From positions 62,001 through 126,000 of the forward strand of contig NZ_FQZG01000003.1 of NCBI RefSeq assembly GCF_900141915.1: a stretch of 64,000 nucleotides of DNA, read 5' to 3'. Shown here piece by piece: positions 1 through 64,000 of this stretch (positions within the stretch are counted from its first letter, which is position 1; each line of letters starts with the position of its first letter). Position numbers and translations under genes: made by a program. This DNA comes from Tessaracoccus bendigoensis DSM 12906 (GTDB taxonomy: Bacteria > Actinomycetota > Actinomycetes > Propionibacteriales > Propionibacteriaceae). The notes beneath the pieces were generated by a model. That model made no database searches. It had not been told where the DNA came from and was given only the letters and a program-made list of their open reading frames with translations.

Positions 1-1
1 G

Positions 2-130
2 GTGGTCCGGTCCGGCCGCAGCCTCCACCTGGATCCGAAGGACGTCGACGCTCTACTCCGTCGCTACCCGCAGCGCACGGCGTCCGAGTTCAACTCAGCG
101 GCACTTCGTCCCGCCCGACGCGCGTCCTAG
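2..130 (+). CDS. 3' end of an unrecognised gene cut by the window edge
   Basis: An open frame enters from the left edge and ends at TAG (128-130). The visible 42 residues include the stretch LDPKDVDALLRRYPQRTASE, which looks like real protein, but I recognise no family. It sits in the accessory island left of the Gabija-like genes and on the opposite strand. No start codon can be assigned. Confidence is limited because the piece is short and nothing confirms it is translated. Confidence 0.35.
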   Translation: MVRSGRSLHLDPKDVDALLRRYPQRTASEFNSAALRPARRAS

Positions 131-550
131 GCGGGTTCCTCGACCCCTCGAAGGGCCCCTCAACCGCAAGCAAGAAGCCCCCGGTTTCCCGGCAACTGAA
201 GCGGCAACTTACTTCCGATGATGTCGATAGGAACGGCGAGCAACCGGTGCCTCGACACCACCAGCGCCGCGAGTGTCAGGAGCATCTGCCTGACGGTGTC
301 GTGACTCACCCCACCAGGCCCCGTTCATCGATATCCCTATCACTGACGTGCGCGGCGCCGCTGGCATCGACATCCGGGCCGATGGTCATGACCTCGCTCT
401 CAAGCCAGTTACGCGCGTCCGGTGATCCTGGCCAGTAGTACGCCGTGTTTGAACCTCAGCGGCGTCATTCCGTCCAAGCCAACGCCGCTCGCGACTCCGG
501 GTGGCACCGTTGTGCGTGGGCGGCCTTGCCAGTGTCGAGCCTTTCTCGAA
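131..550. other. gene-poor island DNA with a possible coding remnant
   Basis: No intact gene is visible in these 420 bases. On the minus strand, about 455 down to a TGA at 306-308, an open stretch reads like protein (WPGSPDARNWLESEV, then MTIGPDVDASGAAHV) but has in-frame stops just upstream and no ribosome binding site. I read it as a decayed gene fragment of unknown family. The rest shows no recognisable RNA or repeat. Confidence 0.3.
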
Positions 551-2072
551 TCACCGGCCAGCCTTTGGTACCTTCGGCCCTCGTGGTGACTGAACGAGGT
601 TTAGAGTCGTGCCGTTGGCGAGGATGTGGATGGTCTTTCGGGCACGGGTGAGCGCGACGTAAAGGTCATTCACCTCCGAGTGATTTGCAGCGTCGGCGAT
701 GATGACATGGTCGTACTCAAGGCCCTTAACCAAAAGGGTTCGGGAAATCACCAGGCGGCGTTCACGGCGGCCAGCATGCCGTAGTGAGTCGCGTGCCTTC
801 GCCAGTTCGGCATGGAGGACGCTCTTGTCGTCACCCTTTGCGCCTGCTCCGCGTATGGCGGTTTTGACGTCGAGCCAGGCCTCGTGCGAGTGCAGCTTGA
901 TGCCTACTGCACTCGGAATTACGTCCATCGCAGTCGCTAACTGCCCCAAGGTCGGGTTGGTCACCACTTGGTCGAGAGCTTCGATGACGACCCTCACGGG
1001 CTCCCGCCTCGTTGAGGTCTTTAGCAAATAGCCGCCAGGCGCTCCGCGTTCATAACACTTGCCGAGTGGGGAGGGATCGAGAATGCCGCTCTTCGCGTGG
1101 CACTTCTTGGTGAACTCAAACAGCCACGAAGCGTAGCCTTCGGGTTCGACGTCGACAAGCTCCGTCAGCGCAGCGCTCATGTAACTGCCAGCAATTTCCT
1201 CCATGACGGTGTAGCGACCGTCCAATTTCGACGCGATGGCCCGTCCGCCGCTTAGGTGCCGAGCGCTGATGATCAGGACGGTCTCGCCTACGGGATGCTT
1301 GAGTGCAGACATCGCGGCGTTTGTGACGCCTTGGTAGTTGCCCGTGATGTCAGTGAACGTGACGCCGGCCGGGTAGGAGGGGTCGGCAAGGGTCAGTACC
1401 GCCCCTTCGGTCAGGTGCTTGCGAACTCCGAGCAACCACGCACCGAGTGCCTCGTTGTGTCCGGCCCAGCGATGTGGCTTCGGGGTTATGCCAAGAAAGG
1501 GGGGGGAAATCTTCTAGCACCTGGCCCCAGTCCGGCAGCGGCTCAGAGAACCCGAAAATCGCCTGAAGAGGGTCACCGAGGATCCCAACCCTACCGACCG
1601 CGTCTTTTAGCTTGAGGACAAGCGCGTGGTGCTCGGTGTTGCAGTCTTGGTACTCATCAACGAGGACGTGGGAGTAGGAGGCAGCTATAACCGCGTGGAG
1701 GTGGCTATTCGATAGCACCCGAGCCGCGGCTCTCACGTATGCCTGCGAGTCGTCGGGGACCATCAGGCGCGGAACGATGAGCTCACCAAGGACCGGGTAC
1801 GCGCGAGCCAGCCTAAATGCCATGCTCGTGATGGTGGTCACATGGACGCCCGAACTGGCGCCGAACCGTTTCAGTCGGGCCCTGACGGCGTGTACCCCGG
1901 CGTTGGTGTGCGTTATGACCAAGACCTTGCCACCGACATCGGTGACGTGCTTTGCAGCGGCCGCCAGCAGGTGGGTCTTGCCTGCGCCGGCAGGCATCTC
2001 GATCGAGGCGGGCAGCGCGTCGATGAAGGCGGCAGCGTCCGATCTCAGATCGTCGGGGAGTTCTTCAGGCAC
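551..2072 (-). pseudogene. gajB: GajB-like UvrD/Rep superfamily 1 helicase of a Gabija-like system, frameshifted
   Basis: The gene encodes a UvrD/Rep-type DNA helicase, the GajB partner of Gabija defence, in two frames. The first frame (GTG at 2070-2072) has Walker A MPAGAGKTHLL (about residues 26-36), Walker B VLVDEYQDC and motif III GDPLQAIFGF. The second frame carries the C-terminal helicase motifs LVKGLEYDHVII and YVALTRARK and ends at 551. The frames meet at a run of eight G at 1499-1506 (plus strand). With seven, the protein would read through DFPPFLGITPKPHRWAGHN into NEALGAWLLGVRKHL and be about 506 residues, close to the usual GajB length. The start overlaps the upstream nuclease stop by 8 bases, so the two genes are translationally coupled. 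The extra base could be a sequencing error, a phase-variable tract or true inactivation. Confidence 0.78.
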
Positions 2073-3894
2073 CAGGCAGCTCCGCGCCCTCTGTCCGCGC
2101 GCCCCCAGTTGGCCCGGATTGAACTCCGGGCGCGTTTGTTGGGGTCTTCTCCGAGCGGGCGTAGATGGCTGCCTTCAACTCGTCGAGCTTGGCCCTGACG
2201 TCACCCGTCTGCAGCCCCGGAGTGTCGAGCATGAACCGCGCCAGTCGACGACCCTTGTCGACGCGCTTGAACCAGGACTTGGACTTGGCGGCACGGCCCA
2301 CGATCTCCCTGGCTCGCTTGAGGTCGACTCCTGCGTGGGTCCAAGTGGCGACATTCAGGAGTTCAGCGCCGGTCTTTGCGCCGGGGGCACCGAGGGACTC
2401 GAGTTTCCCTGCGTAAGACTGGGCGGCGCCGTCCAGGTCGTCAGCGACGTCGAGCGCGGCCTGGATGAACTGAGTGAGCCCCGCTTCGTCGAGTTGGGCG
2501 CACACCGCTGTCTCGATGCTGTGCTCGCCTTCCCACTGAACGACCGCTCCACCCAAGGTCTTGATGTCGGGCACCATTTGGTTGGTCGCAGCGTCGTCAC
2601 TATCGATGAACAGCACGACTTGGTAGCCGGCGTGGAGGAACTGCTCTGCCCACGCTAACGACCCGGTTCCGCCGTTGCCTTCGATTGCGACCACACCCAG
2701 CGCGGCTGATGGCGCTGGCTCCGGATGGCCCCCAAGGTTCCACTCGTCAAGGAGTTCCAGAACCACTCCATATTCAGTCTTGCCCTCGTTGATGATGATC
2801 CGGCGCGCGAGGAAGGCTTCCGGGCTCGTCTTCAGCAGCCTGCGGAGGTCGGCAGGGGCACTCAGCGGGCGCAGGTCGGTCACCCCGGTCGTTGAGCGAA
2901 CCATGATGAGTTCTTCGGGCTCAAGGTGTTGCAGCGCGGTTGGGGAGTGGGTGGTGACGAAGACTTGGGAGAACGCGTCGCTGTTCCTGAGGTGGCCCAG
3001 CAGGTGGACAAGCCGATGCGGTTCGAGCCCGTGCTCCACTTCGTCCACCAGCAACGTCGTGCTCCCTTGGTTCGCGAGCTGTTGAGTTGCGGCGCCAGTC
3101 AAGCGCCTTGTACCCAGCCCGAAACTCGTCAACGGCACATCGCCCTCGAACAGGGCGAGGTTCCCCTGTGTGTTGGTCAATGAGAGGTCGAGCCCAGGCT
3201 TGAGGTCGGCGAACTCGGTCGTGCCGATTGCCTGTACTTGAATCCTTACCTCTTCTGCCAACGCCTTCAAGGAGTCTGTGACCGCATCGGCGGCCGCGTC
3301 CCGCGCCGCTCGCCCGGCCAGCGTCAGGGTGGAACGGGTGTCGTCACGGCTAGCGGTGAGCTTCCCAAGCGCGGAGGTCCGCGACCATCGCAGGTGCGCG
3401 TCGATGCGATCGTCGATCCGATACGCCGTCATCCTCGATCGATGCCTGGCGCGGACCGGCTGTGGCTCCTCGTCATCGAGGCCTTCAAGCGGGGGGCGAT
3501 AGGATTGCCACACCGGATCCAGGTCGGCTTCTACCAAAAACTCTATGATGACGCAGCACTGTGACTCCTCGCCGGGGTCGTGCGTCCATTCGCCCTCGTC
3601 GTCAATGCCCGCCAAGAACCCGCCGAAGGCGTCCATCGCAATGAGTTCATCTGGCAGTTGATCGACCGCGACCCGAATCCGGATTGGGCGCGTGACGTCG
3701 GCTTGGAAGAAGTCTGTGTCCTGGACGCTTTGGCCGGCACGGTCGTGAAGTGCGCGCTCAAGCGCTGTCAGGATGGTCGTCTTGGTTGAGTCGCCGGGCC
3801 CGATGAGTGCGAAGAATCTCTGACCCGGGGGAAGCCGCCAGGACGCAGCCTTGATGCCGCGGAAGCTCTCGATATCGACTCGCCGGATCCGCAT
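2065..3894 (-). CDS. gajA: GajA-like OLD-family ATPase/TOPRIM nuclease of a Gabija-like system
   Basis: Predicted 609-residue OLD-family endonuclease: an ABC-type ATPase fused to a TOPRIM nuclease domain, as in GajA, which nicks DNA when phage replication depletes nucleotides (family knowledge). Visible motifs are an atypical Walker A, IGPGDSTKTT (about 31-40), a signature-like SFGLGTRR (257-264), Walker B LLVDEVEHG (281-289), switch histidine in VFVTTHSP (311-318), then TOPRIM residues E370 in INEGKTE and DSDD (431-434). ATG at 3892-3894 is chosen over the one at 3957 because CGAGGA precedes it at good spacing and the protein then opens with MRIRRVDIESFRGI, the usual family start. The helicase gene follows with an 8-base overlap. 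The partner and order argue for Gabija rather than a lone OLD protein. Confidence 0.8.
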   Translation of the reverse strand: MRIRRVDIESFRGIKAASWRLPPGQRFFALIGPGDSTKTTILTALERALHDRAGQSVQDTDFFQADVTRPIRIRVAVDQLPDELIAMDAFGGFLAGIDDEGEWTHDPGEESQCCVIIEFLVEADLDPVWQSYRPPLEGLDDEEPQPVRARHRSRMTAYRIDDRIDAHLRWSRTSALGKLTASRDDTRSTLTLAGRAARDAAADAVTDSLKALAEEVRIQVQAIGTTEFADLKPGLDLSLTNTQGNLALFEGDVPLTSFGLGTRRLTGAATQQLANQGSTTLLVDEVEHGLEPHRLVHLLGHLRNSDAFSQVFVTTHSPTALQHLEPEELIMVRSTTGVTDLRPLSAPADLRRLLKTSPEAFLARRIIINEGKTEYGVVLELLDEWNLGGHPEPAPSAALGVVAIEGNGGTGSLAWAEQFLHAGYQVVLFIDSDDAATNQMVPDIKTLGGAVVQWEGEHSIETAVCAQLDEAGLTQFIQAALDVADDLDGAAQSYAGKLESLGAPGAKTGAELLNVATWTHAGVDLKRAREIVGRAAKSKSWFKRVDKGRRLARFMLDTPGLQTGDVRAKLDELKAAIYARSEKTPTNAPGVQSGPTGGARTEGAELPGA

Positions 3895-3999
3895 CCGTCC
3901 TCGTTTCGCTAGTAGACCTCGACCATAGTCCGCACGGGCGCCAACTTGCGGGACCATGAATGCTGACAGAGCGGTAGCGGCTTCGGCATCGGCATCGTG

Positions 4000-4170
4000 T
4001 CAATGGCCATCGGGTTCTGCCCGGCAAGCAACAGTGCTTGACCCATTCGCGAGCGCCTGGGCGCGGTTCTTACTCGCCGGAACCGCCAATGGGCCGTCGG
4101 GGCACCCGTCGCCAACCCAACGCAGCACCGCGATTTGCCTCTCGTCCAGCGGTTTGGAACGAAGGCTCAT
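4000..4170 (-). pseudogene. truncated actinobacterial hypothetical gene
   Basis: The frame opens MSLRSKPLDERQIAVLRWVG and continues through DGCPDG. From memory this resembles the start of a widespread uncharacterised actinobacterial family with an 'LRWI-GCPDG' N-terminus, normally well over 200 residues. Here it stops after 56 residues, without the expected continuation after the NRAQAL segment, so I call it a remnant. The flanking bases (3895-3999 and 4171-4387) show no other gene. Function unknown. Confidence 0.35.
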
Positions 4171-4387
4171 CGGGCCCCGCCTCCACCACGCACGAGCCCG
4201 ACCGTAGCGGACGAGCGGAACGGGCATTCGGCAGCCCACTGCGCTGATCGTGCGCCGGCTTCGGCGCCTCCACCGAACAGCGGGCTCTGCAGGCCCGGGC
4301 AGTCACGCCATCGTCACCCGTCGAGCACGCCCTTTCGATCAACCCAGCCGACCTGGAAGCCGCCTTCACGAGCGAGCGTGGGTCGGA

Positions 4388-5749
4388 TCACGGCTTGCGC
4401 GTGCTGGCCTCGATCATCGACGAGACGTTGCCCGCCACCGCGGCGAGGTAGTCCATCTCGGCGCGCTGGTAGCGCAGCGCCATCTTCGGCGAGGTGTGGC
4501 CGGCGATCGCTTGGACGGCCCGGAGATTGCCCCCGGACAGCCGGTAGGCCCAGGTGAGGCCCGTCACCCGGGTTCCGTGGAAGACGTAGCCCCCTTGGCC
4601 GGTCAGCAGTTCCCGGATGCGCTGCGACTCCTCGCTCTCCTGTTCTCCTGACTGCTCAAAGCGACGAATTGCGTCCTCCTCGAGGCTATTGGCGACGGTC
4701 TTGCATGCATTCTTGAACGCCCTTAGCCAGTCCGCGGACTTCACTGGCCCGCCGTCCCTGGTCCGCCAGAAGAGCAACCCCGTCCGACCCAGCTGTGTGT
4801 GCTCGCGAAGATGCGACCTCACATCACCAACGAGAGCAGCGGGGATCGGAAGTGTGCGGAAGGCGATGCCCTTGCGGGCGGTCTTGAGCGGTCCGATCTC
4901 GACCTTGCCCTCCGCCTCCTTCACCGACTGATGGACCTTCACAGTCGGGACCTCACCGTTGAGACTGAAGTCGCGACGCTGCAGCGCTCGGACCTCGCCA
5001 GACCGCAGCCCGAGCACGCCCCCGAGGAGTACGCCCAGCCGCCAACGTTCGGGCATCTGCTCCGCGACGGCGTACAACACGTCGATCGGGAGGGGGTCCA
5101 GATCTCGTTCCCGCGAGGCTTGGGCTTGGGTAGCCGCCTTGACCTGGACGGGGTTCACCTCGATGAACTCGGCCTCGACGGCGGCGTTCATGATCGCTCG
5201 CAGCAGGTCGTACGCCTGCCGGCATGACGACTCGCGCGTGCTGACCGGGAGACCCTGCCACCACAGGCGCACGTCGGCGCGGGTCAACTCGGTGACGCGC
5301 ACACCGCCAATGCCGTGCTTCGCAACAGGCTTGCCTTTCACCATCCCTCGCCGCGTGATCGTCGCGGGCTCGGCAAGGATGTAGAACTTGAAGAGTTGGC
5401 GATAGCGGTCCCGCGACGTGGCAGCGAGCTCACCGCGCTCGAGGTACTGCGAGCCGTAGGCGGCAATGGTGGGCACCGCCGCCGCTGCCTGCCGGGCGGC
5501 CTCCTTGCGCTGGCGCTCCTCCTCGGCCTCGCGGAATCGCTCGATCGGCGGAGTCCAGTCGCCGCGATCGATCAGCCAGTGTTCGCGGTCGAGCCACCCC
5601 CAGGCATCGCCCTTCGCATCAAACGTCTGGAGCGCGGTGTAGCGGGTGCCTTGATCGCCGCCGCGAACGCTGCCGAGGACGTAGGACGCCTGGTAACGCC
5701 CGGAGGGAAGCTGACGAACCTTGCCCCACGCTCGGCGACCCTCCGCCAT
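4388..5749 (-). CDS. int: tyrosine site-specific integrase
   Basis: A 453-residue phage/ICE-type tyrosine recombinase expected to move the island in and out of the adjacent tRNA-Ser site. The C-terminal catalytic domain shows the first arginine in LGLRSGEVRAL, a lysine in GPLKTARKG, the box FHGTRVTGL (H-x-x-R), the second histidine in AGHTSPKMA and the nucleophile tyrosine in LRYQRAE. The N-terminal half contains a SAM-like core-binding segment (TIAAYGSQYL onward). The ATG at 5747-5749 is chosen over an upstream one because GGAGGGGG lies just before it. Its start faces the attachment site about 200 bases away, the usual arrangement for an element end. Confidence 0.9.
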   Translation of the reverse strand: MAEGRRAWGKVRQLPSGRYQASYVLGSVRGGDQGTRYTALQTFDAKGDAWGWLDREHWLIDRGDWTPPIERFREAEEERQRKEAARQAAAAVPTIAAYGSQYLERGELAATSRDRYRQLFKFYILAEPATITRRGMVKGKPVAKHGIGGVRVTELTRADVRLWWQGLPVSTRESSCRQAYDLLRAIMNAAVEAEFIEVNPVQVKAATQAQASRERDLDPLPIDVLYAVAEQMPERWRLGVLLGGVLGLRSGEVRALQRRDFSLNGEVPTVKVHQSVKEAEGKVEIGPLKTARKGIAFRTLPIPAALVGDVRSHLREHTQLGRTGLLFWRTRDGGPVKSADWLRAFKNACKTVANSLEEDAIRRFEQSGEQESEESQRIRELLTGQGGYVFHGTRVTGLTWAYRLSGGNLRAVQAIAGHTSPKMALRYQRAEMDYLAAVAGNVSSMIEASTRKP

Positions 5750-5802
5750 ATCCCAGTCCCCCTCCCCGCGTCCGCCACCGCCGCATCTCGTATCAGATTG
5801 AA

Positions 5803-5821
5803 GCACGAATCGTGCCCCGAG
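5803..5821. repeat. palindrome-containing direct repeat, left copy
   Basis: The sequence GCACGAATCGTGCCCCGAG contains the palindrome GCACGAWTCGTGC. A second copy differing only in the central base lies at 6032-6050. The two bracket the tRNA fragment and sit about 140 bases left and 60 bases right of it, so they could be arm-type sites for integrase or excisionase. Confidence 0.55.
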
Positions 5822-5942
5822 TGTGCCCCGAGATCCGCTTGCCATGCCTACGCGTGTCCACGCAAGTGACGGGCGACGCTATCTACTAGCGTAGTCAGAC
5901 GCCACATCGACCTGTTGACAAGGACTTCGATGTTGCGAGTTT

Positions 5943-5970
5943 GCGAGTTCGAATCTCGTATCCTCCGCCA
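5943..5970 (+). other. attachment site (att): 3' end of tRNA-Ser
   Basis: These 28 bases reproduce the end of a tRNA: T-arm GCGAG-TTCGAAT-CTCGT, acceptor strand ATCCTCC, discriminator G and encoded CCA. A G discriminator with this acceptor strand suits a tRNA-Ser. No 5' half or anticodon arm exists upstream, so it is not a functional gene but the duplicated 3' end left by integration. The intact tRNA should lie beyond the left edge of the window if the element extends left through the Gabija-like genes. Confidence 0.7.
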
Positions 5971-5975
5971 GCTAG

Positions 5976-6001
5976 ATTCCCGCTCGGATCAGGGCGGGAA
6001 T
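5976..6001 (+). terminator. tRNA-associated intrinsic terminator
   Basis: A perfect 8-bp inverted repeat (ATTCCCGC at 5976-5983, GCGGGAAT at 5994-6001) with a 10-base loop is followed by TCATTGTTTGT. It starts six bases after the tRNA CCA end, as expected for the original tRNA terminator, which indicates that the DNA to the right was joined to the tRNA before this integration. Confidence 0.6.
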
Positions 6002-6031
6002 CATTGTTTGTGGGCTTGATGGCCTTCTGCA

Positions 6032-6050
6032 GCACGATTCGTGCCCCGAG
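6032..6050. repeat. palindrome-containing direct repeat, right copy
   Basis: GCACGATTCGTGCCCCGAG is the second copy of the repeat at 5803-5821, with the central A changed to T. It lies on the chromosomal side of the tRNA fragment. From here to 6351 I see no gene. Confidence 0.55.
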
Positions 6051-6351
6051 TTTTCGTGGCATGTTCTCGCCCGAGCAACCCGGGTGTCCGCGGAGACGGC
6101 CGCCCTGAATCCGGGTGACGTTGAGTGGCGCCGGTCCGTCGACACGGCATGCGCGCCGCGCCAGGTCGCGGCGCCGGTGAAGTCGATCAGTGGGCTTCCT
6201 ATCGCGTGCGCTGCTTGCGCGCTGACGGACCCATCAGTGAGTGAGGTCACAAGGCAGGTCCGGATCATTGATACCCGGGACATCAGTGAACGCAGGCTGT
6301 CGTGCTCCTATGCCAGAATGTCAAGCAGCCAAGGGAGGGAGGTGTAGGCAC

Positions 6352-6981
6352 ATGGTCCTCTACGCCGCCACCGACGCTTGGCCGAACCATCCGAAGCCAT
6401 GGTTCCGCGATGTGTACAAGATCGCTCGCGGCCATGGCTGGACGCTGGAGACCCACACGAGCCATACCGGCAGCGCGACAGTCCGATGCCCCAGCGGCGA
6501 TTGCTCCTTCAAGGTCTTCGCAACGGGCCGGGGCGCCGAGAGCGTAGCCAAGCAGCACAAGCTCATGATCGAGCGCTGCCCGCACGGGCCTGGGACCATC
6601 GACGCACTCACCCGCGCGACTGAGCTACTCGACAGGTCGGAGCGTCTTCTGAATGCGCTCGACTCCCTGCGCGAACGTGACAACCTCAACAACCGGGTGC
6701 AAGCCCTTCTGGTCGACGACGCAGACCGTCACGAGGACGAGATCCTTGACCTCTGGCTCGCCGCAGATGGGCTCGCCGCCGAGGCCGGGGAGCTACTTGC
6801 CGGGCTGGACACCTCAATCCCAGAGGAGATCGTCGAGACCACAGACAGGAACCTCGGCGCGGCGCGCCGAATCCTGCGCCCACTGCCGAAGACTGATGAG
6901 GTCACCAGGCAGAGGACCCGTGCCAGCAGCCTGCGAGTGCGCTGCGACGCACACCGCAAATTCATATCTCACTCTTGGTAA
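6352..6981 (+). CDS. HicA-like N-terminal domain protein, candidate toxin of a SecB-linked module
   Basis: A 209-residue protein of uncertain family. Residues 15-75 have the layout of a small HicA-type double-stranded-RNA-binding fold: a helix (WFRDVYKIARGHGW), a serine-histidine stretch (ETHTSHTGSATV) and strands, with cysteines in RCPSGDC and ERCPHG that could bind metal. The rest is helical and acidic (DDADRHEDEILDLW). ATG at 6352 follows GGAGGGAGGTG at ideal spacing. A helix-turn-helix gene begins 106 bases downstream and a SecB-like gene follows that, so I infer a toxin role. The HicA resemblance is by eye. A restriction or regulatory protein remains possible. Confidence 0.5.
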   Translation: MVLYAATDAWPNHPKPWFRDVYKIARGHGWTLETHTSHTGSATVRCPSGDCSFKVFATGRGAESVAKQHKLMIERCPHGPGTIDALTRATELLDRSERLLNALDSLRERDNLNNRVQALLVDDADRHEDEILDLWLAADGLAAEAGELLAGLDTSIPEEIVETTDRNLGAARRILRPLPKTDEVTRQRTRASSLRVRCDAHRKFISHSW

Positions 6982-7011
6982 ACGATTTCCTTGGACGACA
7001 AAAAACGGTAA

Positions 7012-7027
7012 GTTGGCAGTTGTCAAC
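7012..7027. promoter_or_regulatory. imperfect palindrome, possible operator
   Basis: GTTGGCAGTTGTCAAC is nearly self-complementary and lies in the 106-base gap before the helix-turn-helix gene, whose product could bind it. No convincing -10/-35 pair is seen beside it. This is a weak call. Confidence 0.25.
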
Positions 7028-7087
7028 CCAAGCGCCGGGTATCGAGGCTATGCCTCCCACTGCCGCGCTGGCGAAAGGAGAACCGAG

Positions 7088-7720
7088 ATGACAACGGTCG
7101 TGCGCGTTCAAGTCCCAGACCTGAACCTCAACGACGACACCCTCGACGACCGCCTCGCTGAGTTCGACAACGCCACCTTCTCGGAGGTCGATGGCCTAAC
7201 CTTGATCACCGTCTACGTCGAAGACGGGTGGTCGGTCGTAGACACGGTGTTGGAAGCCACACGCAAGCTCGCCACCAAGATCCCGGCCGCGATCGCGAAG
7301 CGTGTTCATCCAGATCTCGTCACCACGTCTGACATCGCCCAGCGAGTCGGCGTCAGCCGCGAGGCCGTCCGTAAGTGGGTCAAGGACTCACGCAAGCCGT
7401 TCCCGGCCCAGTTCGACAACATCACTGCTGGCCACCAGCGCGTGTGGCGCTGGGCCGAGGTCGCCGAGTGGCTGCTGAAGGCGAAGTCGATCGACATGGA
7501 CGAGGACCTGCCGAGCCTGGCCGACATTGCACACATCGATGCCTGCTTGAACAAGGTTCCGGACATGCTCAGCCAAGCGTGGGCCATGACCCAGACCGAA
7601 GAGATCGCGTTTTCCTTCGCGGCCACTGGGCGGCGCGCCAGCATTTCGCCCGTGATCGACATCGAGCTATACCGGCAGCAACGCGTCTGCCGTGGCGAGG
7701 AGGTGTCGAGTGCCGTCTGA
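7088..7720 (+). CDS. helix-turn-helix protein, candidate antitoxin/regulator of the SecB-linked module
   Basis: A 210-residue protein. The N-terminal 70 residues form an alpha/beta segment (ATFSEVDGLTLITVYVEDGW then a helix, VVDTVLEATRKLA) that could be a HicB-like or other partner-binding domain. Residues 75-125 contain a clear MerR/AlpA-like helix-turn-helix (TTSDIAQRVGVSREAVRKWV) with a following wing (HQRVWRWAEVAEWLL). The ATG at 7088 is preceded by AAGGAG. The SecB-like gene starts inside its last 11 bases, so the two are translationally coupled. In known toxin-antitoxin-chaperone loci the middle gene is the antitoxin that needs the chaperone, which matches this order. Alternatively it is a plain transcription factor. 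Confidence 0.6.
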   Translation: MTTVVRVQVPDLNLNDDTLDDRLAEFDNATFSEVDGLTLITVYVEDGWSVVDTVLEATRKLATKIPAAIAKRVHPDLVTTSDIAQRVGVSREAVRKWVKDSRKPFPAQFDNITAGHQRVWRWAEVAEWLLKAKSIDMDEDLPSLADIAHIDACLNKVPDMLSQAWAMTQTEEIAFSFAATGRRASISPVIDIELYRQQRVCRGEEVSSAV

Positions 7721-8213
7721 CGTGCCCCTCCCGATCGAGTTGGACCTGTTGCCGCTGGTCGCGCGCACCGACATCCGTGACGTGCGGCTCGTCTCGATCG
7801 AAGCACAGGCGCCAGACGTGCAGGCAGAGGATGCTGCGGTCCATTTCACAATGGACGAGATGGCGTACCGCGTGGAGGCAGGAACCTTGTTTGTGCGTGT
7901 AGCTGCCAATGTGCGGTATCTGGCAGAGGGTCCGGGCGCAGGCCAGCCCTCGGCCCCTGAGAGCGAACCGCCCCGGCTCGAGATTGGGCGGATCACCCTC
8001 GTGCTCCTCGCAGAGTTGGCCTTCGAAGGCGGCGAGATCAGTCAGACGCAGGCGGATGAGTTCATGGCACGCAACCTGCTTTTCATGTTGTTCCCGTACA
8101 TTCGGACTACCGTCCAGCAAGTCTCGGCGGACCTGCGGCTACCACTGACGGTGCTGCCCTATCTCCGGCGCGAGACAGGGATCACATCGGAAGATGCTGA
8201 CCCACCAGACTGA
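7710..8213 (+). CDS. SecB-like chaperone, putative third gene of a toxin-antitoxin-chaperone module
   Basis: A 167-residue protein with SecB-type features: a first strand VRLVSIEAQAPD, a long beta segment (AGTLFVRVAANVRYL), a segment around GRITLVLLAEL and the diagnostic C-terminal helix region LLFMLFPYIRTTVQQVSADL followed by RLPLTVLPYLRRE, which parallels the 'LFPYARE...FP-L-L-P' end of SecB. High-GC Gram-positives generally lack export SecB, and SecB-like copies there often accompany toxin-antitoxin pairs (for example Rv1957 with HigBA). GTG at 7710 has AGGAGG six bases upstream and overlaps the preceding gene by 11 bases. The family call is by eye, so confidence is moderate. Confidence 0.6.
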   Translation: MPSDVPLPIELDLLPLVARTDIRDVRLVSIEAQAPDVQAEDAAVHFTMDEMAYRVEAGTLFVRVAANVRYLAEGPGAGQPSAPESEPPRLEIGRITLVLLAELAFEGGEISQTQADEFMARNLLFMLFPYIRTTVQQVSADLRLPLTVLPYLRRETGITSEDADPPD

Positions 8214-8230
8214 CTCCAACATCGCAATCG

Positions 8231-8835
8231 TCACTTTTCGTGACGGGTCACCCAACGGTCAACGGCTACGAGGGTGGTCACGTGGCCGCAATTGCCATGT
8301 GCCTCCGGAGTCCTGCGACGGGAAGAACCGGACCACGCGCCAGGTGAGACGGCCGTAGTGCCCGGCTCCCTCGCTGGCAGGAGCTGGACAGCCACGAGTT
8401 GCGGCGGCACGACGCGGTCCGCGCTGGACACGACACGGCAAGCAGCTTGAGTGCCTGGTCGATGGCAAGCTGGGTGGGCGTCGCGGCCTGCCCCTCGGTC
8501 ATTACGGTCTTCTTCACCGGTATCAGTTCCGGCGGCGGTGCCTGGATCGTCCGCCCCGGCCGACGGGCACGGAGCTGAGCCCTCCTGCGCTTGCGCAGGG
8601 CGGCCAACAACCCAGCAGCGAGGACCCCGCCCGCACCGGTGAGCCCGACCAGCACCCACGGGGCCAGAGCCTCCGCGTCCCCATCGGACGCCTCGCGCAC
8701 AGGCCTAGCGCCGGCACTCACTTCGTAAGCCACGGTCGCCGAGGTGGCTGATGAGGGCGCCGCCGACGCGCTGGACGGAGCGGCTGGAACAGGGCAGCCC
8801 GCACAAGGCTCGGCGTCTGCCCGGAAAACCGTCAC
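8231..8835 (-). pseudogene. remnant of a LysM/BTAD-type membrane protein
   Basis: The frame shows an Ala/Ser-rich linker, one membrane segment (PWVLVGLTGAGGVLAAGLLA), a basic stop-transfer run (ALRKRRRAQLRARRPGR) and then TQLAIDQALKLLA. This resembles the central part of large actinobacterial proteins with LysM and bacterial transcriptional activator domains often found on conjugative islands. Those are near 1000 residues. Here the front is missing, and about 30 residues after the membrane segment the likely frame shifts (continuing as RVVPPQLVAVQLLP in another frame) before ending at 8231. I read it as a broken fragment. Confidence 0.5.
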
Positions 8836-9234
8836 CCGTTGAGTCGGACGACGCGGACGGCGATCTCGACCAGGCTCCGAGCGCGGCGGGCGAGGGCCTG
8901 AGACTTCGCGGCGGACATGAGGCTGACGCCGTACTCGACGTCAGCTTTGTTGGACACCAGTTCGCGGAGTCCCTTCTCTGCACCGGCAGCATCCGGTCGC
9001 TGCCCCAGCGCCCGACGAAGCTCCTTCGCGGCGAGCGCATGTCCCCTTGCCCTTCACCGTCGAACCGGTGAGTTGAGTGACGATCGCGTCCTTGGCGCAG
9101 ATGCCCGCATGGATGGCATCACCCGCAGCAACGGGGTACCGCTCCGCATCCAAATTGGCCTCCGCCGAGGCCAGGCACTCCGCGGCCTTCCTCAGGAAGC
9201 TTCGTGCGTGATTGCGATGTTCGAGCGCTGCCAT
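8832..9234 (-). pseudogene. HEPN-domain toxin-like gene with a frameshift
   Basis: The first frame encodes a HEPN-like helical start (HARSFLRKAAECLASAEANL, then AAGDAIHAGICAKDAIVTQL). After TVKGK, near 9042, the frame must shift by one base to continue as HALAAKELRRALGQ and later LVSNKADVEYGVSLMSAAK, ending at TGA 8832-8834. The repaired protein would be about 133 residues, normal for HEPN partners of MNT nucleotidyltransferases. Its ATG overlaps the MNT stop by one base. HEPN proteins of such pairs are usually RNases held inactive by the MNT partner. The frameshift suggests decay. Confidence 0.6.
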
Positions 9235-9490
9235 CACCCCACACCAACCGTCACCTGAGGGAGCGACCCGAGCAGAAGCACCCCATCAGAGAGGATCTGG
9301 GTGACGACTCGCTCCTCGCCGCTGGCCACAAGACGCTCGAACTCCTCCGGTGTGAACACCAACACATCACAGTCAATGCCCAGCCGAGCACGGACCGCAT
9401 CTTCCAACTCCGTCCGACCCTGCCAATCCGAGGGCGCAAGACGGCCAGGTCGACATCGCTCTCGGCGGTTGCCTCCCTACTGCCGCCCAG
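9234..9490 (-). pseudogene. decayed MNT-type nucleotidyltransferase antitoxin gene
   Basis: The piece begins near GGSREATAESDVDLAVL, a damaged form of the nucleotidyltransferase motif GS-x-ARG...SDxDL: the residues between the GS and the EA are missing. After the DVDLAV strand the frame shifts and continues DWQGRTELEDAVRARLGIDC, then VFTPEEFERLVASGEERVV, ending with TGA over the HEPN start codon. At least one internal deletion and one frameshift are needed, so this is a pseudogene. Order and overlap match MNT/HEPN toxin-antitoxin pairs. Confidence 0.6.
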
Positions 9491-9710
9491 TCAGCGGTGC
9501 CCCAGTGCGCAGCAGCACGGCGAGCACAACCCCGCTCGCACCTGGGATCAAGCCCCCGAACGCAGCCTCAAATCGCATATGACCACTCTGGCGGCCACAT
9601 GATTGTTTCAATAGTCGCCCGGGTGGGAACTTGCCTCGTATATCGTCCCCCACTCCCCTGAGCGCCTCGCGGCCGTCAACGAGATCGCACCCGCGTACTA
9701 CCAGGACCGC

Positions 9711-10214
9711 TCAGAGTGGAACCGTCGACTCCTCGACTTCCCCCAGGTCGACCGGAGCACCTCCACCCCAACCCGCCAGTTGTGAAAGCTCCGCAGGCCA
9801 CACCGGTTCGGGCAGCGCGTCGAGCCTGAACCAACCGCTTTCCACCCGCCGCCGACGCTCGGCCTCGGTCAGGGCAGCGTCGACGGGGTCGAAGCGCCAG
9901 GTCCGTAGGAGGAAGAACGTCTCGTCCTGAATTAGGATGCGGTCCGAATAGCCGTGCGCCACCTCTCTGACGGCGACCGGCCCCTCCAACGCCTCCGGTC
10001 CCACCCGCAGCCCGGTCTCTTCGAACAGTTCCCGCACGGCCGCCGTCCGGGCATCCTCGCCGTCGTCGATCCCGCCTCCTGGCACCTGCCAGAAACGCGA
10101 CCCGGGGATGCCGGGGTCGGTGTCGCCCTGCAGCAGGACCTCGTCGCCTGCGACGACGATGACGCGGGCACCTCTGCGTCGCTTCAGTCGCCGCTCAGTC
10201 CGGGTGTCGGGCAT
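9711..10214 (-). CDS. NUDIX hydrolase
   Basis: A 167-residue NUDIX-family protein that should hydrolyse a nucleoside diphosphate linked to another group; the substrate cannot be read from sequence. The NUDIX box is complete: GGGIDDGEDARTAAVRELFE followed by ETGL, with the metal-binding REx2EE pattern. ATG at 10212-10214 is chosen because GAGG precedes it; a TTG at 10226 is less likely. Its start lies 20 bases inside the end of the upstream cutC gene, so the two are co-translated. It appears to be the first intact gene right of the accessory island. Confidence 0.85.
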   Translation of the reverse strand: MPDTRTERRLKRRRGARVIVVAGDEVLLQGDTDPGIPGSRFWQVPGGGIDDGEDARTAAVRELFEETGLRVGPEALEGPVAVREVAHGYSDRILIQDETFFLLRTWRFDPVDAALTEAERRRRVESGWFRLDALPEPVWPAELSQLAGWGGGAPVDLGEVEESTVPL

Positions 10215-10902
10215 GGGCCACCTCAACGTCGATCAGGTCGCGCCAACTGGCTACCAGTTCCGGATCGACGTAGGCCTTGAAGGAGCGCCCCGGACGTGCC
10301 GGGGACCCGATGTGGAAGGCCCGCACCCCTGCGCGCACCAGCCACGGCACGTGTTCGGGGGCCAGGCCACCGCCGGCCATGATCAGGCGTGCGACGTCGG
10401 GGGCTGCCTTCGCCCGTGCCACCAGCCCGTCGAGCCCCTGCTCGACGCCCCGGGCCGAGCCGGCCGTGAGCACCTGCGTCAGCCCGGGCAGGGTCTGCAC
10501 GTCGGCCCACGCACGGCCGAGGTCGAGGCAATGGTCGATCGCGCGGTGGAAGGTCCACGGAAACCCCCCGTCGCCGACGAGTTCGCCGACCACTTCCCGG
10601 TCGACCCGATTGGCCCCGTTCAGGTAGCCGAGCACGACGCCGTCGGCACCTGCCTCCAGATAGGAACCGATGAGGCCCTTGAGCCGGACCACCTCTCCCC
10701 CGTCGGTCGTGAAACCGGCCCGAAGCCGCACCATCGGGCGGATCTGGATAGAGGTCGCACGCCTCACCTTCTCCACCAGGCCCGGCTCGGGCGACAGACC
10801 GTCGTCGTCCATGGTGCCCAGCAGTTCGACGCGGTCGGCACCCCCGGCTTCTGCACGCTCGGCGTCGGCGGCGTGCAGGGCGATCACCTCGAGCAGACTC
10901 AT
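10195..10902 (-). CDS. cutC: CutC-family protein
   Basis: A 235-residue TIM-barrel protein of the CutC family, historically linked to copper homeostasis in E. coli though that role is disputed. Typical segments are EAGGADRVELLGTM, IRPMVRLRAGFTTD, GYLNGANRVD, FHRAIDHC, LTAGSARGVEQGLDGL and IMAGGGLAPEHV. I chose the ATG at 10900-10902, giving MSLLEVIALHAADAE, the normal family start; the longer frame adds 22 unmatched residues. The gene is followed by an overlapping NUDIX gene. No metal-responsive operator is visible. Confidence 0.85.
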   Translation of the reverse strand: MSLLEVIALHAADAERAEAGGADRVELLGTMDDDGLSPEPGLVEKVRRATSIQIRPMVRLRAGFTTDGGEVVRLKGLIGSYLEAGADGVVLGYLNGANRVDREVVGELVGDGGFPWTFHRAIDHCLDLGRAWADVQTLPGLTQVLTAGSARGVEQGLDGLVARAKAAPDVARLIMAGGGLAPEHVPWLVRAGVRAFHIGSPARPGRSFKAYVDPELVASWRDLIDVEVAHARHPD

Positions 10903-11042
10903 AGGCACATTCTGCCGGGCTTGGCCGCTCCCGCGCCTCGACCCGCAGGAAATCGGATCGAAGTTCAACCACCAGACCCCAGAAACGCAGTGTTTTGGGC
11001 AAGTTCACCCTCCTGACATCTTTTGGCGGTAATCATGGGGGT

Positions 11043-11939
11043 ATGACCCAGAACATGCCGCTTCGCGAATACATCGACCACCTCAAGGAAGAGGGGTACC
11101 GGGTCGAAGGGGCAGAGGGTGTCGACCCGGAGCTGATCGCACCCGACGGCTCGGCGGTACACACCTGGCAGGACAGCTACCCGTATGAAGAGTTGATGGA
11201 CCGAGGACTCTACGAGCACGAGAAGTACCTCCTCCAAGTCGAACTACTCAAGTTCCAGTACTGGTCCCAGGACACCGGCGCCAAGCACGTCATCGTGTTC
11301 GAGGGTCGCGACGCCGCCGGCAAGGGAAGCACCATCAAACGCTTCAACGAACACCTCAACCCTCGGGCGGCGCGAGTGGTCGCGCTGGCCGCACCGTCGA
11401 ACACCGAGCGTGGCCAGTGGTACTTCCAGAGGTATGTGAGGCATCTTCCTACCTCCGGCGAGATCGTCATGTTCGACCGGTCCTGGTACAACCGGGCGGG
11501 CGTCGAACGGGTGATGGGGTTCTGCACCGACGACGAGTACGAGACGTTCATGTCACAGGCGCCACACTTCGAGCGGATGCTCGTGGAGTCGGGCATCAGC
11601 CTCACCAAGTTCTGGTTCTCCGTGACTCAGGACGAACAGCGCACCCGGTTCGCGCTGCGTCAACTGGATCCGGTCCGGCAGTGGAAGCTCTCTCCGATGG
11701 ATCTGGAGAGCCTCGACCGCTGGGATGCCTACACCACGGCCAAGGAACTGATGCTGCTGCGCACGGACAAGAAGTACGCCCCTTGGACGACGGTGAAGTC
11801 CAACGACAAGAAGCGGGCCAGGATCAACGCGCTGCGGGCTTTCCTGAACCAGTTCGACTACGAGGGCAAGGACACCTCTGTGGTCTACGCCCCCGACCCG
11901 TTGATCATCAAGCGCGCCAAGAACACGCTGGGAGACTGA
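11043..11939 (+). CDS. ppk2: polyphosphate kinase 2 (PPK2)
   Basis: A 298-residue PPK2-family kinase that transfers phosphate between polyphosphate and nucleotides in the cytoplasm. Walker A is FEGRDAAGKGSTIKRF (about residue 85) and the Walker B/lid region is MFDRSWYNRAGVERVMGF. The family features RALAAPSNTERGQWYFQRY-like segment and SPMDLESLDRWDAY are present, and the length suits a single-domain enzyme. It starts at an ATG preceded by GGGGG and is divergent from cutC. The 5' gap of 140 bases carries no clear PHO box. Which nucleotide it prefers (GDP, ADP or AMP) cannot be decided here. Confidence 0.92.
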   Translation: MTQNMPLREYIDHLKEEGYRVEGAEGVDPELIAPDGSAVHTWQDSYPYEELMDRGLYEHEKYLLQVELLKFQYWSQDTGAKHVIVFEGRDAAGKGSTIKRFNEHLNPRAARVVALAAPSNTERGQWYFQRYVRHLPTSGEIVMFDRSWYNRAGVERVMGFCTDDEYETFMSQAPHFERMLVESGISLTKFWFSVTQDEQRTRFALRQLDPVRQWKLSPMDLESLDRWDAYTTAKELMLLRTDKKYAPWTTVKSNDKKRARINALRAFLNQFDYEGKDTSVVYAPDPLIIKRAKNTLGD

Positions 11940-12060
11940 GCAGCCACCGGTTGGTTGGGGCTAGCTGGCTCGCTGACACCCGACCTGGTAGCTCAGGGTG
12001 TGCGAAGCCGGGCTTTGAACGGTCTTCCTGTGCGAGCCTGCTTCGTCGTCACCCGCGGTT

Positions 12061-12195
12061 TTCGCTCGTCACCAGCGATCCGCGCCCGACACCAACGATC
12101 CGCACTCGACACCAACCATCCGCGCCCGACACCAACCATCCGCGCCCGACACCAACGATCCGCACTCGACACCAACGATTTCGCTCGACACCAGC
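12061..12195. repeat. 20-bp tandem repeat array
   Basis: About six copies of a 20-base unit of the form CGCRCYCGACACCAACSATC run in exact 20-base register, with degenerate copies at both ends (CGCTCGTCACCAGCGATC and CGCTCGACACCAGCGG). The array lies downstream of ppk2 and convergent pulA in otherwise featureless sequence (11940-12449). Confidence 0.8.
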
Positions 12196-12406
12196 GGAAT
12201 ACGGCAGGTAACGCGCCATTTCGCTGGTAACGCGACCTCGGCGCCGTCACACCCACCCCGTCCCCCCCAGGTACCGCCGTCGCGCCACCAGAAATCTTCG
12301 ATCGTGACCAGCTCTCCGACCACCACCAGCCTGACCAGCCTCTGCGACCCCGACCGAGACGGGGCAATGGCCGGGCGTTCTCCAACAATGCTCCAACAAG
12401 ACAGGC

Positions 12407-12434
12407 GACCCGACCAGCCGGGGCCGGTCGGGTC
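12407..12434 (-). terminator. terminator of the amylopullulanase gene
   Basis: Arms GACCCGACC (12407-12415) and GGTCGGGTC (12426-12434) are perfectly complementary. Read on the minus strand the hairpin begins 16 bases after the pulA stop. The T content downstream is modest (GCCTGTCTTGTTGG). Confidence 0.55.
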
Positions 12435-12449
12435 ACATGGAAGAGAGTC

Positions 12450-15400
12450 TCAGCGGAACAAGACGATGTTGTTCAGGATCCACCGCCCCCGGACCCACTG
12501 GTACGTCGTCCGGCCATTAGTTGTGACCTCCGCGATCACGTCGGCCCGAACGTAGCTGCGGCAGCCGTTGCGACCGGTTGCCGCAGTGTCGCATTCGGTT
12601 CGCCAACTGCGGCCGTCGGCCGCGGTCCACGTGCCCGTGTTTCCAAGCGGGTTATTCCGCCAGACCGAGCGTGGCGACTGCAGGTAGGTGAGGCTGTTGA
12701 AGGCCCAGCCGTTCGTCTTGACGAACCTGCCGTCGACCTGCCGGATGGTGGTCGCCCAGATGTAGGTGCGGCAACGTTTCGTCACCGAATAGGGCTCACA
12801 CGACGTCTGCCACCAGCGGCCGTTGTGGAAGTGCGTGCCAGGGGTGGTGTAGACGTTGAGCGGCGGCTTCGACGGGGTCGCCGTCGGGCTCACCGTCGGG
12901 GTCGGACTCACCGTCGGGGTCGGACTCACCGTCGGAGTCGGGCTCACCGTCGGAGTCGGGCTCACCGTCGGAGTCGGACTCACCGTCGGAGTCGGGGTGG
13001 GCGAAGGAGACGGCCGCACCTCCTCCTCCACGAACACCACCGCAGAGCGGGCCGGAACCTTCACCGTGCCGCTCGCCTTGTCCCACGTCGCCTCCGCAAG
13101 CACCGGGTCGTCGTGCACCCCGTCGGTCAGGACCGGGGATAGCGACAGGTCGACCCCCGCCAGAGCGTCGACCGCCTCGGTGATCGGCTCCGGCGATGAG
13201 TTCAGCACAACCAGCAACCCGTCGAGGTCACCGTCGACATCGGTCCCGACGGTGTCGTCGATGCGCATGACGATCAGACCGGCGGTCTGGTCGGCACCGG
13301 CGTTGGGGAACGTGACCTTCTGGTCGATCAGCTCCGCCGACCCGAGCGTGAGCAGCGGGTGCGTGGAACGCAGCTGCAGCAGTTCGAGTGCCTGATCGCG
13401 TGAAGTCGCGATGTCGGACGCCGACGGCAGATTTGCCGTGTTCGTCAGCAATGGCCTCATGGCCGACCACTGCGACGAATTGTCGGCGGCCGGTGGCAGC
13501 CCGACACCGAAGTTGTTCGACCCCATCGACCAGTCGAGCGCGTTGAAGTGATCTCCCGAGTTGTACGAGTTGCGGTCCATGGACTTCGACCGCAGGAGGT
13601 CGGTGCCCGCGTGCCAGAACGTCGGCGACTGGCCCAGCGTCACGGTCGCAAGCGACATCGTGTTCATCCTGATCCGGTCGGCCATCGAAGTGTCGGAAGG
13701 CAGCTTCCAAACCCCGAGGTCGAAGAGCGTCTCGTTGTCGTGTGCATCGACGTAGTTCACAGACTCGTCCGGCTCCGAGGCGTAGCCCGCGGGCTGCCCG
13801 TTGTAGTCGAGTTCGCTGCCCTTCTGCACCGTGCCCGCCGCAGTCTCGAACGAGTAGTCGGCGAGGTTGCCAGCCATGCCGAGCCGGATGAGGTCCTGCC
13901 GATGCCTCAGGTCGGCCAGCTGATCGGCAGGGCTCGCCTTCGATTGGCCGTTCGGGTCGGTGTAGAGCCCAGTGCCGAAGCCCTGGTTCTCGGACTTGTT
14001 CTCGTCGAAGGGCCCGCCGCCGTGGACGGCATCTCGGAGCCGGTCGTTGAACGCGCCGATGTTGGTGCCGTTCAGCTGGCCCTGCGTGGCCTGGGTGAAC
14101 CGAGCGTTGTCGGCGACCTCCCCGAAGTTCCAGCCCTCGCCGTACAGGTAAATGCCCTTCCCGTCGACCCCGTCATCGGCCATCGTCAACTCATCGAGCG
14201 CGGAACGCACGGCCGTCATGTTGTCGACCGAGTGATGGCCCATCAGGTCGAATCGGAAGCCGTCGACGTGGTAGTCGGCGGCCCAGGTGACGACCGAGTC
14301 GACCATCAGCTGCTCAGCCATCGCGTGTTCGGTTGCGATGTTCTGGCAGCAGGTGGAGGTCTCCACGGCCCCCCTCAAATTGAGGCGGTGATAGTAGCCG
14401 GGCACGACTTTGTCCAGCACCGAGGTGTCGCCCTGCCCGGAGGCGGAGGTGTGGTTGAACACCTGGTCGAGGACCACCTGGTAGCCGATGTCGTGCAGCC
14501 CGCCGACCATCTCCCGGAACGCCGCCGTGCGGGCTCCGCCATTCTGGTTGGCGGCGCTGGCGTAGGACCCCTCGGGAGTCGAGAAGTGGAACGGGTCGTA
14601 GCCCCAGTTGAAGCCGTCCTGATCAGCGACGGCCATGACCGCGGCCTGCTGCTCCTCGGAGGCAGGCCCGGCGTCGGGAACGACAGGCTCCTTCTGCTCG
14701 GCCCGGTCCTCCTCGATGGTGGCGATGTCGAAGCTCGGCAACAGGTGGACGGTGTTCATGCCCGCCTCAGCCAATTCGGTCAGCCGCTTGACGCCTTCGG
14801 TGCCCTTGAGCGCGAACGCCTCATAGGTGCCGCGCAGCGCTTCAGGGACCGTCTCATCGGTGATCGAGAAGTCGCGGATGTGCAGTTCATAGATGGCGCG
14901 GTCGACGAACTGGTCGATCGTCGGGGCCGGGGTCTCGGTCCAGATCTCCGGAGCCCACTCCGGGTCGTCGAGATCGACGAGGACGGAGTGGGTCGAGTTC
15001 AGGGTGAGGCCCTCGGAGTACGGGTCGGTGACCACGTTGTGGGTCAGCGCGTCCAGCGAAGGGACAAACACATTGACGTCGAACTGGTAGGCCCGGTTCT
15101 TCCAGGCCGGAAGACCATCGACGGACCAGGCACCGTCGGAGGCACGGGTCATCGCGACCCGCGTGGGTTCGCCACTGCCCAACAGGTCGTCAAAGAGCAG
15201 TAGGTCGACCGAGGTGGCGGTCGGTGCCCACAGCCGCACGCTCGGCACGTCGTCTGCGAAGGTGACCCCGAGGGCCTCCCCGCGGGCGTCCTCGCCGAAC
15301 AGGTCGTCCAGCACACCGGGGATCTGGACGCCGGTGAACACCTGCGCAATCCCGTCCGCACCGCGCTGGACGACGGCCAGGTCGCCCTTGAGCGCGGCCT

Positions 15401-18400
15401 CGACATCCGCCCTGGATGCTTCAAGTTTCAGCGCGGCGAACCCTGCGAGGTGGCCACGGTCCGCCAGCTGTTCGGCCGTGAGCCCCGCGGTGTCGCGGGT
15501 GAGATCGCCGAGTTTCACGGCACCCGCCCCGCTCCCGCCGACGACGACGCCGTCGGCCAGCGCGAGGCCGCCGTCGGGATCGGTCCACAGCTCCCAGGTC
15601 GTGCCTCCGCCGGTGATGAGGTTGGTCGGCCAGGCGAAGGTCGACGCATCGACCCAGTGCGCGAGGTCCTGGCCGGTGCCCGCCAGCGGCGGATCCTCCA
15701 CCGGGATGTCGAGCAGGCGGGTCGCCAGGGTGTAGGTGAAGGTGACCTGCTTGCCGGCCGAGGCCTGGAAGGCGTAGTTGTCTCCGCCCGGCACGCCGCC
15801 GACCCCGTAGTTCTCGTCCCAAGAGAGGCCGTGGGCGACCTTCACCTCATAAGAGCCGGTCGGGATGGCCGTGGTCGACCAGGTGTAGACGCCGTCGCCG
15901 TCCGGATCGAACATGAGGGTGTTCAGGCACGCGGGCTGCCAGTCACCCGGGCAACCGACGGCGGCCTGGAAGCTGCCCGGCAGCGTGACGACCGGGCCCT
16001 GCGCGGTGTTGAAGAACGCATGCGTCACCGGGTCGTAGTAGAAGGTGACAGGGCCGGCCTGGGTGACGGTGTAGGCGACGTTGTCGCCGTTTGGCACCCC
16101 GCCCTTCCCGAAATTGATGTCCCAGGACCCGCCGACGGCGACCTTGTACTCGTAGCTGCCAGCGGGCAGCTCGAACGTGCCCACATAGATGCCGGACGCG
16201 TCGCGGGTGAGCATCGCGTCGGTGCAGCCCGGCTGCCAGTCGCCGGGGCAGCCCATCGCGGAGTTGTGGCTGCCCGGAACGGTCACCATGGTCGACGGGT
16301 CGACGTCCGGGCCCTCGGGGGCTGGGGCACCGAGGTCGGTGCCGACCACGACGGTGCCGGAGGAAGCGACCCTCGAGCCGTCGGCGTCGACCGACACGGC
16401 CCGCACCTCGACGACGGTGCCGTCGGGCAGGTGGCCGAAGTCGGCGAAGACGCGCGGCCGGTCGGTGGTGGAGGTGCCGAGCGCGGTGTACTCGGTTTCA
16501 CCGAGGACACGGTAGGCAAACGACGTCTCGGCCCAGCGGTCGGCCGCGATGGTGGCGCTGACGGGGGTCAGTCCGTCGGCGGGGGCTCCAGGCACGATCG
16601 AGATCGACTGTACATCCCCTGAGTCGGCGACCTGCGTGTCGGCCTTGAACACGACCGCGGCGAGCGCCGGCACGGTGACTTCGACCTTGCCGTCTGCATC
16701 GGCGGTCACGCTCCCGCTCGCCCCGTACAGGGGAGCGTAGGTCGCTCCCGGGGTCAGGGTCGTGAGCTCGACCGTCTTCGCCGTCGTCGCGTTGTTCAGG
16801 GCCACCAGATGCTCGACCCGTTCGGCCCGGTCGATCCGGGAGAACGCGTAGACGCCCGGCCCGTTGTCGGCGTGGAGTTCGATCTGCGCACCGGTGGCCA
16901 GCGCCTCGTTGGCCTGACGCAGCTCGCCCAGCTCGGCGATCGACCGGTAGAGGGCGCCGTCGGTGCCGAAGTGCGAGCCTGTGCCGAACGCGGTGCCGTC
17001 GATCAGGGTGTTCTCGATGAAGCTCGGCACCTGCGAGGCGAACATCGATTGGCGGGCGTCCTTGTCGTTTCCATCACCGACGAAGCCCTGCTCGTCGCCG
17101 TAGTAGACGACCGGCTGGCCGCGGGTGAGGAACATCAATTCGTGCGCGAAGGTGCTGCGCTCCAGCTTGTCGTTCGAGGTGCCGAGGAGGTAGCCGATCC
17201 TGCCCATGTCGTGGTTGCCGAGGAAGGTCGGCAGCGAGGCGGCGGAGCTGTCGGCGGTGGTGTAGTAGTCGTCGGCGGCGAACAAGCCGGACAGTCCCTG
17301 CGCGGTGAAACCCTTTGCGTAGTTCAGCGCCGAGGACTGGTAGGCGAAGTCGAGGACCGAGTTCATGTCGGTGTCGCGCACGTAGGGTGAAAGCAGCTTG
17401 GCGTCGGCGTCGTAGACCTCGCCGAACATGAAGAAGTCGGGATTCGTGGCCGCGGTGTGCTCCGTGATCGCCTTGGTGAACTCCTGCCAGAAGACGAAGT
17501 CGACGTGTTTGGCGGTGTCGATCCGGAACCCGTCGATGCCGAGGTCGGTCCACGCCTCATAGATGTCGCTCATGCCGTCGACGACGATCTGGTTCTCGGT
17601 CATGAGGTCGTCGAGGTTGGCGAAGTCCATGTACCTGGCGGCCTCGCCCGCCGGCCATGACGGGTCGAATCCGCGGTTGTGGTAGAGCGTGACGTCGTTG
17701 AGCCACTCGGGGTACTTCGCCTGCTCCATGCCAGCCGGGACTTCCGGGTCGTATGGGAACGACGTGGTGTCGGGATTCATCAGGGGCATCGCCTGGTCGC
17801 CCGGCGCGTAGTCGGCTGGGTCGAACTCGTTGCCGTCGACGTCGCGGTACGGGTCGTCGGCTTTCAGCACGTAGCTGGGGTTACTGCCCTCATGGCCGGC
17901 GTAGTAGATCACGTCGGCGGTGTGGTTGGCGATGATGTCGAAGTAGATCTTGATGCCCTTGGCATGGGCCTCGTCGATCAGGGCCTTGAGCTCGGCGTTG
18001 GTGCCGAAGTGGGGGTCGATCTGGGTGAAGTCGGTCACCCAGTAGCCGTGGTAGCCGGCCGAGACGTCAGCCCCTTCACCCTGGACCGGTCGGTTCACGA
18101 ACGACGGGGTGAGCCAGATGGCCGTGGACCCGAGGCCCTCGATGTAGTCGAGCCGGTCGCGGAGCCCCTGGATGTCGCCGCCGTTGAAGAACCCCTTGTC
18201 TGTGGGGTCGAAGCCTGTGGTGAGCCGGTCGGTGCCTGAGCAGTCGACCGGAAGTGCCCCGCCTGCGGAGGCGTGGCCGGTGGCGATGCAGGAGTCGTTG
18301 GCCGACGAGCCGTTCTCGAACCGGTCGGTCAGCACGAAGTAGAAGTTGTTGCCTGCCCCGGGGTCAGCGAACGGGGCGGCGACCAGCGGATCGTCGGCGG

Positions 18401-18812
18401 TGGTGTAACCGCCCGGCAGGTCGGCGGCGGCGACAGAGACCTTGTTGCTCGAGTCGTCGAAGCTGAAGGTCAGCGTCTGATCGGAAGCCAGCTCCAGGGG
18501 CCAGTTACCCTCAGCCGGACCGTAGGACTCGTCCCACGACTGGTTGACGGCGACCTTGAACTCCCAGCCGCCGGCAGGCACGGTGAACTCTCCCGTCCAG
18601 ACCCCGTCGCCGTCCGGGTCGGTCAGCGCCGTGGCGTCACAAGTTGGCTGCCAGTCTTCCGAGCAGCCGAGCTCGGTCTGCAGGCTGCCGACCAGCGTGA
18701 CGGCGGTGGTGGCCGCGACCGCGGTCTGGGACGGAACGGTGGCCGTGACCACGGCACTGGAGGCGATCAACGCTGTGATCGCGAGGCCCGAGGTTAAGCG
18801 GGGCAGGCGCAT
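12450..18812 (-). CDS. secreted bifunctional alpha-amylase/pullulanase
   Basis: A 2120-residue exported enzyme with two GH13 catalytic units. Signal peptide at 1-34 (ending QTAVAA). A starch-binding X25-like module (about 40-120) precedes an alpha-amylase (150-725) with FDIIANHTAD (291-300), GFRIDTAKH (nucleophile D432), GEVYD (E465) and GNHD (D535). A linker and two more X25-like modules (845-935, 940-1035; both with CPGDWQP) precede a type I pullulanase (1050-1930) with FNWGYDPFHF (1401-1410), DQVFNHTS, GFRFDLMGHH (D1522), LYGEGWN (E1559) and AHDNETLFD (D1692). Then comes a Pro-Thr-Ser linker of PTPTVS repeats (1934-1980) and a C-terminal aromatic, cysteine-bearing domain with two similar halves (RTYIWATTIRQVDGRFVKTN and RSYVRADVIAEVTTNG), perhaps cell-surface or glycan binding. 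AAGGAG precedes the ATG. It should cut both alpha-1,4 and alpha-1,6 links of starch, glycogen or pullulan outside the cell. Confidence 0.93.
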   Translation of the reverse strand: MRLPRLTSGLAITALIASSAVVTATVPSQTAVAATTAVTLVGSLQTELGCSEDWQPTCDATALTDPDGDGVWTGEFTVPAGGWEFKVAVNQSWDESYGPAEGNWPLELASDQTLTFSFDDSSNKVSVAAADLPGGYTTADDPLVAAPFADPGAGNNFYFVLTDRFENGSSANDSCIATGHASAGGALPVDCSGTDRLTTGFDPTDKGFFNGGDIQGLRDRLDYIEGLGSTAIWLTPSFVNRPVQGEGADVSAGYHGYWVTDFTQIDPHFGTNAELKALIDEAHAKGIKIYFDIIANHTADVIYYAGHEGSNPSYVLKADDPYRDVDGNEFDPADYAPGDQAMPLMNPDTTSFPYDPEVPAGMEQAKYPEWLNDVTLYHNRGFDPSWPAGEAARYMDFANLDDLMTENQIVVDGMSDIYEAWTDLGIDGFRIDTAKHVDFVFWQEFTKAITEHTAATNPDFFMFGEVYDADAKLLSPYVRDTDMNSVLDFAYQSSALNYAKGFTAQGLSGLFAADDYYTTADSSAASLPTFLGNHDMGRIGYLLGTSNDKLERSTFAHELMFLTRGQPVVYYGDEQGFVGDGNDKDARQSMFASQVPSFIENTLIDGTAFGTGSHFGTDGALYRSIAELGELRQANEALATGAQIELHADNGPGVYAFSRIDRAERVEHLVALNNATTAKTVELTTLTPGATYAPLYGASGSVTADADGKVEVTVPALAAVVFKADTQVADSGDVQSISIVPGAPADGLTPVSATIAADRWAETSFAYRVLGETEYTALGTSTTDRPRVFADFGHLPDGTVVEVRAVSVDADGSRVASSGTVVVGTDLGAPAPEGPDVDPSTMVTVPGSHNSAMGCPGDWQPGCTDAMLTRDASGIYVGTFELPAGSYEYKVAVGGSWDINFGKGGVPNGDNVAYTVTQAGPVTFYYDPVTHAFFNTAQGPVVTLPGSFQAAVGCPGDWQPACLNTLMFDPDGDGVYTWSTTAIPTGSYEVKVAHGLSWDENYGVGGVPGGDNYAFQASAGKQVTFTYTLATRLLDIPVEDPPLAGTGQDLAHWVDASTFAWPTNLITGGGTTWELWTDPDGGLALADGVVVGGSGAGAVKLGDLTRDTAGLTAEQLADRGHLAGFAALKLEASRADVEAALKGDLAVVQRGADGIAQVFTGVQIPGVLDDLFGEDARGEALGVTFADDVPSVRLWAPTATSVDLLLFDDLLGSGEPTRVAMTRASDGAWSVDGLPAWKNRAYQFDVNVFVPSLDALTHNVVTDPYSEGLTLNSTHSVLVDLDDPEWAPEIWTETPAPTIDQFVDRAIYELHIRDFSITDETVPEALRGTYEAFALKGTEGVKRLTELAEAGMNTVHLLPSFDIATIEEDRAEQKEPVVPDAGPASEEQQAAVMAVADQDGFNWGYDPFHFSTPEGSYASAANQNGGARTAAFREMVGGLHDIGYQVVLDQVFNHTSASGQGDTSVLDKVVPGYYHRLNLRGAVETSTCCQNIATEHAMAEQLMVDSVVTWAADYHVDGFRFDLMGHHSVDNMTAVRSALDELTMADDGVDGKGIYLYGEGWNFGEVADNARFTQATQGQLNGTNIGAFNDRLRDAVHGGGPFDENKSENQGFGTGLYTDPNGQSKASPADQLADLRHRQDLIRLGMAGNLADYSFETAAGTVQKGSELDYNGQPAGYASEPDESVNYVDAHDNETLFDLGVWKLPSDTSMADRIRMNTMSLATVTLGQSPTFWHAGTDLLRSKSMDRNSYNSGDHFNALDWSMGSNNFGVGLPPAADNSSQWSAMRPLLTNTANLPSASDIATSRDQALELLQLRSTHPLLTLGSAELIDQKVTFPNAGADQTAGLIVMRIDDTVGTDVDGDLDGLLVVLNSSPEPITEAVDALAGVDLSLSPVLTDGVHDDPVLAEATWDKASGTVKVPARSAVVFVEEEVRPSPSPTPTPTVSPTPTVSPTPTVSPTPTVSPTPTVSPTPTVSPTATPSKPPLNVYTTPGTHFHNGRWWQTSCEPYSVTKRCRTYIWATTIRQVDGRFVKTNGWAFNSLTYLQSPRSVWRNNPLGNTGTWTAADGRSWRTECDTAATGRNGCRSYVRADVIAEVTTNGRTTYQWVRGRWILNNIVLFR

Positions 18813-18960
18813 TGCTTGACTCCTTCGTCAGGTATTCACCCTTGGACCTCCCACGCTAGGGCGTAGATCGGACACTTTTGGCCGATCGCTGATTGGGAGC
18901 ACCGTCAGGTCGCTATTTGAACGTGCAACATGGACCATGTTGGCATTTGAACGTGCAACT
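18813..18960. repeat. short 30-bp-spaced repeats upstream of the amylopullulanase
   Basis: ATTTGAACGTGCAAC occurs at 18915-18929 and again at 18945-18959, with the palindrome AACATGGACCATGTT between them. The motif resembles the middle of the 80-bp element at 41851-41930 (ATTTGAACGTGAAAA on its minus strand). The stretch also holds the pulA promoter region, but no convincing promoter hexamers are evident. Confidence 0.45.
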
Positions 18961-19014
18961 GCGCAAGAGGCTGGGAGGACCGGGGAGCCGGACACTGACG
19001 AGCCCGCCGAGGGC

Positions 19015-19320
19015 AGTGGCCAATACTCGACCTCAGACACAGCAAAATCGACCACTGGTCGATACTCGACCACCGCCCCCTGAACCCGCCCCCAAGGCAG
19101 GGGCCAATACTCGTCGCCAGACACAGCAAAATCGACCACTGGCCGATACTCGACCACCGCCCCCTGAACCCGCCCCCAAGGCAGGGGCCAATACTCGACG
19201 CCAGACACAGCAAAATCGACCACTGGCCGATACTCGACCACCACCCCCTGACCCGCCCCCAAAGGCAGTGGCCAATACTCGACGCCAGACACAGCAGAAT
19301 CGACCACTGGTCGATTTTCA
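19015..19320. repeat. 84-bp tandem repeat array with palindromic core
   Basis: Copies beginning with CAGACA recur at 19034, 19118, 19202 and 19286, exactly 84 bases apart, about 3.6 units in all. Each contains AATCGACCACTGG(T/C)CGAT; in the last copy (19298-19316) it is a perfect inverted repeat around a central C. Frames running through the array are open only because the period is a multiple of three. Similar sequence recurs at 41736-41771. Confidence 0.85.
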
Positions 19321-19339
19321 GGGAGGGACCGACGGGACC

Positions 19340-19580
19340 CCGCACCTCGGCACGGCAGATCGGCACCTCGGCACCCCGGCACATCGACACCCCGGCACCC
19401 CGGCACCTCGGCACGGCACATCGACACCCCGACACTCGGCACCTCGGCACCTCGGCACGGCAGATCGGCACCCCGGCACCTCCTCGGCACCTCGGCACGG
19501 CACATCGACACCCCGGCACCTCGGCACCTCGGCACGGCAGATCGGCACCCCGGCACCTCCTCGGCACCTCGGCACCTCCT
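19340..19580. repeat. GGCACC-rich degenerate tandem repeats
   Basis: The stretch is built from units such as CGGCACCTCGGCACGGCAGA and CACATCGACACCCCGGCACC repeated with small variations. A longer block (CAGATCGGCACCCCGGCACC followed by TCCTCGGCACCTCGGCACGG) occurs at about 19460 and again at 19534. It is low-complexity, about 75% G+C, and carries no believable start or ribosome binding site. Confidence 0.75.
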
Positions 19581-19615
19581 CTGCTTCCCGGAAACGACCG
19601 AGGCGCTTCGGAGCC

Positions 19616-19688
19616 GTACACAAATCTCTCCATGCGTCGAGGCAGGGCCTATATGCCCACACCTCCACGTATACAGAGATTTGTGCAC
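19616..19688. repeat. 73-bp element with 14-bp terminal inverted repeats
   Basis: GTACACAAATCTCT (19616-19629) and AGAGATTTGTGCAC (19675-19688) are inverted with one mismatch, and the interior can also fold. It lies just after the jetD stop and could act as a transcription terminator or be a small mobile or REP-like element. Confidence 0.5.
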
Positions 19689-19718
19689 ACGCCTCCCCGG
19701 ATTTCGGGGTTTGCTTCT

Positions 19719-20831
19719 TCAGCAGCCGATGAGGGCGGCGCGCACCAGGTCCCTCGGCAGACGCTCCTGCTCGAGTCGCAGGTCGTCGGCGCGCAGCAGC
19801 GCCAGGGTTTCGAGTTCGCTGACGCTCAGGTGCCCGATCTCGCCGCGGTAGGGCCGCGGCTCAGGGACGGCGAATCTCCGGGCCGCGTTCAGCGTGGCCG
19901 AGTCCATCAGGACCGACGTCGTCTGAGGTAGCACGGCGCGGACCTGGCCGAGGATCTGGAAACCGAACGTGTCGAGGTCGCCCCAGTAGAGGACGCTCGC
20001 ATCCCGGATCCAGCCGACCTCCGCCAGGGAGGGCGCCGCGAAACCCATGCCGTGTACCGCGACCGTTCCAGGTAGTTCCGGCAAGGTCGACACGGTGGTC
20101 AGGTTCTCAGAGATCAGCACCCTGCTCGGGCGCAGTTCGAGGGTGACGAGTTCCGGCAGCGTGACGGTGAACTCGCCCGCGCCGGACCAGAGCGACGGGT
20201 CAAGGATCCGGACCCGGAAACCGACACCATGACGCAGCAGCCCGGTTTCGGATCCGGTGATCGCCTCGGTCAGCGGTTCGATCAGGCCGCGGTGCCGCTC
20301 GAACCACTTGGTATCGACTCCTTGCACCGGGATCTCCCGCTCCCAAAGCCCCGAACCAGGGTGGGAAACGAGCCACCCGAGCACGCCGGAGAGCCTGGGT
20401 AGATCGTCCGGGGTGCACTTGGCAAGCGGCTTGGCCGCGCGGACTAGGGCTCCGGTGAAGTCGGTATCTGGCCAGCCTCGGCGTAGGAGGTCGACGGCGT
20501 CGAGCGCGATCCGCCACTGCTGGCGATGCCCGGCGATGTCGGCCACGGCGTCCGGACTTGCTGTGACCCGCACGGGGAGGAGTTGACGACCCATCGACGC
20601 CCAGGATCGCGGCTCCCATGCCACGACGACGCCTCCCCGCTCCCCGAACCGGCGCCATGCCTTGGCCCAGTCGGCGACCGAATCCGGGTCGGAAAGCGCG
20701 TCTCGTTGCGTCGGAGGTTGAAGCGGCCAGGTCAGCGCCCCTTCGCCGGTCGACGCCGAAGCCAGCCAGTCGGGGTACCGCCTGGCCCACAAGCGCCGGG
20801 CAAAAGCCCGGAAGTCATCAACGGTTCTCAA
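19719..20831 (-). CDS. jetD: Wadjet anti-plasmid system nuclease JetD
   Basis: A 370-residue DUF3322/DUF2220 protein, the TOPRIM-type nuclease of Wadjet, which cleaves closed circular DNA after the SMC-like JetABC complex has extruded it. The N-terminal region begins TVDDFRAFARRLWARRYPDW. The C-terminal catalytic part has RVLISENLTTV with the acidic glutamate, HGMGFAAPSLAEVGWI and YWGDLDTFGFQIL with the DxD pair, the family's key segments. Length is normal. It is the last gene of the minus-strand jetABCD set, separated from jetC by 228 bases containing a 60-bp repeat array, so it may have its own ribosome loading. Confidence 0.9.
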   Translation of the reverse strand: MRTVDDFRAFARRLWARRYPDWLASASTGEGALTWPLQPPTQRDALSDPDSVADWAKAWRRFGERGGVVVAWEPRSWASMGRQLLPVRVTASPDAVADIAGHRQQWRIALDAVDLLRRGWPDTDFTGALVRAAKPLAKCTPDDLPRLSGVLGWLVSHPGSGLWEREIPVQGVDTKWFERHRGLIEPLTEAITGSETGLLRHGVGFRVRILDPSLWSGAGEFTVTLPELVTLELRPSRVLISENLTTVSTLPELPGTVAVHGMGFAAPSLAEVGWIRDASVLYWGDLDTFGFQILGQVRAVLPQTTSVLMDSATLNAARRFAVPEPRPYRGEIGHLSVSELETLALLRADDLRLEQERLPRDLVRAALIGC

Positions 20832-20872
20832 CCCGACCCCCGTGGGCGGCTGCGACCGCGATCGGCATCCGG

Positions 20873-21050
20873 AATTGGTTTCGACACGGGGGCTCGCTGA
20901 CGCTCGCCGCCCGGCTCAACCAGCCCTGGTCGAATCGGTTTCGACACGGGGGCTCGCTGGCGCTCGCCGCCCGGCTCGACCAGCGGCGGTCGAATCGGTT
21001 TCGGCACGGGTGCTCGCTGGCGCTCGCCGCCCGGCTCAACCAGCCGCGCC
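20873..21050. repeat. 60-bp tandem repeat, three copies, between jetC and jetD
   Basis: Three exact-register 60-base units start with GGTTTCGRCACGGGNGCTCG, continue through CTCGCCGCCCGGCTC and end CGGTCGAAT-like. The first two differ at only a few positions. A long frame is open through them, but there is no start signal. The array separates jetD from jetC, whose other junctions overlap. Confidence 0.85.
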
Positions 21051-21059
21051 CCACCATCC

Positions 21060-24000
21060 TCACACCAGCATCTCCTGCTCGACCCCGTCCTCGACCGGGG
21101 TCGGGCGTTCGAGGTCGTAATGCAATTCCTGCAGCGTCGAACCGTGGCCCGGCTGATTGGTGACCATGACCACTCCCCCGACGTAGTCGTCGATCGTCTG
21201 CAGCATCTTCATCGGCGTCGCGAGCAACAGCTGGAACCCGAAGGTGCGAAACACCTCCAGCCCCGCCTGTGTGAACGTGTGGTCGGCCTTGTCGAAGGCC
21301 TCATCGATGACGACCAGGGCGTACGTCGGCGATGTCTGCCCCTCGGGCGCCAACTGGAACCGGAGCGCAGCGGCCAGACAGAAGGTGACGAGCTTCTGCC
21401 GCTCGCCCCCGGAACGACCGCCCGACCCGGTGTAGACGTCGACCTGGACGCCGTCGTCGTCGATCACCCTCGCCTGGAACGCCACATGTTGGCGGGTGTC
21501 CAGGCAGCGGTCGCGCCAGGCGCGGTCACCTGGTTCGGCCGAGCCGAGCCGGTCGAGCAACTGCTCCATGCGGCCGAACCGCTCCTCGGCGACCTTGCGC
21601 TCGTCGGCCGCGTCCGTCCCCGCGAGGTCGAGCATCGAGCTCTCCGTGATCTGGCTGAGCGTACGAAGGAAGGCCTCGACGTCGGGGAGCGACCGGTCGA
21701 GCACCTTGATCTGAAGCCGCCCCTCGCGGCTGAAGCGGGTCATCAGCAGCGACCGGTTGACGTCGTCGACCCGGCTGCGGATCTCGCTTCGCGCGCTACG
21801 GATCTGCTGCGCAAGCATGCTGATGTTGTTGCGTGCCTGCTTGTTGAGGAGATCGAAGAAGCGGTCCTCGAAGTCGGGGAGGCGGTCGGCCTCCAGCTCT
21901 GAGAGCCGGGTGAGGAACTCTGGCAGGTATTCGCGGCCGCTGTCCCAGTCGGCCGAGGCCGCCGGCCATCCGCCACGGTAATGGTCCATCAGCCTGGTCG
22001 CCTGCTTCTCCGCCCTCGCCGACGCCTGCGCCAGGTCGGTATCGCGTCGGTGGAGGCGGTTGCGCAGTTGCCCGTCAAGCTGGGCCGGGGGCACCTGGAG
22101 ACCCGAGGCCTCGGTGTCGAGGGCGGCCCGCACGCCGTCGGGAACCGGGCGGGCGGCGGCGAGTTCACCCGTCAGCCTGCCTGCCTCCGCCTCCAGATTC
22201 TCGACCACATCGGTGTGGCGCCGGAGATCGAGCCGAAGGTCGGAAAGTTGCCTGTCGGCCACCTCCTTGACGGCGACGGCGCGTATGAGTTGGCCCTCGA
22301 GGGCCCCCAGCTCAACGTTCCTCGAGCGCAACTGTTCGAGTTGACGCTCGACCCCGGCGATCCGTTCGTCGTGGGAGGCGAGGTCGATCCTGTCCCAGGT
22401 GAATGCTGCGAGGTCGCGCAAGGCGTCGGCGTGCCTGGTCAGCTCCGCACGCTCGGAGTCCCACCGCCTGAGTTCGTCCTCCAACCGGTCAAGTTCCGCC
22501 TGCGACTGCGCCAGCAGCCGCTCGAGCTCGGCCTCCTTGGCCTTTGTGGAGAAGCCGAGCACCCATCGTGAGCGGTCGTCGACCCGAGACCTGTCGTCCT
22601 TCTCATGCAGGGCGGCCGAGTGCTTGACCTGGCCGCTTCTGGTCACCGCCCTGTCGTGGCCGTCGAACCCGGTGGCATCGGCGACACACGCGTAGCGGAA
22701 TCTCCGGTCGAGGCGCTCGGCGACCCAACCCGCGTACTCACCTTCGGCGAGCTCCAGCTTGCCAGGCAGCAGGTCTGCCTCGAACTCCGGGACGGGCAGG
22801 CCGGCGGGTTCGACCCGCTCGTAGACCAGCCTCGTGTACAGGTGTTCACGGTCGATGTACCCGGCGGCCGCCAAGTGGTGGCGTGCGGGAATGACGAGGG
22901 TGCGGGCGAAGCTGCCGAGGACCCGCTCGATCGCACCGCTCCACCCGGCCTCCTCGGCCTTGACCTGGATCAGTTCGCCGACGAACGGCAGCCGGTCGGG
23001 TGGCACCTGGAGGAGCGTCGCGAGCGACTCCCGAACGGCCAGCAGCCTCGCGTCGAGGTTGGAACCGTGCCTGCGGAGGGCCTGCAGATCGTCGGCGAGT
23101 CGTTGGTGATCCCGACGCGCTGCTCCCTGGGCGGGCAGCAGTTCGCGTTGTGCCTCGTCGTAGGCGATCTGTCGGGCGGCGACAACCTCACGTGCCTCCG
23201 CGAGGTCGTGTTCGAATCTGCCTACCTCGGAAACGTCCGCGGGAAGAGCGACACCGAGCACGGCCGCGGCCGCGGCGAACCGTTCGCGCTCACCGACCGC
23301 TCTGTCACGCTCAGAGAAGTGGACAGATCGGAGCGACTCCAGTGTGGTGACGTCTCCCCCACCGGATCTGTCGACGGCCTGCTGGCAGCGACGACGCTCG
23401 CCCTCTGCGGCCTCGGCCGCATGCGCCGCCTGGGTGGCCTCCGCGTCGAGGCGCACCACGGCGGGCCGCTCGGCCCCCAGCTCGTGCTGCACCGCGGAGA
23501 GTCGACGCGCCCTGAGCCAGCTGTCGAGGTGCTCGAGTTGGAGCTGCACCTCTCTTCGGCGCCCGTCTAGTGAACGAAGCTCGCCGTCGAGCGCTCGCAG
23601 CGGGGTGAGCGCTTCCACCTGGTTGCGGGCATCGACGACCGAGGCATGCGCCGAGCGCAACTCCCCGAACTGGGCGATGGTGGTCTGGGCCAGCTCGAAG
23701 GTCTCCGGCACGTCCAGCATGAAATCGCGGAACAAGGCATCAAGGTTGGTCAGGTTCTTCGCCGACTGCGTCTTGTGTAGGAGCACCTGAGCCTGCTCGG
23801 AGCCGATGCCCAGCTGTCTGCGGAACCGCTCAGCGAATGAGCCGTACTTGTCGCCGGTGTAGGTGTGCCATGACGGATAGGCGTTCTTCAGCTGCCGGTG
23901 TTCGATCCCATTGGCGACGAAACCTTGAAGCTCGAGCAGGTCGACGACCCCGGGCGCGATGGCGTACATCGATCTCAGGTCTTCGCGGGCCGTTGAGCTG

Positions 24001-24389
24001 CCGCTGATGTGGAAGAGCCTGAGTAGCGTGGTCGAGGCGCCCGCCTCATTCACAAACGTGAGTGCCACCCCACTCCAGGTGGGTCCCTTACGCAGGAACG
24101 CGGCCCCCACCTCGCCGGTCTCCTCGTCTGTCTCCCGTTTGTGGGCGCCCCGGACGTAGGTGATGAGGTTGCGATCGTGATCTCGGGTGTCGGTGCCTTG
24201 CGCGGCCGCGTTGAACCGCACCTTTGCTGGCGCGACGAGGATGGCTGCCATGGCGTCAAGCACCGAAGATTTGCCTGCACCGGAGGGGCCGGTCAGCAGC
24301 ATGCCCTTCCAGGGCACGTCGAAGCTCCAGGCACCGCTGAACGTGCCCCAGTTGATCAGCTGAACCCGCGCGAGACGATGCTGACTCAC
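21060..24389 (-). CDS. jetC: Wadjet SMC-like ATPase JetC
   Basis: A 1109-residue MukB/SMC-type ATPase, the motor of the Wadjet complex. The head begins VSQHRLARVQLINWGTFSGA with Walker A LLTGPSGAGKSSVLD (about 31-45). Long coiled-coil stretches rich in E, R, L and A fill residues about 230-900, interrupted by a hinge-like region around LPFVGELIQV. The C-terminal head has the signature GGRSGGERQKLVTFCLAAAL and Walker B ALVVIDEAFDKAD. I use the GTG at 24387-24389, which overlaps the jetB stop in GTGA, the usual coupled arrangement; the longer frame to 24476 has no family match. Confidence 0.93.
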   Translation of the reverse strand: MSQHRLARVQLINWGTFSGAWSFDVPWKGMLLTGPSGAGKSSVLDAMAAILVAPAKVRFNAAAQGTDTRDHDRNLITYVRGAHKRETDEETGEVGAAFLRKGPTWSGVALTFVNEAGASTTLLRLFHISGSSTAREDLRSMYAIAPGVVDLLELQGFVANGIEHRQLKNAYPSWHTYTGDKYGSFAERFRRQLGIGSEQAQVLLHKTQSAKNLTNLDALFRDFMLDVPETFELAQTTIAQFGELRSAHASVVDARNQVEALTPLRALDGELRSLDGRRREVQLQLEHLDSWLRARRLSAVQHELGAERPAVVRLDAEATQAAHAAEAAEGERRRCQQAVDRSGGGDVTTLESLRSVHFSERDRAVGERERFAAAAAVLGVALPADVSEVGRFEHDLAEAREVVAARQIAYDEAQRELLPAQGAARRDHQRLADDLQALRRHGSNLDARLLAVRESLATLLQVPPDRLPFVGELIQVKAEEAGWSGAIERVLGSFARTLVIPARHHLAAAGYIDREHLYTRLVYERVEPAGLPVPEFEADLLPGKLELAEGEYAGWVAERLDRRFRYACVADATGFDGHDRAVTRSGQVKHSAALHEKDDRSRVDDRSRWVLGFSTKAKEAELERLLAQSQAELDRLEDELRRWDSERAELTRHADALRDLAAFTWDRIDLASHDERIAGVERQLEQLRSRNVELGALEGQLIRAVAVKEVADRQLSDLRLDLRRHTDVVENLEAEAGRLTGELAAARPVPDGVRAALDTEASGLQVPPAQLDGQLRNRLHRRDTDLAQASARAEKQATRLMDHYRGGWPAASADWDSGREYLPEFLTRLSELEADRLPDFEDRFFDLLNKQARNNISMLAQQIRSARSEIRSRVDDVNRSLLMTRFSREGRLQIKVLDRSLPDVEAFLRTLSQITESSMLDLAGTDAADERKVAEERFGRMEQLLDRLGSAEPGDRAWRDRCLDTRQHVAFQARVIDDDGVQVDVYTGSGGRSGGERQKLVTFCLAAALRFQLAPEGQTSPTYALVVIDEAFDKADHTFTQAGLEVFRTFGFQLLLATPMKMLQTIDDYVGGVVMVTNQPGHGSTLQELHYDLERPTPVEDGVEQEMLV

Positions 24390-25024
24390 TGCCCGGCCAT
24401 CCTTTCGAGGTCTGCGGTCACGGCTGCGACCTCGTCGGCACCGAACACGAGGCGGAGCACCGGCGAGATCTCCCATCTGTCTTCGACCTCGGCCTTCAAC
24501 AAGATGGAGTTCTCGGTCATCTTGGCGATGGAGCGACCCACCTTCGCCTCCTGCGCCGACTTATCGGTGGTGTCGCTGCGGAGGAAGCCGCGCAGGTGAT
24601 CCTCGATCTCGTCACGCCCCACGAACACCCGGGCCGCACTGCCTTGGTTGGCCAGCAGTAGCCGACGCAGGTAGAGGACCAGCACCGTGTCGAGAAGCGT
24701 GAGCGGATGGCGACGAACCACCTTCGGGGCGTCCTCCACCGCAAGGTTCCGCACGAACGCGACCCCGGCGTCGCGGTCGAGGACCAGCTGCAGGTACAGG
24801 TCGGCCAGCCGCGACCGGACGACCGTCTCGTTGACTTCAAGGGCTGTCCACAAATTCGAGTGTTCCTCGGCCCGCACGTAAGGGCCGTTGAGGAGCTTCA
24901 GGAGGAGGCGCCTGGTGGGGGCGTCCAGTTCGCTCGGGTCGTCGGGTGCCTCGACCGCGACGGCGTCGTCCTCGAACTCGTCGACGTCGCCCTCAGCCCT
25001 GCGGGGCGCGCTCTGCATGCTCAT
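24386..25024 (-). CDS. jetB: Wadjet kleisin-associated subunit JetB (DUF4194)
   Basis: A 212-residue DUF4194 protein, the KITE/MukE-like subunit of the JetABC complex. An acidic N-terminus (DEFEDDAVAVEAPDD) leads into winged-helix segments: TRRLLLKLLNGPYV, LNLWTALEVNE-like, DTVLVLYLRRLLLANQ, FVGRDEIEDHLRGFL and VGRSIAKMTENSIL. It overlaps jetA by 4 bases at its start and jetC by 3 at its end. Length is normal for the family, and all flanking wadjet genes are present. Confidence 0.9.
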   Translation of the reverse strand: MSMQSAPRRAEGDVDEFEDDAVAVEAPDDPSELDAPTRRLLLKLLNGPYVRAEEHSNLWTALEVNETVVRSRLADLYLQLVLDRDAGVAFVRNLAVEDAPKVVRRHPLTLLDTVLVLYLRRLLLANQGSAARVFVGRDEIEDHLRGFLRSDTTDKSAQEAKVGRSIAKMTENSILLKAEVEDRWEISPVLRLVFGADEVAAVTADLERMAGQ

Positions 25025-26481
25025 GGGTGGCTCCAGTGGGAGGGAACTTCGGTGAAAACGTAGCGCGGCGCACTGACAGTTCTGGAGTTACCCATCGATG
25101 AGTCCCACCGCCAGCGCTCGACGCCGGGAGCGGGCGTCGCGTTCTCCTCGGCCAGGATCAGCAGGCCGACTATGGATGCGAGACCCTGCGACGCTGGGTG
25201 TTCGCGCAGCACATCACCAACGGTCGCCCCAGGCGCCAGGGCCACCGTCTCGGCGACGTTTCGTTCGAGTTCCCGAAAGTCGATCTCGGTGAGGCTGACA
25301 AGCCGTCTCAGCTCCTCAAGATCGAGTTCCGGCACCTCCCGGGCCACGACTTCGTCGACCGTGCGCAGGTCGGCCGGGTTATGCAGCGACCATGAGCCGA
25401 CTGACGCGATCCGCGTCGACGTGAGGTCGAGGTCGCGGCCGAGCTGGGTCGACGGCTGGTGGGTCCTGAGGGCGGCCAACGCGGCTTGGTCCGCCCGCCC
25501 GAGAGCCTCGGCGAGGCGTTTGTGTTCGCGGTACTCCTGCGTCTGCACGAACCGTCTGAGGCTGCGTGAGAACTCCGTGAGGCTCAGCCGCACCTGGTGG
25601 CTCTCGCGTTGCAGCAGCGTCAGGTACCTGCGCAGGAAGACGGTGTCGGGGCCGGGCATCGACCCGGTGAAGCCGCGGTCGAGGATCGCGTCGACAGCCG
25701 CGTCGAACCGGTCGGTGAGCATGCGGTCCAGCAGGAGGTCGTGGAAGGCGTTGAAGGTGCGCCCGGCCTCGCTGGTCTCGATCAGGTCGACGCCGGAGAA
25801 GACGTCGTCGAGCACCCCTCCGCGCGACCCGTCGTTGTTGATGATCTGTTCGCGGAGCCGAGCGTTGAGTGTTTCCAGGTCGTCGGCGACCTTGGCGAAA
25901 TCGCCAGGCACCTCGCCTGCCAGTCGCAGGATCTCAGCCAGCCGTTCCCTGGCGACGACGTCGTCGAGCGGCTCGTAGTCTCCTGACTCGATGCGCGCGA
26001 TCTCCTGATCGATGCGGTCGCGCTCCTCCCGCAGGCCCTCGACCCGGGTGGCCGCATCAGGGTCGGATTCCCTCGCGAGGGCGTCGAGCAGGCCCGTGAC
26101 ATTGCTCAACCGCGACGACGTGACCGACGACCTAGCCTGTTCCACGTCCGTGACGAACCGAACCACGTCCGCTGCTGAACGGGACAGTTCGACGGTCTCC
26201 TCACGGGCCGCTGCCCCGGCGCGTCGAATGAGGTAGCCGTTGGCGATCCAATCGGCCACATATTCCTGGGCGTTTCGTGGCAGGGGGAATCCGGAGTCGC
26301 GCAGCTCGTCGAGGTCTTCGGCGACCTGTTCGATGAACTCGGCGTAACCGAGCACCCGCGTCGCCTCGAAGCGATGCGACAACACCGCGACGACGACAGG
26401 CAGCAGGTCGGCCCGCAGCAGCCGCATCGGGCCGTCGACGACCCTGCGGGCAGCCACCGCCCGCGCCGCTACACCCGCCAT
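25021..26481 (-). CDS. jetA: Wadjet kleisin-like subunit JetA (DUF3375)
   Basis: A 486-residue DUF3375 protein, the MukF-like kleisin of Wadjet. The N-terminal winged-helix region includes PMRLLRADLLPVVVAVLSHR and YAEFIEQVAEDLDEL, followed by a coiled coil (SDPDAATRVEGLREERDRID) and the conserved middle GSRGGVLDDVFSGVDLIETS with GRTFNAFHDLL. It heads the minus-strand operon jetABCD. The first 18 residues (Ala/Arg/Val rich) match the family poorly, so a start a little inside is possible. The 272 bases upstream (26482-26753) hold the divergent promoters with the PAC2 gene; I see no specific operator. Confidence 0.9.
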   Translation of the reverse strand: MAGVAARAVAARRVVDGPMRLLRADLLPVVVAVLSHRFEATRVLGYAEFIEQVAEDLDELRDSGFPLPRNAQEYVADWIANGYLIRRAGAAAREETVELSRSAADVVRFVTDVEQARSSVTSSRLSNVTGLLDALARESDPDAATRVEGLREERDRIDQEIARIESGDYEPLDDVVARERLAEILRLAGEVPGDFAKVADDLETLNARLREQIINNDGSRGGVLDDVFSGVDLIETSEAGRTFNAFHDLLLDRMLTDRFDAAVDAILDRGFTGSMPGPDTVFLRRYLTLLQRESHQVRLSLTEFSRSLRRFVQTQEYREHKRLAEALGRADQAALAALRTHQPSTQLGRDLDLTSTRIASVGSWSLHNPADLRTVDEVVAREVPELDLEELRRLVSLTEIDFRELERNVAETVALAPGATVGDVLREHPASQGLASIVGLLILAEENATPAPGVERWRWDSSMGNSRTVSAPRYVFTEVPSHWSHP

Positions 26482-26753
26482 GTCCGGTTCCTATCGCTCG
26501 CGTCGCCGCAACCCTACCGCCGTCCCCGGACCGTTCAGTTGCCTGGCCGCGCGACTCCCGCGCGCCCCAACCGAACCGCCACCGCGGGCGTCAGCGGTGG
26601 ATCGGTCGACCGATGCGCGAGTCAGGCCGCGGCGTGCGGGCCCGGGTAGGATCGACAACAACCAGTCAGCTGCCTAATCCCCTGCGAGACCGACACCCTG
26701 GAAGGCAGCAAGAATCAGACCAGACGATCCGACTGTCGCGAAAGGCGTGTGCC

Positions 26754-27671
26754 GTGCAGAACCCGTCCGACCTCTACACCTTCGCCCCCGGAACCGATCC
26801 AGGCGACGCGCGCCCGGGTGTTCTCCTAGTGGCCCTCGGCTCGTTCATCGACGCGGGGCAGGTCCAGCTTCTGCTCGGGAAACACCTCGTCGAGACGGGC
26901 GACGCCGAATTGGTCGCCTCTTTCGACATTGACCGGCTCTTCGATTACCGGGGCAGGCGTCCAACGATGACCTTCGACGCCAACCACTGGTCGAGCTACG
27001 ACGCGCCCACGATGCTGTTGCGGCGCCTCAACGACCGCGACGGTCACACCTACCACCTGCTCACCGGCTCGGAGCCGGATTTCCAGTGGGAGCGGGTGGT
27101 CAAGGCCATCATCGAGCTGGTGGTGGCACTTAAGGTGACGCTCGTGGTCAACGTGAACGGCATCCCGATGGGGGTGCCACACACCAGGCCGGTGGGGTTG
27201 ACTGCGCACGCCACAGACTCCTCCCTCATCGGAGAGACCCGTTCCCCATTCGGCCGCGTGCAGGTGCCCGCCTCGCTCGAGGCTCTGCTAGAACTCCGCC
27301 TCGGGGAGGCCGGGCATCGGTCGGCCGGGTTCGCCGTTCACGTGCCCCACTATCTCGCGGCGTCGGAATATGCAGACGGTGCGCTCGCAGCGCTCAACGC
27401 GATCGTCGACCTGACGGGCCTCAACCTGCCAAACGACGACCTTGTCACCGCGGCAGAGACCAACCGGCGAGCCATCGCAGCCGAGTTGGAGGGCAACGAG
27501 GAGGTCCGCGATGTCGTAGCGGCGTTGGAGCAGCAGTACGACGCCTTCGTCCAGGGGCAGCAGCGCCCCAACCTCTGGGCCGCTGAGGACTCCCAGATAC
27601 CCACGGGCGAACAGCTCGGCGAGGAGTTCGAGAACTTCCTACGGACGATCTCCGACGACGACGCCGATTGA
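26754..27671 (+). CDS. PAC2-family protein
   Basis: A 305-residue member of the PAC2 (proteasome assembly chaperone 2-like) family, common in actinobacteria, exact role unknown. Recognisable segments are GVLLVALGSFIDAGQVQLLL, VASFDIDRLFDYRGRRPTM, TYHLLTGSEPDFQWERV, VNVNGIPMGVPHTRPVGLTA and FAVHVPHYLAASEYADGAL. GTG at 26754 follows GAAAGG at 9 bases; upstream in-frame starts lack a ribosome binding site. The acidic tail TISDDDAD is typical. Confidence 0.85.
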   Translation: MQNPSDLYTFAPGTDPGDARPGVLLVALGSFIDAGQVQLLLGKHLVETGDAELVASFDIDRLFDYRGRRPTMTFDANHWSSYDAPTMLLRRLNDRDGHTYHLLTGSEPDFQWERVVKAIIELVVALKVTLVVNVNGIPMGVPHTRPVGLTAHATDSSLIGETRSPFGRVQVPASLEALLELRLGEAGHRSAGFAVHVPHYLAASEYADGALAALNAIVDLTGLNLPNDDLVTAAETNRRAIAAELEGNEEVRDVVAALEQQYDAFVQGQQRPNLWAAEDSQIPTGEQLGEEFENFLRTISDDDAD

Positions 27672-27769
27672 TCCGGAGCCGGTCGGCCCGCATCTCGCAG
27701 CCGACGTGATGGGTCAGGACCCGCCGTCAGACGTTTTGCGCGCGGTGCGCTTCGTGACACCGGATCCGA

Positions 27770-27997
27770 TCAGTGGTTGCGCAGCGCCTCTATGAGTTCC
27801 TTCTTGCTCATCTTTGAGCGTCCTTGGATGCCGAGTTCTCTAGCCCGTTTCACCAACTCATCCTTGGTTCGGTCCTCATAGTCCTCGGCACGTCCGCCCT
27901 TTCGTCCGACCGAACTTCGGGAACTGGCGGCGGCGGCGTTGGACACCCGCGCGGCCTTCTCCTTGCTGGCGCCCTCATCCCGCATCGCCTCATACAT
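27770..27997 (-). CDS. DUF7218/Rho N-terminal-like small protein, start codon displaced by a 1-base deletion
   Basis: The frame contains MYEAMRDEGASKEKAARVSN, RSSVGRKGGRAEDY, a Rho N-terminal-like motif (TKDELVKRARELGIQ) and ends SKKELIEALRNH. Known relatives begin MA(K/R)K-x-PGPSVKD before this. That sequence is present upstream (ARKEPGPSVKDPE, 27998-28034) but has no start codon in frame. The ATG with GAGGAG before it (28036-28038) is one base out, as though a G of ATGGCC had been lost. Either the true gene is 27770-28038 with a sequencing error, or it now starts at 27997. It lies in a cluster of stress genes. Confidence 0.7.
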   Translation of the reverse strand: MYEAMRDEGASKEKAARVSNAAAASSRSSVGRKGGRAEDYEDRTKDELVKRARELGIQGRSKMSKKELIEALRNH

Positions 27998-28135
27998 CTC
28001 CGGATCCTTGACCGAGGGGCCAGGTTCCTTCCTGGCATCGCATTCTCCTCACTTTTCGACCGTCAACGGGTTCGTCCTGGGTCATACCCGCACCGGTCGC
28101 CCTCAAACCTGGCCATCGCCCGCTGCCGACAGAAA

Positions 28136-28167
28136 CGGCCAGGCGGAGTCAGTGACCCGCCTGGCCG
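28136..28167 (-). terminator. terminator downstream of the CsbD-like gene
   Basis: Perfect 11-bp arms CGGCCAGGCGG (28136-28146) and CCGCCTGGCCG (28157-28167) flank a 10-base loop. On the minus strand the hairpin is followed by TTTCTG, 50 bases after the csbD-like stop. Confidence 0.75.
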
Positions 28168-28214
28168 TCCCAGTCGCAAACTAGCTGGCTTGCTGTGCCC
28201 TGAGGCCAAATTGG

Positions 28215-28397
28215 CTAATCGGTGAGGTCCTTCAAGGCGTCCTTGGCCTTCTCGCCGACCTGCTTGGCGTCTGCACCGAGCTGCTGGGCCTTGCCCTCGG
28301 CCTCAAGCCGTTCGTTGTCGGTCGCCTTGCCGACGCCCTCCTTGACCTTGCCCGCGAGCTCGTCGGCCTTGTTGCGGATCTTGTCTCCAGCACCCAT
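28215..28397 (-). CDS. CsbD-family stress protein
   Basis: A 60-residue hydrophilic helical protein of the CsbD family, whose members accumulate in general stress or stationary phase; the molecular role is unknown. Family residues are MGAGDKIRNKADELAGKVKE and GVGKATDNERLEAEGKAQQL, with a lysine-rich end AKDALKDLTD. The ATG at 28395-28397 is preceded by GAGGAGGAA. Its neighbours (Dps, GlsB, DUF7218-like) suggest a shared stress response. A strong hairpin follows it. Confidence 0.9.
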   Translation of the reverse strand: MGAGDKIRNKADELAGKVKEGVGKATDNERLEAEGKAQQLGADAKQVGEKAKDALKDLTD

Positions 28398-28594
28398 GGG
28401 TTCCTCCTCGATTCTTGAGCACGGTTGGCCCGTGCGCTTCGTACGTTTCTGTACCCGGTTACCCGCCCCGCCAAACGGGGCTGGCTCCAGCCTACCGCCG
28501 ATTGACGAAGTCCTGGATGGCGGCGCGACCCGGTATGGGGGGTGTCCGGGCCACACCGCCTACTGTCGCCCCGATTGGGGCCCGGGTGCGACAG

Positions 28595-29140
28595 TCACGT
28601 CACCTTTGACTTGGCGGGCTCAAGCTGGCCGGCTGAGTTTTCCAGATGGGCCCGGATGAACCACTGGAACTGCTCCAGTTCGGCGGTGTGCCCGATCACC
28701 ATGTCCTGCGTGACAAGATCCAGTTCGTCGAGCTTCGCGATCGCGTCGCGATTGTCCCGGATCACTGCACTGTAGACCGTGTCCAGCGCATCGAGGTGGG
28801 CCTGGGCGTTGGCGCGCTTGAGCGGGTAGGACTGAGTTGATTTCGAGTCGGCAAGCGCAGCGGCGGTGCCGTCCGGCGATCCTCCGAGGGCAGCTATACG
28901 CTCCGCCGTCTCGTCTGCGTAGCCACGGACGAGGACGACCTGAGGATCGATCATCTCGTGGACCCCGATGAAGTTGGGGCCGACCACGTTCCAATGGACG
29001 TGCTTCAGCGTGAGGTGCAGGTCCGTGTAGGCGGTCAGTCGCTGTTGCAGGATCCCGACCACGGCCCGTCCGGCCTTGGCGGTCAACCCCGGAAGCGTGA
29101 AACGCGCCGGTGCTTTGGTTTCCTTCTCCATGTTGCGCAT
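28595..29140 (-). CDS. dps: Dps-family DNA-protection ferritin
   Basis: A 181-residue Dps protein, a 12-subunit shell that oxidises and stores iron and shields DNA during starvation or peroxide stress. The ferroxidase-site motif is clear: LKHVHWNVVGPNFIGVHEMI, then DETAERIAALGGSPDGTA, followed by QDMVIGHTAELEQFQWFIRA. The start MRNMEKETKAP at 29140 is chosen because AAGGAAAGGG directly precedes it; an ATG at 29131 would also work. No OxyR/PerR-like box is obvious upstream. Confidence 0.92.
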   Translation of the reverse strand: MRNMEKETKAPARFTLPGLTAKAGRAVVGILQQRLTAYTDLHLTLKHVHWNVVGPNFIGVHEMIDPQVVLVRGYADETAERIAALGGSPDGTAAALADSKSTQSYPLKRANAQAHLDALDTVYSAVIRDNRDAIAKLDELDLVTQDMVIGHTAELEQFQWFIRAHLENSAGQLEPAKSKVT

Positions 29141-29238
29141 CCCTTTCCTTTGGGTTCTTCGTGTCTGAGTATGTGTCGGTACCCGAAGATGGTCCGACCA
29201 AACATGGGCTAGGCCAACGGCCCTCAGTGGAGCCTCCT

Positions 29239-29499
29239 CTATCGACGGCGTCCGACGACGAATCCGTAGATCAACAGGACAAGCACGGACCCGCCGATGG
29301 CCAACAGCCAGGTCTGGATGGAGAAGAAGTTCTCCAAGGGTGCGTTGAAGATCAGCGAGCCGAGCCAGCCACCGAGCATGGCGCCGAGCACGCCCAGGAG
29401 CATGGTGGCGAACCAACCGCCCCCCTGCTCGCCGGGCAGCAACGCCTTGGCAATCGCGCCCGCGATCAGACCTAGCAACAGATATCCGAGAAAACTCAT
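29239..29499 (-). CDS. GlsB/YeaQ/YmgE-family membrane protein
   Basis: An 86-residue membrane protein of the 'transglycosylase-associated' family, made of three hydrophobic segments: LGYLLLGLIAGAIAKALLP, WFATMLLGVLGAMLGGWLG and WLLAIGGSVLVLLIYGFVVG, ending in GRRR. The G-rich helices and the PGEQGGGW loop are diagnostic. Relatives are induced by general stress, but their activity is not established. It overlaps the upstream 62-residue gene by 4 bases. Confidence 0.9.
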   Translation of the reverse strand: MSFLGYLLLGLIAGAIAKALLPGEQGGGWFATMLLGVLGAMLGGWLGSLIFNAPLENFFSIQTWLLAIGGSVLVLLIYGFVVGRRR

Positions 29500-29684
29500 C
29501 GTTCCTCCTCCTTGAGAGCGGTACCGTCGATCAGGTTCTCCTCGACCACCGCACCTGTCACGTCATCTTCGGAGTGAGCCCGGTGGGCTTCGGCCTGAAG
29601 CCGGTCCTCAGGCGCCTCTCCGATCGGCTCAGCCGCGTGCCGGATGAAATCGTCCATCGCTGCGGCTTCTCGTGGATCTGACAT
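29496..29684 (-). CDS. small acidic hypothetical protein
   Basis: A 62-residue acidic protein (MSDPREAAAMDDFIRHAAEP then EDRLQAEAHRAHSEDDVTGA) with no recognised domain. It overlaps the GlsB-like gene in ATGA, which supports real translation. It probably belongs to the same stress operon. Function unknown. Confidence 0.6.
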   Translation of the reverse strand: MSDPREAAAMDDFIRHAAEPIGEAPEDRLQAEAHRAHSEDDVTGAVVEENLIDGTALKEEER

Positions 29685-29789
29685 AGGGGTTCCTTATCTC
29701 TCGCTTGCCGGATCGTGCGCGCGATCCGAGGTCACACGAACACCAATACCCTGGCGGCCTCGCGCGAAACATCCCCGGCGCATGCGAAA

Positions 29790-29816
29790 GGGCGGTCCCT
29801 GCGAAAGGGACCGCCC
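29790..29816 (-). terminator. groEL terminator
   Basis: Perfect 10-bp arms GGGCGGTCCC (29790-29799) and GGGACCGCCC (29807-29816) with a 7-base loop lie 25 bases past the groEL stop. On the minus strand TTTCGC follows. Confidence 0.75.
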
Positions 29817-29840
29817 TCAGGCTGATGAGTCAGGTGCGGA

Positions 29841-31520
<1,680 letters not shown>

Positions 31521-31581
31521 TCAGTGTGTCAGTGGATCGCAGATGCCCGCGACGGACGGCCTGAGCCTCACCGTTGATCCG

Positions 31582-31608
31582 GTAGCACTCCCCACAGGAG
31601 AGTGCTAA
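31582..31608. promoter_or_regulatory. CIRCE operator (proximal)
   Basis: The half-sites TAGCACTC and GAGTGCTAA are separated by nine bases (CCCACAGGA), matching the CIRCE consensus TTAGCACTC-N9-GAGTGCTAA bound by the HrcA repressor. It lies about 110 bases before the groEL start. Confidence 0.9.
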
Positions 31609-31616
31609 CACCATTA

Positions 31617-31643
31617 TTAGCACTCACCCGGGTCGAGTGCAAA
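31617..31643. promoter_or_regulatory. CIRCE operator (distal)
   Basis: A second CIRCE: TTAGCACTC, nine bases (ACCCGGGTC) and GAGTGCAAA, with two mismatches in the last half-site. Two operators eight bases apart should give tight HrcA control of groEL. Confidence 0.85.
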
Positions 31644-31790
31644 GATCCAACCGCTTCGACCCCGAAGTTGAGCGGCTCGACATCCTGGCGTTGGGACATT
31701 CTTCGCCCTACCTCACAGGCGTTTGACGCGCCAGCGCGAAGCGCCCTCGACAGGTCGGGCCCCGCTCCCGGCGACCGCCCCACCTCCGAA

Positions 31791-31809
31791 AATCCGCCAC
31801 TGGCGGATT
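31791..31809. repeat. 19-bp palindrome with central C
   Basis: AATCCGCCACTGGCGGATT is a perfect inverted repeat around a central C. It is the same type as the cores at 19298-19316 and 41751-41769. Confidence 0.65.
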
Positions 31810-31920
31810 GTGCTTGGTCTTCCGTCGAAAGTCCGTTGGGCGGGTTCTCGACGGTCGCACCCGCTACGGCTCCTCCGGCCAGCTCGAAGCAGTGTTCTCA
31901 GGCTCGGCGAGGGTGAGGCT

Positions 31921-32000
31921 TTGAGCACTATTCGGGGTTCGTTTGCGGTTGTGACGTTCAACTGCGGCGTGTCACCGATCGAGACCCGGATAGTGCTCAA
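31921..32000. repeat. 80-bp element with terminal inverted repeats, copy A
   Basis: TTGAGCACTATTCGG at the left and CCGGATAGTGCTCAA at the right form 15-bp ends with one mismatch. The interior (including GTGACGTTCAACTGC) has no coding sign. Copies B (32074-32153) and C (41851-41930) have exactly the same length. Confidence 0.85.
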
Positions 32001-32073
32001 CGCGGGAGGCACGCGGACGGTCCGGACGGTGCAGGCAGACGGGCGGGGCTCATCGATTGGTGCGGGTCGAGCT

Positions 32074-32153
32074 TTGAGCACTATTCGGGGTTCGTTTGCC
32101 ATTGTGACGTTCAACTGCCGCGTATCGCCGATCGAGTCCGGAATAGTGCTCAA
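32074..32153. repeat. 80-bp element with terminal inverted repeats, copy B
   Basis: The copy starts TTGAGCACTATTCGG and ends GGAATAGTGCTCAA. It is about 90% identical to copy A, in the same orientation and 73 bases away. Some differences look paired within the stem-like ends. Confidence 0.85.
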
Positions 32154-32253
32154 CGCGAGGGCGGGCACAGACACGACTGGCTATCGTTGGCCAAGATACG
32201 CTCGGAAGTCCGACTCCACCGGGAAGTCGTCAGGCGCGGAGGGAGCTCACCTG

Positions 32254-32766
32254 ATGCATGCGAGTCGCACGATCCGAAACGTTGCCAATGCCGTCAACCT
32301 GTCCACTCCCCTTGGTCTCACCCTGGCCCTTGCGGGGCACGGAAGGATCCGACGGCTCCGCGGACTCTGGATCGCGGAACGGGTCCGGCTTCCACTGCTC
32401 AACGCCAGCGCAATGACAGTTGGCAGCGTGGTACTGGTCCCCGGGCGGACCCTTGCCGAAGCAGAGGTGGGTATCCCGGGCCTCCTGGCCCATGAGGATG
32501 AACACGCGTGGCAGTGGGCCGCTTGCCTCGGCCTACCCTTCCTTCCCCTCTACTTCTTAGCCGTCGGATGGTCGCAGCTGCGATGCGGAGACCGCGCGTC
32601 GGCCAATGCGTTCGAACGTCAGGCCGGACTCGCGCTGGGAGGTTACCGGGAAAATCCCAAACGACCGCTTGGGAGCAGCCCTCAGCTATGGAGGCGCCGC
32701 GCGGAGCGTGCGGCCTGCCGCTGCGTCCGCATCCTCCGTAAGCGCTTCACCAGCAGAGGCTTGTAG
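32254..32766 (+). CDS. HEXXH-containing DUF4157-like protein
   Basis: A 170-residue protein with a zinc-peptidase-like motif HEDEHAWQW (HExxH), preceded by AEVGIPGLLA and followed by the hydrophobic stretch LGLPFLPLYFLAVGWS and the segment DRASANAFERQAGL, in which a glutamate could be the third ligand. The layout resembles small DUF4157-type putative metalloproteins, but I would not claim catalysis. The C-terminus is very basic (RRRAERAACRCVRILRKRF). ATG at 32254 follows GGAGGGAG at 8 bases; the frame upstream runs through the 80-bp elements and is not used. The gene's end overlaps the convergent DUF3263 gene by 85 bases. Confidence 0.6.
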   Translation: MHASRTIRNVANAVNLSTPLGLTLALAGHGRIRRLRGLWIAERVRLPLLNASAMTVGSVVLVPGRTLAEAEVGIPGLLAHEDEHAWQWAACLGLPFLPLYFLAVGWSQLRCGDRASANAFERQAGLALGGYRENPKRPLGSSPQLWRRRAERAACRCVRILRKRFTSRGL

Positions 32767-32957
32767 GCCAGTGCTTCAGGCGTGTCGATCAACTGGTTCA
32801 ACCGCTGGTAGTAGCGCGCCGACGAGAGGGAGAAGTGCTCCATGATCGCCTGGTCCTTCGGCACCGCCGATGTGAACCAGCGGTCCTCGAAGTCCAGAAT
32901 GGCAGCGTCGCGCTCAGCCAGTTCGGCTGCATCTGCAACTGAGAACGCCTCGGACAT
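32682..32957 (-). CDS. DUF3263-family small helix-turn-helix protein
   Basis: A 91-residue actinobacterial DUF3263 protein. The motif ELAERDAAILDFEDRWFTSA, KDQAIMEHFSLSSARYYQRL and the basic end LLVKRLRRMRTQRQAARSAR are typical; the middle resembles a sigma-like helix-turn-helix, so DNA binding is inferred. I chose the ATG at 32957 (MSEAFSV) over one three codons upstream. Convergent overlap with the HEXXH gene means one of the two 3' ends is transcribed as antisense to the other. Confidence 0.8.
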   Translation of the reverse strand: MSEAFSVADAAELAERDAAILDFEDRWFTSAVPKDQAIMEHFSLSSARYYQRLNQLIDTPEALAYKPLLVKRLRRMRTQRQAARSARRLHS

Positions 32958-33115
32958 GACGCCCATGCTACGTCCAAATCACAGGCGTGTCATTCACCCG
33001 TCGGCCCCGGAAGCCGGATCGCTCAACCGGCCCGCCTTCGGTACGGCCCGACCCGGCAACCCCGGGTAGAGTGCAGGTGTCCGAATCTTCCCGATCCCCG
33101 AGGACTGAATCCAGC

Positions 33116-34291
33116 ATGCGCCGACTCACCGGCTACGTCCAGCACTTTGCCTGGGGAAGCACCGAGGCCATCCCCCGGATCCTGGGGCGCACGCCCGACG
33201 GCCTGCCCTGGGCCGAGTACTGGCTCGGCACGCACCCCAACGGTCCGACGACCCTGAGTGACGGCGTGACGCTGGATCAGTTCATCCAGGATCACCCGGA
33301 ATCCATCGGCGAGGCCAGCCGGGCGGAGTTCGGTTCAAGACTCCCGTTCCTGCTGAAGCTCTTGGCAGCATCGGGCCCGCTCAGCCTCCAGGCCCACCCC
33401 TCCCGGGAGCAGGCCGAGGCGGGTTACGCGCGCGAGTCGCTGCTGGGCATCGACCCGACCGATCCGACCCGTTCCTACAAAGACGACTGGCCCAAGCCCG
33501 AGGCGATCGTTGCGCTGACCCCGTTCGAGGGCCTGCTCGGGTTCCGCGATCCACACCTCACCGCCGGCCTCTTCGAGGGCCTGGGGATCGCCAAGGAACT
33601 CGCCTCCGTCATCGGCCCCCTCCGCGACCGACGCGCCGAGCCCGCCTTGCAGGAGGTGTTCCTGGATGTCCTCTCGATCAACAAGCGCAGGCATCTGGTC
33701 GACCTGGTCGTCTCCGCGGCGGTCAACCACCTCGACACGCCGGGCTCGCTCGGCGAGTTCGCCCGCACCGCCGTCGAACTCGATGAACATTTCCCCGGCG
33801 ACCCGGGCATCCTGGCGGCGCTGCTGCTCAACCGCTTCTCGCTTCGCCCCGGGGAGTCGGTCACCCTCCAAGCCGGGGTCATGCACGCCTACCTGCGGGG
33901 GGCCTGCGTCGAGGTGATGGCCAATTCCGACAACGTGATGCGTGGCGGGTTGACCTCCAAGCACATCGACGTCGACGGGCTGCTCCAGGTGGTGACGTTC
34001 ACTCCCGCGGAGCCACAGGTCCTCGTCCCGGAGGGAAGCGACGGCGTCTATGTCTTCCCGACGGGCTACCGCGAGTTCGAGTTGTGGCTGGTGTCACCCA
34101 CCGACGGCAGGACGATCGAGCTTCCCCGTACCGACAGCGGCCGCATCGCGCTGGTCACCTCGGGAGAGTTCCGGCTGCAAAGCGGCGACGACCAGTTCCT
34201 CGGCAGCGGCGATGCGGTCTACCTCGCGGCAGACGAGCATGTCACGCTCACCGGCCAGGGCCAGCTGTTTCTCGCCGCCTCGGGCGCCTGA
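33116..34291 (+). CDS. manA: mannose-6-phosphate isomerase, class I
   Basis: A 391-residue type I phosphomannose isomerase interconverting mannose-6-phosphate and fructose-6-phosphate. Zinc-site segments are present: LSLQAHPSREQAEAGY (QxHP), the KPEAIVALTPFEGLLGF motif, and VMHAYLRGACVEVMANSDNV, followed by RGGLTSKHIDVDGLL. The start MRRLTGYVQHFAWGS is the family norm. It supplies mannose units for glycan synthesis or lets mannose enter glycolysis. It stands alone before the tRNA-Thr. Confidence 0.94.
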   Translation: MRRLTGYVQHFAWGSTEAIPRILGRTPDGLPWAEYWLGTHPNGPTTLSDGVTLDQFIQDHPESIGEASRAEFGSRLPFLLKLLAASGPLSLQAHPSREQAEAGYARESLLGIDPTDPTRSYKDDWPKPEAIVALTPFEGLLGFRDPHLTAGLFEGLGIAKELASVIGPLRDRRAEPALQEVFLDVLSINKRRHLVDLVVSAAVNHLDTPGSLGEFARTAVELDEHFPGDPGILAALLLNRFSLRPGESVTLQAGVMHAYLRGACVEVMANSDNVMRGGLTSKHIDVDGLLQVVTFTPAEPQVLVPEGSDGVYVFPTGYREFELWLVSPTDGRTIELPRTDSGRIALVTSGEFRLQSGDDQFLGSGDAVYLAADEHVTLTGQGQLFLAASGA

Positions 34292-34335
34292 CCCACTGGC
34301 GTCGGCGTCCAGACGTTGGCACAATAGGCGCGCAC

Positions 34336-34411
34336 GCCTCCTTAGCTCAGCGGCCAGAGCGCTCGCCTTGTAAGCGAGTGGTCGAGGGTTCGACTCCCTC
34401 AGGAGGCTCCA
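34336..34411 (+). tRNA. tRNA-Thr (anticodon TGT)
   Basis: A complete cloverleaf: acceptor GCCTCCT pairing AGGAGGC, D-arm TAGCTCAGCGGCCAGAGC, anticodon stem CTCGC-CTTGTAA-GCGAG with anticodon TGT, and T-arm GAGGGTTCGACTCCCTC, discriminator T and encoded CCA (34409-34411). The TGT anticodon assigns threonine. Confidence 0.95.
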
Positions 34412-34449
34412 ACTTGGGGTCGATGGTTTCACCACGTCACAATTGCCCC

Positions 34450-35049
34450 ATGACCGAACCGAGCAAGTGGACCCGCATCATCCAGGCCGATCCCGATCAC
34501 TCACGCCGCTACATCGAACGCTTCAAGATGATGGAAGCCGCCGGGCACGACCTGTACGGGGAGGCCCGCCTGATCGACGCGATGCTGTCCAGGAACGCGC
34601 GGATCCTCGATGCCGGCTGCGGCCCTGGCCGCCTCGCCGGACGACTGCACGAACTCGGGCACCGCGTCGTGGGGGTGGACGTCGACCCTGCGCTGATCGC
34701 TGCCGCTGAGGAGGATCACCCGGGGCCGCTGTTCCTCGTGGGCGACCTCGCGGAACTCGATCTCCCGGTCCACGGCATCTCCGAGGGCTTCGACGCGATT
34801 CTGTGCGCCGGTAACGTGATGGGCTTCCTCGCCCCGTCGACGCGGTTGGAGGTTCTAAAGCGGTTCCGCTCGCATCTGGCTCCGGAGGGACGCGCAGTGA
34901 TCGGGTTCGGCGCGGGGCGCGGCTACGAGTTCAGCGAGTTCTTCAGCGACGTGGCATCCGCGGGCCTGGAACTCGACCTGTCGCTGTCGACCTGGGATCT
35001 GCGCCCGTTCGAGGCCGACTCGGGTTTCCTCGTCGCGGTTCTCCGCTGA
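34450..35049 (+). CDS. class I SAM-dependent methyltransferase
   Basis: A 199-residue methyltransferase. Motif I is ARILDAGCGPGRLAGRL, motif II VVGVDVDPALIAAAE, then LVGDLAELDLP and GFDAILCAGNVMGFL. The segment HSRRYIERFKMMEAAGHDLY at the N-terminus is shared with actinobacterial methyltransferases of unknown substrate. It ends 38 bases before the convergent DedA-like gene. The substrate cannot be inferred. Confidence 0.88.
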   Translation: MTEPSKWTRIIQADPDHSRRYIERFKMMEAAGHDLYGEARLIDAMLSRNARILDAGCGPGRLAGRLHELGHRVVGVDVDPALIAAAEEDHPGPLFLVGDLAELDLPVHGISEGFDAILCAGNVMGFLAPSTRLEVLKRFRSHLAPEGRAVIGFGAGRGYEFSEFFSDVASAGLELDLSLSTWDLRPFEADSGFLVAVLR

Positions 35050-35086
35050 CCGACCCCGGCCTCGCCTGCTGTGGGGCGGCGATGAC

Positions 35087-35869
35087 TCAGTTCTGCTTTC
35101 CGGCCTTCTCGCGGGCCTTGCGCGCCTGTGCGAGGTAGGTCGAGACGAAGATGACGACGATCAGCCCGATCGCGACGTAGCCTGCGATCTTCGCGTACCA
35201 GTTCAGGACCGTGACGGCCCCGTCGCCAAGCTGCCAGCCGAGCACGAAGTAGCCGATCAGCCACAGGGTCGACGCTATGTAGTCGTAGATCAGGAATCGT
35301 TTGAGGCTCATGCCGGATGCGCCGGCGAGGACGAACACGACCTGCATCAGCGGCAGCGGCATCGGGATGTAGGCGATCAGGAACCCGATCGGGCCGAGTC
35401 GCTCGGCCCAGCGTTCGGCTTTGGCGTAGTTCTTCGCCGCCCGCTTCGACTGGCCGGCCCAGATCTCGATCATGCCGCGACCCCACAGCTTGCCCGCCCA
35501 CCAGTAGATCCAGTCGAACTTGAGGCTGAGGACGGATGCGACAACCAGCACGATCGGCCAGTGCGGCATCGCGCCCGTCGAGGCGATTGCCCCGCTCGCC
35601 GCGACCGCGGTGCGGCCGCCGGTGATCATGGCGAGGATGTCGGGCGCCACGCCGAGCAGCCAGGCGCGGGTCGGGATCAGGATAAGGCTGAAAACCGCGA
35701 CGACGCCGAACCAACTGAGGCAGGCGATGTCGGCGCGGCCCGGCTTCTTCTTCCAGGGCATGCCGTCGGCCTCCCACCACTGCTCGTCGGCTGAATCGTC
35801 GGCGGGCTCGGCTCCCTGCTCGGCGGCGTCGAGTTCCTCGGCAGAGTCGGGGGGAAGTTCCTCAGTCAC
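35087..35869 (-). CDS. DedA/VTT-family membrane protein
   Basis: A 260-residue integral membrane protein. A long acidic cytosolic N-terminus (DSAEELDAAEQGAEPADDSA) precedes about five hydrophobic segments: LSWFGVVAVFSLILIP, HWPIVLVVASVLSLKF, LGPIGFLIAYIPMPLPLMQV, FLIYDYIASTLWLIGYFVLG and VAIGLIVVIFVSTYL. The membrane-re-entrant motif RLGPIGFLIAYIPMPLP followed by AGASGMSLKRFLIYD fits the VTT/DedA fold, some of whose members flip lipids. It ends with a basic tail. Actual substrate unknown. Confidence 0.82.
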   Translation of the reverse strand: MTEELPPDSAEELDAAEQGAEPADDSADEQWWEADGMPWKKKPGRADIACLSWFGVVAVFSLILIPTRAWLLGVAPDILAMITGGRTAVAASGAIASTGAMPHWPIVLVVASVLSLKFDWIYWWAGKLWGRGMIEIWAGQSKRAAKNYAKAERWAERLGPIGFLIAYIPMPLPLMQVVFVLAGASGMSLKRFLIYDYIASTLWLIGYFVLGWQLGDGAVTVLNWYAKIAGYVAIGLIVVIFVSTYLAQARKAREKAGKQN

Positions 35870-36244
35870 GCGCTGAATGCTACGCCACGGCCTCCTCGCC
35901 CCTCCTCAACCAAGTGGTCGGCAGGATGCTGGGGACGTCGCCCGGAGGCGCCACTGGACGTCCGACCTGGTTCCAAAGGTCCCAATTTGATCACAGTTTT
36001 CCGTGCCACCCTGGCCTCGGCGGACTCCCGCCCCACCGCACCGAACGGAGTCCGAAGCGCCCAGGCCGTCACGGTGATCAGATGTCTGACGTGGGCATCC
36101 CTGGCCTGACTTCGGTTTCGCCTGGCCGACCCCGCTCTGCGTTCGAGGGTCGAGAGGTGTACAGTCCGTTTCAGGAACACCTAAATAGGTTCCAATCCAC
36201 TACGGATCGTCGGGCACGTACCTGCCCGTGGAAAGGAATGTGGC
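35870..36244. promoter_or_regulatory. promoter and 5' leader of the sugar ABC ATPase gene
   Basis: No gene is seen in this 375-base gap. A possible -10 (TACAGT, 36160-36165) would give a leader of about 70 bases. Near its end a hairpin CGGGCA-CGTACC-TGCCCG (36212-36229) sits just upstream of the ribosome binding site GGAAAGGAA. The msiK RNA motif is known in actinobacterial leaders of such genes. I cannot confirm a match. Confidence 0.35.
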
Positions 36245-37336
<1,092 letters not shown>

Positions 37337-37357
37337 TCTGCCACTGAGTCACTAGTT

Positions 37358-37387
37358 CGAGGGGCCCGGGATTTCCCGGGCCCCTCG
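37358..37387 (+). terminator. intrinsic terminator of msiK
   Basis: Arms CGAGGGGCCCGGGA and TCCCGGGCCCCTCG are perfectly complementary over 14 bases with almost no loop and are followed by TTCGCTTTC. It lies 21 bases after the stop. Confidence 0.85.
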
Positions 37388-37574
37388 TTCGCTTTCAGCG
37401 TGATGGCACGACGGGCGCAACCCACGGCAGCTTCCGAACGCGATCTGGCTTTCCTAACTCCTCGCGAGTCCCTGGCTGGGGCAGAGGCCCGTTCGCACCG
37501 TCCACCGGCAGACCCGACGGCACAGTTGAAGCCGGGACCTGCCTATGCTCAAGGATGAGGAAGGGAGCACATTG

Positions 37575-38744
37575 ATGGCAGAACTCGGACGATGGACCCG
37601 CGGCATGCGTACGGGGTTGGGGGCCGATCCCACTCACGGCGCCGTCGTGCCCCCGATCTACCTCAGCACCAACTACACCTTCGAAGGCGTCGGGCAACCC
37701 CGCGCCTATGACTACTCCCGCTCCGGCAACCCGACCCGCGATCTACTCAACGATGCCGTCGCCGAGCTTGAGGGCGGCGTCGGGGCCACCACGGTCGCCA
37801 CCGGGTTGGCCGCGGTCACTCTGGTGGCCGAGGCGTTCGTCCCGACCGGTGGGCGGATCGTGGTGCAGCACGACGCCTACGGCGGCACGTGGCGGCTGTT
37901 CACGTTCCTCGCCGAGCAGGGCCGCTTCGCGGTGGACTTCGTCGACTTCAACGACGACGCGGCCATGGGCGAGGCGCTGGCAGGCTCACCGGACCTGGTG
38001 TGGATCGAGACGCCATCCAACCCACTGCTGCGGATCACCGACATCCGCAGGGTGGCCGACGCCTCACACGCCGTCGGCGCGCTGGTCGTGGCCGACAACA
38101 CGTTCCTGTCGCCGCTCTACCAGCGGCCGCTCGAGCACGGCGCCGACATCGTGGTGCACTCGACCACGAAGTTCATCAACGGCCACTCCGATGTCGTCGG
38201 CGGGATCGCGGTGGCAGCCGACCAGGAGGTCCACGATCGGCTGCGGTTGTGGGCCAACGCGCTCGGCCTGACCGGCAGCCCTTTCGACGCCTACCTGACC
38301 CTGCGCGGGCTGCGCACCCTCGATGCCCGCCTAAGGGTCCACAACGAGAACACCGAGGCCCTCATCGAGTTGTTGGACGGACACCCGGCCGTGACCGCCG
38401 TGCACTACCCCGGGCTCCCCTATCACCCCGGCCACGATGTCGCCGTCCGCCAGCAGCTCGGCATGGGTTCGCTTTTCGGGCTAGAGCTCAATGGCGGTCG
38501 CCCGGCCGCGGAGGCGTTCCTTGCCGAGTTGCAGATCTTCCACCTCGCCGAGTCACTCGGTGGCGTCGAGTCGCTCATCTGTCACCCCGCGACCATGACC
38601 CACGCGGGCATGACACCGGAGGCTCGCACCAACGCTGGGATCGGCGACGGGCTGCTGCGGCTCAGCATCGGAATCGAGGCAGCGGACGACCTCGTCGAAG
38701 TCACACGCGAGGCACTGGAGCGGGCACTGCAGGTGGCAGGGTAG
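37575..38744 (+). CDS. metB: cystathionine gamma-synthase-type PLP enzyme
   Basis: A 389-residue enzyme of the trans-sulfuration family, joining activated homoserine and cysteine to cystathionine. It shows YDYSRSGNPTRDLLNDAVAE, GGTWRLFTFLAEQ, the loop WIETPSNPLLRITDI and the cofactor lysine in VHSTTKFINGHSDVVGG. A segment SLFGLELNGG and a C-terminal SLGGVESLICHPATMTHAGM complete the family set. GGAAGGGAG precedes ATG 37575. Cystathionine gamma-lyases look similar, so direction of reaction is an inference from overall resemblance. A small gene follows after 2 bases. Confidence 0.85.
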   Translation: MAELGRWTRGMRTGLGADPTHGAVVPPIYLSTNYTFEGVGQPRAYDYSRSGNPTRDLLNDAVAELEGGVGATTVATGLAAVTLVAEAFVPTGGRIVVQHDAYGGTWRLFTFLAEQGRFAVDFVDFNDDAAMGEALAGSPDLVWIETPSNPLLRITDIRRVADASHAVGALVVADNTFLSPLYQRPLEHGADIVVHSTTKFINGHSDVVGGIAVAADQEVHDRLRLWANALGLTGSPFDAYLTLRGLRTLDARLRVHNENTEALIELLDGHPAVTAVHYPGLPYHPGHDVAVRQQLGMGSLFGLELNGGRPAAEAFLAELQIFHLAESLGGVESLICHPATMTHAGMTPEARTNAGIGDGLLRLSIGIEAADDLVEVTREALERALQVAG

Positions 38745-38746
38745 CA

Positions 38747-39142
38747 ATGCTCGCTCTGACCCTCGCGCTCGACCTGGCCGCGGCCGGGCTCGCCTGGCGA
38801 CCCAGGCCCGGCGATAGGTTCGTGGTGCGACGGGCCGAGATGTGCGACGAGGTGTTCCATCTGGCCGACATGGTCATCGAGGCTAGGCATCTCGCCTCCG
38901 GCACGGTCTTCTCCTTCAACGGAACCACAGAATGGGCGCTGGACTCGGTCCCTCAATCCGAAACCGTCTGGCTGCCGGGAGAAACGCAACTGAGGGTCGC
39001 CCTCGGTTCGGCCTTCGTGTCCCTCGTCCGGGCCGACGGCGGATTCGTCGTCACGTTGAAGGATGGCTCACGGCACCGCGACCCGGACGCCGAAAACGCC
39101 TACGCCCTGGCACTTCTGGCCCACCTGTCGGCTGCACCCTGA
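38747..39142 (+). CDS. conserved actinobacterial hypothetical protein
   Basis: A 131-residue protein beginning MLALTLALDLAAAGLAWRPR, with GDRFVVRRAEMCDEVFHLAD, FNGTTEWALDSVPQSETVWL and ENAYALALLAHLSA. I recall similar short proteins in many actinobacteria, sometimes named after pilus assembly on weak grounds; I assign no function. ATG at 38747 lies two bases after the metB stop, so the two are probably co-transcribed. No membrane segment is certain. Confidence 0.6.
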   Translation: MLALTLALDLAAAGLAWRPRPGDRFVVRRAEMCDEVFHLADMVIEARHLASGTVFSFNGTTEWALDSVPQSETVWLPGETQLRVALGSAFVSLVRADGGFVVTLKDGSRHRDPDAENAYALALLAHLSAAP

Positions 39143-39164
39143 CGCCGGCAGTAGGCTTTGGGAC

Positions 39165-40544
39165 GTGCCCAGATTCCTCGCCGCCAAGCCCGACGCCGAC
39201 CTGATCCGGCTCCCCTGGCAGCTTCCGCTGGCCGACTGGCCGACCAACCACCTCGTGGCGCTCCCACGCGGCATCTCCCGACACGTCGTCCGGTTCCTCC
39301 AGGTCGGGGACGACATCCTCGCCGCGAAAGAGGTCTTGGAGGAGGTCGCCGTCCAGGAGTACCGCCTCCTGACGGAACTCAGGCGCCTTGGTGTGCCATC
39401 GGTTGAGCCCATCGGGGTGGTGCTCGGCCGGGTCGACAACGAAGGCAACCCGCTCGACCCGGCGTTGCTGACGAGGCATCTGCCCTTCTCACTGCCCTAC
39501 CGCTCTCTGTTCTACCCAGGCGTCAAGCACGAGACCGTGACCCGGCTGCTCGACGCCATGGTCGTCCTTTTCGCCAGGTTGCACCTGACCGGGTTCTACT
39601 GGGGCGACGTGTCGCTGTCGAACATCCTCTTCCGGCGTGATGCAGGCGAGTTCGCCGCCTACCTGGTCGACGCCGAGACCGGCGAGATCCATGACCAACT
39701 GACCGAGGGCCAACGCGAGCACGACCTCCAGATCGCCCGCACCAACCTGTTCGGGGAGTTTCTCGACCTTGAGGCCGGCGGCATCCTCGACCAGTCGCTG
39801 GACCCCACCTGGCTCGTCAACACCATTGAAGAGCGCTACCACCAGCTATGGGTCGAGCTCACCGGTGTCGAGGAGTTCGACGAATCCGAGCTCTACCGCC
39901 TGGAGGGCCGCGTGCGTCGGCTGAACGCGCTGGGATTCGACGTCGCAGAGATCGACGTCGAATCCTCCCGCGACGGCAGCCGGATCAAGATGCGGCCGAA
40001 GGTCGTCGACGCCGGGCACCACACCCGTCGGCTGATGCGGCTAACCGGGCTCGACGCTGAAGAGCACCAGGCGCGACGACTGTTGAACGATATGGACACC
40101 TTCCGCGCCAAGAATGCGCCTCACGCGCCGGAATCAGTCGCCGCGCACAAGTGGCTGGTCGAGGTGTTCGAACCCGCCGTCAGCCGGATCCCGTCCGACC
40201 TGCGCGGCAAGCGGGACGCGGCACAGTTCTTCCACGAGGTGCTCGACTACCGCTGGTACCAGTCGCAGCGTGAGGACCGGGAGGTACCGACCGCCGAGGC
40301 CGCGAGTGGGTACATCTCGGAGGTTCTGACCTCTCTGCCCGACGAGCAACTCGGAAACCTTCAGCCGGTCGGCGGCGAGCTTCGCGACAAGTATGACCCG
40401 TCGAAGGGGTTCGTCGATTCCGATGATGCGGAGCCAGCCCCGTACGACCCATGGGAGGACGCGGCCAACGACCCCGACGTCCCCGTCAAGCAGGGTTTCG
40501 ATATCGCCGCGCTCCGAGCGAAAGCGGCAGCAAAGAAGAAGTAA
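39165..40544 (+). CDS. DUF4032 protein with kinase-like N-terminus
   Basis: A 459-residue actinobacterial protein. The N-terminal half looks like a lipopolysaccharide-kinase/RIO-like fold: GDDILAAKEVLEEVAVQEYR (candidate ATP lysine and helix C glutamate) and a catalytic-loop-like FYWGDVSLSNILFRRDAGEF followed by LVDAETGE in place of DFG. The C-terminal half is the DUF4032 region (PKVVDAGHHTRRLMRLTG, VEVFEPAVSRIPSDLRGKRD and DYRWYQSQRE). GTG at 39165 is chosen because it gives VPRFLAAKPDADLIRLPW. The substrate is unknown. Confidence 0.8.
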   Translation: MPRFLAAKPDADLIRLPWQLPLADWPTNHLVALPRGISRHVVRFLQVGDDILAAKEVLEEVAVQEYRLLTELRRLGVPSVEPIGVVLGRVDNEGNPLDPALLTRHLPFSLPYRSLFYPGVKHETVTRLLDAMVVLFARLHLTGFYWGDVSLSNILFRRDAGEFAAYLVDAETGEIHDQLTEGQREHDLQIARTNLFGEFLDLEAGGILDQSLDPTWLVNTIEERYHQLWVELTGVEEFDESELYRLEGRVRRLNALGFDVAEIDVESSRDGSRIKMRPKVVDAGHHTRRLMRLTGLDAEEHQARRLLNDMDTFRAKNAPHAPESVAAHKWLVEVFEPAVSRIPSDLRGKRDAAQFFHEVLDYRWYQSQREDREVPTAEAASGYISEVLTSLPDEQLGNLQPVGGELRDKYDPSKGFVDSDDAEPAPYDPWEDAANDPDVPVKQGFDIAALRAKAAAKKK

Positions 40545-40581
40545 GGGGCAGACACTCGCCCCTCTGGGTACCGGCAGCGGG

Positions 40582-41682
40582 TCAGTTCCCGGCTGGCAGG
40601 TCCGCCGCGAGTGCGGACGTGGCCACCGTCAGCCAACGGCCTGGCTCTGCCATCGCCGCCGCCGGGGATCCGGCCAGGCCAGTCAGCGAACGCGTCGAGA
40701 CGAATCCGGTCAGGTCAGCGTCCGCGCCGATCCGGCCTGCCACGAGCGCTACGGGGACACTGGCCCGCCTGGCCGCGCCGGCGACGAATCCAGGCACCTT
40801 GTCCCTGGCCGACTGCGCATCGAAGCTGCCCTCGCCCGTGATGACCAGGTCCGCGACCTGGATTGCGTCGTTGAGCCCGATCAGATCGGCCACCTCCGGC
40901 GCTCCCGGCAGCAGACTCGCTCCCCAGGCGAGCAAGGCGAATCCGCTCCCTCCGGCCGCCCCCGCGCCGCGATATCCGGTGTTGGCGGGTAGCAGCGTCG
41001 CCAGGTGGGCCAGAGACCTGTCAGCCAGCATCACGTCGTCTGGCCGGAGGCCCTTCTGGGGGCCGAACACCGCGGCTGCCCCTGACTCCCCCAGCAACGG
41101 GTTTGTGACGTCACTCAGGACGACGACGCCGCTTGGCGGCAGCGCCCGGAGGTCGGTGAGGTCGGCTTTGACGATCGCGGTGAGCCCCCGGAGCCCGGAC
41201 GCCACCTCGGAGCCATCGATATCGAGGAACCGGGCACCGAGCGCACGGAGCAGGCCCACGCCGCCGTCTGTCGATGCCGACGAGCCGATCCCCAGCACAA
41301 GTCGCTCGACGCCGTGCGCGAGGGCCGCGGCGATGGCTTGGCCGAAGCCGGTGGTGTCGGCATCAAACGGCAAGCGACGCTCGCCCAGGAGTTCGATGCC
41401 TGAGGTGGATGCGAGCTCCACGACACCGGTGCCGTCCGGCAGCAGGAGCCAGTCGGCCGACACCTCAGTGCCCGCCGGCCCGGTCACGAAAAGTGGCATC
41501 CGCCTTGCCCCGGGAACGGCGAGTTCGAACGCTGCCAGCGTGCCCTCGCCACCGTCTGCCATCGGCCGGAGCAGGATCTCATCATCAGGGCGCACGCCCA
41601 CCCAGGCCGCACCGATGACGGCTGCCGCTTCCGCGGCGCCGATACTACCCTTGTAGCTGTCGACCGCGACGACCACGCGCAT
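40582..41682 (-). CDS. glxK: glycerate kinase
   Basis: A 366-residue type 1 glycerate kinase phosphorylating glycerate with ATP. The family start VVVAVDSYKGSIGAAEAAAV and the segments LRPMADGGEGTLAAF, GIGSSASTDGGVGLLRALGA, DVTNPLLGESGAAAVFGPQK and ITGEGSFDAQSARDKVP are all present. It points towards DUF4032 with 37 bases between the two stops. The product, 2- or 3-phosphoglycerate, joins glycolysis, linking it with GpmA elsewhere in the window. Confidence 0.92.
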   Translation of the reverse strand: MRVVVAVDSYKGSIGAAEAAAVIGAAWVGVRPDDEILLRPMADGGEGTLAAFELAVPGARRMPLFVTGPAGTEVSADWLLLPDGTGVVELASTSGIELLGERRLPFDADTTGFGQAIAAALAHGVERLVLGIGSSASTDGGVGLLRALGARFLDIDGSEVASGLRGLTAIVKADLTDLRALPPSGVVVLSDVTNPLLGESGAAAVFGPQKGLRPDDVMLADRSLAHLATLLPANTGYRGAGAAGGSGFALLAWGASLLPGAPEVADLIGLNDAIQVADLVITGEGSFDAQSARDKVPGFVAGAARRASVPVALVAGRIGADADLTGFVSTRSLTGLAGSPAAAMAEPGRWLTVATSALAADLPAGN

Positions 41683-41735
41683 AATGACCGACCCCCTTGC
41701 CTGATCATCTGCTCAGTCTAGTGGCCTGTCCTCGT

Positions 41736-41771
41736 CGCCAGACAGAGCAAAATCGACCACTGGCCGATTTT
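41736..41771. repeat. dispersed copy of the 84-bp repeat core
   Basis: CGCCAGACAGAGCAAAATCG followed by ACCACTGGCCGATTTTC repeats 19284-19318 with few changes. Its 19-bp palindrome (41751-41769) has one mismatch. Confidence 0.7.
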
Positions 41772-41850
41772 CCACGATCGCAACGCGCCCTGCTGGCAAC
41801 CACCGGGTCGACGGCGCCGTCGACCCGCACCGCTCGGCGCGGGTTTCCCG

Positions 41851-41930
41851 TTGAGCACTATCCAGGAGTCGATGACCCAAAAGCCCCATTTTCACGTTCA
41901 AATCCCCATCGAACCCGGGATAGTGCTCAA
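41851..41930. repeat. 80-bp element with terminal inverted repeats, copy C
   Basis: The copy begins TTGAGCACTATCC and ends GGGATAGTGCTCAA, exactly 80 bases. The interior differs from copies A and B; read on the opposite strand it shares their (C/G)GGGTTCG start and a TGAACGT/ACGTTCA centre. Confidence 0.8.
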
Positions 41931-41984
41931 GGCCCGACCCGACCACAGCCCCAACCACCAGACCGGTTGGTAAACTCCCTTCCC

Positions 41985-43427
41985 GTGACGCTCAAGCTCT
42001 ATGACACCGCGACGCGCTCGGTGCGCGAATTCGTCCCCCTGCGGGCTGACGAGGTGTCGATCTACCACTGCGGTCTCACCGTCCAGGCGTCGCCACACCT
42101 CGGCCACATCCGCAAGGAGGTCGTCTTCGACGTCCTCCGCCGCTGGCTGACCAACCAGGGCTTCAGGGTGAAAGTCGTCGCCAACGTCACCGACATCGAC
42201 GACAAGATCCTGAGCAAGTCGGCCGAGAACGGCGAGGACTGGTACGCATTGGCCTACCGGTTCGAACGCGAACTTCACGACGCCTACGCCTCTCTCGGCT
42301 GCATCCAGCCGACCTACGAGCCTCGCGCCACCGGCCACATCCCCGAAATGGTCGAGCTGATCCTTGAACTGATCGCCCGCGGCCATGCCTATGTCGCACC
42401 CGACGGCTCCGGCGACGTCTACTTCGACGTCGCCAGCTGGCCCCGCTACGGCGAGCTCAGCGGCCAGAAGGTCGACGAGATGGAACCGGCCACCGACGCC
42501 GACCCCCGCGGCAAGCGCGACCCCCGCGACTTCGCCCTCTGGAAGGGGCACAAGGCGGCAGAGCCGCTGACGGCGTCCTGGCCGTCCCCGTGGGGCCGCG
42601 GCCGCCCCGGCTGGCACATCGAGTGCTCCGCGATGGCGGGCAAGTACCTGGGCGAGAGTTTCGACATCCACGGCGGCGGAATCGATCTTCGGTTCCCGCA
42701 CCACGAGAACGAGCTGGCACAGTCCTCGGCCGCCGGTCACGAGTTCGCGAACTATTGGATGCACAACGCCTGGGTGACGATGGCAGGCGAGAAGATGAGC
42801 AAGTCGCTCGGCAACACCGCGCTGGTCACCGAGGTGACCAAGCGCTACAACCCGCGTGCGGTGCGCTTCTTCCTGCTCGCCCCTCACTACCGCTCGACCA
42901 TCGAGTTCTCCCCCGAGGACGACGACACCCGCGGTTCCCTTACCGAGGCCGAGAAGGCCATCGCGCGCATCGACTCGTTCATGAGTCGGGCATTCGAGAA
43001 GATCGGAGAAGGCTTCCACGCCTACGCGCCCTATTCGCTGCCGTTCTGGCCCCAGTTCGCCGCCGCGATGGACGACGACCTGGGCACCCCCGCGGCCACG
43101 GCCGTGCTCTTCGAGGCTGTCCGCGCCGGGAACCAGGCACTTGCGGCGGGCGACTCCGGCGCCACCCGCGACATCTTCTTCGCGGTGACCGGCATGCTGG
43201 ACGTCTTCGGACTGAACCCTCTGGCCCCCGAATGGTCAGACGAGAACACCGACCAGGATCTGACAACGGTCGTCGATGGCCTCGTAGGTGCCCTGCTGGA
43301 GCAGCGCGCCACCGCAAGGGCTGCGAAAGACTGGGCCACGGCCGACGCGATCCGAGACACCCTGGCCGCGACCGGCCTGAAGATCACCGACACCCCTGAC
43401 GGGGCCACCTGGAGCCTGGAGAAGTAG
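41985..43427 (+). CDS. cysS: cysteine--tRNA ligase
   Basis: A 480-residue class I synthetase charging tRNA-Cys. Present are [20 protein letters not shown] (zinc cysteine and HIGH-type motif HLGH), [12 protein letters not shown], the zinc ligands WHIECSAM and [11 protein letters not shown], and the KMSKS loop [11 protein letters not shown] start it at GTG 41985. No Shine-Dalgarno precedes it and a -10-like TAAACT lies at 41971-41976, so the message may be leaderless. rlmB follows with its ATG directly after the stop, a conserved cysS-rlmB pairing. Confidence 0.95.
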
Positions 43428-44384
43428 ATGGCTGGCAATTCATCGCGTCGCGGAGCGACTAGCAAAGGCAAAGGCAAGGCAGCGGGCTCCGGTGGCCGGA
43501 TCCGGAAATCACTGGAAGGCAGGGGGCCGACCCCCAGGGCGGAGGACCGCGTCTACCACAAGGCCTACCGGGACAAGAAGGCCGCAGGCCGACGCCAGCC
43601 TTCGCAGAATCGACGGGGTACCCACCGGGGCCCCGTCGGCGCCGACTGGGTAGTCGGACGCAACCCCGTCTTTGAGGCCCTGACGGCCGGGCTCCCGGTC
43701 AAGCAGGCCTACATCGCCGAAGGCGCTGAGCGCGACGACAGGCTGCGCGACATCCTGAAGCACGCCGCCGAGCACGGCGTCCCGCTGCTTCAGGTCACGC
43801 GCGCCGAGCTCGACCGGGTCACCGGAGGCTTGGTGCACCAAGGGGTCGCGCTTCAGTTGCCGGTTTTCGAGTATGCCGATTTCGAGGATGTGCTGGCCGA
43901 CGCGTTCGACAACGACGGGATCGTCGTCGCCCTGGATGGGGTCACCGATCCACGCAACCTCGGCGCGATCGTCCGCTCGGCCGCCGCATTCGGCGCCACC
44001 GGCGTCATCATCCCGTCGCGCCGGTCCGCGTCGATGACGGCCGCGGCTTGGAAGACGTCCGCCGGGGCCGCCGCGCGGCTCCCGATCGCGATGGCCACGA
44101 ACCTGAACCGGGCGTTGGAGCAGGCGTCGAAGCTCGGTTTCACCGTCGTCGGGCTCGCCGGGGAAGGCGACGTGCCCGTGACGGGGACGCCGGGGACCGA
44201 CGGGCCGATCGTGCTCGTGGTGGGGTCTGAGGACGAGGGCCTGGCGAGGCTCGTGAGGGAGCATTGCGATGCGCTGATCTCGATCCCGATCGCCAGCTCG
44301 GTGGAATCCCTCAACGCATCGGTGGCCGCCTCGATCGCGCTCTACGAGGTGACGCAGCAGCGATCCGGCGACACGGACGTCTAG
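43428..44384 (+). CDS. rlmB: 23S rRNA (guanosine-2'-O-)-methyltransferase, TrmH family
   Basis: A 318-residue SpoU/TrmH methyltransferase. A lysine- and arginine-rich extension of about 75 residues precedes the substrate-binding domain (WVVGRNPVFEALTAGLPVKQ) and the knotted SPOUT domain with ALDGVTDPRNLGAIVRSAAA, VLVVGSEDEGLARLV and SIPIASSVESLNASVAASIA. The target is most likely G2251-type ribose in the 23S P-loop, as for RlmB. It starts right after the cysS TAG. The long basic tail is usual in actinobacteria. Confidence 0.9.
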   Translation: MAGNSSRRGATSKGKGKAAGSGGRIRKSLEGRGPTPRAEDRVYHKAYRDKKAAGRRQPSQNRRGTHRGPVGADWVVGRNPVFEALTAGLPVKQAYIAEGAERDDRLRDILKHAAEHGVPLLQVTRAELDRVTGGLVHQGVALQLPVFEYADFEDVLADAFDNDGIVVALDGVTDPRNLGAIVRSAAAFGATGVIIPSRRSASMTAAAWKTSAGAAARLPIAMATNLNRALEQASKLGFTVVGLAGEGDVPVTGTPGTDGPIVLVVGSEDEGLARLVREHCDALISIPIASSVESLNASVAASIALYEVTQQRSGDTDV

Positions 44385-44396
44385 TTTTTCCCATCG

Positions 44397-46577
44397 ATGG
44401 CCGCCCTCAGCGAGGCCGCGGTTCGTGAGGCCCGCGTCGAGGCTGCGCTGGCCGGGCTCGACCTCACCCAACGGGTCGGACAGCTCAACCAGCGGCTGCT
44501 CGGCTGGAGGGCGGTCGAGCGGAGGAACAGGCATTGGCAGCTGACCGATGAAGGGCGACGCGAGATCGGACGCTGGTCAGGGCTGGGCGCGATCTACGGT
44601 CTCATGCGGGCCGACGGCTGGTCGGGTCGCTCCTGGGCGAACGGGGTCACTCCGGACGACAGGGTCGAGGTAGTTGCACTGGTCCAGGCCGCGGTCCGCG
44701 ATGCCAATCCCTGCGGCATCGGTGCTCTGGTGGTCGAGGAGGCGCCTCACGGGCACCAGGGGCTCGGTGGGACTATCCTCCCCCAGAATCTCGCGGTCGC
44801 GGCCACCTGGAATCCCGAGTTGTATGAGCGGGCCTGCGCGGCTGTGGCCTCCGAACTCGCGTCCAGCGGTGTCGATCTCGCCCTCGTCTCCGGGCTCGAC
44901 ATCCTTCGCGACCCCCGCTGGGGCCGTTGCGAGGAGACGTTCGGCGAGGATCCCCTCCTCTCGTCAGCCCTTGTCCGGGCCGCCGTCCACGGCATGCAGG
45001 GCCGGTCGGGAGAACGGCTTGCCAGAGACGGTGTCGGAGTCGTCCTGAAGCACCTCGCCGCTCAGGGTGAGGCGGTCGGTGGGCGGAACGGGCAGTCTGC
45101 CACGATCGGCGAGCGGGACCTTCGGGAGATCCACCTCCCGCCTGTTGAGGCGGGGATCAAGGCTGGAGCGCTCGGCATGATGGCCGCGTACAACGACATC
45201 GACGGGGTCCCCTGCTGCGCCAATCGGTGGCTGCTCCAAACCTGGCTGCGCGATGAGCAGGGCTTCGACGGTATCGTCGTGGCCGACGGGATGGCCGTCG
45301 ACCAACTGCTCCCCCTGACCGGTTCGGTGACGGACGCCGGGAAGCGCGCGCTCCTTGCCGGTGTCGATATGTCGCTCTGGGACGAAGGATTCACCACGCT
45401 CGCCGAGTCGGCGAGGCGCTCTGAAGAGGTGGACGCCGCCGTCACACGCGCCGCCCGCCGCGTGCTGCGGGTCAAGGACCGGCTGGGGCTGCTCCCCACA
45501 ATGCCCCAGATAGGTGAGGAATGCGAGAGGATCGCGTTGCGCGGCGACCTGGGCTCGGCCCTCAAACGGACCACCCGGCTGTCGTCCGAACTCGCCGCCC
45601 AGTGCCTGGTTCCCCTCAAGGGCCATCTCCCGACGGCGAGGTTGACCTCCCCCGGCGTCGACGTCGTCGTCATCGGCCCCAACGCCGACGATCTCGACTG
45701 TTTCCTGGGCGACTACGTCGCCCCTCTTCGGCCCGGTGAACGCACTACGGTGCTGGATCGGCTGCGATCAGGGATCGACGGGAAGATCCGGCTGGCGCTT
45801 TCCGTCGAGGACGGATTCGAGGGAGCCGTCAGCTCGGCCGACGTCGTCATAGCCGTCCTCGGTGGCACGAGCCGGAGATCCTACGGGGACGAGTTCGACG
45901 TCAATGGTGCCGCGATCGCGACGCAGGCCTCCTGTGGAGAGGGGGCGGACCTCGCCGACACCCACCTTCCAGGTGGGCAGGACGAGCTGATCAGGAGGGT
46001 CGGGGGCCTGGCTAGGGGACACGTCTGTTCGGTGGTCGTAGCGGGCAGACCCCACGTCCTGAAGGAGGTTCTCGATGCCTCGGACTCGGCGCTGTGGGCA
46101 GGTTATGCGGGGCCCCACGGCCCAGCCGCGGTGGTAGCTGCGCTCCGGGGGCTTACGGTGCCGACAGGCAGGCTCCCGTTCACCGTCCCGTCCAGCCCAA
46201 CGGTGGTTCCTGTCCGCTACAACGACCGCTGGTCGCCCACGGACACGTATCGGGATCTGGCGGAGCCGGTGCTGCTGCCCTTCGGGCATGGCTCGGAATC
46301 CCACTGGAGCGCGACCTTGTCCGACTCCGGCGACACCGTGGAACTGGTGGTGAGGATCCCCGACGGAACCGCTGCGATCGTGCCGGTATTCGTGCGCCAG
46401 AGCGGCGGAGATGCGAGGCCCCGGCTCCGGAAGCTCGTCGATCTGGCCCGCATCGACCGCGGTGGTGACCATCGGTTCGTGCTGCCGCGGGACGTGATCC
46501 TCCCAGCAGGCTCGGGGTTCAGGTCGGCTGAGGTGCTGGTGGGCGACCAGACGATCGGCACCATCGCCGACGGATAG
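44397..46577 (+). CDS. glycoside hydrolase family 3 beta-glycosidase
   Basis: A 726-residue cytoplasmic (no signal peptide) GH3 enzyme. The N-terminal barrel has VVEEAPHGHQGLGGTILPQN, the strongly conserved LDILRDPRWGRCEETFGEDP, GVVLKHLAAQGEA and the nucleophile region FDGIVVADGMAVDQLLPLTG (Asp in VADG). The C-terminal sandwich follows with VVVIGPNADDLDCFLGDY, then VVIAVLGGTS and TGRLPFTVPSSP. The G-W motif of the usual 'SDW' is replaced by ADG. It probably removes terminal beta-linked sugars (glucose or xylose) from imported oligosaccharides. It starts 12 bases after rlmB. Confidence 0.85.
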   Translation: MAALSEAAVREARVEAALAGLDLTQRVGQLNQRLLGWRAVERRNRHWQLTDEGRREIGRWSGLGAIYGLMRADGWSGRSWANGVTPDDRVEVVALVQAAVRDANPCGIGALVVEEAPHGHQGLGGTILPQNLAVAATWNPELYERACAAVASELASSGVDLALVSGLDILRDPRWGRCEETFGEDPLLSSALVRAAVHGMQGRSGERLARDGVGVVLKHLAAQGEAVGGRNGQSATIGERDLREIHLPPVEAGIKAGALGMMAAYNDIDGVPCCANRWLLQTWLRDEQGFDGIVVADGMAVDQLLPLTGSVTDAGKRALLAGVDMSLWDEGFTTLAESARRSEEVDAAVTRAARRVLRVKDRLGLLPTMPQIGEECERIALRGDLGSALKRTTRLSSELAAQCLVPLKGHLPTARLTSPGVDVVVIGPNADDLDCFLGDYVAPLRPGERTTVLDRLRSGIDGKIRLALSVEDGFEGAVSSADVVIAVLGGTSRRSYGDEFDVNGAAIATQASCGEGADLADTHLPGGQDELIRRVGGLARGHVCSVVVAGRPHVLKEVLDASDSALWAGYAGPHGPAAVVAALRGLTVPTGRLPFTVPSSPTVVPVRYNDRWSPTDTYRDLAEPVLLPFGHGSESHWSATLSDSGDTVELVVRIPDGTAAIVPVFVRQSGGDARPRLRKLVDLARIDRGGDHRFVLPRDVILPAGSGFRSAEVLVGDQTIGTIADG

Positions 46578-46581
46578 CTCG

Positions 46582-47727
46582 TCAGCCCCGCCGCGGACTG
46601 AACCTGAGTTCATAGGTGACAGGCTGCGCTGATCCGGTGAACTCGGCCGCAACGTCCGGGTGGTCCGAGAACCGGACCAGAGCGGTGCCGACCGGGTTAC
46701 AGGTCAAGGACGCGCTATCCCCGGCACCGGGCACCGCCCATGTGACATCGAGTTCGCTGCTGCCCCGCTGGATCGCCTCGGTCGTGATGGTTCTGGGCAG
46801 CTGGGCGGCCAACGGCTCGGCGGGCGCCTCCTGATAGCTGAACGAGCGGGTCACGTCTAGGTCGACGATCATCGTCGGGCTGTCCGGGACGAACTCGGCC
46901 TTGGCATTCATTGCGATCCGGAGCCACTGCCTGTCCCCCTCGGCCCACCCGTCCTCCGGGTTCCACGGGACGAGGCCGTAGGCCGCAACAGGGTCGAGCC
47001 CGAGCCGGAACCGGGAATGTACCTGCTGGCCGTTGACCACCGCGACGAGCTCACGCTCGAGCACGGACTGCCCGCCCTCGACCCCGATCTGGATCCGCTC
47101 CCGGAAGCCACGGTTGGCCCGCCAACCTTCGTCGACCACGGGCTCCCCGGAGCGGATGTCGACGCTGACGCGCTTGTCCGCGTCGACGACGGCGAGCGTC
47201 ACGGGCACCTCGGACGGGACGCTGAAGACGACGAGCGCCCAGTTGCGGTCATACGACCCGGTGGAGGCGTTGTAGCGGCCGAACGGGGCAGCCAGGGGGA
47301 AGGTGACTCCGTCCCCGATCTCGATGCTGACCCGGGCCGCCGCATCCTCGGTCGCCCCAAAGATGGGGGCTCCCGCCTCAAGCGTGAAAGCGACGAGTTC
47401 GTAGCCGTCGGGAGCTTTGATCGGCGCCTGCTCACGGACCTGAGCGGCCGTCACCGCGCCGAGGCTCTGCCCAGTGAAACGACGGTCGAACCGGGCGTCG
47501 AAGTGGGGCGTGGAGATCCGCAGGGAAACGGGGATGCCCTCCTGGAGCGTCCGGTCCCCGGAATCGGGCGACTGTGCGAAGTAGTCTGCTCGCACCTCCA
47601 CCGCGCCATCCCCCGGGGCGGAGACGATCGGCGCCGCCGACGGATCCCACTGGATGGGCTTGAACGTGCATCCGCTCAGCCCGGTCACGGCGAGCAGCGC
47701 GAGCGCGGATCGTCTGGTCAGTGTCAC
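46582..47727 (-). CDS. hypothetical lipoprotein
   Basis: A 381-residue exported protein. A signal of type II, VTLTRRSALALLAVTGLSGC, ends in a lipobox (LSGC) with a twin-arginine-like TRRSAL start. The rest is beta-rich without a recognised domain: GTSG-type repeats are lacking, and there are charged strands such as VTLAVVDADKRVSVDIRSGE and PTMIVDLDVTRSFSYQE. GTG at 47725-47727 is used because it opens the signal sequence. It is convergent with the GH3 gene, with only four bases between the two stops, and divergent from glyA. Function unknown. Confidence 0.7.
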   Translation of the reverse strand: MTLTRRSALALLAVTGLSGCTFKPIQWDPSAAPIVSAPGDGAVEVRADYFAQSPDSGDRTLQEGIPVSLRISTPHFDARFDRRFTGQSLGAVTAAQVREQAPIKAPDGYELVAFTLEAGAPIFGATEDAAARVSIEIGDGVTFPLAAPFGRYNASTGSYDRNWALVVFSVPSEVPVTLAVVDADKRVSVDIRSGEPVVDEGWRANRGFRERIQIGVEGGQSVLERELVAVVNGQQVHSRFRLGLDPVAAYGLVPWNPEDGWAEGDRQWLRIAMNAKAEFVPDSPTMIVDLDVTRSFSYQEAPAEPLAAQLPRTITTEAIQRGSSELDVTWAVPGAGDSASLTCNPVGTALVRFSDHPDVAAEFTGSAQPVTYELRFSPRRG

Positions 47728-47829
47728 GCAGTCAGGGTAGTTGACGCGCCGCCCACCGCCGCCCGCGTGGCAGGCGAGCCCGGACTTCGGCGATAGGATT
47801 GGTCCATCCCGTCCTATTTGAGGAGAACT

Positions 47830-49269
47830 GTGAGCGATCTCGAGTCGATCTCGACGGCATATCAGACACTGTTCAACATGATCGAGGCCGTTGAGCCTCG
47901 CATCGCCGCCGCAACCCGCCAGGAACTCACCGACCAGCGCAACTCCCTCAAGCTGATCGCTTCCGAGAACTACGCGAGCCTGCCAGTGCTTGCCACGATG
48001 GGCACTTGGCTGAGCGACAAATACGCGGAAGGCACCGTTGGGCACCGCTTCTACGCCGGGTGCCAGAACGTCGACACCGTCGAGGCGGTGGCCGCCGAGC
48101 ACGCCCGTGAACTGTTCGGTGCGCAATACGCCTATGCCCAGCCGCACTCCGGCATCGACGCGAACCTGACCGCCTACTGGGCGATCCTCGCGCACAAGGT
48201 CGAGTCGCCTGCGCTGGCCGAACATGGCGTCAAGGGCGTCGCTGAGTTGACCGAAGAGGATTGGGAGAACCTACGCCGCCGCTTCGGCGAGCAGCGCCTG
48301 CTCGGCATGTCCCTGGACGCCGGCGGGCACCTGACGCACGGCTTCCGCCCGAACGTGTCCGGCAAGATGTTCCACCAGCGGGCCTACGGCACCGACCCCG
48401 AGACCCAACTACTCGACTACGACGTGTTGGCGGCCCAGGCCCGCGAGTTCAAGCCGCTGATCCTCGTGGCCGGCTACTCCGCCTACCCCCGCCGCCTGAA
48501 CTTCGCCAAGATGCAGGAGATCGCCGACGAGGTGGGCGCGGTGCTGATGGTCGACATGGCACACTTCGCGGGCCTGGTGGCAGGCAAGGTGTTCACCGGC
48601 GACGAGGACCCGGTGCCCTTCGCCGATGTCGTCACCACAACCACGCACAAGTCGCTGCGCGGGCCTCGCGGTGGGCTGATCCTCTCCACCGAGGAGTACG
48701 CGCCATCGATCGACCGGGGCTGCCCGCTCGTGCTAGGCGGCCCGCTCGCCAACGTCATGGCGGCAAAGGCCGTGGCGCTGGCCGAGGCCCGCACCGCCGA
48801 GTTCCAGGTCTACGCCCAGAACGTGGTCGACAACGCACGGGCCCTCGCAGAAGGACTGCTCACCCGTGATGCCCGCCTCGTAACGGGCGGCACCGACAAC
48901 CACATCGTGCTGCTCGACGTCCGCGACTTCGGCCTGACCGGCCGACAGGCCGAGGGAGCCCTCCTGGATTCGGGCATCGTGACCAACCGGAACGCCGTCC
49001 CCAACGACCCGAACGGTGCCTGGTACACCACTGGTATCCGGCTCGGCACCCCGGCGCTGACCAGCCGCGGGTTCACGACCTCCGACATGGACGCCGTCGC
49101 GGACATGATCGTGTCGGTCCTCAAGTCTGCGAACCCGACCACCACGTCGGCCGGCGCACCGAGCAAGGCGAAGTACGCCCTGGCCGACGACGTGCGCGAC
49201 GCCTCGCAGGCCGAAGCCGACCGCCTTCTCGACCTGCACCCGCTCTACCCCGGCCTCAATCTCGGCTGA
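47830..49269 (+). CDS. glyA: serine hydroxymethyltransferase
   Basis: A 479-residue PLP enzyme interconverting serine and glycine while loading tetrahydrofolate with a one-carbon unit. Signature segments are [26 protein letters not shown]-like [48 protein letters not shown] and the cofactor lysine in [17 protein letters not shown] longer insertion (about residues 120-170, [15 protein letters not shown]) marks the long actinobacterial type. AGGAG precedes GTG 47830. A 23-bp-stem terminator follows. Confidence 0.95.
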
Positions 49270-49277
49270 CCCAAAGG

Positions 49278-49331
49278 GGCGAAATGTGCGGGGAGGGCGC
49301 TAATCGGGGCGCCCTCCCCGCACCTTTCGCC
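49278..49331. terminator. bidirectional terminator between glyA and ispF
   Basis: Arms 49278-49300 and 49309-49331 (GGCGAAATGTGCGGGGAGGG and its complement) pair over 23 bases with one mismatch and an 8-base loop. It lies between convergent genes and could stop transcription from both sides. Confidence 0.8.
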
Positions 49332-49368
49332 AAGCGGCCTCGACGGTTCCGGTGGAACCATCGAAGGG

Positions 49369-49830
49369 TCAGATGACAAGGGCCACCGCGATAGCGGCGA
49401 CCCCTTCGCCGCGACCCGTAAGCCCCAGACCGTCGGTCGTCGTCGCGCTGACGGCCACCGGGGCACCAAGCGCTTGCGCCAGTGTCTGCTCCGCCTCGCT
49501 CCTGCGGGGGGCCAGCTTTGGCCGGTTCCCGATCACCTGTACCGAGACGTTGCCGATCTCGAAGCCGGCAGCCCGCACCCGTCGTGCCGTCTCCTCCACG
49601 AAAGCGACGCCGCTCGCGCCGGCCCACTGCGGCTCGGCGGTGCCGTAGTTCGACCCGAGGTCCCCCAGCCCGGCTGCGGACAGCAGCGCGTCGCACAGCG
49701 CGTGTGCCGCGACGTCGCCGTCAGAGTGGCCTGCCAGCCCCGATGGCTCGTCGGGGAAATGGACCCCTCCGAGCCACATGGGCAGCCCCGGCGCCAGGCG
49801 GTGGACGTCTGTCCCGATGCCGATCCTCAT
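49369..49830 (-). CDS. ispF: 2-C-methyl-D-erythritol 2,4-cyclodiphosphate synthase
   Basis: A 153-residue IspF of the MEP isoprenoid pathway. Zinc and substrate motifs are [39 protein letters not shown] and [19 protein letters not shown]. It overlaps the end of ispD by 4 bases, so the two consecutive-pathway genes are coupled. Gene order carD-ispD-ispF is shared with mycobacteria. Confidence 0.95.
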
Positions 49831-50519
49831 CGGTTCTTCCTCTCAGCGAGCAGCGCCGAAGCGAAGACCAGGTCGACGGGCTCGGTGATCTTCATGGCGT
49901 CACGGTGCCCCGGCACCAGTGCGACGCGGTGGCCTCGGTATTCGCATGCCGCCGCATCGTCGGTGACCTCGACGCCGTCACGGCGCAACCACTCGTGAGC
50001 TTCACGCAGCAGGCCGAGCCGTGCCCCCTGGGGGGTCTGGACGGCCCGCAGCATCGCACGGTCGACCACCTCTGATCCACCTCCGACAACGGACCTGATC
50101 GAATCGACAACGGGAAGCACGGGGACCGCCACATCCGCGCCGTCGACGATGGCGGACGTGACGCGCTGAACCACTTCCGGGGGCACCAGCGCGCGGGCAG
50201 CGTCGTGGACGAGGACTACCGCATCGTCGGGTGCGGCAAGCGCAGCCAGCCCGAGCCTCACCGATTCCTGACGGGTCGCGCCACCGTGTACCAGCCGGGA
50301 GCCGGTGCCGGCGAGCGCCTCACGGAAGGCCTCCTCATGACCCACCGGCACCGTAACCACGACCTCTGAGACGCCGCCGTCCAGAAGCGCGTCAACCGCG
50401 CGTCGCACCAATGCGACCGAGTCGAGTTCAACCAGCGCCTTGGGCAGCCTTGCGCCCAACCTGGAACCAGAACCGGCCGCCACCACGACGGTGACGACCG
50501 GCACGTTGTGCGTGTTCAT
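49827..50519 (-). CDS. ispD: 2-C-methyl-D-erythritol 4-phosphate cytidylyltransferase
   Basis: A 230-residue nucleotidyltransferase of the MEP pathway. The CTP-binding [59 protein letters not shown] and [18 protein letters not shown] match the family. It is coupled to ispF and starts nine bases after carD ends. No separate promoter is visible, so carD-ispD-ispF is probably one message. Confidence 0.95.
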
Positions 50520-50527
50520 TTCTGGGA

Positions 50528-51013
50528 TCAGGAGGCCAGAACCTCGTCCAGCATGACCTCCGCCTTGTCCTCCTCGACACGCTCGGCGAGTGCCAGCTCT
50601 GCGACCAGGATCGAACGCGCCTTGGCCAACATGCGCTTCTCACCGGCGGAGAGCCCCTTGTCGCGGTCGCGGCGCCACAGGTCTCGGACGACCTCGGAAA
50701 CCTTGATCACGTTGCCCGAGTGCAGCTTCTCCATGTTCGCCTTGAAGCGACGAGACCAGTTGGCCGGTTCCTCCGTGTGCTCGGCACGGAGAACGGAGAA
50801 GACCCGCTCGAGGCCGTCAGCGTCGACGACGTCGCGCACTCCTACCAGATCCAAATTGCAGGCTGGCACCTTGATCACCAGATCGTTTTGCCCGATGACC
50901 CGCAAAACGAGGAAGAGCTTGTCTTCCCCCTTGATGGTCCGGTTCTCGATGTCCTCGATGACGGCTGTCCCATGATTGGGGTAAACAACCGTCTCACCGA
51001 TCGAAAAAGTCAT
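50528..51013 (-). CDS. carD: CarD-family RNA polymerase-binding regulator
   Basis: A 161-residue CarD/CdnL protein that binds the RNA polymerase beta subunit and stabilises open complexes, notably at rRNA promoters. The N-terminal Tudor-like domain is [20 protein letters not shown] followed by [18 protein letters not shown]. The C-terminal helical DNA-binding domain includes [34 protein letters not shown] and [17 protein letters not shown] 51013 is chosen by homology of MTFSIGE; the longer frame is not supported. Divergent from the LpqE-like gene. Confidence 0.95.
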
Positions 51014-51169
51014 ACTCAGAGACCCCTTTCCAGCCTCAATTCTAGCAGGCGCGCCGGAGCACGCCCAGATCGCTGTTCCAGGCGTGGTCCACGGCCCGCG
51101 CTTTTCGTCGCGCTGACCGCCCAAGTCTGGTTAGGATGTGGTGTCCCAGACGCGCCCTCGGAGGATCGA

Positions 51170-51664
51170 ATGAGCAAGCCAACGCACAGACTTGCGGCCA
51201 TCGTCGCCGCAGCAGCGCTATCCGTCACGTTCAGCGCGTGCACCGCGGAAGGGTGGGAGGCTGACGCCCCGCCCGCAGCAGGAGTCCAGGCCGACGACGG
51301 CGGGATCAAGCTGCGGAACTTCCTCGTGGTCTCCGACACCGAAGGGGCCGCCGTGTTGCTCGGCGGGATCGCGTCACGCGACGAGTCGACACAGGTCACC
51401 GGGATCACCGTGGCGGCAGAAGGATCCGACGGGCAGTTCGGTCAATCAGAGGAGGTGCAGTTCAGCGAGGAGATATCCAAAGGCCGAACCATCTACCTGG
51501 ACGGCACCACCACCGCCTTCACCGACCCCGCGCTGCTGCTCGGTCGCCTGGCGAAGGTGACGGTCGACTTCTCCACCGGCGAGAGCGTCACACTGGAAGC
51601 GCCCGTGCTGTCCTCGGAACATCCTGACTTCAGCGAAGCCTGGGCGCAGGCCCAGCCATCCTGA
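51170..51664 (+). CDS. LpqE-like lipoprotein
   Basis: A 164-residue lipoprotein: signal segment AAIVAAAALSVTFSAC with lipobox FSAC, then a beta-rich copper-chaperone-like domain (GIKLRNFLVVSDTEGAAVLL, VTGITVAAEGSDGQ, AKVTVDFSTGESVTLEAPVL). GGAGGATCGA precedes the ATG. Mycobacterium tuberculosis has lpqE (Rv3584) in the same divergent position beside carD-ispD-ispF, which supports the name by synteny. Its role is not known. Confidence 0.65.
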   Translation: MSKPTHRLAAIVAAAALSVTFSACTAEGWEADAPPAAGVQADDGGIKLRNFLVVSDTEGAAVLLGGIASRDESTQVTGITVAAEGSDGQFGQSEEVQFSEEISKGRTIYLDGTTTAFTDPALLLGRLAKVTVDFSTGESVTLEAPVLSSEHPDFSEAWAQAQPS

Positions 51665-51667
51665 ACC

Positions 51668-52345
51668 TCACCCCTCGAACTTGTATCCCAGGCCGCGGAC
51701 GGTGATCAGCCGTTCGGGGCTCGACGGGTCACGCTCGATCTTCGAACGCAGCCGTTTGATGTGCACGTCGAGGGTCTTGGTGTCACCGACGTAGTTGCTT
51801 CCCCAGATCCGGTCGATGAGCTGGCCGCGAGTCATCACCCTGCCCGAGTTGCGTAGCAGCAGTTCAAGCAGTTCGAACTCGCGCAGCGCGAGCCGGACGT
51901 CCTGGCCGTCGACGTTTACCTGGTGTCGTTCGACATCGAGCCGGACGCCGTCGACCTCCACGACGTCGGGCAGTAGCACCTGGTCCTGGCCACGGCGCAG
52001 CACCGCTCTGATCCTGGCGACGAGTTCACGGTGGCTGAAGGGTTTGGTGACGTAGTCGTCGGCCCCGAGTTCCAGCCCGACCACCTTGTCCACCTCGGAG
52101 TCGCGGGCGGTCACCATGACGATGGCGACGTTGCCGCGCGCCCGCAACTGCCTGCATACCTCGACGCCAGGCATCCCCGGCATCATCAGGTCGAGAAGCA
52201 CAAGGTCGGCCCCCTGCTTGTCGTAGAGCGACAGCCCCTCGGTGCCGTCCGGGGCCGATAGCACCTCGAAGCCCTCCTTCTCCAGCATGAAACCGATCGC
52301 GTCGCGGTACGACTCCTCGTCTTCGATGATCAGGATCCGGGTCAT
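51668..52345 (-). CDS. regX3: phosphate-responsive response regulator RegX3
   Basis: A 225-residue OmpR/PhoB-family response regulator. The receiver has LIIEDEESYRDAIGFMLEKE, phosphoacceptor Asp in LVLLDLMMPGMPG, MVTARDSEVDK and GADDYVTKPF; the winged-helix DNA-binding domain has VNVDGQDVRLALREFELLEL and TLDVHIKRLRSKIERDP. It is paired with senX3 by a 4-base overlap and with phoU divergently, as in mycobacteria. It should recognise 11-bp direct repeats such as those before phoU. Longer frames upstream overlap senX3 and are rejected. Confidence 0.92.
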   Translation of the reverse strand: MTRILIIEDEESYRDAIGFMLEKEGFEVLSAPDGTEGLSLYDKQGADLVLLDLMMPGMPGVEVCRQLRARGNVAIVMVTARDSEVDKVVGLELGADDYVTKPFSHRELVARIRAVLRRGQDQVLLPDVVEVDGVRLDVERHQVNVDGQDVRLALREFELLELLLRNSGRVMTRGQLIDRIWGSNYVGDTKTLDVHIKRLRSKIERDPSSPERLITVRGLGYKFEG

Positions 52346-53511
52346 TGATCGTCTCCTCCAGAATCTGGTTCGGGCGCGGGGCCCAGGTAGGTGGGCAGGC
52401 TTATGGTGAAGGTCGAACCCTGCCCCGGGCGCGACCATACGCGAACCGAACCTCCGTGGGCGATGGCGATGTGGCGAACGATGGACAATCCCAGGCCGGT
52501 CCCCCCCGTCGACCTGGATCTGCCGTAGTCGACCCGGTAGAAGCGTTCGAAGATCCGCTCCTGTTCCTCCGCCTTGATGCCGATGCCGTTGTCGGAGACC
52601 TTGATTTCGACGTTCTGGTCGCCGGCTCGTTCGGTCAACGCCACCGAGATGGTCACTCGGGCACGTTCGTCTGAGTAGTTGATGGCGTTTTGCACCAGGT
52701 TCGCGACGGCATCCGTCAGTTGCCATCGGTCGCCCAACACGAAGGCATCCGACGTGCGAGCCAGGATCAGGCTGACCTCTCGTTGGGTGGCGAGTTCCTT
52801 GGACCGCGACACGGCGTCCGTGACCACCTCGTTGACGTCGATCACCTCACTGGCGAGCATCGGGTCTTCCGACTGCAACCGCGACAGGTCAATGATCTGG
52901 TTGATGAGTTCTGCCAACCTGGCGGTCTCGATCTGCAGCTTCGTCGCAAATCTGCGGACCGCATCCGGGTCGTCGCGGGCGGCCTCAACCGCCTCAGCCA
53001 GCACGCTGACGGCCCCGATGGGGGTCTTCAGCTCGTGGGAGATGTTCGCCACGAAATCCCGACGCACGGCGTCGACCCGGCGTTGAGATGACTCGTCATC
53101 GGCCAGCACCAGGACCCGCTCGTCGTCGAACGGCGCGATCCGGGCCTCCAGTTCGACGGCGTGTGCACCGGGCAGCATCTCACGCGCGATCGTCCCCTGG
53201 AAGGCGACACCGGTCATCCGGGCCTCCCTGACGCGGTCCAGAAGCTCGGGGAAGCCCACCCGGTTTCCCCGAGCGAGGTTCAGCGCGGTCGCTTGGTCGT
53301 TCGACACGAGAATCTCATCGTCCGGGCCGACCATCACGACACCCGAAGGGACGATGGCGAGCACATCGCGCAACTCACGGGAAACCAGTTCGGCGTTCCG
53401 ACGGGCTTCAAGCTGTCGCCAGCCCTCCTTGCCCCGGTACATCAGGTAGACGAAATAGCAGCCCAGGAGAGCCACTCCGGCCCCGATCAATCCGGCGAGG
53501 GCTGGGTGCAT
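52342..53511 (-). CDS. senX3: sensor histidine kinase SenX3
   Basis: A 389-residue membrane sensor kinase. A single N-terminal membrane segment (ALAGLIGAGVALLGCYFVYL) is followed by a PAS-like domain (RDVLAIVPSGVVMVGPDDEI), the H-box FVANISHELKTPIG and ATPase boxes NLVQNAINYS (N), VSDNGIGIKAEEQERIFERF (G1/F) and GTGLGLSIVRHI (G2). The start MHPALAGL at 53511 is chosen; 25 more residues upstream would run back through promoter sequence. With phoU it governs the response to phosphate limitation. Confidence 0.92.
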   Translation of the reverse strand: MHPALAGLIGAGVALLGCYFVYLMYRGKEGWRQLEARRNAELVSRELRDVLAIVPSGVVMVGPDDEILVSNDQATALNLARGNRVGFPELLDRVREARMTGVAFQGTIAREMLPGAHAVELEARIAPFDDERVLVLADDESSQRRVDAVRRDFVANISHELKTPIGAVSVLAEAVEAARDDPDAVRRFATKLQIETARLAELINQIIDLSRLQSEDPMLASEVIDVNEVVTDAVSRSKELATQREVSLILARTSDAFVLGDRWQLTDAVANLVQNAINYSDERARVTISVALTERAGDQNVEIKVSDNGIGIKAEEQERIFERFYRVDYGRSRSTGGTGLGLSIVRHIAIAHGGSVRVWSRPGQGSTFTISLPTYLGPAPEPDSGGDDQ

Positions 53512-53580
53512 GCCGCAATCATAGGTCGAAGACCCCGTACCGACCGCCGTCAGATGGCCCAAACCGCCGCTTGCCCAAGT

Positions 53581-53613
53581 CTTCACCGACCGTTAACCGA
53601 CGGTTCACTCAGC
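53581..53613. promoter_or_regulatory. PHO box: three tandem 11-bp units
   Basis: Three consecutive 11-mers, CTTCACCGACC, GTTAACCGACG and GTTCACTCAGC, follow the actinobacterial PHO box pattern of G(T/G)T(C/A)ACC repeats every 11 bases. The site lies between divergent senX3 and phoU and is the expected target of RegX3. Confidence 0.8.
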
Positions 53614-53701
53614 CGGCACGTGGAAGTACCCGGGGCCCATAGTGTCTTGGACGTTATTGAGCGGGACTAGACTCACCCGAAAATGCGACAAAGGAGCAGC
53701 G

Positions 53702-54367
53702 ATGCGCACCAGCTACCACGAGGAACTGGACTCGATCCTCGACAGCCTCGTCCATATGGCCGAACTCGTCGAGGTGGCTATAAGGGACGGCTCGGAATCG
53801 TTGTTGACCGCAGACCTCGGACGTGCCGAGGCTGTCGTTTCGAACGATGCCGAACTCGATCGGATGCACGAGGAGATGGAGTACAAGTGCCTCTCGATCC
53901 TGGCGCTCCAGGCGCCCGTGGCCGGCGAATTGCGCACTATCGTCTCCGCCATCCGGGTCGTGTTCGAGCTGGCACGGATGGGTGACCTGGCCGCCCACGT
54001 CGCCAAGATCGCCCGGCTCCGCTACCCGGCGCATGCCGTACCCGAGGAGTTCGAGCCGAGCTTCCGCGAGATGGCCGACATCGCGATCGAGATCATCGAC
54101 CAGGCTCGGGTCTCGCTGCAGAACCGCGACGCCAAGGGCGCGGAGCGGCTGGCCGAAATCGATGCCAGGATGGATGTCCTGCGCCGCGACCAGTTCACCC
54201 GCATGTTGGGCGAGGACTCGACGATTTCGGTCGAGGGCGCCGTCGATGTCGCACTGCTCGGCCGCTACTTCGAGCGGTTCGCCGATCACGCGGTAGCGGT
54301 CGGACGCCGCGTCATCTACATCATCACCGGCACGGTGCCAGAAGGCGAGGACTGGCCCAACGCCTGA
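53702..54367 (+). CDS. phoU: phosphate-transport regulator PhoU
   Basis: A 221-residue all-helical PhoU protein made of two similar three-helix halves: EELDSILDSLVHMAELVEVA with VSNDAELDRMHEEMEYKCLS, and REMADIAIEIIDQARVSLQN with RYFERFADHAVAVGRRVIYI. The metal-binding E/DxxxD patterns (ERFADHAV) are there. PhoU links Pst uptake to SenX3. AAAGGAGCAGCG precedes ATG 53702. No pst genes are in the window. Confidence 0.93.
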   Translation: MRTSYHEELDSILDSLVHMAELVEVAIRDGSESLLTADLGRAEAVVSNDAELDRMHEEMEYKCLSILALQAPVAGELRTIVSAIRVVFELARMGDLAAHVAKIARLRYPAHAVPEEFEPSFREMADIAIEIIDQARVSLQNRDAKGAERLAEIDARMDVLRRDQFTRMLGEDSTISVEGAVDVALLGRYFERFADHAVAVGRRVIYIITGTVPEGEDWPNA

Positions 54368-54481
54368 GCGGTCAGACACGCCGATCGGTGAGAGACGATC
54401 AGGCACGCCGCGCGCGATGATCATGCCCACTCGAAAGGGGCGTAGAGTCGCGTCCGGAACCATCGAAGGGAAACACAACTA

Positions 54482-55447
54482 ATGCTGACAACGCGTGCCG
54501 CTCGAATCCTGCCAGGATGCCTCGGCATCCTTGCGGTGACCCTCTCAGCCTGCGCACCCGTCACCACCCCCGCTGCCCCGGCACCGTCGGAAACTGCCAC
54601 CGCGTCGTCCGCGTCGCCTTCGGTCTCCCCTTCGGTCACTGCGACCACCAACCCATCGGCCACCCTGACGCCGTCCGCGACCGTGACCCCGACCTCATCC
54701 ACCAGCCCTTCGACCACCTTCACCGGCGACCCGGCGGTTCTGATCCCCGGCCGTAACCACATCGGGGCGGCGAGCGACTACGTCTATCCGGCGGAGTTGG
54801 TGCAGCAATGGCTGGAGGGCGAGGTCAAGCCGACTGAGAAGATCGTCTTCCTCACCTTCGATGACGGCCCGAACCACTCGACGACCCCGGTGATCCTCGA
54901 CGCGCTGGAGAAGGCCGGTGTCCATGCTACCTTCTTCGTCGTCGGATCGATGCTCGATGAGGCCCCGGAACTGCTGAAGCAAGAGATCGACCAAGGCAAC
55001 GCGGTTTCGTTGCACAGCTGGTCACACGACTACAAGAAGCTGTATCCGGGGCGTCACGGCGATGAGGACCGAATCGCCGACGAGTACACCAAGACCCTGG
55101 CGAAGGTACGCGAGATCCTCGGCCCCGATTTCAACACTGAGTCTTGGCGCTACCCCGGCGGGCACATGTCTTGGAAGGGTCTCTCGCCCGCAGACGAGTA
55201 CCTCAAGTCGCAGGGCGTCTCCTGGATCGACTGGAACGCCGACACTCGCGACAGCGCCCCTAAGAAGGAGCGTCCGACGACGATCGACGCGCTGGTGCAC
55301 AACGCGACCGCCCCGATCCGCGATGGATATCACGTCGCGGTGATCCTCGGCCACGACACCCCTGACAAGGCCCTGACCTCGAAGTCCGTGCCCGCCATGA
55401 TCGAGGCCTACGCGGCGGCGGGATACAAGTTCGGCGTCATCTCCTGA
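54482..55447 (+). CDS. polysaccharide deacetylase lipoprotein (CE4/NodB)
   Basis: A 321-residue lipoprotein: signal LPGCLGILAVTLSAC with lipobox LSAC, a Pro/Ser/Thr-rich wall-spanning linker of about 55 residues (SASPSVSPSVTATTNPSATL) and a NodB deacetylase domain with motif 1 FLTFDDGPNHSTTPV, motif 2 SLHSWSHDY (HxxxH), motif 3 SWRYPGGHMSW and a late VAVILGHDTPDKALT. It would remove N-acetyl groups from peptidoglycan or other glycans outside the membrane, and modifies the surface recognised by lysozyme-like enzymes. Confidence 0.88.
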   Translation: MLTTRAARILPGCLGILAVTLSACAPVTTPAAPAPSETATASSASPSVSPSVTATTNPSATLTPSATVTPTSSTSPSTTFTGDPAVLIPGRNHIGAASDYVYPAELVQQWLEGEVKPTEKIVFLTFDDGPNHSTTPVILDALEKAGVHATFFVVGSMLDEAPELLKQEIDQGNAVSLHSWSHDYKKLYPGRHGDEDRIADEYTKTLAKVREILGPDFNTESWRYPGGHMSWKGLSPADEYLKSQGVSWIDWNADTRDSAPKKERPTTIDALVHNATAPIRDGYHVAVILGHDTPDKALTSKSVPAMIEAYAAAGYKFGVIS

Positions 55448-55488
55448 CCCGTGGCGGGGCACGGTGGCGTTACCGGTAGGCTGATCCC

Positions 55489-56238
55489 ATGACCTCGAAG
55501 TTGATCCTGCTCCGCCACGGCGAGAGCGAGTGGAACGCAAAGAATCTGTTCACCGGCTGGGTTGATGTCGACATCAACGAGAAGGGTGTCGGCGAAGCGA
55601 AGGCAGCGGCCGAGTTGCTCAAGTCGGAAGACCTGCTCCCCGATGTGCTGCACACCTCGCTGCTGCGTCGCGCTATCCACACCGCCTACCTCGCGTTGGA
55701 CGGTTGCGACCGGCACTGGATCCCCGTCAAGCGAAACTGGCGCCTCAACGAGCGCCACTACGGCAAGCTCCAGGGGCTGAACAAGACCGAGATCCGCGAA
55801 CAGTTCGGCGAAGAGCAGTTCATGCAGTGGCGTCGCAGCTACGACGTGCCGCCGCCCCCGATCGACCCCGACAACGAGTTCTCACAGTTCAACGATCCAC
55901 GCTACGCGGACATCCCCGCCGACGAGCGCCCGCTGACGGAATGCCTGAAGGACGTCGTCGCCCGCATGCTGCCGTACTGGGAGGCCCACATCGTCCCCGA
56001 TCTGGCTGCGGGCAAGACCGTTCTCGTGACGGCGCACGGCAACTCGCTGCGCGCCCTCGTGAAGCACCTGGACGGGATCTCCGACGACGACATCGCCGGG
56101 CTCAACATCCCCACCGGTATCCCGCTGTTCTACGAGTTGGATGACGAGTTCAAGCCGGTGACGCCAGGGGGCCGCTACCTCGACCCGGAGGCTGCGAAGG
56201 CGTCGATCGAGGCGGTCAAGAACCAGGGCAAGAAGTAG
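55489..56238 (+). CDS. gpmA: 2,3-bisphosphoglycerate-dependent phosphoglycerate mutase
   Basis: A 249-residue glycolytic mutase converting 3- to 2-phosphoglycerate. The catalytic histidine loop is [20 protein letters not shown]; further motifs are [32 protein letters not shown], the second histidine in [17 protein letters not shown] and GIPLFYELD. Length and C-terminal tail ([20 protein letters not shown]) are of the dPGM type. It is near senX3-regX3-phoU, an arrangement seen in mycobacteria. A clear terminator follows. Confidence 0.95.
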
Positions 56239-56253
56239 CTCAAACCAAACTCT

Positions 56254-56285
56254 TGAGGGGTCGACCGGAAACGGTCGGCCCCTCA
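56254..56285 (+). terminator. intrinsic terminator of gpmA
   Basis: TGAGGGG-TCGACCG and CGGTCGG-CCCCTCA pair over 13-14 bases around GAAA and are followed by GTGTTTTTTC. Confidence 0.9.
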
Positions 56286-56318
56286 GTGTTTTTTCTCAAC
56301 CCCCGTTAGGCTGGGTAG

Positions 56319-57050
56319 ATGAGAACTGCTGTGGTGACGGGTGCGAGTTCAGGTATCGGGGAAGCTACCGCGAGGCTGTTGGCCTCCGATGGGTTCAGGG
56401 TGGTCTGCGCCGCAAGGCGCGTCGAACGCATAGAACACCTCGCAAACGAAATCGGCGGATTGGCCGTGGCGTGCGACGTCACCATCCCAGGAGACGTCGC
56501 AAGGTTGGCGAAGGTCGTCGGGGACCGGTGTGACGTTCTCGTCAACAACGCGGGCGGCGCCATCGGCCTGGAACCGGTCGCGGAGGCCGACCTGGTCGCG
56601 TGGGAGACGATGCTGCAGACCAACCTGTTCGGCACCACCAGGGTCACCCGGGCGCTGCTGCCTGCGTTGATAGAGGCCCGTAGCGTCATGGTGTTCGTGA
56701 CCTCCACAGCCGCCGACTGGGGCTATGAGGGGGGCGCCGGCTACTGCGCCGCCAAGGCCGCCGAACGCTCCGTCGCCGAGGCGCTGCGCCTCGAACTGGT
56801 CGACCAGCCGGTCCGGATCACCGAGATCTGCCCAGGCATGGTTCACACCGAAGAGTTCTCGCTGACCCGCTTCGGGGGCGACCAGGCCAAGGCCGATGCG
56901 GTCTACGACGGGGTCGCAGAGCCATTGACTGCCGCTGATGTCGCCGATGCGATCGTCTGGATGGCCACGCGGCCGTCGCACGTCAACGTCGACAGGATGA
57001 CGATCCGGCCACGGGCACAGGCTGCCCAGTACAAGGTGCACCGGGGCTGA
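56319..57050 (+). CDS. short-chain dehydrogenase/reductase
   Basis: A 243-residue classical SDR. Cofactor site VVTGASSGIGEATARLL and CAARRVERIEHL (an arginine pair that favours NADP), NNAGG loop, catalytic serine in VFVTSTAADW and the YxxxK pair in GYCAAKAAERSV. Residues PGMVHTEEFSLTRFGGDQ complete the substrate side, similar to YdfG-type serine/hydroxy-acid dehydrogenases. It is a single gene with its own promoter region after the gpmA terminator. Substrate unknown. Confidence 0.88.
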   Translation: MRTAVVTGASSGIGEATARLLASDGFRVVCAARRVERIEHLANEIGGLAVACDVTIPGDVARLAKVVGDRCDVLVNNAGGAIGLEPVAEADLVAWETMLQTNLFGTTRVTRALLPALIEARSVMVFVTSTAADWGYEGGAGYCAAKAAERSVAEALRLELVDQPVRITEICPGMVHTEEFSLTRFGGDQAKADAVYDGVAEPLTAADVADAIVWMATRPSHVNVDRMTIRPRAQAAQYKVHRG

Positions 57051-57115
57051 CCGGGCCACCCCAAACCGATTGAGCCGCCCAGCGAGCGGGTGTGGGTGGG
57101 GTGGTCTAGTCGGGT

Positions 57116-58525
57116 CTAGTCGTCCCGCTCTTCGCGGTTCTTCTCGTCGTTCTGCTCCGGCTGCGGTGCTTGCCCCACTCCCATCCGGGAGAAGAGACGA
57201 CGCCAATCCCATGGCCCGTCTTCAATCCGTGCGTCGTCGGGGTCAGGGGCGGACTTCCTCACCCTGAGGAGGGCTTTGAAAGACGCTGCGGCCCGCTCGG
57301 ACTCGGAACCCACCGTCTCCCCGTCGTCGGTGACCCACTGGATCTCTGCCGCCGTCTTCTCGCCGGTGCGAAGATCCGTCAGATCACCCAGGTACCGCAA
57401 CAGCACGGCCAAGGTGGCCGCGACAGGAACTGCCAGGAATGCCCCGATGATTCCCGCCCACGTGCCACCGAGGAGCACGGCCAGCAGCACGATGACCGGA
57501 TGCAGTTTCATCACCCTCGACTGCAGGAGGGGTTGCAGGATATGTCCTTCCAACTGCTGCACCGCGAGCACCACGGCCAGTACCAGCAACGCTGTCGTGA
57601 AGCCGTTGGATACCAGCGCCACAAGGACCGCGATCGCCCCAGCCGTCACCGCACCGACGATCGGGATGAACCCGGCCATGAAAGTCAGGACGGCGATCGG
57701 GAAGGCCAACGGTACCCCGAGCAGGAACACACCAAGCCCGATGAACGCAGCGTCCACGAAACTGACGACGGCCTGAGTGCGAATGTAGCCCGACAGAGTG
57801 TTCCACATGCGCGTGAGAAGCTCCGAGACGTGGAAACCTGCGCGGCGGCCGACGACCCCCCGCATCCAACCGACGAAGGAGTGCCCGTCCTTCAACATGA
57901 AGAAGGTGATGATCAGAGTGGTCAGGAGGGTGACGATTCCGCTGCCGAGGCTGCCGCCGATGTTGACCACCGAGGCGAGGATGTCCCCGCTGCGGTCCTG
58001 CAGCCACACGAGGCCCTGGGAGATGTAGCCGTTGAGCTCCTGGTCGTTGATGTTGAGCGGCGGGCCGGTGATCCAGGACTGGATGCGCCTGATCCCGTCA
58101 AGGGATTGCGTGCGGAGTTGGCCCCACTGGCTGGCCACCGCGGGCGCGATCAGCGCGAAGAGCCCACCGATGATGCCAAGCCCGAGGAGCAGTGACAGAA
58201 ACGCGGCCAGGGAGTTCGGTATGCCCCACCGCCTGGCCAGGGCCGTAAGTGGCCACAACACCGATGCGACGAGCAGCGCCAGCAATGTCGGCATTATGGC
58301 GCCCGAGACGTAGCGCAACCCGAGCCCGATCACCACAAGGGCCGCGACGATCAGAAGGAAGCGGCCTGCCCATGCGGCGATCCACTTCCCGGCTTCACTT
58401 ATGACGTCGGCACGGTCGACAGGTGCTTCCGGGTCGTAGGTCGGGAGCGCCCCGAGCTCATCGGCTGTCAGGCCGGATTCCTTCGGATCGTGCTGCTCGG
58501 GTGTGCTCAACCCTTGGTCACTCAA
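57116..58525 (-). CDS. AI-2E family transporter (PerM-like permease)
   Basis: A 469-residue membrane protein of the AI-2E exporter family. About eight hydrophobic segments appear, beginning WAGRFLLIVAALVVIGLGL, then LLALLVASVLWPLTAL, LAAFLSLLLGLGIIGGLFAL, the middle GIVTLLTTLIITFFMLKDGH and late FPIAVLTFMAGFIPIVGAVT and HPVIVLLAVLLGGTWAGIIG, the family signature. Acidic cytosolic tails are at both ends (EQNDEKNREERDD). Substrate is not established for most relatives. It is the last gene before the transcarboxylase operon and reads the same way. Confidence 0.88.
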   Translation of the reverse strand: MSDQGLSTPEQHDPKESGLTADELGALPTYDPEAPVDRADVISEAGKWIAAWAGRFLLIVAALVVIGLGLRYVSGAIMPTLLALLVASVLWPLTALARRWGIPNSLAAFLSLLLGLGIIGGLFALIAPAVASQWGQLRTQSLDGIRRIQSWITGPPLNINDQELNGYISQGLVWLQDRSGDILASVVNIGGSLGSGIVTLLTTLIITFFMLKDGHSFVGWMRGVVGRRAGFHVSELLTRMWNTLSGYIRTQAVVSFVDAAFIGLGVFLLGVPLAFPIAVLTFMAGFIPIVGAVTAGAIAVLVALVSNGFTTALLVLAVVLAVQQLEGHILQPLLQSRVMKLHPVIVLLAVLLGGTWAGIIGAFLAVPVAATLAVLLRYLGDLTDLRTGEKTAAEIQWVTDDGETVGSESERAAASFKALLRVRKSAPDPDDARIEDGPWDWRRLFSRMGVGQAPQPEQNDEKNREERDD

Positions 58526-58581
58526 TGGAGACCCTCCTCAAGCTGGGTACCTGTCATCGTACCCACGGTAGCGAAGCCAAA

Positions 58582-58607
58582 ACCCCCTGGGCGTAGGCCC
58601 AGGGGGT
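58582..58607 (-). terminator. terminator of the transcarboxylase operon
   Basis: ACCCCCTGGGC (58582-58592) and GCCCAGGGGGT (58597-58607) pair perfectly around a 4-base loop. On the minus strand TTTGGC follows, 17 bases after the 1.3S stop. Confidence 0.85.
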
Positions 58608-58624
58608 GTTCATTTCTGGCGGGG

Positions 58625-58984
58625 TCAGAGTTCGATCAGCGCCTGGCCACCCTGTACCGCATCACCTGGTGCAACGAGGACCGCGGACACCTTGCCCGCT
58701 GCGGGGGCCTTGATCTCGGTCTCCATCTTCATGGCCTCGAGGATGAGGAGGACCTGGTCGGCCTTGATCTCATCACCCTCCGACACGAGGATCCGGGCGA
58801 CGGAGCCAGCCAGCGGTGCCAGCACCGCGTTCGAGCTTGCCGCCGTCATTGAGGCCTTGGTCGGGATCGGGTTGGCACCGGCGTTGACGCCGATCACGAT
58901 CGGGCCGAGCCCTTGTCGTTCCTCCTCCTCGACCTCGACATCGATTTCGTACTCCGTCTGGTTGACGGTCACCTTCAGCTTCAT
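58625..58984 (-). CDS. methylmalonyl-CoA carboxytransferase 1.3S biotin carrier subunit
   Basis: A 119-residue biotin carrier protein. [20 protein letters not shown] opens like the known 1.3S subunit. A flexible Ala/Pro linker follows, then the biotinyl domain [20 protein letters not shown] with the biotin lysine in [10 protein letters not shown] and the end [13 protein letters not shown]. It carries carboxybiotin between 12S and 5S. It is the last gene of the operon, 9 bases after a small ORF. Confidence 0.95.
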
Positions 58985-58993
58985 CAGTTCTCC

Positions 58994-59254
58994 TTAGCGA
59001 ACGTGCGGGACGGAGCGGTCTTGGACGCGGCCGCGTGATGCCGCAGCCCAGCGGCTCTGCGAGCCGTAGCGGATCGCACGGACCTTGGCCTTGTGGCCGA
59101 AGTACGCCGCGACGGCGGCGCCGATGGCGATGAGGTCCGCTTCGGGGATCGCCTGCTGGGATTCCAGCTTGGCGACCTTGGCTTCGAGACTCGTGACCTG
59201 CTCGGTGAGCGCCGCGACGGCGTCGCGGAGCTCCTGCAGCGTGTTGTCGTCCAT
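58994..59254 (-). CDS. small coiled-coil protein of the transcarboxylase operon
   Basis: An 86-residue protein between 12S and 1.3S. Residues 5-35 form a coiled coil (LQELRDAVAALTEQVTSLEA), followed by a short helix DLIAIGAAVAAYFGHKAKV and a basic end (RAIRYGSQSRWAAASRGRV). Transcarboxylase operons of propionibacteria carry a small ORF in this place; biochemical preparations have no accepted fourth subunit. A docking or assembly role, or an analogue of the small gamma/epsilon chains of related decarboxylases, are possibilities only. Confidence 0.7.
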   Translation of the reverse strand: MDDNTLQELRDAVAALTEQVTSLEAKVAKLESQQAIPEADLIAIGAAVAAYFGHKAKVRAIRYGSQSRWAAASRGRVQDRSVPHVR

Positions 59255-59265
59255 GGCTGTTCCGA

Positions 59266-60822
59266 TCAGGCCGGCCCGAGGCCGTGCTTCTTGGCCGGGC
59301 GCAGCTCGCGCTTCCCGACGAGCAGTTCAAGGGCCATCGCGATCTGGCGGCGGGTGTCTGCCGGGTCGATGATGTCATCTACCAGGCCGCGGCTCGCAGC
59401 CATGTATGGCGTGGAGAACGTCTCGCGGTATTCCTCAACCATCTCGACGCGCTTCGCCTCGCTGTCCTCGGCAGCCTCGATCTCCTTGCGGAACACGACA
59501 TTGGCAGCGCCCTCGGCACCCATCACCGCGATCTCGGCGGTCGGCCAGGCGAACACCTTGTCTGCGCCGAGGTCCTTGGAGCACATGGCCAGGTAGGCGC
59601 CGCCGTAGGCCTTGCGGAGCACGACGGTGATCTTCGGGACGGTGGCCGCCGAGTAGGCGTAGAGCATCTTGGCGCCGTGACGGATGATGCCGTTGTGTTC
59701 CTGTGCCACGCCAGGCAGGAAGCCGGGGACGTCGACCAGGTTCACCACAGGGATGTTGAACGCGTTGCAGAACCGGACGAACTTGCTCGCCTTATCCGAC
59801 GAATCGATGTCCAGTGCACCGGACATGATGCTGGGCTGGTTCGCAATGATGCCGACGGTACGACCGACGACGCGGCCGAAGCCCACAACGATGTTCTGCG
59901 CCCAACCGGCCTGAACCTCGAGGAAGTCGGCGTGGTCGACGATCTCGCGGATGACCTCCCGGATGTCGTAGCCCTTGTTGGACTCGACCGGGATGATGTC
60001 GCGAAGCTTCTCGTTGGGCTCCACGACGTAGTCGGGATCGACGATCGGCGCGTCCTCGGTGTTGTTCTGGGGCAGGAAGCTGAGCAGCTTCTTGGCGATC
60101 AGGATCGCCTGCTCGTCATCATCGGCGACGAAGTGGACCACGCCGGAGCGCCCCATGTGCGCGTCGGCGCCACCCAACTCATCCTGCGTCACGACCTCAC
60201 CGGTGACCTGCTTGATCACGCCGGGGCCGGTGATGAACATGTGGGCCTTGCGGGTCTGGATGATGAAATCCGTCAGCGCCGGGGAGTAGGCCGCGCCACC
60301 GGCACAGGGGCCTGCGATGATCGAGATCTGCGGCACCGAACCCGAAAGCAGGACGTTCGCGTAGAACACCTTGCCGTAGCCCGAAAGCGAGTCGATCCCC
60401 TCCTGGACCCGGGCGCCACCCGAATCGTTGATGAAGACGAACGGGGTGCCGGTCAGCAGCGACGCCTTGAGCGCCTCCGTGACCTTGACCGAGTGCGCCT
60501 CACCAGCGGAGCCACCCATGACGGTGAAGTCCTGCGAGGCGACGTGCACCGGTCGGCCGAGCACCGCACCGGACCCGGTGACCACACCGTCGGCGGGCAT
60601 GTCCGCCTTGTCCATCCCGAAGGTGGTGGTGCGGTTGCGGCGGAATGCGCCGGTCTCCTGGAACGAATCCTCGTCGAGGAGGGATGCGATGCGTTCGCGT
60701 GCCGAGAGCTTGCCCTGCGCGTGCTGCTTCTCGATGCGCTTCGCGCCGCCGCCAGCCTCAACCGCCGCGCGACGCTCATCGAGTTGCACGAGGCGCTCTT
60801 CCATCGTGTGCTGTTTAGCCAT
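59266..60822 (-). CDS. methylmalonyl-CoA carboxytransferase 12S subunit
   Basis: A 518-residue carboxyltransferase of the acyl-CoA carboxylase beta family, which moves carboxyl from methylmalonyl-CoA to the biotin of 1.3S, releasing propionyl-CoA. Family segments: MEERLVQLDERRAAVEAGGG, GDMP-type VVTGSGAVLGRPVHVASQDF, oxyanion loops INDSGGARVQEGIDSLSGYG, IIAGPCAGGAAYSPALTDF and MSGALDIDSSDKASKFVRFC with VPGFLPGVAQEHNGIIRHGA. Ten bases separate it from 5S. Confidence 0.96.
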   Translation of the reverse strand: MAKQHTMEERLVQLDERRAAVEAGGGAKRIEKQHAQGKLSARERIASLLDEDSFQETGAFRRNRTTTFGMDKADMPADGVVTGSGAVLGRPVHVASQDFTVMGGSAGEAHSVKVTEALKASLLTGTPFVFINDSGGARVQEGIDSLSGYGKVFYANVLLSGSVPQISIIAGPCAGGAAYSPALTDFIIQTRKAHMFITGPGVIKQVTGEVVTQDELGGADAHMGRSGVVHFVADDDEQAILIAKKLLSFLPQNNTEDAPIVDPDYVVEPNEKLRDIIPVESNKGYDIREVIREIVDHADFLEVQAGWAQNIVVGFGRVVGRTVGIIANQPSIMSGALDIDSSDKASKFVRFCNAFNIPVVNLVDVPGFLPGVAQEHNGIIRHGAKMLYAYSAATVPKITVVLRKAYGGAYLAMCSKDLGADKVFAWPTAEIAVMGAEGAANVVFRKEIEAAEDSEAKRVEMVEEYRETFSTPYMAASRGLVDDIIDPADTRRQIAMALELLVGKRELRPAKKHGLGPA

Positions 60823-60830
60823 GGTTCTCC

Positions 60831-62327
60831 TTAGGCCGGTTCGACCGCGACGCTGTGCTGGCGACCGGCGATGGTGACGTTGTACTTGATGGGGCCCGTG
60901 ATGCCCTGATGGGCGGCCGTTGCCTTGTCCGCCTTCTCAGCGGCCATCTGGGCTGGCGTCTTCGCGACGCTCTTGGGACCTTCGGCGCGGGTCTGGAAGA
61001 ACTTCGGCGCGACGCCTGGGAACATTGCATTGGTCAGCACGTCCTCCTCGGAGCCGTCGAATCCTTCCAGCTTGGCGGCTGCCGCCTCCAGCTCTCCCCA
61101 TTCGGGCTTGAGAAGGTCGGCCGGGCGCACGGTGATGGCTTCCTTCTTGGTCTGTGCCTTGGCCAACGCGACAACTTCCTCATTGCGTTCGCCGAGACAT
61201 TCGCCGTAGTAGCCGAGCATCAGATCGGCGAACTCGCCGGTCATGACCTTGTAACGACCCATCAGGACGTTGAACACGGCCTGCGTGCCGACGATCTGGG
61301 AGGACGGGGTGACCAGCGGCGGGTGCCCGGCGTCGGCCTTGACCCGCGGGACCTCCTCCATGACCTCGCGGATGCGGTCGCCCGCACCCTGCGCCTTGAG
61401 CTGCGACTCCATGTTGGAGAGCATGCCGCCAGGGATCTGGGAGGAGAAGATGTCGGTGTCTACCAGCGTGGCCGACTCGAACTCCTTGTACTTGGGGCGG
61501 ACACCGGCGAAGTGGTCACGGATGCGCAGCAGGCGCTCCATGTCCAGATCGGTGGTGTAGTCGGTTCCCTCGAGCATCGCGACGAGAGACTCCGTCGGGT
61601 TGTGGCCCGGGCCGAGCGACATCGACGAGATAGCGGTGTCGACGACGTCGGCCCCCGCCTCAATGGCCTTCATCAACGAGACGAGGGTGACGCCGGTGGT
61701 CGAGTGGCAGTGGACGTTGATCTGGATGTCGCCGTAGGTGTCCTTGATGCCCTTGACGATGTCGAAGGCCGGCTGGGGCTGAAGCAGCGCAGCCATGTCC
61801 TTCAGCGCGATCGACTCGGCACCCATGTCGAGCAGTTGCCCGGCGAGCCTGATGTAGCCGTCGACGGTGTGTACCGGGGAGACCGTGTAGCAGATCGTCC
61901 CCTGGGCGTGCTTGCCGACCGACTTGACCGCGGCCATGGCCCGCGCCATGTTCCGCGGGTCGTTGAGGGCGTCGAAGACCCGGAAGACGTCCATGCCGTT
62001 CTCGGCCGACTTCTCCACGAACTTCTCGACGACCATGTCTTCGTAGTGACGGTATCCGAGGAGGTTCTGCCCACGCAGCAGCATCTGCAGCCGCGAGTTG
62101 GGCATCAGCTCACGGAAGGTCCGCAGCCGCTTCCAGGGGTCCTCGTTCAGGAATCGGATGCAGGCGTCAAAAGTGGCGCCGCCCCAGCACTCGACCGACC
62201 AGAATCCGGCCTTGTCGAGATCTTCACACGCATCAACCATGTCTTCCATGGCCATGCGGGTCGCCATCAAACTCTGATGTGCGTCCCGGAGGACGAGCTC
62301 CGTAACGCCGATCTTTCGCGCAGTCAT
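60831..62327 (-). CDS. methylmalonyl-CoA carboxytransferase 5S subunit
   Basis: A 498-residue TIM-barrel subunit that moves carboxyl from biotin to pyruvate, giving oxaloacetate. It has LRDAHQSLMATRMAMEDMV (metal Asp), FWSVECWGGATFDACIRFLN, MLLRGQNLLGYRHYEDMVV, the carboxylated lysine in SIALKDMAALLQPQ and metal histidines in INVHCHSTTGVTLVS. The ATG at 62325-62327 (MTARKIGVTELVLRDAH) is chosen over TTG 62339. Together with 12S and 1.3S it forms the transcarboxylase of the Wood-Werkman cycle. Its presence is the best taxonomic marker in the window. Confidence 0.96.
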   Translation of the reverse strand: MTARKIGVTELVLRDAHQSLMATRMAMEDMVDACEDLDKAGFWSVECWGGATFDACIRFLNEDPWKRLRTFRELMPNSRLQMLLRGQNLLGYRHYEDMVVEKFVEKSAENGMDVFRVFDALNDPRNMARAMAAVKSVGKHAQGTICYTVSPVHTVDGYIRLAGQLLDMGAESIALKDMAALLQPQPAFDIVKGIKDTYGDIQINVHCHSTTGVTLVSLMKAIEAGADVVDTAISSMSLGPGHNPTESLVAMLEGTDYTTDLDMERLLRIRDHFAGVRPKYKEFESATLVDTDIFSSQIPGGMLSNMESQLKAQGAGDRIREVMEEVPRVKADAGHPPLVTPSSQIVGTQAVFNVLMGRYKVMTGEFADLMLGYYGECLGERNEEVVALAKAQTKKEAITVRPADLLKPEWGELEAAAAKLEGFDGSEEDVLTNAMFPGVAPKFFQTRAEGPKSVAKTPAQMAAEKADKATAAHQGITGPIKYNVTIAGRQHSVAVEPA

Positions 62328-62612
62328 GGGACTATCCAATCATGCCGCCCCCATCGTCGGGTGGGCACCCCCCGGATCAATCGGTCTGACCATTCGGGTA
62401 TCGTCGGACCCGATCCCTTCTCCACGCACGTAGGGACAGCGAAAGCGGGCGGATCGGCAGAGCGCCCATCCGCCCGCCCGCACCTCAGGTGGGGGAACTG
62501 AGGTCTTGACCCAGAGTCGCCGTTTCGACTGCAGGGAGTCCGGGGATCACTCGTCGCTCAGCGAGGCGGACCGATCCGGGAAGAATGTAGCAGCCTCACG
62601 CGACGTCGTCGA
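62328..62612 (-). promoter_or_regulatory. long structured leader of the transcarboxylase operon
   Basis: On the minus strand a plausible promoter (-35 TCGACG at 62607-62612, 17 bases, -10 TACATT at 62584-62589) would give a 5' leader near 250 bases. It contains two clear hairpins: ACCTCAG/CTGAGGT (62482-62488 and 62498-62504) and a perfect 10-bp stem GCGGGCGGAT/ATCCGCCCGC (62445-62454 and 62468-62477), the latter followed on the minus strand by TTTCGCTGT. Such length and folding suggest attenuation or a structured RNA. I recognise no known riboswitch class. Confidence 0.4.
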
Positions 62613-63032
62613 TTCGCCCCCGCCTAACCGAGACACGCCGTCGCGCTAGGGGGAACCTGCAACGGCGGCAAGGGCCAACCCGATCCGACCCTGACCATCG
62701 TACGAGCGGAGATCCCTGCCCCCCGTGCCCGTCGAATGAGCAGGATCCGACAGTCATCGCAGTCGATCCCGCGTCGTCAGCAGACAACACCGCCCGCGTC
62801 CCAATGACTTGCAAATCCTGCTCATCCCCGCACCCAGCCAAACGGCGCAGCGGCCCTTCCCAGGGAGTCGGCGACGGCACGGCAGGGCATGACGCAGAGA
62901 GGTCGCCCCTCCGAGGAGGGACGACCTCTTTTGCTTTCATCTAAGGGCCAAGTTCAACGGCGACTTGCGTTGTCTACCGTGGATGAACCTGTTCTGTTGT
63001 TACCTCAGCCGTGCCACCACTTCGGGTGTGGG
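62613..63032. other. intergenic region with a terminator-like hairpin
   Basis: No convincing gene is seen. A hairpin AGAGGTCG (62898-62905) / CGACCTCT (62922-62929), with inner CCCTCC/AGGG pairing, is followed on the plus strand by TTTGCTTTC and would terminate any plus-strand transcript starting in the preceding 300 bases. What that transcript might be is unclear. Confidence 0.4.
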
Positions 63033-63140
63033 CTACGAGGCCTTCTGCTTGTCCATCGCGTCGGAGCCCCTCGTCACCGAGTGCCTCGTCGCTGCATCCT
63101 TTGGCCTGACCGACGGGTTCTGCATGTCAGATTGGTCCAT
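63033..63140 (-). CDS. possible small ORF (35 residues)
   Basis: ATG at 63138-63140 is preceded six bases away by GGGAGG. The peptide (MDQSDMQNPSVRPKDAATRH then SVTRGSDAMDKQKAS) is hydrophilic and unrecognised. It is downstream of another small ORF on the same strand. Translation is plausible but unproven. Confidence 0.3.
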   Translation of the reverse strand: MDQSDMQNPSVRPKDAATRHSVTRGSDAMDKQKAS

Positions 63141-63324
63141 AGATTGCCTCCCAAGGGGTTGGGTTCTGCTTGAAACCCAGCATAGGTCGAGTCGGACGGT
63201 TTTGGTAGAGATCGACGAGATTTCCCTGAGACTGGGTGTCGCAGAGGGTCCCGGTCCATGCGGCAGGGCCCAGCCGGTCCGCTCGGAAGCCGACCGATCC
63301 GGAGGTCCCGACCCGTTGCCGGGT

Positions 63325-63444
63325 TCAAGAGAACTTGACGATGTTGTTGAGCAGGGTGGGCATCGAAGCCGGCGTCCCGGCCGCGGCGGCGTAGATCTCC
63401 AGGAGAGATTCGGGCAGCAGAGCGTACGTATCAAACGACACCAT
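63325..63444 (-). CDS. possible small ORF (39 residues) divergent from the peptidase gene
   Basis: ATG at 63442-63444 has AGGAG six bases upstream. The peptide MVSFDTYALLPESLLEIYAA continues AAGTPASMPTLLNNIVKFS and ends in TGA. The hydrophobic helical middle and the short length suit a peptide precursor or membrane-active peptide. It lies 98 bases from, and opposite to, the papain-like peptidase gene. No known precursor family is recognised. Confidence 0.4.
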   Translation of the reverse strand: MVSFDTYALLPESLLEIYAAAAGTPASMPTLLNNIVKFS

Positions 63445-63542
63445 CGCGGCTCCTGGACAGTGAAGGTGGCCGCCACGCAGGCGCCATCTCCCCCAGGGCG
63501 GCGACGAAATCCGTTCGCCCGCGTCAGACAAGGACGGATGCC

Positions 63543-64000
63543 ATGGCACTCACATTTGGCCAGCTTCGGAAGATGGTCACGGCGCAGCAGCTTGGTTGGG
63601 AACCGAAGGTGTCGTCGCGGGACGAGGACCTGGTGCCCAAGTTCGCCACCGGCGCCGATACCTCAGGCCTCGTCGCCGAGGGAAGGGTGGCACCGCTCAA
63701 CTTCCGCGCTCTCGGGCTGGTCACAAACCCGCTGCTGGCCGAGCGCCGGGTCGCGCGCGGGATTCTTCCACCTGGGGAGGCCGGCGCCGCTGAGCCGGTG
63801 GCGCCGGATGCTGGGGCGCCGACATCGCTTGACTGGCGCAACCGTTGGGGTCAGAACTGGATAACCACCGTGCGCGATCAGAACCCGTGCAACGCCTGCT
63901 GGGCCTTTGCCGGGGTGGCCCTCGTCGAGGCGATGATGCGGATCGAGCACGCCTACTGGACGCGCCTCTCCGAGGGCGACGTCGAACGCGGCATCGGGAA
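63543..64000 (+). CDS. papain-like (C1-family) cysteine peptidase, 5' part
   Basis: The frame starts ATG 63543 after AAGGA and stays open to the window edge, 152 residues. A region of about 90 residues (MALTFGQLRKMVTAQQLGWE then LRALGLVTNPLL-like FRALGLVTNPLLAERR) without a signal peptide is followed by the papain-fold start TSLDWRNRWGQNWITTVRDQ and the catalytic cysteine motif NPCNACWAFAGVALVEAMMR. The histidine and asparagine lie beyond the edge. It is probably intracellular or exported by another route. Substrate unknown. Confidence 0.8.
   Translation, partial: MALTFGQLRKMVTAQQLGWEPKVSSRDEDLVPKFATGADTSGLVAEGRVAPLNFRALGLVTNPLLAERRVARGILPPGEAGAAEPVAPDAGAPTSLDWRNRWGQNWITTVRDQNPCNACWAFAGVALVEAMMRIEHAYWTRLSEGDVERGIG

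Follow-up and report, generated by a model that had tools for sequence, protein, structure and literature searches.

Do three compact genes that follow one another on the plus strand of this DNA make up a toxin-antitoxin-chaperone (TAC) module, and if so, is it one of the kinds already described? The genes, here called A, B and C (Table 1), lie in the window, the whole 64,000-nucleotide stretch of Tessaracoccus bendigoensis DSM 12906 that was analysed. The original prediction had proposed for them, from the sequence, a candidate toxin-antitoxin-SecB module made of a HicA-like protein, a helix-turn-helix (HTH) protein and a SecB-like protein. Open reading frame (ORF) coordinates bear out three plus-strand ORFs at this place and the 11-base overlap between B and C (7710-7720). 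The proposal of a module is supported as well: C is SecB-like, the triplet recurs in 15 of 46 loci with B, and a C-terminal extension of B and a dyad between A and B fit a TAC. We regard the locus as probably a TAC module of a new class, in which a remotely HicA-like toxin is paired with a ferredoxin-like/MerR-type antitoxin instead of HicB.

Table 1. Features of the three-gene locus and its surroundings, in window positions.
Feature	Position	Strand	Details or basis
GajA, Gabija defence protein; neighbour, outside the module	2065..3957	-	PADLOC GajA E 5.4e-162
Tyrosine recombinase (integrase) beside attachment fragment	4388..5845	-	phrog_1 integrase E 2.5e-34
DNA about 75% identical to DNA downstream of intact tRNA-Ser (C51)	5944..6249		306 bases right of fragment
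tRNA-Ser(GGA) 3' fragment, 26 bases, probable attachment-site copy	5945..5970	+	intact tRNA on contig C51
Gene A, proposed toxin	6352-6981	+	ATG, 209 aa
A, HicA-like alpha-beta-beta-beta-alpha domain	residues about 10-78, nt 6379-6585	+	AlphaFold2 model
A, His38 codon	6463..6465	+	invariant in A alignments; on His of HicA G-S-H motif (hhalign register)
A, helical tail	residues 80-208	+	AlphaFold2 model
16-bp dyad GTTGGCAGTTGTCAAC, proposed B-C operator	7012..7027	+	A-B gap of triplets
Gene B, proposed antitoxin and autoregulator	7088-7720	+	ATG, 210 aa
B, ferredoxin-like domain	residues 1-75, nt 7088-7312	+	structure model
B, MerR/excisionase-type winged HTH	residues 76-135, nt 7313-7492	+	structure model
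B, C-terminal extension, proposed chaperone-addiction region	7553..7717, about residues 156-210, including W165	+	low pLDDT, SecB-linked tails
Gene C, SecB-like chaperone of TAC type	7710-8213	+	GTG start, 167 aa

The SecB-like identity claimed for C holds. Its family profile has a sole significant match in the PDB, 5mtw_C, the TAC chaperone Rv1957 (E 3.6e-15; also E 5.9e-9); C matches the PADLOC model PD-T4-9_C at E 3e-4 and Pfam SecB at only E 0.16. As a single protein, C retrieved the window itself only from 146 genomes (its own and relatives), and a plasmid search with C gave no match. The profile, applied to 394 genomes of the class, found 12 places in 11 genomes, two of them this triplet. 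All ten others are preceded by an HTH-type ORF (judged by eye, with three checked by profile), and of nine ORFs tested ahead of those HTH genes five match Pfam Gp49, three over the Pfam cut-off, and four match nothing. Gp49 is related to the HigB/RelE toxins. At the second SecB-like place in the same genome as the window, which is one of these ten, an unassigned ORF, an Xre-type HTH gene and the SecB-like gene are followed by BrxD of a BREX system (E 9.8e-205). SecB genes outside the alpha-, beta- and gamma-proteobacteria are reported to show a tendency to be grouped with toxin-antitoxin genes, of different families (PMC4257090).

Related loci were drawn from class and phylum samples, plasmids and named genomes. 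Removal of two of the 48 B rows listed (L047, the window again, and L079, a duplicate of L004) left 46 distinct B loci; HMMs of the three genes place A beside B in 38 of these, with partial A matches in L023, L041 and L046, and SecB occurs in 15, every time with A. The original prediction had named the separate occurrence of A and B homologues, with unrelated known roles, as counting against it, and this is found in part: B stands without A in the other eight loci, one of which (L045) has just 478 bases upstream. Among the A matches in the 394 class genomes, the best 14 (none weaker than E 1.2e-14) are without exception neighbours of B, four of them being loci already in the query alignment. 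The triplet order is common to 15 loci from several actinobacterial families. A search of named genomes gave 16 loci, 12 with full B and ten of these with the full triplet, in a Micrococcales MAG, Kribbia, a Propionibacteriaceae MAG, Pseudarthrobacter, Arthrobacter, Actinomyces, Micromonospora and Nocardioides; the triplet is also plasmid-borne in Pseudarthrobacter and Rhodococcus. Because the order recurs in other actinobacteria with similar lengths and a common A-B dyad, A-B-C is no accidental succession of ORFs. The HMMs were built partly from loci later counted, and the named-genome search was seeded with B proteins, two of them from triplets, which enriched triplets in the set; the proportion with SecB should therefore not be read as a natural frequency. 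The class sample was collected independently of these seeds, and in it the C profile finds this triplet in two genomes. Loci with B came from Actinomycetota and also from two other plasmids, one enterobacterial, where A accompanies B (L035), and one cyanobacterial, where A is absent (L037). Viral contigs searched with B yielded two loci with similarity confined to the HTH part, and a first scan of genome contigs with B alone found no relative.

The extra cysteines and the long helical tail attributed to A are real: the cysteines are C46 and C76, and the AlphaFold2 model (mean pLDDT 91) has helices over 80-208 that form a confident folded bundle, with pLDDT mostly above 90. Eleven A sequences share invariant W10, H13, A25, G29, W30, H38, C46, G59 and A66, and the family matches PADLOC PDC-M06A at E 0.0041 with the whole protein, 4e-4 with the domain and 1.4e-26 with the best of 11 members. 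Of the description "HicA-like", a remote relation at most survives, favoured by a weak profile match and lacking a Pfam HicA match. The Pfam model HicA_toxin (PF07927) is listed for none of 11 A-family members up to a limit of E 10, in a search whose HMMER filters drop most weak matches. When the A family was compared, profile to profile, with 13 HicA proteins from other genomes (two wrong ORFs having been left out), 26 columns only were aligned, at a probability of 11.8% and a score of 20.75; none of 200 column shuffles reached this score (maximum 16.68), and the reversed A alignment scores 9.4. In the hhalign register His38 falls on the His of the G-S-H motif, which we take to be the catalytic His of HicA. 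One member of the family, the A protein of L010, matches the PADLOC HicA-like model at E 6.8e-6. Searches with the whole A structure (Foldseek, VIA-align) gave no HicA entry among the matches listed, which are filled by the helical tail, and a PDB sequence search with A gave no significant match. The alpha-beta-beta-beta-alpha topology predicted for the domain agrees with a HicA fold. The comparisons of sequence point to a possible remote kinship with HicA rather than to membership of that family.

A more distant A-like family, about 74 aa long, accounts for 17 weaker matches in the 394 class genomes, 16 of them with loci (L147-L162). Its kinship with A is clear (hhalign probability 98.6, E 1.2e-15), and the position of His38 is Tyr in 13 of the 14 readable sequences, as read by eye. 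A small ORF after the A-like gene was taken as partner in 10 of the 16 loci; as a set, these ten partners show a weak match to the N-terminal domain of B (probability 5.8%, score 19.2, shuffle maximum 16.2). For gene A, the Pfam HicA result, the weakness of the HicA profile match and the Tyr at His38 in the distant family weigh against the TAC reading, in which A is a predicted toxin.

B is, as had been said of it, longer than a usual antitoxin (210 aa). Its N-terminus is modelled as beta-alpha-beta-beta-alpha-beta, aligned with ferredoxin-like folds, and its C-terminal end is disordered in the model (pLDDT below 50 over 171-191 and 194-209). Pfam lists 21 families for B, none of them HicB, and on this evidence B does not resemble HicB. 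The protein matches PADLOC PDC-M06B at E 2.1e-18. A PDB sequence search with B returned no significant match, and its model, compared by Foldseek with the PDB and with viral models, had no match that reached E 0.001.

The gap between A and B contains a conserved dyad. The motif GTTGRCANNTGYCAAC occurs there exactly in 11 of 15 triplets, with one mismatch in one, two in one and three in two. With 300 shuffles per gap, none was as good in 12 of the 15 triplets and one to three were as good in the remaining three. The 4.13-Mb genome has one exact match to GTTGGCANNTGYCAAC, the copy in the window, and two further places at one mismatch. Among 19 SecB-less loci scanned, 12 have a copy at no more than two mismatches (eight before B, four before A) and seven have none. 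Since L078, where B lacks A, has an exact dyad ahead of B, B itself is the likeliest ligand of the dyad, a suggestion that comes from the placement of the motif. In several loci the left half-site would suit a -35 box, a -10-like hexamer following some 16-19 bases later; this reading of the region as a promoter was made by eye and is our inference, and a sigma-70 promoter and terminator scan of 6200-8400 found none. The three of 15 triplets whose dyad has two or three mismatches, like the Rhodococcus triplets that lack the A tail, speak against the TAC reading.

The occurrence of B without A in eight of 46 loci, once before an McrB-like gene, means that B may be a regulator first. On this account B would be primarily a regulator of MerR/excisionase type, adopted by several defence loci, A a small nucleic-acid-binding accessory and no toxin, and C a chaperone of a labile B, the whole being a regulated cassette for defence or mobile-element control instead of a toxin-antitoxin module. 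The clearest instance is L078, where B keeps an exact dyad, has DarG on one side and, on the other, overlaps the McrB-like AAA gene that it precedes; for that B a regulator role is the likelier one. Matches of B to phrog_2620, annotated "excisionase and transcriptional regulator" (E 5.1e-10), and to mad1 (E 4.9e-7) agree with such a role, as does the Tyr in place of His38 in the distant A-like family. Against it, the top 14 A matches in 394 genomes adjoin B, the other chaperones of the C family follow HTH-type ORFs, with a Gp49-type gene ahead in five of nine, and the B extension accompanies the chaperone as it does in TAC antitoxins. As an account of the triplet we consider it unlikely.

Parts of both A and B vary with the chaperone. 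For this comparison L033 was set aside (B is split, coverage just below 0.7), leaving 45 loci, 14 with SecB and 31 without; the B tail of L027 was unmeasurable, so that 30 SecB-less tails have a length. Past the HTH module, all 14 SecB-linked B proteins have a tail of 69-115 aa with at least one Trp each. SecB-less tails measure 36-72 aa in 24 of 30, a different extension of 167-176 aa is found in the other six, and Trp is present in 11 of 31; therefore neither a long extension nor a Trp by itself means SecB. The part of A that follows its domain measures 104-145 aa at 13 of the 14 loci with SecB; at the 23 SecB-less loci that have A, it never exceeds 15 aa (range 0-15 aa). The Rhodococcus triplets have SecB and lack the A tail, and one of them, L034, also has the B extension.

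In a tree of 42 B rows (L014, L023 and L027 left out), the window falls in a clade of 12 rows, 11 of them SecB loci, with support 100/96. The SecB label requires at least four changes on this tree, three of them forced by well-supported branches, so the chaperone has been gained or lost more than once. L004 and L078 are the sole SecB-less rows of a SecB-rich clade of 15; both lack the B extension and the A tail, and L078 lacks A altogether. The Rhodococcus form clusters with loci that lack SecB, the support being modest (84/80). The patterns of L004, L078 and L034 indicate that the chaperone tracks the B extension more closely than the A tail, which is what addiction of B to its chaperone would predict.

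The same figures bear on a different assignment of the client, in which SecB serves A: the chaperone would hold the helical tail, A would stay inactive until C is titrated, and B would be a repressor only. The distribution of the A tail (13 of 14 SecB-linked against 0 of 23 SecB-less loci with A) is as this account would have it. It fits poorly with the Rhodococcus triplets, which have SecB and, in L034, the B extension yet no A tail, and with the models, in which the A tail is a folded bundle and the end of B has the disorder that would mark the client of a chaperone; we rate it very unlikely. That C is an export chaperone lying by chance beside an unrelated pair is scarcely credible, even though SecB classically serves export (PMC4257090): the triplet order recurs in 15 loci from several actinobacterial families, the closest solved relative of C is the TAC chaperone Rv1957, and the Pfam SecB model finds none in 21 related genomes including that of the window, though it is also blind to that genome's own two SecB-like genes, and we rejected this reading on the Rv1957 match and the Pfam result.

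How does the probable TAC compare with systems already described? The original prediction did not recognise the combination; as far as A and B go, they correspond to a known candidate defence system, PDC-M06 of PADLOC-DB, whose proteins PDC-M06A and PDC-M06B they match in the same order, an assignment made by E-value to the two protein models. Given this match, what is new is the SecB-coupled form. Of 38 PDC-M06-like loci that bear A, 23 are without SecB and have an A that ends 0-15 aa past the domain; the form in the window adds SecB, the B extension and the A tail. The literature searched has no mention of PDC-M06 by name, and titles and abstract openings searched, with most subscription journals outside coverage, gave no description of the A-B pair with a chaperone.

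The order toxin-antitoxin-SecB is shared with Rv1955-Rv1956-Rv1957 (HigBA1-SecB) of Mycobacterium tuberculosis, and C belongs to the Rv1957 family. The pairs differ: A has no RelE/HigB match in Pfam, and B is modelled as a MerR-type HTH protein, whereas HigA is of Xre type. The antitoxin of the mycobacterial system is described as having a C-terminal extension with important Trp residues (PMC5105189), comparable with the extension of B. CmdTAC (PD-T4-9) of Escherichia coli likewise has three genes with a SecB-like third, and C matches its model PD-T4-9_C. Its toxin CmdT is reported to be an mRNA ADP-ribosyltransferase (PMC11618068); Pfam, NCBIfam and PADLOC list nothing of that kind for A, and on these sequence comparisons that identity was rejected for A. 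Mmet-TAC of Methylomonas methanica is a HicAB-type system described as having a HicA-family toxin, an antitoxin with a C-terminal extension and a SecB-like chaperone (PMC5105189). Here, in contrast, A is only a remote relative of HicA, and B is modelled as a ferredoxin-like domain with a winged HTH and has no HicB match. The TAC architecture is known; what sets this locus apart as a variant is the proposed toxin-antitoxin pair with its dyad and its chaperone-linked extensions.

In the TAC as we picture it, A would be the effector, with a small HicA-like domain, probably directed at RNA, and a coiled helical tail. B would combine antitoxin and autorepressor, its N-terminal ferredoxin-like domain holding and neutralising A, its winged HTH binding the dyad over the -35 region of a putative B-C promoter, and its disordered C-terminal extension acting as the chaperone-addiction region. 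In other TACs such an extension is reported to make the antitoxin dependent on SecB (PMC5105189, PMC9519451). C would be the SecB-like chaperone dedicated to B, which it would hold and fold by way of the extension. If C were titrated, for example by a freshly synthesised phage protein as happens in CmdTAC, B would undergo degradation, and A, once free, would stop translation. For CmdTAC it is reported that a phage capsid protein can titrate the chaperone, after which the antitoxin is degraded, and this capsid protein is the phage trigger published for one TAC (PMC11618068); capsid sensing by the locus in the window is only supposed.

A bolder version, which we offer as doubtful, makes a client of both partners, SecB gripping the antitoxin by its disordered extension and the toxin by its helical tail. 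In that case C would sense phage proteins and arm a HicA-like, RNA-targeting effector with an oligomerisation or targeting bundle of its own. The proteins of the B family would act as portable repressor-antitoxins that share one conserved 16-bp operator and extend their control to further defence genes, the McrB-like gene in L078 among them. Should the locus be a TAC with new families of toxin and antitoxin, its chaperone-less two-gene relatives would make the contribution of the chaperone directly askable, since forms of this pair occur that have or lack SecB, the antitoxin extension and the toxin tail. If true, the proposed scheme would be the first mechanism for the candidate defence pair PDC-M06.

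The surroundings of the module are mobile DNA, with an integrase and Gabija genes close by. The tRNA-Ser fragment, probably a copy of an attachment site, sits between the integrase and gene A, and on contig C51 the DNA after the intact tRNA-Ser runs into mobile-element-like ORFs (by eye, excisionase-like and ArdC-like). GajB, near GajA, is split over two reading frames. Elsewhere, flanking genes tested as hand-picked examples from the ORFs include a type I restriction subunit (L071), a PDC-S39 gene (L077), a phage-type integrase (L072) and a conjugative coupling protein (L070). These settings are consistent with a mobile cassette that has some defence neighbours; at L068, L069 and L075, among others, the neighbours were read by eye as metabolic genes.

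One homologue of B, the proposed antitoxin/repressor, occurs without the proposed toxin gene A in a Gordonia MAG (L078), flanked by DarG and a McrB-like AAA gene, and carries with it the exact 16-bp inverted repeat proposed as the operator; possibly the same operator and repressor govern a different defence system there. Six B proteins without a SecB-like partner (L005-L007, L009-L011) have an extra C-terminal region of 167-176 aa.

A more remote A-like family of about 74 aa was collected from other genomes of the class (L147-L162). At least 10 of its 16 loci have, after the A-like gene, a small ORF lacking an HTH, which may be the counterpart of the B N-terminal domain. By eye, the position of His38 of A is mostly Tyr in this family.

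The T. bendigoensis genome itself encodes a second SecB-like gene (L116), with an unassigned 162-aa ORF and an Xre-type HTH gene upstream and BrxD of a BREX system immediately after it.

Coordinates of features near the module and at other loci
Feature	Location	Strand
A-less B locus, L078	1020-3864	
Second SecB-like gene, L116	G000:C131, ~25756-26187	
GajB	window 551-2072	-
~430-base stretch	window 8363-8794	
Its second copy	G000:C85:51597-52024	
98-aa ORF	window 8941-9237	-

In the Gabija system next to the module, GajB is broken into two overlapping reading frames. Right of the module, a stretch of about 430 bases is 85% identical, in the same orientation, to a second copy some 19 kb leftward in this genome, which adjoins genes that by eye resemble those of a Tad/Flp pilus; the window copy looks truncated. 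The 98-aa ORF has a marginal HEPN match (E 0.14).
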